Source of the DNA: Armatimonadota bacterium
GTDB taxonomy: Bacteria > Armatimonadota > Zipacnadia > Zipacnadales > VGFC01
Length of the DNA stretch: 33,319 nucleotides
Direction: 5' to 3'
Assembly: GCA_016869045.1 (NCBI GenBank)
Contig: VGFC01000030.1
Location: forward strand, 1-33,319
A model generated the notes under the pieces. The model saw nothing but the letters and a program-made list of their open reading frames with translations. It searched no databases and was not told the DNA's origin. Numbering within the stretch: the stretch's first letter is position 1; every line of letters begins with the position of its first letter. Positions 1 through 33,319 of the stretch are shown here, one piece after another. The translations under genes were made by a program, and so were the position numbers.

Positions 1-144
1 GTCAAGCAAAGCACCGAATATCCTTTACACTACACCTCGGCGCAGAAGAGGGTCGAAATCGCCGGAGAGGCCCCTCTCAGCCCCGTAGCGCAATAGGGGG
101 TCTCCCAAAGTCTCAAACTTGCGCTAGACGAGGAGTCTGCGTGC

Positions 145-1278
145 ATGGAGTACCGACCGCTTGGCGCCACCGGCAACCGGGTCTCCGTTCTGGGCTTCGG
201 AGGAATGCGAATCCCCGATAAGCCGCCCGATGAGGTCGCGGCCCTGCTGGCGCGCGCCCTCGAGATGGGCGTGACGTACATCGACACCGCGCCCGGCTAC
301 GGCAATAGCGAGGAACTGATCGGCAAGGCCCTCGCCGGTCGAGATGTGACCGGCGTCGTCTTCTCGACGAAGACGCACGTCGGCTCCGACAAGGACGCCG
401 ACGCCGTCCGCCGACGCGCCGAGCAGTCGCTGCAGCGCATGGGGATTCCCCGGATCGATATGCTGCAGATGTGGGGCGTGAACACCTGGGAGATGGCCGA
501 GCAGGTCTTGGCCAAGGACGGTCCGCTGGCCGGCGCGCGGAAGCTGCAGGACGAGGGGCTCGTGGGGCATGTGGGCTTCACGACCCACGCCCTGCCCGAG
601 GACGCCCTCCGAATCATGGAGACGCGCGAGTTCGTGTCCGTGACCGGGCGATACCTCTACCTCGATTCCGTGTACGACGGGCTACGCCTGAAGGCCGTCG
701 AGCTCGGCATGGCCTTCGTGGCGATGACACCCCTCGGACAGGGCTGGCTGGCCAGACCCTCGACCGCGCTGCAGGAGGCGCTCGAAGGCGAGGCGGCGGT
801 GCGGTTCGCGCTGCAGTGGATCGTGAGCCAACCCGGCCTCACGACCGCCATCGTCGGCGTCTCGAACCTGGCCGAGCTCGAGGAGGCGTACGACGCGATC
901 GGCGGCGACCTCGGCGATCCGCAGTTCTACGCAGCGAAGGGCGAACGCATCGTCGAGCGCATGGCGGAAGCCCTCGGGGCGGACTACTGCACGGGCTGCC
1001 GGAAGTGCCTTCCTTGCCCGGTGGACATCAACATCCCCGAGCTCCTGCGGCTCAACAACCTCCTGCGCGCCTACGGTCTCGTCGCCTGGTGCAAGGACCG
1101 CTACAAGTTCATGGGCAATGCGGGCACGTGGTACCCGGGCGTCAAAGCCGACCGCTGCACCGAGTGTGGCGACTGCGAGCCCCGCTGCCCCGAGCGGCTC
1201 GCGATCATCCGGCTCCTACGAGCACTACACGAGGACCTCTTCGAGGGAGAACGCGGGAGGCTGTCTAGCGAGGACTGA
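145..1278 (+). CDS. Aldo/keto reductase with C-terminal 4Fe-4S ferredoxin-like domain
   Basis: A 377-residue predicted cytoplasmic oxidoreductase. Residues 1-270 read as an aldo/keto reductase barrel: N-terminal YRPLGATGNRVSVLGFGG, then DTAPGYGNSEELIG with the expected catalytic Asp47 and Tyr52, Lys76 in STKTH, and the cofactor-side segment AIVGVSN. The C-terminal 100 residues carry two cysteine clusters: Cys282/285/288/291 followed by Pro, and Cys338/341/344/348 followed by Pro. These are typical of AKRs with a bacterial ferredoxin-like extension that can hold two 4Fe-4S clusters. The position where AKRs normally have the catalytic His (usually LHG) appears to be Trp110 in LQMWGVNT. The substrate cannot be deduced. 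AGGAG at 131-135 lies 9 nt before the ATG and supports this start. The gene converges on the next gene with a 27-nt gap. Confidence 0.9.
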   Translation: MEYRPLGATGNRVSVLGFGGMRIPDKPPDEVAALLARALEMGVTYIDTAPGYGNSEELIGKALAGRDVTGVVFSTKTHVGSDKDADAVRRRAEQSLQRMGIPRIDMLQMWGVNTWEMAEQVLAKDGPLAGARKLQDEGLVGHVGFTTHALPEDALRIMETREFVSVTGRYLYLDSVYDGLRLKAVELGMAFVAMTPLGQGWLARPSTALQEALEGEAAVRFALQWIVSQPGLTTAIVGVSNLAELEEAYDAIGGDLGDPQFYAAKGERIVERMAEALGADYCTGCRKCLPCPVDINIPELLRLNNLLRAYGLVAWCKDRYKFMGNAGTWYPGVKADRCTECGDCEPRCPERLAIIRLLRALHEDLFEGERGRLSSED

Positions 1279-1305
1279 CTTCGTCCGTCGCGCGGGGCTG
1301 CGCGC

Positions 1306-2205
1306 CTACTCTGGCAGCAGGTCGTCTCTCTCCCACGACCCTTTGAGCAGCTCCCCGAAACGCCGCACCTCGTCCTCCGAGATCGGCGGCGGAGGCGACT
1401 CGAGATCCTCTGGCAGACCTCCCGCCCAAGGGGGTGCCGACGGCCCCGGAGCGCCTTCCTGGTCCTGTTCCGTGATGGCGGGCAGGCCGAACAAGTCGGG
1501 GTCGATGCGCACGGCCGTCTCGAGAGCGGCTTCGGCTTCGTCGAGGAGTCCTGCGGCGGCGAGCGCTCGGCCGATCCAGAAGTGCAGTTGGGCGTCGAAG
1601 GCCTGGCCGGTCAGCCCATCGCGGAAGGCCTTGACGGCATTGAAGCAGGCCGACCGGAACTCCCTGTCGGCGTGCTCTGCCGTTCGGGCTTGCGGACCAT
1701 ACTCCGCCGTGAGCAGTTCGCGCGCGTAGTCGAACCAGTTGTAGCCGAGGGCGAAGTGCACCAACGGGTGGCCGCCTCCGCTGCCGATGGCGGCCTCGAT
1801 GTCGGCGACGACCGCCCGAATCTCCCGCAGGTGATGGTGACACTCGCCCAGCAGCAGGTGCTTCACGACGGTTGCGCGCGGGCTGGAAGTGTCAATCTCG
1901 TTGATCCGCTCGGCAAGGGCCGTGAGGTTGATGCGACGCTTGTCTGCCACGCTGCGCACGTCCTCGTGGGTGACGTCCTGCCGCTCGCTGAGCTGCGCCA
2001 GCGTCTGGTGATACCAAAGCTCGATGTCGAAGAGCCGACCGCACGCCGAGCGAAGAGTCTCGGCGTCGAATCCGGCCTCCCGACTCCACGCGACAACCAG
2101 CCGGCAGTAGAGCTGGCTGAAGGGCGTGTAGGTCTCGAAGGTGGCCAGCTCATCGAGACGCACGTCCAGGTCGTCACGCCCCTGATTGTGTTCGTCGCTC
2201 CCCAT
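1306..2205 (-). CDS. TPR-like hypothetical protein
   Basis: A predicted soluble protein of 299 residues with no signal peptide or membrane segment. The fold looks all-helical. The segment around residues 205-245 (FWIGRALAAAGLLDEAEAALETAVRIDP) is a good tetratricopeptide repeat, and the upstream segments with LLLGECHHHLREIRAVVADIEAA and FALGYNWFDYARELL are probably degenerate repeats. The last 60 residues are Pro/Glu-rich and probably disordered. I do not recognise a specific family; a scaffold or interaction role is inference from the TPR alone. The frame opens with adjacent GTG and ATG codons (GTGATGGGG). The ATG at 2205 is chosen because GGAAG lies about 8 nt upstream of it. The gene runs in the same direction as the SIS-domain gene upstream, with 36 nt between them, so the two may be cotranscribed. 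Confidence 0.75.
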   Translation of the reverse strand: MGSDEHNQGRDDLDVRLDELATFETYTPFSQLYCRLVVAWSREAGFDAETLRSACGRLFDIELWYHQTLAQLSERQDVTHEDVRSVADKRRINLTALAERINEIDTSSPRATVVKHLLLGECHHHLREIRAVVADIEAAIGSGGGHPLVHFALGYNWFDYARELLTAEYGPQARTAEHADREFRSACFNAVKAFRDGLTGQAFDAQLHFWIGRALAAAGLLDEAEAALETAVRIDPDLFGLPAITEQDQEGAPGPSAPPWAGGLPEDLESPPPPISEDEVRRFGELLKGSWERDDLLPE

Positions 2206-2241
2206 CACTGCACTTCCGTCGCTGCCGCGCCGGCAGCTCGC

Positions 2242-2826
2242 TCACCGCTCCGCCGGTCCGTCCGCCTCGATCCTCTCGCGCATCCACTGGCTCAGCGCGT
2301 GCTCGAGGATCAGGTGGAAGTCCTCCACGAAGCCGTAGTTGCGGCTGCGGGCGATCACGCACAAGTCCGCCAGCCGCGCCGCCTCTCCCCCATCGAATCC
2401 CAACACCGCGATCGTCTCGATTCCCTTCCCCTTCGCCCATCTCAGTGCATCCAGGATATTGGGCGAGTTGCCCGAGGCGGTGAAGGCGACCAGCAGGTCG
2501 CCCGGTTCGGCCAAGTTCGCGAGCTGCTCGGTGAAGAGCTTCTCGTAGCCGATGTCGTTGCCGATGGCGGTCATGTGCGCCACGTTGTCCGTCAGGCTGA
2601 TCGCCCGCACACGGCGCCTGCCCGGCACCGTCGCCCCCTTCGCGAAGTCACACGTCATGTGCGACGCCGTCGCCGCGCTGCCCCCGTTGCCGATGATGAA
2701 GATGCGCCGGTCATCCACGTACGCCTGCCACAGGCGCGCGCCGATGCGGTCGACCGCGTCCAGGTCGATCTCGTCGAGGACCGCCTTCAGGCCCTGCAGG
2801 TACGCGCCGACAAACGCCTTCGCCAT
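2242..2826 (-). CDS. SIS-domain phosphosugar isomerase, GmhA (sedoheptulose-7-phosphate isomerase)-like
   Basis: A 194-residue protein, the usual length for GmhA-type isomerases, which convert sedoheptulose 7-phosphate to D-glycero-D-manno-heptose 7-phosphate. The SIS signature is clear: FIIGNGGSAATASHMTCDFAKG (residues 43-64), the phosphate-binding TASGNSPN (117-123), and a C-terminal helix VEDFHLILEHAL carrying Glu168 and His171. In E. coli GmhA the segment after GNGGSAA carries a catalytic Glu; here that position reads Asp60, so the exact substrate is uncertain and it could be another ketose/aldose phosphosugar. No other heptose genes are nearby. The frame is open 65 codons further upstream, but a perfect GGAGG at 2833-2837, 6 nt before the ATG at 2826, fixes the start and leaves a divergent intergenic region with the lipoprotein gene. 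Confidence 0.88.
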   Translation of the reverse strand: MAKAFVGAYLQGLKAVLDEIDLDAVDRIGARLWQAYVDDRRIFIIGNGGSAATASHMTCDFAKGATVPGRRRVRAISLTDNVAHMTAIGNDIGYEKLFTEQLANLAEPGDLLVAFTASGNSPNILDALRWAKGKGIETIAVLGFDGGEAARLADLCVIARSRNYGFVEDFHLILEHALSQWMRERIEADGPAER

Positions 2827-2892
2827 GTAACGCCTCCGTCTACGGTCTGCTTCGCCATGCGGCGTCTGAAGCCCTCGTCGGGCGACTCCGAA

Positions 2893-2908
2893 CGTGAGCG
2901 AACTCACG
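2893..2908. repeat. Short perfect inverted repeat in the divergent intergenic region
   Basis: CGTGAG (2893-2898) and CTCACG (2903-2908) are perfect reverse complements separated by the tetranucleotide CGAA. The repeat lies in the 193-nt gap between the divergent SIS-isomerase and lipoprotein genes. It could be an operator for either gene or a small transcript hairpin. No TATAAT-like box is evident nearby, so a regulatory role is only a possibility. Confidence 0.35.
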
Positions 2909-3019
2909 CAAGGGAAGTGCAAGCTGTCCTCGCCGGCCGGAGCGCTCGGGGAGGGTCGCGGCTCTGGGGAAGGGAACGGCGTTGGCAGTCCTGCGTACGT
3001 CCGGTTCAGGAGAGCCGCC

Positions 3020-4543
3020 ATGTGGCGACATCGGCACTTCCGCCCGGCAGCAGCCGGGTTGGTGGCTGCGCTTCTGTGCTCATGCGTGAGCGCAGGGGCG
3101 GGCGCGCCGACCGGGGTGCTGGCTGCCGGGACAGAGTGGGAGAACCCCTACTACGTCATCCGGGGGGCCGCGCCGGGGCCGACGGTGCTGCTGACGGCCG
3201 GGTTGCACGGCGACGAGCCGGCCGGCTTCCGCGCCGCCGAGCAGATCCGTCACTGGCCCATCGCGTGCGGGACGCTCATCGTGGTTCCGAGGGCCAACAC
3301 CCCGGGCCTGCGCGAGGGGACGCGGTATCTGCCGGCCTGGCGGGATGACGAGACGTTGCGCAACGCGAACCGCAACTTCCCAGTACTCGGCGAGTCCACC
3401 GGGGCCAAGACTCCACCTTGTCAGGCCTTGTGGGCGTTGGTGGAGCAATGGCATCCTCGCTGGGTGATCGATCTTCACGAGGGCGCGGGAGTACGCGGCG
3501 CCGGTTCCGCGTCCGTGGGTTCCAGCGTCATCTGCGCCGACACTGAGGAGCTGAACCCGATCGCCGAGGCGGTCCTCACGGCGGTCAACGCCACGGTCAG
3601 TGGCCCTGAGCGACGGTTCGTCCGTCTGAAGGGGGCGGTCAAGGGCGGCCTGGCGAGGGCGGCTCAGGATGTGCTGGGCGTCAGTGCCGTCTGTCTTGAG
3701 ACGACGTCCAAGGGCCAACCGATGTCCACGCGGACGCGCCAACATCGGATCATGGTCAACGCCGCCTTGCGGAGCATCGGCCTCCTCGACCGCGACTGCG
3801 TGGACGTGATAGCGTCGGCGAGGCCCCGGGACACGCGCTACGTGGGCGTGTTCGACGGCGGCGGCGCCGCCGAGCGGGGCGTGTCCACGCTCGTAGCCCT
3901 CCTGGACTCCACGGAGGGGTACGCCGCCTGCCACCTTGGTCCCGTTGACCTGCGCAGGGGCGCTCTGACGGCCTTCGACGCGGTCGGGTTCCCCGGCGGC
4001 AGTGGCAGCGCCGAGGCCCGCGCGCTGGGTGACGTAGCCGCCGCCTACGTTCGGGAGTTCGTGGAGGCCGGCGGCGGGTATCTCGGCATCTGCGCCGGAG
4101 CCTACCTCGCGTCGTCCCACTACTCCTGGTCGCTCGGCCTACTCAACGCCCACGTGCTGACGGGCCCGGTGCCGGGCGAGAGGGGGAAGCAGCTGTGGTA
4201 CCGTGGGGAAAGCGCGGCGGTGACCGTGGAGTTCGCCCAAGGCGCCGAACCGATCCTCGGCCGGGAGGCCCTCACACGGGTGGAGATGCGCTACCACAAC
4301 GGGCCGATCCTCTCGCCCGGTGCACGCAACGACCTCCCGCCCTATGTGCCGCTGGCGCACTTCCGCACGGAGGTCTCGCGCTACGATGCGCAGCGGGGCA
4401 CGATGGTCAACACACCGGCCATCGTCATCGGGCAATACGGCGAGGGGCGAGTGATGGCCATCAGCCCCCACCCTGAGGCCTCGCCCGAGCAGCGCGACAT
4501 CGTCGTCAAGGCCCTCGACTGGCTGACCGCCGTGGACCGCTGA
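3020..4543 (+). CDS. Lipoprotein fusing an AstE/M14-like zinc hydrolase domain and a BPL_N/GATase1-like domain
   Basis: A 507-residue exported protein. The first 22 residues form a signal peptide ending LLCSC, so Cys22 may be the lipidated residue (the Cys at -2 is unusual). Residues 50-260 resemble succinylglutamate desuccinylase/aspartoacylase and M14 peptidases: LLTAGLHGDEPAG supplies His63 and Glu66 as zinc ligands, NANRNFP resembles the substrate-binding Arg/Asn region, VIDLHEG supplies His153, and VCLETT offers Glu227 as candidate catalytic acid. Residues 273-505 resemble the N-terminal domain of biotin-protein ligase, a class I amidotransferase-like fold: VGFPGGSGS, nucleophile elbow GICAGAYLAS with Cys358, and ISPHPE with His484 and Glu486. 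The substrate is unknown; a cell-surface amide or acyl bond is plausible. The start is fixed by AGGAG at 3008-3012, 7 nt before the ATG, although the frame is open further upstream. Confidence 0.8.
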   Translation: MWRHRHFRPAAAGLVAALLCSCVSAGAGAPTGVLAAGTEWENPYYVIRGAAPGPTVLLTAGLHGDEPAGFRAAEQIRHWPIACGTLIVVPRANTPGLREGTRYLPAWRDDETLRNANRNFPVLGESTGAKTPPCQALWALVEQWHPRWVIDLHEGAGVRGAGSASVGSSVICADTEELNPIAEAVLTAVNATVSGPERRFVRLKGAVKGGLARAAQDVLGVSAVCLETTSKGQPMSTRTRQHRIMVNAALRSIGLLDRDCVDVIASARPRDTRYVGVFDGGGAAERGVSTLVALLDSTEGYAACHLGPVDLRRGALTAFDAVGFPGGSGSAEARALGDVAAAYVREFVEAGGGYLGICAGAYLASSHYSWSLGLLNAHVLTGPVPGERGKQLWYRGESAAVTVEFAQGAEPILGREALTRVEMRYHNGPILSPGARNDLPPYVPLAHFRTEVSRYDAQRGTMVNTPAIVIGQYGEGRVMAISPHPEASPEQRDIVVKALDWLTAVDR

Positions 4544-4555
4544 GCCCCGCCGGGT

Positions 4556-7531
4556 CTACCTTGCCTTGAACGCCAGGCGGATGCCCGGCGTCTTGCCACT
4601 GAAGCTCTTGCCTTCGTCGTACGCCCACCCCGGCGCGCTGCACCAGACGCTGTCGGAGTGCTCGGTCTCCGCCCAGCGCCCATCCGCCAGTTCCACGGCG
4701 AGGGCGAGGTCCGCGAACTTGAAGCAGTCGCCCGTCTCTGTCTCGATGGCGACCTCGTTCTGCACCTTCAACAGCCTCGTCTGCGCCGGCGACAGGTCGA
4801 TGACGAAGCTCTCCCATGCGTCGGGCTCGCTCGCGTTCGAGTTCACCGGCACCGCAGCGATCCGCTGCCCGTTCAGTACGACCCACTTCCGGCCGTAGTC
4901 GTCCCCGCCCTGCGAGCCGAAGACCTTGATATGCAGCTTCGCAGCCTTCGCGGCGGCGAGGTCTTGCTCGGTGACCGCGACGCTCGGCGGGCCTTGCTTG
5001 GCCTCGATGGTGACCTTCGGCCCGACCCAGGTGCTGCGCTCAATGCCCGCGTTCGGCGTCTCGGGTAGCGGGCGCGGTGGGTCGGCGGCCTCACACGCGA
5101 CGGTCACACGAACCGGCACGAGCTTCGCCTCGCGCACGAAGAAGCTCTCAACCGAGTAGCCGGGCGCGGCGAACGGTTCTACCTGCGCTGCATCGGGGAC
5201 GGTCCACGCGACCTCGTGGCCTCCCTTCGGCACGTCGCACAGGAACAGCTCCCACCCCTCGCCGCTGACCCGCTGCGCCTTGACCTCGGCGCCATCGACG
5301 AGGAGGTTCACCGCACGCGTCTTCCCTGCCCCATGCGCCACCACCACGAAGCGCCAGTCCACGCCCTCATCGACCGTGACCCCGAAGCGCCGGCTTGAGT
5401 CGTCGAGCGCCTTCACGTCCCAGAGATGATAGGGTTGGCCGGGGAAGCGGATCGGCTCGCAGTACTCCATCCGGGCCGTGCGGCTCTCGCGCCACACGCT
5501 CGTGCCCGGCAGGCCCCAGACGTCGTAGGTCGTCGAATCCGGCCCGGCGGCCACCAGGGCGCTGTGTCGTGCGGGGAACTGGAGAACCTGGCCGATCTGG
5601 ACAACCGTCACCCCAAACGGTTCCACCTCGACCTCAAGGCGCCGTCCGCGTAGGTCCAGATCCTCCAGCCACGGATAGACGCGCTGCGCCGGACACCAGA
5701 AACGCGGGTCAAGCTCCGGCAGCGCGACCGTCACGCGTTGCCCGACGATGCCCGGGTTCCGGAGGCAGACGAACCCGCCGCCTTCATCCAGGTGCACCCA
5801 GCCGTACACGCCGCCCCAGCGCGGGTCGGCGGGCAGCATCCGGCCTTGCGCCATCTGCTTGGCGTACTGCCGCTGCCACTTCAGCGCCGAGGCGAGGATG
5901 TCCCACTGCTGCTGGGAGAGCAGGCTCGGGGTAATGTACAGCTCCTGCAGCAGCGAGCCGCGTCCCATGTTCACCATCACATTGTTCGCCCAGCGGTCCA
6001 GCGGCTCGTGTTCGCCGCCGAGGCGGTTCAGCTTCCCATCGATGATGCCGATGGTCATGATCGACGCGATGGGGAACTGCGCGCGGTCGCCATAGAGGTT
6101 GCGCCACAGCATTGCGTCGCGGTACGTCATCTCCCAGTCGCGCGGCTCGTAGGCGACGACCTCCTTGTTGTAGCCGAAGTCCGAGCAATACTGCATCCAG
6201 ACGGTATCGACGTGCATCAGCCACCACGGGCTGAGCCACATGCCGCCGCTTGGGTTCAGGTAGACGCGCGGGTTCAGCTCGGTCAGGTAGTCGAACATCG
6301 CGAGTTCGGCATCCACGTTCGCCTCGCGACCGTAGACCGCCTCAGGGAGATGCCCATGCCCCTCGCCCGCGCAGTGGAAGGCGTTGAAGTCGTGCTTGTA
6401 GTAGGCGACCTCATACTGGGTCGTGTGTCGCCGCAGCTCGTCCCGCAAGGCGGCGTTGTACTTCGGGCCCGCGAGGCAGAAGAAGGACTTGTCCGGCGAG
6501 ACCTCATACCCGTTCGCCGCGCCCCACTCCGTGTCGAGGTTGTACTTCATGGCGGTCAGCGGATGCCACAGGCTAAGGCTCACCCCCATCGCCTTCAGCC
6601 CGCTGTGCAGCTCGTCGAATTCGTTCGGAAAGCCGCGCCTGTCGATCTCCCAGATAGATTGCACATCCTGCCAGCCGTCGTCCAGCACCACCGCCTCGAA
6701 GGGCGCGCCGCGCTTGACGGCCAGCTCCTCGTGAAGCTGCTTCGCGCGCTCCAGCAGCACCGGTACGCTCATCTCCCCGCGCTGCACGTCGTACCACGAG
6801 TTGTAGACCACGAGCGGCTTGGGCGGGCGACGGATGCGCGACACGTAGTGCCGGAACGCCGTCGCCGCGTCCTGGCCGTCCGCTATGCCCAGTACCGCCA
6901 TCTTGCTCGTCCACCAGCGAGCGCCGGGCTCCAGGCGCTTGCCGGGATGGTGCTCCAGCGTCACGAGCCCCTCCCGCTGGAGGTTGTCCGCCGCCGGGTA
7001 CTCCAACCCGACGAACCCACGGTTGTCGATGAACACAGGCTGCCCAAGACCGCCCAGATCCGTCGGCACCGGTGTCTTGAGGCGCTCTACCTGCACATCC
7101 CGCACGAGCACCGGCGCGTCCGCTGCCTGCAGGTGCAGCCGCTTCCACATGAAGGGCTCCTCGGGCAGGATCGCGTACTCCAGTCGCAGCCGGAGCGGCA
7201 CGCTCTTGCCGACTCCCCCAAGCGTCGCCGCGAAGACGCCGAACTCGTCCTCGCGTGCGGTCGGACTCTCCCACCTGAAGTCCCGCGGCCCTAGCTCGAC
7301 CCCGCCCTCCAGCCGGATCAGGAAGCCCTGATCCTCGAACGCAACGCCCGGCCCGCCCACGGGCCAGACCTCCGCCGTGCACGGCAGTTGCTCCGGACGC
7401 GGGATGCGCCGCACAATGTGCTCGTTGCGCAGGATCCGGCCCTGAGCACCTACGTCAACCAGACGGCACGCCTCTTCGGCGCGTGCATGCGTCACGAGCA
7501 GAGGGAGGCTGGCGAGAAGGAGGACGCGCAT
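4556..7531 (-). CDS. Secreted GH36-like alpha-galactosidase (melibiase-type glycoside hydrolase)
   Basis: A 991-residue exported enzyme. The signal peptide is MRVLLLASLPLLVTHARAEE. A beta-rich N-terminal domain (to about residue 230) precedes a TIM barrel with LVVYNSWYD, AVVLDDGWQ and VSLSLWHPLTA. The barrel also has YYKHDFNAF near residue 381, which matches the GH36/GH27 nucleophile motif K-x-D-x-N. CSDFG near residue 451 may hold the acid/base Asp. The C-terminal third is beta-sandwich-like and resembles an NPCBM or galactose-binding region (SVWVCSAPGWAYDEG-type end). The likely reaction is release of terminal alpha-linked galactose or a related sugar from plant or microbial polysaccharides outside the cytoplasm; specificity is not proven. 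An in-frame GTG lies at 7540, but the SD-like GAGGTGAT sits 4 nt before the ATG at 7531 and overlaps that GTG, so the ATG is preferred. Confidence 0.85.
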   Translation of the reverse strand: MRVLLLASLPLLVTHARAEEACRLVDVGAQGRILRNEHIVRRIPRPEQLPCTAEVWPVGGPGVAFEDQGFLIRLEGGVELGPRDFRWESPTAREDEFGVFAATLGGVGKSVPLRLRLEYAILPEEPFMWKRLHLQAADAPVLVRDVQVERLKTPVPTDLGGLGQPVFIDNRGFVGLEYPAADNLQREGLVTLEHHPGKRLEPGARWWTSKMAVLGIADGQDAATAFRHYVSRIRRPPKPLVVYNSWYDVQRGEMSVPVLLERAKQLHEELAVKRGAPFEAVVLDDGWQDVQSIWEIDRRGFPNEFDELHSGLKAMGVSLSLWHPLTAMKYNLDTEWGAANGYEVSPDKSFFCLAGPKYNAALRDELRRHTTQYEVAYYKHDFNAFHCAGEGHGHLPEAVYGREANVDAELAMFDYLTELNPRVYLNPSGGMWLSPWWLMHVDTVWMQYCSDFGYNKEVVAYEPRDWEMTYRDAMLWRNLYGDRAQFPIASIMTIGIIDGKLNRLGGEHEPLDRWANNVMVNMGRGSLLQELYITPSLLSQQQWDILASALKWQRQYAKQMAQGRMLPADPRWGGVYGWVHLDEGGGFVCLRNPGIVGQRVTVALPELDPRFWCPAQRVYPWLEDLDLRGRRLEVEVEPFGVTVVQIGQVLQFPARHSALVAAGPDSTTYDVWGLPGTSVWRESRTARMEYCEPIRFPGQPYHLWDVKALDDSSRRFGVTVDEGVDWRFVVVAHGAGKTRAVNLLVDGAEVKAQRVSGEGWELFLCDVPKGGHEVAWTVPDAAQVEPFAAPGYSVESFFVREAKLVPVRVTVACEAADPPRPLPETPNAGIERSTWVGPKVTIEAKQGPPSVAVTEQDLAAAKAAKLHIKVFGSQGGDDYGRKWVVLNGQRIAAVPVNSNASEPDAWESFVIDLSPAQTRLLKVQNEVAIETETGDCFKFADLALAVELADGRWAETEHSDSVWCSAPGWAYDEGKSFSGKTPGIRLAFKAR

Positions 7532-7624
7532 GGGGATCACCTCGCCACACGGTTCGCCGTCCTTTCAGCAAGGCCCCCTCCGGCACCTCTCGCGTCGGGC
7601 CCCAAGAGCCGCCAGCAGAAGAGG

Positions 7625-7653
7625 CAGACAGGGCGCGCGGGATTGAGTATAAT
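7625..7653 (+). promoter_or_regulatory. Probable sigma-70-type promoter of the toxin-antitoxin pair
   Basis: CAGACA (7625-7630, four of six to TTGACA) is separated by exactly 17 nt from a perfect TATAAT (7648-7653). Initiation near 7660 would give a short leader of about 35 nt before the antitoxin ATG at 7696. Such AT-rich boxes are rare in this GC-rich window, which adds weight. Confidence 0.6.
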
Positions 7654-7695
7654 GTGCGAACTGGCAGACAGCATCGGGCGCAGGAGGAACCGAGT

Positions 7696-8022
7696 ATGGG
7701 TGAAGTGCGACTCTACGAGGTGCGGAGCGGTGGCGGGGCTGCCACCGTGCTGTTGTCGCTCGAGGAGCTGGTCGAAGCCGCCGAGCAAGGGCGGGTGACC
7801 GTCGCCCTGCCCGCGGACGCCCCCGGGGAGCCGGAGGGCACCATCGAGGCGAGTGCGGGCCGCGAAGCCCCGTCGGCCGCCGAGGCCCCCCGCCCTCTGG
7901 ACTCGCTGTGGGTCCGCATCCGCAACATGGTGGAGCGCGTCCCTGCCGAGGCCTGGGAAGGCGTACCCACTGACCTGAGCGAGCAACACGACCACTACAT
8001 CTACGGCACACCGAAGCGATGA
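7696..8022 (+). CDS. Antitoxin of a PIN-domain toxin-antitoxin module
   Basis: A 108-residue protein. The C-terminal third, RIRNMVERVPAEAWEGVPTDL followed by HDHYIYGTPKR, matches the conserved tail of antitoxins paired with PIN toxins, where PTDLSxxHDHYxYGTPK-like endings recur. The first 60 residues (VRLYEVRSGGGAATVLLSL and an acidic, Ala/Pro-rich linker) do not resemble a standard ribbon-helix-helix or AbrB DNA-binding domain that I can name. The start is supported by AGGAGG at 7682-7687, 8 nt before the ATG, although the frame is open upstream. The stop overlaps the next gene's start as ATGA, the usual translational coupling in such modules. The antitoxin would bind and block the toxin and probably autoregulate the promoter at 7625-7653. 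Confidence 0.75.
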   Translation: MGEVRLYEVRSGGGAATVLLSLEELVEAAEQGRVTVALPADAPGEPEGTIEASAGREAPSAAEAPRPLDSLWVRIRNMVERVPAEAWEGVPTDLSEQHDHYIYGTPKR

Positions 8023-8447
8023 GGAAGGTCTTCGCGGACACCGTCTTCTGGTTGGCGATCACCGGGCCTCGGGACCAGTGGCACGATATGGCGGTCTGGG
8101 CGACTGACGAGACACCCGGCCGGGCCATCGTCACTACGGAGGAGGTGCTCACGGAGTTTCTGGCGGCGAGATCCCAGACTGACCCGGAAGTGCGACGCTT
8201 GGCCGCGGAGCTGGTTCGTGAGCTACTGGCCGATCCCGACACCACGGTCATACCGCAGTCGCACGGTTCGTTCCTCCGCGGGCTGGCGCTGTACGAGCAG
8301 CGGGAGGACAAGCACTACAGCTTGGTGGACTGCATCTCGATGGCGACGATGCACGCCGAGGGCCTCACGGACGTTCTCACCAATGATCGCCACTTCGTGC
8401 AAGAGGGGTTCCGGCTTCTGATGCGCCGCGACCACGGCGGCGCCTGA
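8019..8447 (+). CDS. PIN-domain toxin (VapC-like ribonuclease)
   Basis: A 142-residue PIN-domain protein, the normal length for the family. Acidic active-site residues are visible in order: Asp7 in FADTVFW, Glu46 in EEVLTEFLA, Asp104 in YSLVDCISMATM and Asp123 in LTNDRHFVQEGF. This arrangement is the Mg2+-dependent nuclease centre of VapC-type toxins, which cut RNA and stop growth when the antitoxin is lost. The target RNA cannot be predicted from sequence. The ATG overlaps the antitoxin stop by 4 nt (ATGA at 8019-8022), so the pair is one operon. All four expected acidic residues are present, so the toxin is probably intact. Confidence 0.88.
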   Translation: MRKVFADTVFWLAITGPRDQWHDMAVWATDETPGRAIVTTEEVLTEFLAARSQTDPEVRRLAAELVRELLADPDTTVIPQSHGSFLRGLALYEQREDKHYSLVDCISMATMHAEGLTDVLTNDRHFVQEGFRLLMRRDHGGA

Positions 8448-8492
8448 GGTGCTCGCCTGCGGCAAGCACTGTCTCCGCGCCCTGAGCGCCGT

Positions 8493-8521
8493 TTGACAGC
8501 CCCTTCGGCGGGGTCTATAAT
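8493..8521 (+). promoter_or_regulatory. Perfect-consensus sigma-70-type promoter upstream of the R3H ATPase
   Basis: TTGACA (8493-8498) and TATAAT (8516-8521) are both exact consensus hexamers at the ideal 17-nt spacing. The spacer contains a GC-rich hairpin (CCCC, TTCGGC, GGGG). Transcription would start about 8527-8529, giving a leader of about 134 nt before the ATG at 8662. Confidence 0.85.
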
Positions 8522-8563
8522 CGCGGCGTGGGACGTTGGCTGAGAGCGAACGAGACGACGAGG

Positions 8564-8606
8564 AGTGGCGCTCGACGGCGCATCGTCGCCGGTTCGGAGC
8601 GCCACT
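8564..8606 (+). ncRNA. Strong stem-loop in the leader of the R3H ATPase gene
   Basis: AGTGGCGCTC (8564-8573) pairs perfectly with GAGCGCCACT (8597-8606), and an inner CGGCG (8576-8580) pairs with CGCCG (8587-8591) around a 6-nt loop. The structure lies 40-80 nt downstream of the consensus promoter and 55 nt before the ATG. A pyrimidine-leaning stretch (TTTCGCTTCACC) follows but is not a clean T-tract, so a leader or attenuator element is more likely than a strong intrinsic terminator. I recognise no known riboswitch class. Confidence 0.5.
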
Positions 8607-8661
8607 TTCGCTTCACCGGGGCGTAACAAGCATCGTGTAGGATCGAGCGCGGAATAGGGCC

Positions 8662-10194
8662 ATGGCACCCAGCACCGAGATCATCGCCAACATCGAGGAA
8701 CTGCTCGCCGTGCTGCCGACGGGTCTGCGGCTGCAACTGAAGCAGCACGAGCTACTGGACGACCTCCTGGAGGTCGTCATCGATCTCGGCCGTCCCATCG
8801 AGGCGCGCTTCCCGGACACCTTCGAGATCATCGGCGACGCGCCCGGAACGCAAGAGGATCTCGACCTCGTCGTCAGCCGCATCGGCGAGTTCGGCGACGA
8901 CAACCGCGCGGGCATCGAGCGGACGCTGCACCGCATCTCAGCGATCCGCAACCGCACCGGCCGGGTCATCGGGCTGACGCTGCGCATCGGGCGAGCGGTC
9001 TACGGCACCATTGACATCATCCGCGACATCGTGGAGTCGGGGAGCAGCATCCTGCTGCTCGGACGGCCGGGCGTCGGCAAGACCACGATGCTGCGCGAGG
9101 TCGCGCGCGTCCTGGCGGACGACCTCACGCGGCGGGTCATCGTGGTTGATACGAGCAACGAGATCGCGGGAGACGGCGACATCCCGCACCCCGCCATCGG
9201 CCGCGCGCGCCGGATGCAGGTGCGCACTCCCAGCCTCCAGCATGCGGTGATGATCGAGGCGGTCGAGAACCACATGCCCGAGGTCATCGTCATCGACGAG
9301 ATCGGCACGCAGGAGGACGCCTTCGCCGCCCGCACCATCGCCGAGCGCGGCGTGCAGCTCATCGGGACCGCCCACGGCAACAACCTCGACAACCTGCTGT
9401 CCAACCCAACTCTCTGCGATCTCATCGGCGGCATCCAGGCCGTCACTCTCAGCGACGAGGAAGCGGCCCGCCGCGGCACCCAGAAGACCGTCCTGGAGCG
9501 CAAGGCCCCGCCAACCTTCGACGTCCTGATCGAGATTCTGGACCTCGACCGTCTCGCGATCCACGGCGACGTCGCCCGCACGGTAGACCGCCGACTGCTC
9601 GGGGACGAGCTGCGCCCCGAGATTCGCCGCCGCGCCACCAACGGCACCATCCACGTCGAGCAGGCCGCCGCCGAGCCTCCGCCAGAGCTCGAGGCCCACG
9701 GCCCGCTGGCGGGGCTCTTCTCCATCGTGTCGGACACCTCCCGGGCAAGCAAGCTGCTCGTCCTGGGCCTCAGCCGCAGCAAGGTCGAGAAGGCGCTCCG
9801 CGAGCTGCGCCTCCCCTGCGTCATCACCGAGCGCCCCAAGGACGCCGACCTCGTCATCGCCCTCAAGGCCACTCGCCGCCGCACCAAGGGCGGCCCCGAG
9901 GAGCCACCCACACCCCCCACTGCGCGGCTCGTCGAGGTCCGCAGCAACACCTACGGCCAGATCTACGAGGGCCTCCGCGAAGCCTTCGACGTCGGCATGA
10001 CCGCGCGCGAGGAGTTCGCGATGCAGGAGGCCGAGCAGGCCCTCAAGCGCGTCATCCAGGGCCATCAACCCGTCGAGCTGACCCCCCAGAACGCCTACAT
10101 CCGCCGCCTGCAGCACGAGCTCGCCGCCAAGTACGACATCCGCTCCTACTCGGTCGGCCACGATCCGCGACGAAGGGTCCGCTTCGCTCCGTAA
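8662..10194 (+). CDS. AAA ATPase with C-terminal R3H domain (SpoIIIAA/Ycf45-like)
   Basis: A 510-residue cytoplasmic ATPase. Residues 1-115 form the N-terminal region typical of SpoIIIAA/Ycf45 proteins (PIEARF and [17 protein letters not shown]). Walker A is GRPGVGKTT at 134-142 and Walker B is VIVIDEIG at 208-215, with AHGNNLDNL as sensor-like segment. The last 60 residues contain an R3H nucleic-acid-binding motif ([19 protein letters not shown]), where the Arg-x3-His pair binds single-stranded nucleic acid. Homologues occur in cyanobacteria, plastids, Firmicutes and related phyla; the cellular role is poorly known. A weak GGAATAGGG precedes the ATG, and the perfect promoter at 8493-8521 drives it. 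The neighbouring toxin-antitoxin pair has its own promoter and is probably separate. Confidence 0.9.
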
Positions 10195-10300
10195 CGGCAG
10201 CCGCAGTGACGCGGCCACGTGTGAGGGCAGGCACCGGGCAGTGCGCGGAAGGGACCGCGGCCCCCGAGGCTGAACACGCCCGGTGGAGAGGTGATGCACG

Positions 10301-12439
10301 ATGTTCCCCACGACGGCAACGGCGGCCCTGCTCCTTGCCGGTTCCGCGCTCGCCCAGACACCCGCGACCGGCCCGGACCTGACGCTCGAACAACTGCGGA
10401 CCGCGCGGCGAGAGCTGGCCCATCGCCCGCGCCGGATCATCGCGAACAACGACGGCTGCGACGCCCTCTACTTCCCTCGCGACACCGAGGTAACGGTCGC
10501 CAACTTCCTGGCCGAGCGCACGACGGCCCTCGCCGGCTCGCAGGTGGACACCATCGCCTATTGCACGATCAGCTCCGGGTTCAGCTACTTCACCCACAAC
10601 ACGCGCGTCGGCACGGTTCTCACGCGCCAGCCCGCCGACTACGGCCTGCTCCCCAACACGCGGAATGTCACCCAGGACCTGATCGACCTGGGCTCGGATG
10701 CGTTGCAGAGCGTGGTCGGGTTCGGCAGGGAACAGAGGCTTGAGGTCTTCTGGTCGATGCGGATGAACGACACGCACGACGTGGAGCATCGGCCCGAGAA
10801 GCCCTACATGCTCTTCCCGCCGCTCAAGGTCGAGCATCCCGAGTGGCTCGTGGGTGACTACGTCAAGCGCACGCCGCAGGGCCGCTGGAGTTCGGTGGAC
10901 TACGCGCGCCCTGAGATCCGCGACCTCGCGTTCCGGTACATCGAGGAGATCTGCCGCAACTACGACGTGGACGGCGTGGAACTCGACTTCTTCCGGCACC
11001 TGTGCTTCTTCCGCAGCGTCGCGAACGGCGGCAAAGCCAGCCAGGAGGAGCGGGACATGATGACCGACCTCCTCCGGCGCGTGCGGCAGATGACCGAGGA
11101 GGTCGGCCTGCAGCGCAAGCGGCCCGTGTTGGTCGCCGTGCGCGTGCCAGACTCGGTCGAGTTCGACCGCGACATGGGCCTGGACATCGAGCGGTGGCTG
11201 GCCGAGGACCTCGTGGACCTCCTGATCACGACCTGCTACTTCCGGCTCAACCCGTGGGAGTACAGCGTCGAACTCGGGCATCGGTACAGCGTTCCCGTGT
11301 ACCCCTGTCTGAGCGACTCGCGAGTGACGGGCGAGAGTCGCTTCCGACGGGCCTCCATTGAGAGCTACCGCGGCCGAGCCATGAACGCGTGGGTGGCCGG
11401 GGCGGATGGCATCCACCTCTTCAACCTCTTCAACCCGAAGTCGCCCGTGTTTCGGGAAGCTGGCGATCCCACCGTCCTGGCGGGTCTGAACAAGCTCTAC
11501 TTCGCGACGGTGAGAGACGGCAGCGCGGACTCCTGGCTGGCGGGCGGAGAGGCGTACCGCAACGTGCCACTCCTGACGCCCTCCCACCCCGCGAGCATCG
11601 CCCCCGACTCGCCGCTTGAGATCGAGCTACCGGTCGGCGAGGACCTGGAGGGAGCGCGACAGGCGGGCCGGCTTCCCGTCGTGACGCTGCACTTGGAGAT
11701 GCCAGCGGTGACTCGGCCCGAGCAACTGCGCGTCACGCTCAACAGTCAGGCGCTGGCCGGCGGCAGCGTGGCGAACGGGTGGGTTGACCTTCCCGTGCCC
11801 CTCGAGCACGTGAAGCGCGGCGCGAACCGGGTGCGGGTCGAACTCGACCCGGCGAACCTCCCGCCGCCGACCGAGTGGACTCTCACCTACGAGGCCACCG
11901 CCAAGCCCGCCGCGCCCTGGTTCCGCGACCCGGGCTCCGAGCGCACCGAGGAGAAGCTGGCCGATGGCGCGCTGTTCATCGCCGACCGGGGCACCGTCTC
12001 CGGGGACTACCACTACTACCGCTACCCCTGGGGCGCGGGGCCGAACGAGCCCCTGACCATCGAAGCGCGCGTGAAGGTGGTCTCGGGCTCGAGCTTCATC
12101 ATCTTCAGCAACGGCGTCGCCACCGAGCGCCTGGGGCTCTGGCCCGATCACCTCGACCTGTGGACCGACAACTCCATCCGCTACAACATGGACACCACGG
12201 ACGGCTTCCATGTCTACCGCATCGAGACCCGGGGCGAGCACCTGAGGGTCTACGTGGATGGGGAGCTTCGCATCGAGGCCAAGGGCCAGTTCAAGGCCCG
12301 GGGCGCCCGCGCCGACAACCAGCTTGCCTTCGGCACCGCCAACAGTACGATGGTTGGCGAGGCCTACTGGGCCGGAATCCGGGCGCATGTCGCAGGCCAG
12401 AGCTGCCGCGACATGGTGGTCAGCGTGACGTACCCGTAG
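10301..12439 (+). CDS. Secreted TIM-barrel glycoside-hydrolase-like protein with C-terminal beta-sandwich
   Basis: A 712-residue exported protein. The signal peptide MFPTTATAALLLAGSALAQ is cleaved after an AxA-type site. Residues 40-370 read as a GHL10/DUF4015-like hydrolase barrel: RIIANNDGCD, LEVFWSMRMNDTHD, and DVDGVELDFFRH near residue 225, where the Glu/Asp pair at a strand end is the likely catalytic site, followed by VLVAVRVPDS and WVAGADGIHLFNLF. A linker domain follows, then a concanavalin-like sandwich (LTIEARVKVVSGSSFIIF and LRVYVDGELRIEAKG) at 540-690. Such proteins are frequent in planctomycete- and Armatimonadota-type polysaccharide degraders. The substrate is unknown. GAGGTGAT at 10288-10295, 5 nt before the ATG, is a near-perfect ribosome binding site. 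The gene lies between the R3H ATPase and the defence operon and has no obvious functional tie to either. Confidence 0.75.
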   Translation: MFPTTATAALLLAGSALAQTPATGPDLTLEQLRTARRELAHRPRRIIANNDGCDALYFPRDTEVTVANFLAERTTALAGSQVDTIAYCTISSGFSYFTHNTRVGTVLTRQPADYGLLPNTRNVTQDLIDLGSDALQSVVGFGREQRLEVFWSMRMNDTHDVEHRPEKPYMLFPPLKVEHPEWLVGDYVKRTPQGRWSSVDYARPEIRDLAFRYIEEICRNYDVDGVELDFFRHLCFFRSVANGGKASQEERDMMTDLLRRVRQMTEEVGLQRKRPVLVAVRVPDSVEFDRDMGLDIERWLAEDLVDLLITTCYFRLNPWEYSVELGHRYSVPVYPCLSDSRVTGESRFRRASIESYRGRAMNAWVAGADGIHLFNLFNPKSPVFREAGDPTVLAGLNKLYFATVRDGSADSWLAGGEAYRNVPLLTPSHPASIAPDSPLEIELPVGEDLEGARQAGRLPVVTLHLEMPAVTRPEQLRVTLNSQALAGGSVANGWVDLPVPLEHVKRGANRVRVELDPANLPPPTEWTLTYEATAKPAAPWFRDPGSERTEEKLADGALFIADRGTVSGDYHYYRYPWGAGPNEPLTIEARVKVVSGSSFIIFSNGVATERLGLWPDHLDLWTDNSIRYNMDTTDGFHVYRIETRGEHLRVYVDGELRIEAKGQFKARGARADNQLAFGTANSTMVGEAYWAGIRAHVAGQSCRDMVVSVTYP

Positions 12440-12498
12440 GCGCGTCTGCCCGTCGCGTGCCTGGCGTGCCGCAGGACCGGGCCCGCCTCGTGACGAAC

Positions 12499-12525
12499 CT
12501 CGTAGGTCGAAGCGCCAGCTTCGAC
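12499..12525. repeat. Hairpin repeat copy 1 (CTCGTAGGTCG...GCCA...CGAC family)
   Basis: GTCGAAGC (12506-12513) pairs with GCTTCGAC (12518-12525) around the loop GCCA, preceded by CTCGTAG. A second copy at 32928-32954 has the same 5-prime flank and the same loop but a different, still complementary, stem centre. It lies immediately upstream of the ptuA-like gene. It looks like a dispersed palindromic repeat unit rather than a gene-specific operator. Confidence 0.55.
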
Positions 12526-12553
12526 GCCGTCGCCCGGGGTAGGAGGGTCCGCC

Positions 12554-13873
12554 ATGAGCGACACCACCAACGACACCTTCCGCATCGACCGCCTCACCCT
12601 CAAGAACTTCCGCTGCTTCGAAGAGAAGACCATCGACTTCTCACCCCGGTTCAATGTGCTGATCGGGGGCAATGCCAAGGGGAAAACGGCCGTGCTGGAT
12701 GCGCTGGCGGCCGGATGCGGAGCGGTGGTCAGTGGCCTTAGGGGTAACTTCACAGCGCCGAAGTGCTTCACGGAGGCCGACGTGCGCGTTCTGACCTTCC
12801 CTGAGGGGAATGTAGAGAGGCAGCTCCCATCGGACGTAACCTGGGCGATCTCCCTCTCGACTGAAGAGCACCACCTCTCCCTGACACAGGGGAGCAGTCA
12901 AGGGTCGTTCACCGCGCAGTCGATACAGCGACCGCTGGCGGAGATTGCGGCCCGTGTAGCCGCGGGTGATGCAGTGCAGCTGCCGGTGGCGGCGTACTAT
13001 CCTGCCGAGCGAAAGGGGTCTCACCCACTAGTAGAGCCCGGGGACCTTCTGGAGCCTGGCCCGCGGGTCGATGGTTACCAGAGTTGCATGCGCGCCACGC
13101 TGGACGCAGGCCAGTTCGTGGTGTGGTTCAAGACGATGGAGTTGGACAGCTTCCAGAGGGGCACGACAAGCCCCGGGCTCGTCGGGGTCCGAGAGGCTGT
13201 ACGGTCAGCCGTGGCCGACTGCACAGACGTACGCTTCCTGGGGGCACGGAACGAGGTAGTGGTGACGCTCCGAACCGGGGAGCGACTGCCGTTCAACGTC
13301 CTGAGCCATGGGATGAGGGGCATGCTCGCGATGGTCGGCGACATGGCGTGGCGCGGCTTCGTGTTGAACCCTCACCTCGGCGCCGACGCCGCCCGTGAGA
13401 CCCCCGGCGTGGTCCTCATCGACGAGATCGACCTGCACCTACACCCCTCCTGGCAGCGGCATGTGGTTGACGACCTGAAGCGCGCGTTCCCGAAGGTGCA
13501 GTTCATCGTGACGACCCACTCGCCGTTCATCATCCAGTCGCTGGAGCCGGGGGAACTCATCAAGCTGGACGCCGAGGGGCCCGAAGCGCACGTCGACCCA
13601 GAGGACTATGTCGACCGGAGTATTGAGGAGGTCGCCGAACTCGTTCAGGATGTTGACGACGCGCCAATGAGTCTGCGGCGCAAGCGCATGTACGAGGTCG
13701 CCGAGGAGTACTACTGTCTGCTGCAGCAGGGCAAGGACGCGAGTGACGAGGAGAAGACCCGTCTGAAGGAGGAACTCGACAGGCTGGAGGAGCCCTACAG
13801 CGACAACGTCGCCTATCGCGCCTTCCTCCGCATAGAGCGCATCGCCGCCGGTATGGGGGATGGCGAGCAATGA
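12554..13873 (+). CDS. Septu-like defence ATPase (PtuA-like, OLD/RecF-type AAA)
   Basis: A 439-residue ATPase of the SMC/RecF/OLD type. The N-terminus (IDRLTLKNFRCFEEKTIDF) is the standard opening of such proteins. Walker A is GGNAKGKT at 38-45, the ABC-signature region is LSHGMRGMLAMVGDMA (250-265), Walker B is VVLIDEIDLHLHP (286-298), and TTHSPF (320-325) is the switch His. The tail has a short charged helix. Its partner is the HNH nuclease that overlaps it by ATGA, the gene pair that defines Septu anti-phage systems (PtuA plus PtuB). In those systems the ATPase and nuclease form a complex that cleaves DNA upon phage infection. No reverse transcriptase is adjacent, so a retron-associated form (Ec78 type) is not supported. 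GGAGG at 12542-12546 precedes the ATG. Confidence 0.87.
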   Translation: MSDTTNDTFRIDRLTLKNFRCFEEKTIDFSPRFNVLIGGNAKGKTAVLDALAAGCGAVVSGLRGNFTAPKCFTEADVRVLTFPEGNVERQLPSDVTWAISLSTEEHHLSLTQGSSQGSFTAQSIQRPLAEIAARVAAGDAVQLPVAAYYPAERKGSHPLVEPGDLLEPGPRVDGYQSCMRATLDAGQFVVWFKTMELDSFQRGTTSPGLVGVREAVRSAVADCTDVRFLGARNEVVVTLRTGERLPFNVLSHGMRGMLAMVGDMAWRGFVLNPHLGADAARETPGVVLIDEIDLHLHPSWQRHVVDDLKRAFPKVQFIVTTHSPFIIQSLEPGELIKLDAEGPEAHVDPEDYVDRSIEEVAELVQDVDDAPMSLRRKRMYEVAEEYYCLLQQGKDASDEEKTRLKEELDRLEEPYSDNVAYRAFLRIERIAAGMGDGEQ

Positions 13874-14535
13874 GGCCCGTGGACCGCCGAGAGCCTCCCG
13901 GGAGCGGAGGCCCGCAGACGCCGGACGAGGCGCGCGACGCCCTCCTCGCACAACTCGGTCCGTACTGCTGCTACTGCGAGCGGCCGATCGAGCACATCCC
14001 AGAGCTTGAGCACATCCGCCCCAAGAGCCTGTACCCGGACCTCGCCTTGGCATGGGGCAACCTGTTGCTCAGCTGCAAGAACTGCAACGCGACCAAGGGT
14101 CATCGCGACATTGCTCTTGGGGAGTACTACTGGCCCGACCGCGACAACACACTCCGCGCATTCGCCTACTTCGAGGAGGGCTGGATCGCGCCGCACGAGG
14201 ACCTAAGGCCTGACCAGGTTGCGCGAGCGTGCCGCACCATCAGCCTCACAGGCCTGAACCGCGTGTCCACGCCCAAGGACCGCCGGACCCGGCAGCGGGC
14301 ATGGGCGTGGGAGGTCGCCTCGCAGTCGCTGGAACGCCTCTGCGCCTGTGGTTCGGCACACGTCCGGGCGCAGATCATCGAGACGGCTCTGGCCGTCGGC
14401 TTCTTCTCCGTCTGGATGACGGTCTTCGTCGATCACCCGGACATGCGGACCGCCTTCGTGGGGGCCTTCCCAGCGGCCCCCGACTGCTTCGACGCCGACG
14501 CCAACCCGATCCCTCGCCCGGGTGGAGACCTGTGA
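13870..14535 (+). CDS. Septu-like HNH endonuclease (PtuB-like)
   Basis: A 221-residue HNH nuclease. The zinc/HNH core sits near the N-terminus: CCYCERP (Cys33 and Cys36), LEHIRPKS (His48), WGNLLLSCKNCNATKG (Asn64, Cys69, Cys72) and His78. Two CxxC pairs hold zinc, and His48 is the probable catalytic base. This layout matches the TIGR02646-type nucleases that act as PtuB in Septu systems and in retron Ec78. The C-terminal half (residues 95-221) is helical and of unknown detail, probably the ATPase-binding part. The ATG overlaps the PtuA-like stop by 4 nt (ATGA). Its own TGA overlaps the tmk ATG (TGATG at 14533-14537), so nuclease and tmk share a transcript. All metal ligands are present, so it should be active. 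Confidence 0.87.
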   Translation: MRPVDRREPPGSGGPQTPDEARDALLAQLGPYCCYCERPIEHIPELEHIRPKSLYPDLALAWGNLLLSCKNCNATKGHRDIALGEYYWPDRDNTLRAFAYFEEGWIAPHEDLRPDQVARACRTISLTGLNRVSTPKDRRTRQRAWAWEVASQSLERLCACGSAHVRAQIIETALAVGFFSVWMTVFVDHPDMRTAFVGAFPAAPDCFDADANPIPRPGGDL

Positions 14536-15164
14536 TGACCTCGGCGACATCCGGCCATCTCATCGTCATCGAGGGCCCCGAGGGCGCGGGGAAGTCCACG
14601 CAGGTGCGGCGGTTGGGGGAGGCGCTGAGGGCGCGAGGGCATCAGGTGGTGCTGACGTACGAGCCGGGGGGGACGCCGATGGCGGAGGCGATTCGGCGGA
14701 TCTTCCTGAGCGGGGAGCATGAGGCGATCACGCCGCTGACGGAGCTGTTCCTGATCTGCGCGTCGAGGGCGCAGCACGTGGCGGAGGTGATCCGGCCCGC
14801 GCTGGCGGCGGGGAAGGTGGTGCTGTGTGACCGGTTCAGCCCCTCGACGATTGTGTATCAGGGGTACGCGGGCGGGCTGCCGCTGGAGACGGTGCGGGCC
14901 GTGGACGAGGCGGCAAGGGAGGGGTTGGCGCCGGACCTGACCATCGTCCTCGACTTGCCGGCAGAGGTTGGCCTGCGGCGCAATCGCGACGAGGCCGATG
15001 CAGACAGGATGGAGGGCAAGGGGCTTGCGTTCCATCAGCGGGTGCGGGAGGGTTACCTGAGGTACGCGGAGGCGGCGCGTGAGGCGTGTGTGGTGGTCTC
15101 GGGGGAGGCCAGTGCGGACGACGTGGCACGCGAGGTGCTGGCGGCGGTGCTGCGGTGCGTCTAG
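14535..15164 (+). CDS. tmk: Thymidylate kinase
   Basis: A 209-residue dTMP kinase of normal length; it phosphorylates dTMP to dTDP for DNA synthesis in the cytoplasm. The P-loop is EGPEGAGKST, the acceptor site reads TYEPGGTPMAEAIR, and CDRFSPSTIVYQGYAGG is the conserved DR-x-x-x-S region that binds the nucleotide. LIVLDLPAEVGLRR-type strand residues and DRMEGKGLAFHQRVREGY (the lid and following helix) complete the family pattern. The frame is open about 100 codons upstream inside ptuB, but GGAG at 14524-14527 and the TGATG overlap show that translation starts at 14535. The coupling means that expression depends at least partly on read-through from the defence genes unless an internal promoter exists; none is obvious. 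Confidence 0.95.
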   Translation: MTSATSGHLIVIEGPEGAGKSTQVRRLGEALRARGHQVVLTYEPGGTPMAEAIRRIFLSGEHEAITPLTELFLICASRAQHVAEVIRPALAAGKVVLCDRFSPSTIVYQGYAGGLPLETVRAVDEAAREGLAPDLTIVLDLPAEVGLRRNRDEADADRMEGKGLAFHQRVREGYLRYAEAAREACVVVSGEASADDVAREVLAAVLRCV

Positions 15165-15177
15165 CGAACGGCAGCAA

Positions 15178-15207
15178 GGGACAGTCCCGGACGTCGGGAC
15201 AGTCCCG
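15178..15207. repeat. Two tandem copies of the palindrome GGGACAGTCCC
   Basis: GGGACAGTCCC occurs at 15178-15188 and again at 15196-15206, 18 nt apart; the second copy extends to a 13-bp palindrome (CGGGACAGTCCCG, 15195-15207). The pair fills the 61-nt gap between tmk and holB and ends 9 nt before the holB ribosome binding site. It could be a dimeric-repressor operator, a REP-like sequence, or a hairpin that tunes holB translation. Confidence 0.5.
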
Positions 15208-15225
15208 AACGGCACGGAGTAGCGG

Positions 15226-16374
15226 ATGTCCTTCGGTGGGATTGCCGGGCATGAGACGGCGAAGCAGGTGCTGACGCGAGCGATCCTCACCGATCGCGTG
15301 TCTCACGCGTACCTGTTCGAGGGGCCGGCGCATGTCGGCAAGACGCTGACGGCGGTGGCGTTCGCGAAGGCGCTGATGTGCGCGGAGCCGCCGGAGCCGG
15401 CCGAGTCGTGCAATGCGTGCGCGATCTGCCGCGCCGTCGGGCGGGGCAATCACCCGGACTTCCTGCTGCTCTTTCCGACCTCGCGTCTAGAGACCACGGA
15501 CGAGGAGGGGCAGAAGGCGGTCGCGGAGATCGAGGGCTCGCTGATCCGCCGCGAGGCGATCGGGCAGCTCATCGACCGTGCGTACGGGCGGGCGGTCTCG
15601 GCGCGGCGGAAGGTGCTCATCGTGTCCGATGCTCAGGCGATGAATGAGGAGGCGGCCAACCACCTGCTGAAGACGCTGGAGGAGCCGCCCGGGCGGACCA
15701 CGATCATCCTCACGGCCACCAGCGCCGACAGCCTCCTGCCGACCATCGTCTCCCGCTCGCAGCTCGTGCGCTTCGGACCGGTGCCGCTGGCCGAGACCCA
15801 GGCCGCGATGACCCGCGCGTTCCCGGGCCTCGACTCGGCGCTCGTGCGGTCCGTGGCGGCGCTCTCGGGCGGGCGGCCGGGCTGGGCGCGGCGGCTGCTG
15901 GAGCACCCCGACACGCTGGCGATTCGCCGCCGATTGCTCGACCGCGTGGCCCGCCTACCTGACCAGCCGCCGCTAGTCTGCATGAGGGCGGCGGAGATTC
16001 TGATCGACGATGCCGAGGCGTGGTGGCTGGCCACGAGCGAGGGCCACACGGCGCGCGAGCTGCTGAAGAGGAACCGCGACCGCGTCCTGCGTACGCAGGT
16101 CGGCGAGCTGTTGGACCTCCTTGTCACGTGGTTCCGCGACCTGTCGATTGCGGGGGAGGAGGGCGCGGAGGGGCTGCTGATCAACGCGGACCGGATCGCC
16201 GAGCTGAAGCGGGCGGCTGGGCGTGCGCCCAATTGCGCGGCGGCGGGAGCGGCGGTGAGTCAGGCCAAGGAGGCGCTGCGCGGCAATGCGAACCTGCGCC
16301 TGACGGTTGAGGTGATGCTCATCCGCGTTCGCCGCGCGCTCACCGCGGCCGTGCCGGGGCCTGCATTCCCATGA
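15226..16374 (+). CDS. holB: DNA polymerase III subunit delta-prime
   Basis: A 382-residue clamp-loader subunit that opens and places the sliding clamp with tau/gamma and delta. The N-terminus (FGGIAGHETAKQVLTRAI, SHAYLFEGP) is typical, the P-loop-like segment is GPAHVGKT (33-40), and the zinc module uses Cys52, 62, 65 and 68. Other family segments are RKVLIVSDAQAMNEEAANHLLKTLEEPP (the Walker B region, without ATPase-active acidic pair) and TIVSRSQLVRF, where most homologues have SRC rather than SRS. The C-terminal 170 residues form the collar. GGAG at 15216-15219, 6 nt before the ATG, marks the start. The gene follows tmk, a common bacterial pairing, and its stop overlaps the next ATG (ATGA at 16371-16374). 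Confidence 0.92.
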   Translation: MSFGGIAGHETAKQVLTRAILTDRVSHAYLFEGPAHVGKTLTAVAFAKALMCAEPPEPAESCNACAICRAVGRGNHPDFLLLFPTSRLETTDEEGQKAVAEIEGSLIRREAIGQLIDRAYGRAVSARRKVLIVSDAQAMNEEAANHLLKTLEEPPGRTTIILTATSADSLLPTIVSRSQLVRFGPVPLAETQAAMTRAFPGLDSALVRSVAALSGGRPGWARRLLEHPDTLAIRRRLLDRVARLPDQPPLVCMRAAEILIDDAEAWWLATSEGHTARELLKRNRDRVLRTQVGELLDLLVTWFRDLSIAGEEGAEGLLINADRIAELKRAAGRAPNCAAAGAAVSQAKEALRGNANLRLTVEVMLIRVRRALTAAVPGPAFP

Positions 16375-18302
16375 CCTCGCGGGCGCTGATCATCGGGATC
16401 GTGGCCGTGCTGCTGCTCGGCATCGGCACGCCCTACAGCGACTTGGTGATGCGCGGCACGTGGGTGGGGCTGACGGCCTTCCCGATCAGCAGCCTGTTCG
16501 TGCTGCTCGTGCTCGTGGTGGCGGCCAATGCGGTGCTACGAAGGGTGGGCCGAGCGCTCGCGCCGGGTGAGCTGCTGTTTGTCTACGCGATGGTGCTGGT
16601 GGCGGCGGGGATTCCGTCCTTCGGGCTGACCGCGCTCCTGATCCCCTACCTCGCCGGCCCCTTCTACTTCGCCAGCCCCGAGAACCGCTACGAGCAGATT
16701 CTACACCCACACATCCCGAGCTGGTTCCACCCGAAGAGCGAGTACGCCATCACCGCGCTCTACGAAGGCCTGCGCGGATCGCAGAGCATCCCCTGGGGCG
16801 AGTGGATCACGCCCTTGGCGGCCTGGTCGATCCTGGTACTGGCGGTGTACGCGGTCTTCTTCTGCCTGAGCACGCTGCTGCGCCGGCGCTGGGTGGATGA
16901 CGAGAAGCTCGTCTTCCCGCTTGTGCAGTTGCCCGTTGAGATGACCCAGGGACAGCCGGGCGACCGCCGCTTGGTCGCGCCGTTCTTCCGCAACCCGGTC
17001 ATGTGGTCCTTCTTCGCGGTGCCCTTTCTCGTTCACACGGTCAACGGGCTGCACTTCTACTACCCGAGCGTGCCCACCATCAACGTGCACCTCATCTCGC
17101 TCGACGGATACCTGCAAGGCCGCCCGTGGAACGCAGCGTCCCCCTTCTGGCTGCGGTTCCTGTTCAGCATCATCGGGCTCGCGTACTTGCTGCCCCAGGA
17201 CCTGTCGTTCAGCCTGTGGTTCTTCTACTTCCTCTTCCTGGCTCAGCAAGTCATCGTGTCGGCCTTCGGGTACAACCCGGCGTCCGTGCAGGCCTACCCG
17301 GTGCGGCAGTTTGTCGCCCACCAGATGATCGCGGGCATCATCATCTACTCGGCCTATCACCTCTGGGCCGGGCGCTCGCGGTTCATCGAGGCCTGGCGGC
17401 GGGCGTGGGCACAGGACCCGCGGGTCGATGATTCGCGCGAGCCCCTCTCGTTCCGGGCGGCGCTCATCGGCCTGGCGGTCGGGCTGGTGGTGATCTGCGT
17501 GTGGGGCGGGGCGGCCGGGGCGTCGGTGATCGGCACGCTGGTGATCTTCGGGCTGTACTTCCTGGTGCACATCGTGGCGGTGAGGCTGGTCTGTGAGGGC
17601 GGAATGCTGTACGTGCAGCACCCCTACCGCCCGCTGAACATGATGCTTGCCGCGGTCGGCACTCGCGCTTTGGGGGCCGGCCGAGTCGCCACGCTGGCCC
17701 TCTTTGACCACCTCTTCATGCTCGACAACCGCAGCCCGCTGATGCCGGGGGTCATGCAGAGCTACAAGATGGCGGATGCGGCGGGGCTGAACCGGCGGCA
17801 GGTCACGGGGGGCATGGTCATCGCGGTCCTGCTGGCGATGGCGTCCTCGTATGTCTCATACCTGCGCCTGATGTACCGCTACGGCGGCGCGGCGATGAAC
17901 CCGTGGTTCACGACCTACTACACGAACAACCTCTACTGCAACTGGACCTCGCACCTGATCTCCAACGGACAGGACGCCAATCCACGCGAGTTCCTGACGA
18001 TGGCCGCCGGCGCCGGGACGATGTGGGGGATCCTCTTCATGCACCGCACGTTCCTCTGGTGGCCCTTCCACCCGATCGGCTATCTGATGGGCGCCTCCTG
18101 GCCCATGATCAACTTCTGGTTCCCCATCTTCGTGGGCTGGCTCGTGAAGTCGATCATCCTGCGCTACGGCGGCGCCAAGCTCTACCGCAAGCTCATCCCC
18201 GGCTCCCTGGGCCTGGTACTCGCCGAGTTCGTCAGCGCCGGCATCTGGGTACCGATCGATGCGTTGGCAGGCGTGAGGGGACACCAGATCTTCTCGTTCT
18301 GA
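16371..18302 (+). CDS. DUF6785/DUF6784-like polytopic membrane protein
   Basis: A 643-residue integral membrane protein with about 12-14 hydrophobic segments. The first covers residues 5-20 (LIIGIVAVLLLGIGTPY) and others include the stretches near 40-55, 75-95, 145-170 and 460-490. Conserved-looking signatures are ALAPGELLFVYAMVLVAAGIP, RRRWVDDEKLVFPLVQLP and YVQHPYRPLNMML; they match the large uncharacterised DUF6785 (N-terminal) and DUF6784 (C-terminal) family found in Planctomycetes, Armatimonadota and similar phyla, distantly OPT-transporter-like. Transport is a guess. The ATG overlaps the holB stop by 4 nt, so it is cotranslated with a replication gene, an odd association that may simply reflect compact operons. 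The next gene is 181 nt downstream. Confidence 0.78.
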   Translation: MTSRALIIGIVAVLLLGIGTPYSDLVMRGTWVGLTAFPISSLFVLLVLVVAANAVLRRVGRALAPGELLFVYAMVLVAAGIPSFGLTALLIPYLAGPFYFASPENRYEQILHPHIPSWFHPKSEYAITALYEGLRGSQSIPWGEWITPLAAWSILVLAVYAVFFCLSTLLRRRWVDDEKLVFPLVQLPVEMTQGQPGDRRLVAPFFRNPVMWSFFAVPFLVHTVNGLHFYYPSVPTINVHLISLDGYLQGRPWNAASPFWLRFLFSIIGLAYLLPQDLSFSLWFFYFLFLAQQVIVSAFGYNPASVQAYPVRQFVAHQMIAGIIIYSAYHLWAGRSRFIEAWRRAWAQDPRVDDSREPLSFRAALIGLAVGLVVICVWGGAAGASVIGTLVIFGLYFLVHIVAVRLVCEGGMLYVQHPYRPLNMMLAAVGTRALGAGRVATLALFDHLFMLDNRSPLMPGVMQSYKMADAAGLNRRQVTGGMVIAVLLAMASSYVSYLRLMYRYGGAAMNPWFTTYYTNNLYCNWTSHLISNGQDANPREFLTMAAGAGTMWGILFMHRTFLWWPFHPIGYLMGASWPMINFWFPIFVGWLVKSIILRYGGAKLYRKLIPGSLGLVLAEFVSAGIWVPIDALAGVRGHQIFSF

Positions 18303-18426
18303 GGACCGGACAGCTGGGGGGCCTGCAGACCCGACCCACGCGTGACGCAGCGCGCAGAATGCGCCTCCCCGCCCGTTCAGTGAGCGGCATCGGGGTTGGC
18401 GCTCATACCTACGGAAGGGTGATCAC

Positions 18427-18461
18427 TTGCCCCCTTCACGCCGGTGTGGATATGGTACACT
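18427..18461 (+). promoter_or_regulatory. Candidate promoter of the SAM methyltransferase gene
   Basis: TTGCCC (18427-18432) lies 18 nt before TATGGT (18451-18456), each with four of six consensus bases. A second option is an extended -10, TGGTACACT, with TACACT at 18456-18461. Either would place the start just before the ribosome binding site at 18470. The match is weaker than the two promoters near 7.6 and 8.5 kb. Confidence 0.35.
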
Positions 18462-18483
18462 GGCATGATGGAGGTGCCAGCAG

Positions 18484-19275
18484 GTGTGCGCCGATGACAA
18501 CCGGTCGGTCTATGAGTCGGGCGAAGTGGTTGCCGAGTACGCGGCAGAGACAGCACTGCTGCCGGCGGAGGAGGCTGTGTTGCGCCGCCTCGCCCCGCAC
18601 CTTCCGGCGGCGCGGATGCTCGACATCGGGGTCGGCGCCGGACGAACCACACGCCACTTCGCCGGCCTGGTCAGGGAATACGTCGGGATAGACTACGCCG
18701 CCGGCATGGTTGCGCACTGCCAGGGGCTGCTCGCGGGCCTCCCGGGCTCGGTCCACTTCATGCAGTGTGATGTGCGCGATCTGAGCTGCTTCAGCTCTGC
18801 GCGCTTCGATCTCGTCCTCTTCAGCTTCAACGGGTTGGACATGGTTGACCACGGCGAGAGGCTGCGGGCACTGACGGAGATCCGCCGCGTCTGTGCCCCC
18901 AACGGGGCGTTCTGCTTCTCCTCCCACAATACACGGCACATTGCGCAGCTCCCGGGCGCCAGGCTGGAACTCACATGGGGGCCGCGCGCCCTGGTCCCCC
19001 AGCTGCGGAGGTGGCTCCGGATCCGACTCGCAAACCCTGGGTACGCCCGTCTGTGTCGTGACTGCGACGCAGTGGAACACGCCCAGGTGGTCGACGGCGC
19101 CCACGGGTTCAGGGTACGTTCCTACTACGTGAGACCCGACTACCAGTTAGCCCAGCTCAGTGCCTGCGGCTTCGGGGGTGTCAGGGCGTACTCGACGGCT
19201 GGAGAGGAACTCGAGGGGCTCGCCCTCTCCGAGAGCCGAGACCCGTGGCTCTACTACCTCTGCACGCCGCAGTAG
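18484..19275 (+). CDS. Class I SAM-dependent methyltransferase
   Basis: A 263-residue Rossmann-fold methyltransferase. Motif I is MLDIGVGAGRTT (residues 44-55) and binds S-adenosylmethionine; the acidic end of strand 2 is GIDYA, motif II-like CDVRDL, and motif IV-like FDLVLFSFNGLDMV, followed by LRALTEIRRVCAPNGAFCFSSHN, the usual post-motif helix and strand. The substrate is unknown; a small molecule or sugar is typical for this subfamily. The probable start is GTG at 18484, with GGAGGTG at 18470-18476, 7 nt upstream. The C-terminal half differs from plain Methyltransf_25 proteins and has an Arg-rich segment. The gene stands alone on the plus strand and converges on the S8 peptidase gene. Confidence 0.85.
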   Translation: MCADDNRSVYESGEVVAEYAAETALLPAEEAVLRRLAPHLPAARMLDIGVGAGRTTRHFAGLVREYVGIDYAAGMVAHCQGLLAGLPGSVHFMQCDVRDLSCFSSARFDLVLFSFNGLDMVDHGERLRALTEIRRVCAPNGAFCFSSHNTRHIAQLPGARLELTWGPRALVPQLRRWLRIRLANPGYARLCRDCDAVEHAQVVDGAHGFRVRSYYVRPDYQLAQLSACGFGGVRAYSTAGEELEGLALSESRDPWLYYLCTPQ

Positions 19276-19307
19276 GGCCGGAACTCGAGTCGGCCACCGA
19301 CGGCCCT
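19274..19307. terminator. Possible hairpin between convergent genes
   Basis: AGGGCCG (19274-19280) pairs with CGGCCCT (19301-19307) in the 134-nt gap between convergent genes, and the stem starts on the methyltransferase stop codon. There is no T-tract, so it is at best a weak or factor-dependent terminator. Confidence 0.25.
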
Positions 19308-19409
19308 GAGCAGCGCTCGCCCCCGGCCCCGGCGATGGGCCGTCGCCGGTGAACCCGCGACACCGGGGCCCGAGCACCGGATCCTGCCTCTCTGGCCTCG
19401 ACCCCTTCG

Positions 19410-21806
19410 TTACCACAGCCCCACGGTCGCGAGAGCAGTGCTCTGCCCGCCGTCGGCGCTCTTCGCGGTCACGCGGATCAGGTAGAGCCCCGCCGGCGAC
19501 GCCAGCCCGCTCTCGGCCTTGCCGTCCCAGACGAGCGTCTGCAGACCCGCACCCAGCGGCCTGTCGGCGATGATGGTGCGGATGGGGCGACCCGCGGCGT
19601 TGACGACCGTGGCCGTCACGTTCGCCGCGCCGGCCAGGGCCAAGCTGACCTGTGCACCTGTCTGGGTGGGCACGACCGCGAGAGAGGCCACCAGCGCCGC
19701 GCCGAGGCCGGTGACGGCGGGCGCCGACTGCCAGTCGGTGGGGGCGCCCTCCGCCGCGCCGGTGGCGTCCGCAAAGGCGAAGCGGTACTCGTAGGTCCCC
19801 GGGTGGTTCAGCGGCACCCACGTGCGGTAGAGGGTACCGAGGCGGTAGTCTCCGGAGGGAGCGGCCGCCAGGGCCTTCTGGCGGTACAGCTTCCCGTTGC
19901 GCCGGATCTGGACTTGCATCGTCGTGGGCGGATCGCCGTGGCTGTCCGTGTAGAGCACCTGGAACTGGAACACGGTCCCGGCTGCTCCCGCGTCGGGACT
20001 CACGCCGTCCGCCTCGAAGCCCGGCCTCCCCGACCAGAGGAGGTGCGGTACGCCCTTCATCAGCGGGCCCTGCGTGTACGCGGCGGGCGCGCCCGTGGCC
20101 GCGGCGCCGTGCGCACCGCGGAAGTTGAACCGGTACTTCAGGACCTTGTTGGGGAGTTGTGCGGTGCCCTCGAAGACGGCCCCGGAGGCGACATCGGCTG
20201 AGCGCAACGTCATCGGCACGCGCACCTCCGACGCCCACGCCTTGCCCGGGCCCCTGGACTGGACCCAGCAGGCCGCCGCCTGCGGCGAGGCCCCGGTGAG
20301 GTCCCGGTAGCGGACGCGGAAGGTGAAGGTCGTCGGCGACGCGCTGCCGGTAGGCGAGCCCTGATCCGGTGAAACGCCGTCGGAGGCGAAGGCGCCCGTG
20401 CCGACCCACTCCAGTTCCGGCACGGCGGCCGCCAGGGCGTCGTACACGCTGATGATCCCGTGGCCGTAGGCATTGTCGGGCCCGCCTGGGCCGAGATCCG
20501 CCGCCGTGTTCTCCAGCAGCGCATTCAACTCGTTCTTGGTAATGCCCGCGATGCCCGTCTTCGTCGTCACCACCGGGCCGCGCTGCTGAATGATGAGCGC
20601 CGCGGCGCCCGCCGTGAGCGGGCACGCGAAACTGGTCCCGTTGGCCGTCCCATAGCCGCCGGTCCGCAGCGGGACATCCACGGCCTTACCGGGTGCGACG
20701 ACGTTCGGCTTGAGGTAGGGAATCCCGCCCCAGGTCGCCGGGCCGCGTGAGCTGAAACTCGCGATGACGTTGCCGCTGTCCGTCGCCCCGACGCCCAGGA
20801 CGTCGAGGTAGTCGCCGGGCGAGTTCGCCGACCCCGCGCCCGGACCGGAGTTGCCGATCGAGAAGACCGGGTAGATACTGGCGGCCACCCACGCATCGAC
20901 GGCGCTCCGGAACCACGGATCGCGACTGCCCCCGCCCCACGAGTTGCTAACTACATCGGGCGCATCGTCGGTGGCTGGGTTGCCGTCCGGGTCGAGGGTC
21001 CAGTCGGCGCAGGCCAGGATCTGGCTGTCGGAGCCGCTGCCGCTGCTGTTGAAGCACTTCGCGGCGATGAACGTGGCGTTGGGCGCCACGCCGTAGAAGC
21101 TGTCACCCGGCGCGTTACCGCAGACGTCTCCCATCGTACCGGTGCCGTGACCGTGGTCGTCGTACGGGTTAGCCTGGCTGTTGACCGCGTCGAAGAAGCT
21201 GTTCGTCCCGCCACGGTAGTTCGCCGCCAGCGCGGCGTGCTGGACGTACACGCCGGTGTCCAGGTTGGCCACCACCACGCCCTCGCCCCGCAGCCCGAAT
21301 GCGTTCCACGCCTCCTCCGCGCGGATGCTGGTCAAGGCCCAGGGGACGCTGGTCAGCCTCCGCATGGCAGGCCCCGGCGGCCCAACCGGCTGGATGAAGT
21401 TCAGGCCATCGAGACAGACGTACGCCACGTCCAGGCGCGCCGCGATCCGGCTGACCGCCCGCTTGGTGGCCGTCAGCGCCACGCCGTTGATGATCGGCAG
21501 CGGCAGGGAGCTGCCCGCCTCGCCGGCCGCCTGCAGATCGCCCGCGTCGGCCAGCAGCGACGCCTGCGTCCGCGCCGCGAGTGCTTTCAGGCGCGCCCCG
21601 ACCTCCTGCGGACGGGAGGCCGCCAGCGTCGCCTCGGTCGGTTCGCTCATCACCACGATGACCTTGATCCGGTCGCCCTCGGCGGCGGCGCGGAGGGCAC
21701 GCGCGGCATCGCCAGTCAGATAGCCCGCGTAGCTGACGGTTGTGAGCAGAACGGCAATCAAAGGCGCAATCAGACGGACAAGACGCCAACCTGTCATGAG
21801 GCGCAC
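19410..21806 (-). CDS. Secreted S8 (subtilisin-family) serine peptidase with FlgD-like C-terminal domain
   Basis: A 798-residue exported protease. A hydrophobic signal (residues 8-27) is followed by an inhibitor-I9-like propeptide (IKVIVVMSEPTEATLAA and ARLDVAYVC). The catalytic triad is intact: Asp183 in VVANLDTGVY, His220 in DDHGHGTGTMG and Ser392 in NGTSFACPLTAGAAALI, with oxyanion Asn319 in SIGNSGPG. After residue 470, two repeats of a beta domain (ASDGVSPDQGSPTG, EADGVSPDAGAAG and FRVRYRDLTG-type strands) precede a C-terminal FlgD-Ig-like module ending PAGLYLIRV, often a cell-surface or secretion tail. Broad extracellular proteolysis is likely. The GTG start at 21806 is supported by AAAGGA at 21813-21818, 6 nt upstream; an ATG three codons later is the alternative. 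It is divergent from the membrane-protein gene at 21997. Confidence 0.9.
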   Translation of the reverse strand: MRLMTGWRLVRLIAPLIAVLLTTVSYAGYLTGDAARALRAAAEGDRIKVIVVMSEPTEATLAASRPQEVGARLKALAARTQASLLADAGDLQAAGEAGSSLPLPIINGVALTATKRAVSRIAARLDVAYVCLDGLNFIQPVGPPGPAMRRLTSVPWALTSIRAEEAWNAFGLRGEGVVVANLDTGVYVQHAALAANYRGGTNSFFDAVNSQANPYDDHGHGTGTMGDVCGNAPGDSFYGVAPNATFIAAKCFNSSGSGSDSQILACADWTLDPDGNPATDDAPDVVSNSWGGGSRDPWFRSAVDAWVAASIYPVFSIGNSGPGAGSANSPGDYLDVLGVGATDSGNVIASFSSRGPATWGGIPYLKPNVVAPGKAVDVPLRTGGYGTANGTSFACPLTAGAAALIIQQRGPVVTTKTGIAGITKNELNALLENTAADLGPGGPDNAYGHGIISVYDALAAAVPELEWVGTGAFASDGVSPDQGSPTGSASPTTFTFRVRYRDLTGASPQAAACWVQSRGPGKAWASEVRVPMTLRSADVASGAVFEGTAQLPNKVLKYRFNFRGAHGAAATGAPAAYTQGPLMKGVPHLLWSGRPGFEADGVSPDAGAAGTVFQFQVLYTDSHGDPPTTMQVQIRRNGKLYRQKALAAAPSGDYRLGTLYRTWVPLNHPGTYEYRFAFADATGAAEGAPTDWQSAPAVTGLGAALVASLAVVPTQTGAQVSLALAGAANVTATVVNAAGRPIRTIIADRPLGAGLQTLVWDGKAESGLASPAGLYLIRVTAKSADGGQSTALATVGLW

Positions 21807-21996
21807 CCTTCGTCCTTTGGCGAGATGTCGCTGCGGAACTCAGCCATTCCGCCCAGCGCGGGGGTTCCCCTCTTGGCAAAGGGGCGGAGGAACGACGCGG
21901 AGCGTGCGGAACCTCAGACCTGGAGGCCACCTGCCCCGTGCGGCGGGTCCGCCGCGCGAACACCAGACCTTCGGAGGACTCGGAGGAGGCCGCCCC

Positions 21997-22515
21997 GTGG
22001 AGACGCAAGGACCCGAGGAGGCCGCGCAGGACGCAGCCGCCTTCCAGCGGCAGAGGCTTGAAGCGCAGTTCCGGGCCACGCCGGCCAGGGCGCTTCGGCT
22101 GCCCTGGTTGGCGGCTCTGGTGGGCGTGCTCGGCGCCGTGAGGATGTACGTTCAGGCGCACGCAGCGGCGCAACCGACCCAGCGCCCGCTGCTCTTCGGG
22201 CTGGTCTTCCTCGGCGCGATGCTCTTCAACGGATTCGCCCTGCTGAGCAGGAGTCGGGCCGGCTACGTGATCGTGGCCGTCTTCGCGCTCCTGCCCGCCT
22301 TCGGCCTGTTCGCCGCCTCGGTGCATCTCGCCGCGTTGCTGGTCTCCGGGCAGTACGCCGGACAGGCGCCCGTCCTGGTGGCCTGCGCTTTGTCCCTCTG
22401 CCAGCTCGCCCTCACCGTCGTCCTCCTCTGGCATCTCGCCACGAGCGAGGTCAGGCGGCATGTGTGGAGCAGAGCGGACCCGGGTGAAGGAACTCCTGTC
22501 GCCGGAGCCGAATGA
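21997..22515 (+). CDS. Small membrane protein with about four TM segments
   Basis: A 172-residue predicted inner-membrane protein that I do not recognise. After a charged N-terminus (ETQGPEEAAQ and AFQRQRLEAQFRATPARALR) come hydrophobic segments at about residues 42-60, 72-92, 98-125 and 130-150, then a charged tail (RRHVWSRADPGEG). The frame is open upstream, but GTG at 21997 with GGAGGAGG at 21982-21989, 7 nt before it, is the convincing start. A longer reading would run into low-complexity Arg/Gly sequence opposite the S8 peptidase leader. It precedes the SLBB export gene by 61 nt on the same strand and may be part of the export operon; that is inference from position only. Confidence 0.7.
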   Translation: METQGPEEAAQDAAAFQRQRLEAQFRATPARALRLPWLAALVGVLGAVRMYVQAHAAAQPTQRPLLFGLVFLGAMLFNGFALLSRSRAGYVIVAVFALLPAFGLFAASVHLAALLVSGQYAGQAPVLVACALSLCQLALTVVLLWHLATSEVRRHVWSRADPGEGTPVAGAE

Positions 22516-22576
22516 CCCTTCTGCGGTGCACTGCTTCACTCCCGAATCCGTGGACGCTTGCGGAGGATGCTGAGCC

Positions 22577-25375
22577 ATGACATCCCGCGCAACGGCCGTA
22601 CTTGCAGCGCTACTGATTACCGCCGGGTTGCTCCCGATGGTGCCGCTGCCGGCCCTGAGCCAGACGACGACGCCGGGGACGCCGCCCACGCCGCCGCCGA
22701 CCCCGCCCGGTACGCCGGCGCCCCCGATCACGCCGGGCCCTCCCGGTACGCCCCCCGCGCCGCCGACCACTCCCGGCACCCCGACACCGCAGCCGCCCGG
22801 CACGCTGCCGACGCAGCCGGGAGTCCAGCCCCCGACGCCACCGGGGACGCAACCGTCCGCACCACCGGAGGGCGTCACCTCGCCACCCACCGAGGGGGCG
22901 CCCGAGCAGCCGCCGGTCGAGCCGCCGATCATCCTGCTGTTCGGCCACGACCTGTTCGCTGCGGCCGAGGAGCAACCGGTCGCGCCGAGCCTTGCGCCGC
23001 CGCCTCCGACGTATGTGATGGGCCCGGGCGATCAGGTTGAGCTGCGGGTGTGGGGACGGGGCATCGAGTACGTGAACGTGACCCAGCCGGTCACCAACGA
23101 CGGCGCGATCTACGGGCCGTCGGTGGGCCGCATCCCTCTGGCCGGCAAGACGATCGCCGAAGCTCAGGCGGGCGTCCTGGCCTCGTACCGGCGCTTCTAC
23201 CCCGAGTGCGAAGTCGCCCTGACGATCTCGGTGCTGCGCTCGATTGAGGTCATGGTCATCGGAGACGTGGTGCAACCCGGCCGGAAAACGCTTCCCGGCA
23301 CGGCGACTGTGTTCACGGCGCTATACGCGGCGGGCGGCCCGCTGGAATCGGGCAGCCTCCGGAAGATCGACGTGCGGCGCGGCACCCAACTGGTCACCTC
23401 CTTCGACATGTACGCCTACCTGCTGCGCGGCGACACGAGTGGCGACGTCACGCTGCAGGGCGGCGACACGGTCTTCGTCCACGTCATCGGCCCGGTGGTC
23501 GCGGTTACGGGCGAGGTGCGACGCCAGGCGCGCTATGAGATCGGCGATGGCGCGACGCTCGCTGAGGCTCTGGACATGGCCGGCGGCATCCGCGGATCGG
23601 GGTATGCCCAGCGCGTTCAGGTGAAGCGCTCCGAGCAGAACACGGAGCGTGTGGTCGTCGAGGCCAACCTGGTGGACGAGGCTGAGAAGTGGCGCGGCGT
23701 CGAGCTGTGGGACGGGGACGAGATCGTCGTGTTGCCCGTGCTGGAGGAGCTGCGCAACGCCGTGACCGTCGAGGGCGCCGTGCGGCGGCCCGATGCCTAT
23801 GCCTGGAGCGAGGGGCTGACTGTCTCCAAGGTGATCGAGCAGGCCGAGGGCCTGGCGCCGGAAGCCCTCCGCGACTCGGTGCACATACTGCGCGAATCGC
23901 CCCAGGGGATGCGCGACGCCATCAAGGTGAACCTCGGCGAGATTCTCGCGGGCAGCGCGGCCGATGTCCCCGTGCAACCGCGGGACATCGTCCGCGTCTT
24001 CGCCATACCCGAAGTGCAGCCGAACGTCGTGTACGCCGAGGGTGCCGTCACGACACCCGGGGAGAAGGAGTTCTACCGGGGCATGACCGCCGCCGACCTC
24101 GTGCGCGCGGCGGGCGGCCTGACCAATGACGCCTACGGCGAGGCCGCAACCCTCGTGCGCAAGGACGCGAACTTCCAGGATACGTATGTCGTCGTGCCCA
24201 TCGGCAAGATCATGTCGGGCATGACGAACCTGGACGTGCCCCTGCAGAACCGTGACAAGCTGGTGGTGTCCCTCAGCGCCGAGAGGACCCGCTTGCGCTT
24301 TGTCGAGATCGCGGGCGCGGTGGCCCATCCCGACCGCTACCCCTTCGGCGAGGGCATGAAGCTGAGCGACCTAGTCCGCCTGGCCGGCGGCCTCCTGCCG
24401 GAGGCGGATGGCAAGGTGAACATCATCCGGGGACAGACTCCCGGCGCCTCCGAGACGATCGCGGTGGATGGGGCCGGGCTGAAGGCCGGCGAGGCGCTCG
24501 CGGACGATCCGGTGCTGCGGGAGGGCGACACGGTCGCGGTGCAGTCGGTCGGCGGGTTCAGCGTGGAGGGGCAGTTCGCCGAGGTGCGCGGATGCGTCGC
24601 GCGGCCGGGCGTGTACCCGCTGATCGGCGAGGATGGGCACAAGCTGCGGGTGGCAGAACTGGTGGACCTCGCAGGCGGCCTGTTGCCCGACGCCTACCCC
24701 GAGATGGCGGCCGTGTACCACACCGAGCGGTCGTTGCTGGACCGGCGCACACGCGCTGCGACGGTGAAAGGCGCCCTGCAGGAGAGCGAGTCGGTGGTTG
24801 CCGACGAGCAGGAGGCGAACCCCGCGACCCTCTACAACCCCGCCAAGGGCGAGCCCATGGTGCCCCGCGAGGCCCGAGAGCGCCTGGCTCAGATGATCAG
24901 CGGCGGGAAGGGCGAGGCCTTCATTGTGGTCCCGCCGCGGCCGCTGAGCGATGTCCGCGTCACCACGGGCGTGCCCGTCGATCTGACCCTCGCTGACCGG
25001 AAGCGCGGCAACCGGGTCAACCTTGAGCTGCAGAGCGGCGACATCCTTACCGTCTTCCGGAAGCCGGATACCGTGATCGTGGACGGGGCTGTAGCGGCAC
25101 CGGGTCCGCAGCCCTTCGTGGCGGGCGCGACGATCCGGCAGTACCTCTACGAGGCCGGCCAGCCGACGCGCGATGCCGATGTGCGCTTTGCGGTGGTTAT
25201 CCACTACAACGGCCAGGCCCGACGGATGCAGCCGAGCGATCGCGTCCAGCCGGGCGACTGGATACTCGTCCCCACCAAGTACACCGTGCACAAGGTTAGC
25301 GGCGCGGCCGGTACTCCGCTCTCGGAGCAGCTCACCAACATACTCAGCACCCTCGTCATCTTGCGCAAGCTATGA
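22577..25375 (+). CDS. Polysaccharide export protein with multiple SLBB domains and Pro-rich linker
   Basis: A 932-residue exported protein. After a signal peptide (residues 1-28, ending ALS) comes an 85-residue Pro/Thr/Gly-rich stretch (31-116; repeats such as PGTPP and TPGTP) with collagen-like composition. Residues 145-225 form the polysaccharide-export domain (YVMGPGDQVELRVWG, SVGRIPLAGKTIAEAQAGV), followed by at least six SLBB-type units, each with an AGG or VxGAV(x)xPG signature (VVQPGRKTLPGT, AVTTPGEKEFYRG, GCVARPGVYPL). The family includes Wza, the outer-membrane channel for capsule or exopolysaccharide. Here there is no lipobox. GGAGG at 22562-22566 precedes the ATG by 10 nt. Its stop overlaps the flippase start (ATGA). 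The Pro-rich linker could cross peptidoglycan or a thick envelope layer. Confidence 0.88.
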   Translation: MTSRATAVLAALLITAGLLPMVPLPALSQTTTPGTPPTPPPTPPGTPAPPITPGPPGTPPAPPTTPGTPTPQPPGTLPTQPGVQPPTPPGTQPSAPPEGVTSPPTEGAPEQPPVEPPIILLFGHDLFAAAEEQPVAPSLAPPPPTYVMGPGDQVELRVWGRGIEYVNVTQPVTNDGAIYGPSVGRIPLAGKTIAEAQAGVLASYRRFYPECEVALTISVLRSIEVMVIGDVVQPGRKTLPGTATVFTALYAAGGPLESGSLRKIDVRRGTQLVTSFDMYAYLLRGDTSGDVTLQGGDTVFVHVIGPVVAVTGEVRRQARYEIGDGATLAEALDMAGGIRGSGYAQRVQVKRSEQNTERVVVEANLVDEAEKWRGVELWDGDEIVVLPVLEELRNAVTVEGAVRRPDAYAWSEGLTVSKVIEQAEGLAPEALRDSVHILRESPQGMRDAIKVNLGEILAGSAADVPVQPRDIVRVFAIPEVQPNVVYAEGAVTTPGEKEFYRGMTAADLVRAAGGLTNDAYGEAATLVRKDANFQDTYVVVPIGKIMSGMTNLDVPLQNRDKLVVSLSAERTRLRFVEIAGAVAHPDRYPFGEGMKLSDLVRLAGGLLPEADGKVNIIRGQTPGASETIAVDGAGLKAGEALADDPVLREGDTVAVQSVGGFSVEGQFAEVRGCVARPGVYPLIGEDGHKLRVAELVDLAGGLLPDAYPEMAAVYHTERSLLDRRTRAATVKGALQESESVVADEQEANPATLYNPAKGEPMVPREARERLAQMISGGKGEAFIVVPPRPLSDVRVTTGVPVDLTLADRKRGNRVNLELQSGDILTVFRKPDTVIVDGAVAAPGPQPFVAGATIRQYLYEAGQPTRDADVRFAVVIHYNGQARRMQPSDRVQPGDWILVPTKYTVHKVSGAAGTPLSEQLTNILSTLVILRKL

Positions 25376-26997
25376 GCGAACCGGCTCCCCCCGTTTGCCC
25401 CTCCGACGCCGGCGGCTCCGCATCCCGCCTCGGGAAGATCGCCCGGGGCGGGGTGCTGATGCTCGGTGGCTCCGGCCTCGAGGCCGTCTGCGGGTTCGCG
25501 CTGGCGATCGTCGCCGGGCGCCTGCTGGGCAAACACGACTTCGGCCTGTTCAACCTGAGCTGGCAGGTGGTGACGCTCTTAGTCATCCTCTCCGAACTTG
25601 GCCTGCCACTGGCGATGCTCCGGTACGTCGCCGTCTACGACGGCGAGGGGGACGCCGAGGGCGCCAAGGGAGCGGCCTACGGCGGCACGGTCTTCGCGGG
25701 AGGGCTTGCCGCGGTCCTCGGCCTCGTGCTGATTGTCGCTGCGGACTGGATCGCGGCGCATGTGTTCCACAAGCCGGACCTGGCGCCCATCCTCCCGATC
25801 ATGGCCGTTCAACTCCCTCTCGTCGCGGTGCTGACCACGCTGATGCGCGTGACTCAGGCCCGCGGCACGATGCGTCAGCGAGTCCTCGTGGAGAAGGTGG
25901 TGCTGCCGACCTGCCGGCTCCTGTTGATCGGCGGCTTCCTCGCTGCGGGGCTGGGACTGACCGGGGCGGCGTGGGGAACGACTCTGGCGTGCGCGGTGTC
26001 GCTCGCAGTGGCCGTCTATCTGGCGGCGGGGGTGATCCGGCGTGCCTGGGGTCGGGCGCGGCCTCGCTGGGGGGAGCTGAAGCCCGTCCTGCTCTATGCG
26101 ATCCCACTCGTGCTGTCCGCCCTGGCCCTCTTCGGACGCCGTCGCGGGATCATGCTGGCTCTGGGGGTCAGCGGCACGGCCGGGGATGTTGGGCTGTACG
26201 CGGCCGCCGAGCGCGCCGCCCTCGCCGGCGCGATGGGGCTGAACGCCATCGGTACGATCTTCTCGCCGATTGCGGCAGACCTCTACAACCGCAAGCGCCA
26301 CGACGAGCTGCACGCGATCCTGAAGACCTCCGCCGCGTGGATCGCGATGGTGGTACTGCCGGGGACAGCGTTCCTGGCGGTCTTCGCGCCCGAAGTCATG
26401 TCCGCCTTCGGCAAGGGATTCCCCGAAGGCCATGTTGCGCTGGCCATTCTGGCCGTTGCCCAGATGATCAACTGCGCCCTCGGGTCGGTGGACTTCCTGT
26501 TCGTGATGGCCGGCAAGCAGTGGCTCGCGATCATCGATCTCACCTTCTTCGCGCTCGCCTCAATGGGCCTCACGTTCCACCTCGCCCCGAGAATGGGTGT
26601 GACGGGTGCGGCTCTCGCTGGCGCCATCGGGTTCCTTGGGCCCCGTATGATGCGCGCGACGCAGGTTGCGGTGCTCCTGCGCATGAACCCCTTCGGGGTG
26701 GGCCAGCTACGCGTCGCCGGCTGTGTGATCCCCCCGGCCCTGCTTGCCCTCATCTGGCGGCATCACCTGGCGGCGGTTCTCCCGGCCCACGCGCTGTGGT
26801 GGCTCATCATGCCGACGTACTTCGCCCTCTACGCGGTGCTGCTGCGGCTGGTGGCCAGAGAGCAACTGAGCGGGCTGGTGAGGGTCCTGCGGCAGCGTAG
26901 AGGTCGAGCGGCAGCGACGGCGGAGGAGCAGATGGCGGAGGAGGAACTCCCGTCCACACCGACGGCGCCATCGGCAGAGGACGGCGGGCTGGACTGA
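25372..26997 (+). CDS. Wzx-like polysaccharide flippase (MATE/MVF superfamily)
   Basis: A 541-residue membrane protein with about 12-14 transmembrane segments. The opening (KIARGGVLMLGGSGLEAVCGFALAIVAGRLLG, read in parts) and the segment KHDFGLFNLSWQVVTLL are typical of O-antigen/exopolysaccharide flippases, as is the later IFSPIAADLYNRKRHDEL region with its charged loop. The protein should move lipid-linked oligosaccharide across the inner membrane. The C-terminal 60 residues are soluble, charged and Ala/Glu-rich. It overlaps the SLBB gene by ATGA, so the two are cotranslated, linking flipping and export. No glycosyltransferase, Wzy polymerase or Wzc kinase is in the window, so the rest of the pathway lies elsewhere. 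The gene converges on a methyltransferase gene 77 nt away. Confidence 0.88.
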   Translation: MSEPAPPVCPSDAGGSASRLGKIARGGVLMLGGSGLEAVCGFALAIVAGRLLGKHDFGLFNLSWQVVTLLVILSELGLPLAMLRYVAVYDGEGDAEGAKGAAYGGTVFAGGLAAVLGLVLIVAADWIAAHVFHKPDLAPILPIMAVQLPLVAVLTTLMRVTQARGTMRQRVLVEKVVLPTCRLLLIGGFLAAGLGLTGAAWGTTLACAVSLAVAVYLAAGVIRRAWGRARPRWGELKPVLLYAIPLVLSALALFGRRRGIMLALGVSGTAGDVGLYAAAERAALAGAMGLNAIGTIFSPIAADLYNRKRHDELHAILKTSAAWIAMVVLPGTAFLAVFAPEVMSAFGKGFPEGHVALAILAVAQMINCALGSVDFLFVMAGKQWLAIIDLTFFALASMGLTFHLAPRMGVTGAALAGAIGFLGPRMMRATQVAVLLRMNPFGVGQLRVAGCVIPPALLALIWRHHLAAVLPAHALWWLIMPTYFALYAVLLRLVAREQLSGLVRVLRQRRGRAAATAEEQMAEEELPSTPTAPSAEDGGLD

Positions 26998-27074
26998 GCT
27001 CGTTGGCCCAACGCGCCCTCAGGACTGCTCGAGGGGCCGGGGACACGACCCTGGCGCGGGACGACCCGGTTGGG

Positions 27075-27854
27075 TCATGGCCGCGCCTCTCGCTGCTTCG
27101 TGAAGCGCGCTACCACGATGAGGCCCGCCTGAGGGCCCGAAGCCGCCAGCCGGGCTTCTGCTCGCTCCACTCTCAGAGCCCAGAAGTAGTCGCGGGGTAT
27201 GGAGAGGAGCTGCGGCAGTCGGCCCCGCTCGGCGCGCGACCCTGTCGTCAGGCGGGCGGCCAGTGCCGCAACCGCCATCGGCGAGCACAACGCAGGCCGG
27301 GCCCAGACATCCGCGGCCCCCAGTTCCCGTGCGACACGCACCAGATCGTCGGAACTCCATGTGTGCCGAACGCGGTGTAGCTCGCGTTGTCGGTCGCGCA
27401 GCTCCTCACCCAGGAGGGACGCCGGCAGGGAACTCACGCTGAACACAAACGAGCCGCCGGGCCGCAGCACACGCAGACACTCCCCTATCGCCGCCTCGGC
27501 GTCGGGGATGTGCTCGAGCACGCAGACGCTGAGTATGTGATCGAAGCACGCGTCCGCGAACGGCAAGTGCTGGCCGTCCGCGACCACGGGACGGATTCCG
27601 CGCTCCTTCAGCACACTGTGGTTCCTCAGGAACGCCGGACTCGCGAGGTCGGAGGCAGTGACCTCGGCGCCGAGCGAACGCACGTACTGGGCAGCCCATC
27701 CGGACCCCGAGCCGACCTCCAGCACCGAGTCACCGGGGCTCACGCGCAACAGGCCCCTCAGCATCTTCCACTCACAGCGACGAACGAAGCTCACTCGCCA
27801 CCAATTGCGCGTCTTCCAGTCCAGCAGTCGCCGCATCAGGCCGCCAGAGGGCAT
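27075..27854 (-). CDS. Class I SAM-dependent methyltransferase (Methyltransf_11-like)
   Basis: A 259-residue methyltransferase. Motif I is VLEVGSGSGWAA near residue 45, followed by VTASDLASPAFL, VVADGQHLPFADACFDHILSV (motifs II-IV), LEHIPDAEAAIGECLRVLRPGGSFVFSVSS. This pattern matches the ubiquinone/menaquinone-type and sugar-associated Methyltransf_11 proteins; the substrate is not predictable. The N-terminal 35 residues are basic with two Trp. GGGGAG is 6 nt upstream of the ATG at 27854. It lies downstream of the TPR gene on the same strand with a 77-nt gap and next to the flippase, so a role in modifying a surface glycan or its lipid carrier is possible but unproven. Confidence 0.85.
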   Translation of the reverse strand: MPSGGLMRRLLDWKTRNWWRVSFVRRCEWKMLRGLLRVSPGDSVLEVGSGSGWAAQYVRSLGAEVTASDLASPAFLRNHSVLKERGIRPVVADGQHLPFADACFDHILSVCVLEHIPDAEAAIGECLRVLRPGGSFVFSVSSLPASLLGEELRDRQRELHRVRHTWSSDDLVRVARELGAADVWARPALCSPMAVAALAARLTTGSRAERGRLPQLLSIPRDYFWALRVERAEARLAASGPQAGLIVVARFTKQREARP

Positions 27855-27931
27855 GGTCCGCTCCCCTGTCCCGTGGGATCGCTGAGACGAAGGTCCGGGG
27901 TCTCGCCTGAACCCGATGCGGCCCAGGCCGG

Positions 27932-29980
27932 TCAGACTCTCATCCGAGGATCAATGGGCGTGCGCTCGCCGCCGAACTCGAACAGGGCCCCATCCTCCGA
28001 CGAGCTGATGAAGGCGGCGGCCGTGTCGTGCTCGGGGAGCGGCTCACCGGGCGTCAGGGCGCCCGTCAGCTTCAGCTCGGAGATGCGCAGCCGCCGCCGA
28101 GCGTCGTCGGCATACGGCCCGGAGGGCTCGCGCTTCAGGTACCCGCGCAAGAGGGACGCCACCTCCTCCGGATTGCCCGTCCGTTCCAGAAGCACGGCCA
28201 GGTTGTAGCGCGGCAGAGCATACGTCCGGTCGGCCGCGATGGCGGCGCGGTAGGCCTCCACGGCCTCCGGGGCACGCCCCAACACCGCCAGACAACTGGC
28301 CCTGCCCTGGAGGGCCAGCGCGTGTTTGGGGGAGAGCGCCACGCACCGCTCGTAATGCCGCAGGGCCTCCTCGATCCTCCCTGTCTCCTGCAGGGCCTTA
28401 CCGCAGCCGAAGAAGCTGGGGGAGTACTCCGGGTCCAGGCGCTCGGCCTGGATGTAGCTCTCGATGGCCTCGCGCGTCAGGCCCCGCTTCCGGAAGGCGC
28501 GCGCCCGGCAGTAGAACGTGTACGCGCGCAGCACGTCATCGGCGGACTCGTCCGCCAGCGCGGCCTGGAAGGCGTGGCTCGCCTCCTCGTAACGCTCCAT
28601 GTGGAAGGCGGCCTCGCCGAACAGGTGCTGCACGTGAGGGTCTCGGGGCTCCAGGATGGCCGCCGTGCGAAGCTCGGCATGGGCTGCCTCAAGGTTCCCT
28701 GTCGCGAGGTAGGCTACGGCGCGGCCGACGCGCGGGAGCGCCGTCTCCGGCGAGGCCTTCACCGCGGCGTCGAACAGCCGCCCGGCCTCGCCCGCGTTCC
28801 CGAGCGCCAGTCGGAGGACGGCCCGCACCGCCAGAGCGTAGGCGCGCTGGGTGGGCAGCGTCTTGGGGTCATCGTCCAGCGGCACCGCCATCGGGTGCTG
28901 GGGGCGACTGGGGACATGCATCAACAGCAGCCGGGGCGCGGGCTCCAGCCGGTCGATCCGCAGCGCGGCGTGGGCCGCCGTCGCCGCGTCCTCATGCCGT
29001 CCCTCACAGGCCAGGACCGCCGCCATCAGCCGCCGGGCCTCCGCGTCCCGCGGTGTCGCCAGGATCAGCGGGCGCAGTTCCCGCGCCGCCTCGGCCAGCT
29101 GCTCGTCCGCGCACAGCGCCCGCACCAGCTCCATTCGGAGACGCTCGTCGCCCGCCGTCTGGATCAGCCCGTCGCGCAGGGCCGCCATCTCGTCCTCACG
29201 CCGGCCCTGGCTGCGCAGGAACCGGGCCAGCTCCTGCCACAGCGTGACCGCGCCCGGGTTCGCCTTCACCCCCCGGCACAGGACCTCCTCGGCGCGGCCC
29301 AGGTCGCCCGTCTCCCTCAACAGCCGCGATAGCTCCATCGGTAGCGACGTTGACCGAGGGTTGACCTCGATCGCGCGCTCGTAGACCTCGCTCGCCCGCG
29401 CGTCCTTCAGCACGCCCAGCGTCTTCGCCAGCCCCTTGAGGGCGGCCGGGCTCTCTGGGTCCAGAGCGCGGGCCGCTTCCCATTCCATCAGCGCCTCGGG
29501 GGCCTTGCCCAGCGCCAGGAACGCCCGCGCCAGGCCCTGACGCGCCACCGGCTCCTTCGGCCGCAGCCTCGCCGCCCGCGAGTACGCCCGCCGCGCGCCG
29601 CGGTAGTCCTTCCGCGAGGCCGCCAACGTGCCCAGGTTCAGCCAGGCCCGCCACAGTCGGGGATTGGCCCGCACCGCCGCCGCGTAGCTGGCCTCCGCCA
29701 GCTCGGGGTTCTTCTGCCGATGGTAAAGGACGCCCAGCCCCAGCTGAGCCTCCGCGAGGTCCGGGGCCAGCGCCAGCGCCTGCCGGTACTCATGGATGGC
29801 GTCCGCATCGTGCCGACCCGTCCGCGACAGCTCCCGGGCGTACTCGTAGTGCGCCCGCGGGTCGGCCGGCACCTCGGCCACGATCGCCCTCAGGATCGTC
29901 AGTCGGTCCTCACGATGCCCCGTCCGAGCCAGCTCCTCCCGCAGCTCCCGCAGACGTTCGTGTGCCCGGCTGTCACCCAT
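27932..29980 (-). CDS. Large TPR-repeat protein
   Basis: A 682-residue soluble protein made almost wholly of tetratricopeptide repeats, roughly 14-16 units from residue 20 to 640. Clear units include HYEYARELSRTGRHDADAI, AQLGLGVLYHRQKNPELAEA, AWLNLGTLAASRKDYRGARR, and the late units with GCGKALQETGRIEEALRHYE and ALQGRASCLAVLGRAPEAVE. There is no signal peptide or membrane segment. The last 40 residues form a non-TPR tail (SSEDGALFEFGGERTPIDP). TPR proteins usually assemble complexes; in polysaccharide loci they often accompany export machinery, but this link is positional inference only. AGAGGGG at 29988-29994 is about 7 nt upstream of the ATG. The region 340-370 (HVPSRPQHPMAVPLDDDPKTL) interrupts the repeats and may be a loop or hinge. 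Confidence 0.85.
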   Translation of the reverse strand: MGDSRAHERLRELREELARTGHREDRLTILRAIVAEVPADPRAHYEYARELSRTGRHDADAIHEYRQALALAPDLAEAQLGLGVLYHRQKNPELAEASYAAAVRANPRLWRAWLNLGTLAASRKDYRGARRAYSRAARLRPKEPVARQGLARAFLALGKAPEALMEWEAARALDPESPAALKGLAKTLGVLKDARASEVYERAIEVNPRSTSLPMELSRLLRETGDLGRAEEVLCRGVKANPGAVTLWQELARFLRSQGRREDEMAALRDGLIQTAGDERLRMELVRALCADEQLAEAARELRPLILATPRDAEARRLMAAVLACEGRHEDAATAAHAALRIDRLEPAPRLLLMHVPSRPQHPMAVPLDDDPKTLPTQRAYALAVRAVLRLALGNAGEAGRLFDAAVKASPETALPRVGRAVAYLATGNLEAAHAELRTAAILEPRDPHVQHLFGEAAFHMERYEEASHAFQAALADESADDVLRAYTFYCRARAFRKRGLTREAIESYIQAERLDPEYSPSFFGCGKALQETGRIEEALRHYERCVALSPKHALALQGRASCLAVLGRAPEAVEAYRAAIAADRTYALPRYNLAVLLERTGNPEEVASLLRGYLKREPSGPYADDARRRLRISELKLTGALTPGEPLPEHDTAAAFISSSEDGALFEFGGERTPIDPRMRV

Positions 29981-30066
29981 TCGGGGACCCCTCTCGAAGT
30001 CGGCCTGGTTGCCCGCCGGTCGAATCCTACCCGTCGCGAACGTCCCGCAAACCTACCGGCGGCCCG

Positions 30067-30996
30067 TCACCGGGTCTTGCGGAAGATCAGGCAGTAGTGG
30101 TGGTGGTAGTTCGGCACGAACACGCTCGGGTAGCCCCAGATCCCCAGCTGCTTGGAGTTCTGGCACCAGATGCGCTCGCCCTGGAACTGCAGCACCTTCC
30201 CCAGCTCCCGCTGGATGTCCCACGCGAGGGTGATCACGTCCCCGTTCGGCGCCCGCAGATTCTGCGCGACAACCACCATGTAGCGCCCCTCGCGCAAGAG
30301 CCCGCCCGCCTCCGCCAGCACGCCGCACAAGGCCGCGACGAACTCCTCGTAGGACGCGACGTTCCCCAGATCGCTCGGGTCATCCGAGTACGCCGTGTCG
30401 AGGCCCTTCCTCGCCCGCTTCTTCTGAGTCGATTCCACCCCACCACGGCTGTGGTGCAGCATGTCCCAATACGGCGGCGAGGTCATCACGAACTCAAACC
30501 GCGGCCGCCCATCCTCACCCATCGGCACCCCCCGCGCCGCGCCCTCACTCCAGAAGTCCATGTCACCCACGCGCCGCGCATCGCCCTGCAGGACAAGGGC
30601 CGCCTCTTCTGAGGTACGTTTCCGAGCGATGGTCGCATACCGCTCCGAAAGCTCTATGCCAACCGCGTTCCGCCCCGTCTCCAGAGCCGCCACCAGCGTC
30701 GCACCGCTGCCCGCGAAGGGGTCGAGCACCCACTCGCCCTCCTTCGTGAAGAAGAGCAGGAACTCCCGCACCAGCTCCTCGGGGTACCGCGCCGGGTGCA
30801 GCTCCGTCGCCCGGTTCCGGTGGTAGCGCCGCGAATCCACGATCAGCCACGACCTGCCCGGCTCGATCGGCTCGCGCTCCGGATCGGCGTCGCAGCCCAG
30901 CTCGAACCAGGTCTTCGTGAACCTGATCCACTCGGTGCCGGTCAGGTCGTTCAACTGGTTGCTCGGGCGCTTCCGGGGCTGCTTCTCGCCGGCCAT
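30067..30996 (-). CDS. Orphan DNA methyltransferase (N4-cytosine/N6-adenine type, motif order X-I-IV)
   Basis: A 309-residue DNA methyltransferase. A motif X-like segment (HPARYPEELVREFL, residues 67-80) precedes motif I DPFAGSGAT (92-100) and catalytic motif IV TSPPYWDM (172-179), with the probable target-recognition part after it (residues 185-309). Only about 70 residues separate motifs I and IV, so the target-recognition domain does not fit between them as in D12/alpha enzymes, and the order is not that of beta enzymes (IV before I). The order is gamma-like. TSPPY is typical of exocyclic-amino methylation of adenine or cytosine. No restriction endonuclease is adjacent, so it may be regulatory or an anti-restriction relic. 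The ATG at 30996 is preferred: AGGAGG at 31008-31013 lies 11 nt upstream. The divergent Gfo/Idh gene is 109 nt away. Confidence 0.82.
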   Translation of the reverse strand: MAGEKQPRKRPSNQLNDLTGTEWIRFTKTWFELGCDADPEREPIEPGRSWLIVDSRRYHRNRATELHPARYPEELVREFLLFFTKEGEWVLDPFAGSGATLVAALETGRNAVGIELSERYATIARKRTSEEAALVLQGDARRVGDMDFWSEGAARGVPMGEDGRPRFEFVMTSPPYWDMLHHSRGGVESTQKKRARKGLDTAYSDDPSDLGNVASYEEFVAALCGVLAEAGGLLREGRYMVVVAQNLRAPNGDVITLAWDIQRELGKVLQFQGERIWCQNSKQLGIWGYPSVFVPNYHHHYCLIFRKTR

Positions 30997-31105
30997 CAGC
31001 CGTCTCGCCTCCTGCCCTTGCGTTTCGTTCGAGGAAGGGTTCGGACCTGCGTCGGCGAACTGCTCTCCGTACTCGATTCCCCTGCCCAATCAGGAGGTCC
31101 GTCCC

Positions 31106-32269
31106 GTGAGCGAAGTGCTGAACCTCGCCCTCGTTGGCTGCGGGGGCATGATGGGTGCGCATCGGCGTGGGCTGCAGTTGCTGTGGGAAGCCGGCTACCG
31201 CGAGTTCCGCGTCGTCGGCTGCTGCGACATCGACGAAGGCAAGGCGGCGGCGATGGCGGACGGGATCGCCGAGTTCCAGGGCGACCGGCCGCGCGTGTAC
31301 GCCGACCTGGAGGCGATGCTTGCGGCCGATTCGGAGATCCAGGCGGTCGATCTCTCGCTCGTGCATCGGGATCACCACCGGCTCGCGGTCCCGGCGTTGC
31401 AGGCCGGGAAGCACGTCATCATCGAGAAGCCCCTCGCGATCACGATGCGCGCGGGGAAGCTGATCCTCGACGCGGCACAGGAGGCCGATAAGGTGCTGGC
31501 GGTCGCCGAGAACTACCGGCGCTCGCCGGAGATGCGGGCCATCAAGTGGGCGGTGAGCCAAGGCCGCGTCGGCGAGGTGCGGATGATCTTCTGGATCGAC
31601 ATCGGCGAGCGGCTCTGGTACTGGACCTGGCGCGAGCACAAGGACCAGGCCGGCGGCGGCTGGCCGCTGGACGGCGGCGTGCATTTCGCGGACCTGTTCC
31701 GGTATCACGTCGGCCCGGTGCGCGAGGTCTCGGCGCTCGTGCGGGGCTACTACCCCTTCCGGCACGGGACCCACGACAACCCGACTGGCGAGGCCATCCC
31801 CGTGGACGTGGAAGACACGACCCTGGCGACGATGGCCTTCGACGGCGATGTGACCGGCACGTGGATTTCGACCAGTGCGGCACCGATGCAGGGCTTCAAC
31901 CGGCGGGCCATCTACGGCAGTGAGGGCTGCCTCGACTTCGGCGGCGGGCTGAAGACGCGCGAGGAAGAGGTCTCCCTCGCCGACCTCACCGGGGAGTACA
32001 CGGAGCAGCTCGACGACGCCGAGCGGGAGCGCCTCTTCCCGCACGGCGTTACGGACACGGTGGGCCAGGAGCTCTGCGAGTTCATCCGCGCGTGCCTGCA
32101 CGGGACATCGGTGGAGACCGATGGCCTGGAGGGCTACAAGGCCTCGGCGATCTGCTTCGCGCTGTATGAGTCGCAAGCTCTCGGTCGGCCGGTCTCAACC
32201 GAGGAGATCGAGAACCTCGAAGTCGAGGTCTACCAGCGGGAGATCAACGAGGGACTCGGCCTGGCCTGA
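31106..32269 (+). CDS. Gfo/Idh/MocA-family NAD(P)-dependent oxidoreductase
   Basis: A 387-residue cytoplasmic dehydrogenase. The N-terminal Rossmann motif is LALVGCGGMMGAHRRG (7-22), the conserved EKPLA loop with catalytic Lys108 is at residues 107-111, and DGGVHFADLFRYH (189-201) holds the family Asp/His pair. Related enzymes oxidise inositol, sugars or sugar-acid derivatives, or act on bacterial glycans. The exact substrate is unknown. GTG at 31106 is the start: AGGAGG at 31092-31097 lies 8 nt upstream, although the frame is open for 63 more codons. It is divergent from the DNA methyltransferase and precedes a small membrane protein gene by 33 nt on the same strand. Confidence 0.9.
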   Translation: MSEVLNLALVGCGGMMGAHRRGLQLLWEAGYREFRVVGCCDIDEGKAAAMADGIAEFQGDRPRVYADLEAMLAADSEIQAVDLSLVHRDHHRLAVPALQAGKHVIIEKPLAITMRAGKLILDAAQEADKVLAVAENYRRSPEMRAIKWAVSQGRVGEVRMIFWIDIGERLWYWTWREHKDQAGGGWPLDGGVHFADLFRYHVGPVREVSALVRGYYPFRHGTHDNPTGEAIPVDVEDTTLATMAFDGDVTGTWISTSAAPMQGFNRRAIYGSEGCLDFGGGLKTREEEVSLADLTGEYTEQLDDAERERLFPHGVTDTVGQELCEFIRACLHGTSVETDGLEGYKASAICFALYESQALGRPVSTEEIENLEVEVYQREINEGLGLA

Positions 32270-32302
32270 CCTGCAGGACGCAGGCCCGAGGGGAGACGGA
32301 CA

Positions 32303-32758
32303 TTGACCGGGGCTACGATCGTGCTGATGGTCGTCGGCATCCTCGTCGTCGTGTTCCTGTGGCTGGCGTTCCTGATGGCGCTGATCTATGGCATCTTCCG
32401 CCGGACCAGCGGCTGGCAGGCCCTCGCCGAGCGCCATCCGGCGCCCGACGGCTTGCCGGGCACGCTCTATCACCGCCAGACCGTGAAGGTCGGGGCCGTG
32501 CGCTGGCGCTGGGCCATGACCGTCGGGATCAGCGACTACGGGCTCTATCTCGCGCCCTCGCCGCCCCTCGGTCCGTTCCGCGGGCTGCTTCGGCACCCGC
32601 CCATTCTCATTCCCTGGTCGGAGATTCGCGTCGTCGGGCCGGGGCACATCTACCTGCTGTGGGAGTGCACGGAGCTGGCCGTCGGCGAGCCGAAGATCGC
32701 GTCTATCACCGTGCCCAACGGCCTGCTGGCCCTGCTGGCCCCTCATCTGCCGAAGTAG
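32303..32758 (+). CDS. Small single-pass membrane protein, hypothetical
   Basis: A 151-residue protein with one strong N-terminal transmembrane helix (residues 5-32, with VVGILVVVFLWLAFLMALIYG) and a soluble domain with LYHRQTVKVGAVRWR, VGISDYGLYLAP and ILIPWSEIRVVGP. The pattern resembles small PH-like or DUF-type membrane proteins, but I do not recognise the family. The start is TTG at 32303, with GGGGAG at 32290-32295, 7 nt upstream. It follows the Gfo/Idh gene closely. The stop codon TAG shares its last base with the left end of the inverted-repeat element at 32758, so the element may have replaced the original 3-prime end. Confidence 0.65.
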   Translation: MTGATIVLMVVGILVVVFLWLAFLMALIYGIFRRTSGWQALAERHPAPDGLPGTLYHRQTVKVGAVRWRWAMTVGISDYGLYLAPSPPLGPFRGLLRHPPILIPWSEIRVVGPGHIYLLWECTELAVGEPKIASITVPNGLLALLAPHLPK

Positions 32759-33030
32759 GGACACCATACCCATTTCGCTGACGTCGGGCGGAATACCGAG
32801 TCTCGGATAGATACGGGAGCAGTGGGGCGGGCATTCTTGCCCGCCAGAGGCTGTGGCGGGCAAGGATGATTGCGTTGAAGAAGGGCTCTGTAGAGGAAGG
32901 ACGCCCCTCCTACGCGGCCTACGTATCTCGTAGGTCGGGATGCCAATCCCGACCCTGCCTTTTTCAACACAATCGAATGCCCGCCCCACTGCTCCCGTGT
33001 TTCCGCGAAGCGCAGTAGGCATGGTGTCCC
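32758..33030. mobile_element. 273-nt nested inverted-repeat element (MITE-like)
   Basis: The ends are perfect inverted repeats: GGGACACCAT (32758-32767) and ATGGTGTCCC (33021-33030). Inside, a 24-nt perfect inverted repeat joins 32813-32836 and 32975-32998. A partly matching arm follows (32868-32888 against 32957-32974, GATTGyGTTGAA core), then separate hairpins: TTGCCCGCCA (32837-32846) with TGGCGGGCAA (32854-32863), and GGTCGGGAT (32933-32941) with ATCCCGACC (32946-32954). There is no coding frame for a transposase. The region is the whole gap between the small membrane protein and the right-edge gene. No clear target-site duplication is seen. It could be a non-autonomous element or a large structured RNA. 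Confidence 0.6.
32928..32954. repeat. Hairpin repeat copy 2 (CTCGTAGGTCG...GCCA...CGAC family)
   Basis: The stem GGTCGGGAT/ATCCCGACC with loop GCCA follows CTCGTA. It shares its 5-prime flank, loop and stem base with the copy at 12499-12525, while the variable stem bases GGAT/ATCC replace AAGC/GCTT there. An alternative hairpin, CCTACG (32918-32923) with CGTAGG (32929-32934), competes for the same flank. Confidence 0.55.
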
Positions 33031-33053
33031 TCTATTCCGGGAAGGAGCGCCCC

Positions 33054-33319
33054 GTGGCAGACCCACTCGGCATCGCGATGCTCGGCACCACCCACGCCCA
33101 CGCGGCGGGGAAGATGGAGGTCCTGAAGGCCTCGCCGGACTGGCAGGTCGTCGGTGCCTGCGAGCCGGACGAGGCGGCTCTCGCGAAGCAGCGCACGACG
33201 GACGCCTTCCACGACGTGACCTGGATGACCCAGGACGAACTCCTTGCACGTCCGGATGTCGTGGCCGTCGCAGTCGAGGGCGACGTCGCGGAGAACCTGG
33301 CCTTGGGCGAAGCCGTCAT
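33054..33319 (+). CDS. Gfo/Idh/MocA-family oxidoreductase, N-terminal part (cut by window end)
   Basis: An open frame from GTG at 33054 to the window edge, about 88 residues. It reads LGIAMLGTTHAHAAGKMEVL, then DWQVVGACEPDEAALAK and DELLARPDVVAVAVEGDVAEN, the N-terminal Rossmann half of a Gfo/Idh/MocA oxidoreductase, with HAHAAGK replacing the usual GxGxxG-helix pattern. AAGGAG at 33042-33047, 6 nt before the GTG, is a good ribosome binding site. The gene lies just downstream of the inverted-repeat element and would be the second Gfo/Idh gene within 2 kb. Completeness and cofactor cannot be judged here. Confidence 0.75.
   Translation, partial: MADPLGIAMLGTTHAHAAGKMEVLKASPDWQVVGACEPDEAALAKQRTTDAFHDVTWMTQDELLARPDVVAVAVEGDVAENLALGEAV

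What the first reader, a model, noticed from the sequence alone, without database searches (positions are those of the whole stretch)
12554..14535. Septu-like two-gene defence operon (PtuA ATPase plus PtuB HNH nuclease)
The ATPase has Walker A GGNAKGKT, Walker B VVLIDEID and the TTHSPF switch. The nuclease has two CxxC zinc pairs and LEHIRPKS. The genes overlap by ATGA. Seen: motifs and order. Known: this pair is the Septu system. Inferred: anti-phage function in this lineage, without a retron reverse transcriptase.
Basis: partly seen in the sequence, partly recalled or inferred. Interest (0 to 1): 0.72.

Follow-up and report, generated by a model that had tools for sequence, protein, structure and literature searches.

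The report
Stand-alone Septu (PtuAB) defence operon
This is an ordinary two-gene Septu anti-phage operon (an ATPase plus a cutting enzyme) in an uncultured Armatimonadota bacterium, sitting without any retron in front of two DNA-replication genes; it adds a host lineage to a known system rather than a new kind of system.

Summary
The ORFs at 12554-13873 (439 aa) and 13870-14535 (221 aa) overlap by ATGA, and all the motifs named are present. Profiles, solved-structure sequences and AlphaFold/Foldseek all identify them as PtuA and PtuB: PADLOC PtuA1 E=2e-119 and PtuB1 E=1e-67; best structural match for PtuA is E. coli Septu 8eea, E=9e-27. NCBI's retron-Ec78-specific PtuA/PtuB cut-offs are not reached and TIGR02646 is missed by 0.05 bits. 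The contig has no reverse transcriptase and no Rfam RNA. The only retron found in this genome (another contig) is type II-A with its own NDT effector. The pair is therefore a stand-alone type I Septu. In the sister species ptuA-ptuB occupies the same place directly before tmk-holB, whereas in about half of the other checked relatives an R3H-ATPase gene directly precedes tmk, so ptuAB (plus a GHL10-like gene here) looks like an old insertion. Between the two species PtuA residues 48-248 (26% identity) and PtuB (42%) have diverged far more than the ATP-binding core (about 80%) and tmk (77%). Anti-phage activity and nuclease target (tRNA-Tyr or DNA in studied Septus) are inferred, not tested. New member of a known kind; modest interest.

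The parts
12554..13873 (+). ptuA: ABC/AAA_15-type ATPase, 439 aa
   Evidence: PADLOC PtuA1 E=2.3e-119; PDB 8ee4 PtuA E=5e-40; Foldseek 8eea_C E=9e-27
12665..12688 (+). Walker A GGNAKGKT (res. 38-45)
   Evidence: sequence
13301..13318 (+). ABC signature-like LSHGMR (res. 250-255)
   Evidence: L250, G253, R255 invariant
13409..13432 (+). Walker B VVLIDEID (res. 286-293)
13511..13528 (+). switch/H-loop TTHSPF (res. 320-325)
   Evidence: T320, H322, S323 invariant
13870..14535 (+). ptuB: HNH endonuclease, 221 aa; start overlaps ptuA stop (ATGA)
   Evidence: PADLOC PtuB1 E=1.1e-67; Pfam HNH PF01844; AlphaFold pLDDT 93.5, Foldseek best nine all PtuB
13966..13977 (+). first CxxC (C33-C36) of the HNH zinc site
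14005..14028 (+). LEHIRPKS with catalytic-type H48; N64 at 14059-14061 has the same spacing (16) as H75/N91 of Septu EcB88 PtuB
   Evidence: PMC13096335
14074..14085 (+). second CxxC (C69-C72)
14404..14427 (+). C-terminal FSVWMTVF motif shared by the Armatimonadota PtuB group, absent from the Gammaproteobacteria compared
14535..15164 (+). tmk (dTMP kinase), start overlaps ptuB stop (TGATG); context, probably co-transcribed, not a Septu part
   Evidence: Pfam PF02223, TIGR00041
15226..16374 (+). holB (DNA polymerase III delta'); context
   Evidence: Pfam PF13177
12502..12526 (.). hairpin repeat GTAGGTCGAAGCGCCAGCTTCGACG upstream of ptuA; dispersed genus repeat, also at the same place in the sister species
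   Evidence: 14 copies in this genome, 36 in sister, 0 in reversed control

Best explanation
A stand-alone type I Septu system. PtuA is an ABC-type ATPase that assembles into an oligomer and carries PtuB, an HNH nuclease with a structural zinc. After phage infection PtuA's nucleotide state or conformation changes and frees PtuB to cut a nucleic acid, either tRNA-Tyr in its variable loop or DNA, stopping phage production. Shown here: identity of both proteins, conserved catalytic residues, folds, operon arrangement, no retron. Inferred from studied Septus: assembly, trigger, target and phage protection.
For: PADLOC PtuA1/PtuB1 full-length matches; best solved relative of PtuA by sequence is E. 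coli Septu PtuA 8ee4 and by fold 8eea; PtuB model pLDDT 93.5 matches only PtuB chains significantly. Walker A/B and HNH residues needed for defence in Septu EcB88 (K43, D316; H75, N91; PMC13096335) have counterparts K44, D290, H48, N64. ptuA is followed by ptuB in 11 further complete loci plus one with a truncated ptuA at a contig edge, with no RT recognised by a motif screen. No RT on the contig, no Rfam RNA.
Against: No functional test. TIGR02646 just under cut-off and NCBI retron-type PtuA/PtuB equivalog cut-offs not met, as expected for a non-retron branch. Walker A has A41 in place of the usual G, and the sister's Walker B is DD, not DE, so ATP handling in this genus could differ.
Confidence: 0.93

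Rival explanations
1. The pair is the effector module of a type I-A retron whose RT and msr-msd are missed or lie elsewhere.
For: Retron I-A effectors are PtuA/PtuB homologues; PADLOC ATPase_I-A (1e-62) and HNH_I-A (1e-19) also match.
Against: Stand-alone models score far better; Ec78 PtuA/PtuB cut-offs missed widely; PtuA is 439 aa against 550 in retrons and lacks their about 55-residue N-terminal extension; no RT on the 33 kb contig; the genome's three RTs are two group II intron-like and one type II-A retron with its own NDT effector.
Confidence: 0.02
2. A decaying or repurposed Septu kept for another role, for example tied to tmk-holB expression in DNA replication.
For: Tight TGATG overlap with tmk and same placement in the sister species; sister PtuA has a changed Walker B.
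Against: Both genes intact with conserved catalytic residues; other phylum members carry the pair away from tmk, one locus beside type I restriction-like genes; fast divergence resembles defence genes.
Confidence: 0.04
3. Chance juxtaposition of an unrelated ABC ATPase and an unrelated HNH nuclease.
For: ATPase and HNH domains are each common (general knowledge); the Pfam hits alone would not separate this from Septu.
Against: Family-specific profiles for both partners and repeated adjacency across phyla.
Confidence: 0.01

Closest known systems
E. coli Septu PtuAB (PDB 8ee4, 8ee7, 8eea, 8sux)
   Same: Two-gene PtuA/PtuB, PtuA of similar length (465 against 439 aa), best fold match
   Different: About 24-28% identity; PtuB C-terminal third is divergent; host phylum
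Septu EcB88 (PMC13096335)
   Same: Stand-alone ptuA-ptuB; same catalytic residues and H-N spacing
   Different: Its target (tRNA-Tyr variable loop) is not known to apply here
Retron Ec78/Eco7 (type I-A) effectors PtuA/PtuB
   Same: Homologous ATPase and HNH proteins
   Different: No RT or msr-msd here; PtuA about 110 aa shorter; NCBI equivalog cut-offs not met
Armatimonadota PtuAB loci (L060-L064)
   Same: Same PADLOC PtuA1 PDLC00278 / PtuB1 PDLC00315 branch (scanned for L060), FSxWxTVF C-terminal motif
   Different: 35-40% identity and not located at tmk in the loci examined

Membership tests
Septu type I (PtuA1 + PtuB1) | PtuA ATPase profile match | tested here: met
   PDLC00278 E=2.3e-119, residues 9-433 of profile 1-433/436
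Septu type I (PtuA1 + PtuB1) | PtuB HNH profile match | tested here: met
   PDLC00315 E=1.1e-67, residues 1-215 of profile 1-220/227
Septu type I (PtuA1 + PtuB1) | Adjacent, same-strand ptuA then ptuB | tested here: met
   ATGA overlap
Septu type I (PtuA1 + PtuB1) | Walker A/B and HNH catalytic residues present | tested here: met
   K44, D290/E291, H48, N64; essential in EcB88 per PMC13096335
Septu type I (PtuA1 + PtuB1) | Fold of PtuA and PtuB | tested here: met
   Foldseek top hits 8eea_C E=9e-27 and nine PtuB chains
Septu type I (PtuA1 + PtuB1) | Protects cells against phage | not testable with these tools
   needs an experiment
TIGR02646 (HNH of retron systems) | Score at or above the cut-off of 52.15 bits | tested here: not met
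   52.1 bits, a miss by 0.05 bits
Type I-A retron (Ec78-like) | RT and msr-msd next to ptuAB | tested here: not met
   no RT on contig C30, no Rfam hit; msr-msd of unknown retrons could escape Rfam
Type I-A retron (Ec78-like) | NCBIfam Ec78 PtuA/PtuB equivalog cut-offs | tested here: not met
   214.5 against 500 and 49.7 against 150 bits

The most novel reading that the evidence does not exclude
In this genus Septu is locked into the tmk-holB operon while its sensing half is exchanged or diversifies fast: PtuA residues 48-248 and PtuB show codon identity at the chance level between sister species, while the ATP-binding core is as conserved as the housekeeping neighbours. This would make the locus a natural module-swap system for finding what decides Septu's trigger and target.
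Probability: 0.15. Interest if true: 0.45.

Novelty: new member of a known kind. Interest (0 to 1): 0.22.

Why it matters
It records an intact, retron-free Septu in a poorly studied phylum, placed at a conserved chromosomal site in two species. The pattern of a conserved ATP core with a divergent middle and nuclease points to the parts likely to set trigger and target specificity, which is still open because studied Septus cut different targets (tRNA-Tyr or DNA).

Tried and rejected
Retron I-A reading: rejected (no RT on the contig; the genome's only retron found is type II-A with an NDT effector). Upstream hairpin as a Septu-specific regulator or msr-msd: rejected, it is a dispersed genus repeat with 14 and 36 copies. 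Rfam scan at relaxed threshold gave one meaningless hit. Mobile-element origin: no close relatives on plasmids (PtuB best 30-40% over part of the protein), none of PtuB in phages. Viral-contig scan with the PtuB alignment could not be run (no conserved stretch). The main Septu structure paper (PMC12318543) is not held. The PtuB tree did not resolve whether window and sister PtuB are sisters.

Full report
Observation. The motifs listed are correct. A third overlap was not mentioned: ptuB ends at 14535 and tmk starts at the same base (TGATG), followed by holB at 15226.

Identity. PADLOC profiles give PtuA1 PDLC00278 at E=2.3e-119 and PtuB1 PDLC00315 at E=1.1e-67, each over nearly the whole protein. 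Pfam gives AAA_15/AAA_21 and HNH. By sequence, the best solved relative of PtuA is E. coli Septu PtuA 8ee4 (E=5e-40), ahead of the retron PtuAs; a PtuB profile finds retron PtuBs and Septu PtuB 8ee7. AlphaFold models (PtuB pLDDT 93.5; PtuA 81.9) match 8eea PtuA best (E=9e-27), and the nine significant PtuB matches are all PtuB chains.

Retron or not. NCBI's Ec78 PtuA and PtuB equivalog models match well below their cut-offs (214.5/500 and 49.7/150 bits) and TIGR02646 is missed by 0.05 bits. There is no RT on this 33 kb contig, no Rfam match in the window. The genome's three RT hits lie on other contigs: two resemble group II intron RTs from their sequence, and one is a type II-A retron RT (E=7e-107) with a neighbouring NDT_II-A effector (E=1e-59). 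So this Septu has no retron partner that could be found.

Relatives. Host: genome G000, whose same-genus relative G001 is an Armatimonadota MAG (K_DeepCast_150m_m2_147). Of 291 genomes in the phylum, 7 carry a PtuB of this branch at E<=1e-10. ptuA is directly followed by ptuB in the sister, in six further loci of the phylum and in four Gammaproteobacteria; a further phylum locus (L066) has ptuB behind a ptuA truncated at the contig edge. None has an ORF that reads as an RT in a motif screen of the flanks held. The phylum's PtuBs share a C-terminal FSxWxTVF...CFD region that the Gammaproteobacteria lack. Catalytic residues proven necessary in Septu EcB88 (K43, D316, H75, N91; PMC13096335) correspond to K44, D290, H48, N64.

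Place in the chromosome. In 13 of 25 other relatives with at least 1.4 kb of upstream sequence, an orthologue (49-63% identity) of the R3H/SpoIIIAA-like ATPase gene found here at 8662-10194 lies just upstream of tmk, and none of the 25 has ptuA or ptuB there. In the window a GHL10-like gene and ptuAB lie between the two. In the sister, ptuA-ptuB-tmk-holB has the same order, with the same repeat hairpin upstream of ptuA. PtuA of the two species are sisters (100/97). The simplest reading is one insertion before the two species split. ptuA GC is 64% against 71% for tmk and holB, in keeping with acquisition.

Uneven divergence. Between the two species, PtuA residues 1-47 and 249-345 are 83% and 80% identical, residues 48-248 only 26%, PtuB 42%, tmk 77%, holB 75%. 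Among identical amino acids, the same codon is used in 83/109 cases in the conserved parts, 24/50 in the middle and 48/87 in PtuB, where chance gives about 0.54. This hints at exchange with a divergent allele, but the middle is poorly aligned, numbers are small, and holB (0.60) is also low. The PtuB tree is unresolved. I treat it as a lead.

Mechanism. From published Septus: EcB88 needs both ATPase and HNH activity and cleaves tRNA-Tyr in the variable loop during infection (PMC13096335); the retron-Eco7 PtuAB depletes tRNA-Tyr, whereas E. coli ATCC 25922 Septu was reported to cut DNA (PMC11555353). The same ATPase-gated nuclease model is the best for this pair; target and trigger cannot be read from sequence. 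Oligomer assembly and zinc binding are carried over from the solved relatives, not shown here.

Verdict. This is an intact stand-alone type I Septu in Armatimonadota: a new member of a known kind.

Noticed in passing
window 12502-12526: Perfect hairpin repeat GTAGGTCGRAGC-GCTYCGACG, dispersed in this genome (14) and the sister (36), with tandem arrays (C218; sister C363), absent from three order-level relatives: a genus-specific REP-like family.
   Followed up: partly
L046 (VGFB01000521.1), sister PtuA: Sister PtuA has Walker B VVLIDDID (E to D) and LPSG in place of LSxG in the signature; its ATP hydrolysis may be altered.
   Followed up: no
L070:5377-7487: A second, divergent ATPase + HNH pair in the same genome matches PtuA1 PDLC00269 (1e-70) and PtuB1 PDLC00317 (6e-18); contig C149 (L071:6457-7788) holds another PtuA1-like ATPase (4e-134) near the contig end, with no partner examined.
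   Followed up: partly
L068:163-2146: Type II-A retron: NDT effector followed by RT_II-A, on contig C313 of the same genome.
   Followed up: partly
window 8662-16374: Conserved neighbourhood R3H-ATPase - tmk - holB in much of the order, opened here by a GHL10-like gene plus ptuAB.
   Followed up: yes
window 16371-18302: DUF6785/DUF6784 membrane protein of unknown function directly overlapping holB (ATGA-type), conserved in the sister.
   Followed up: no
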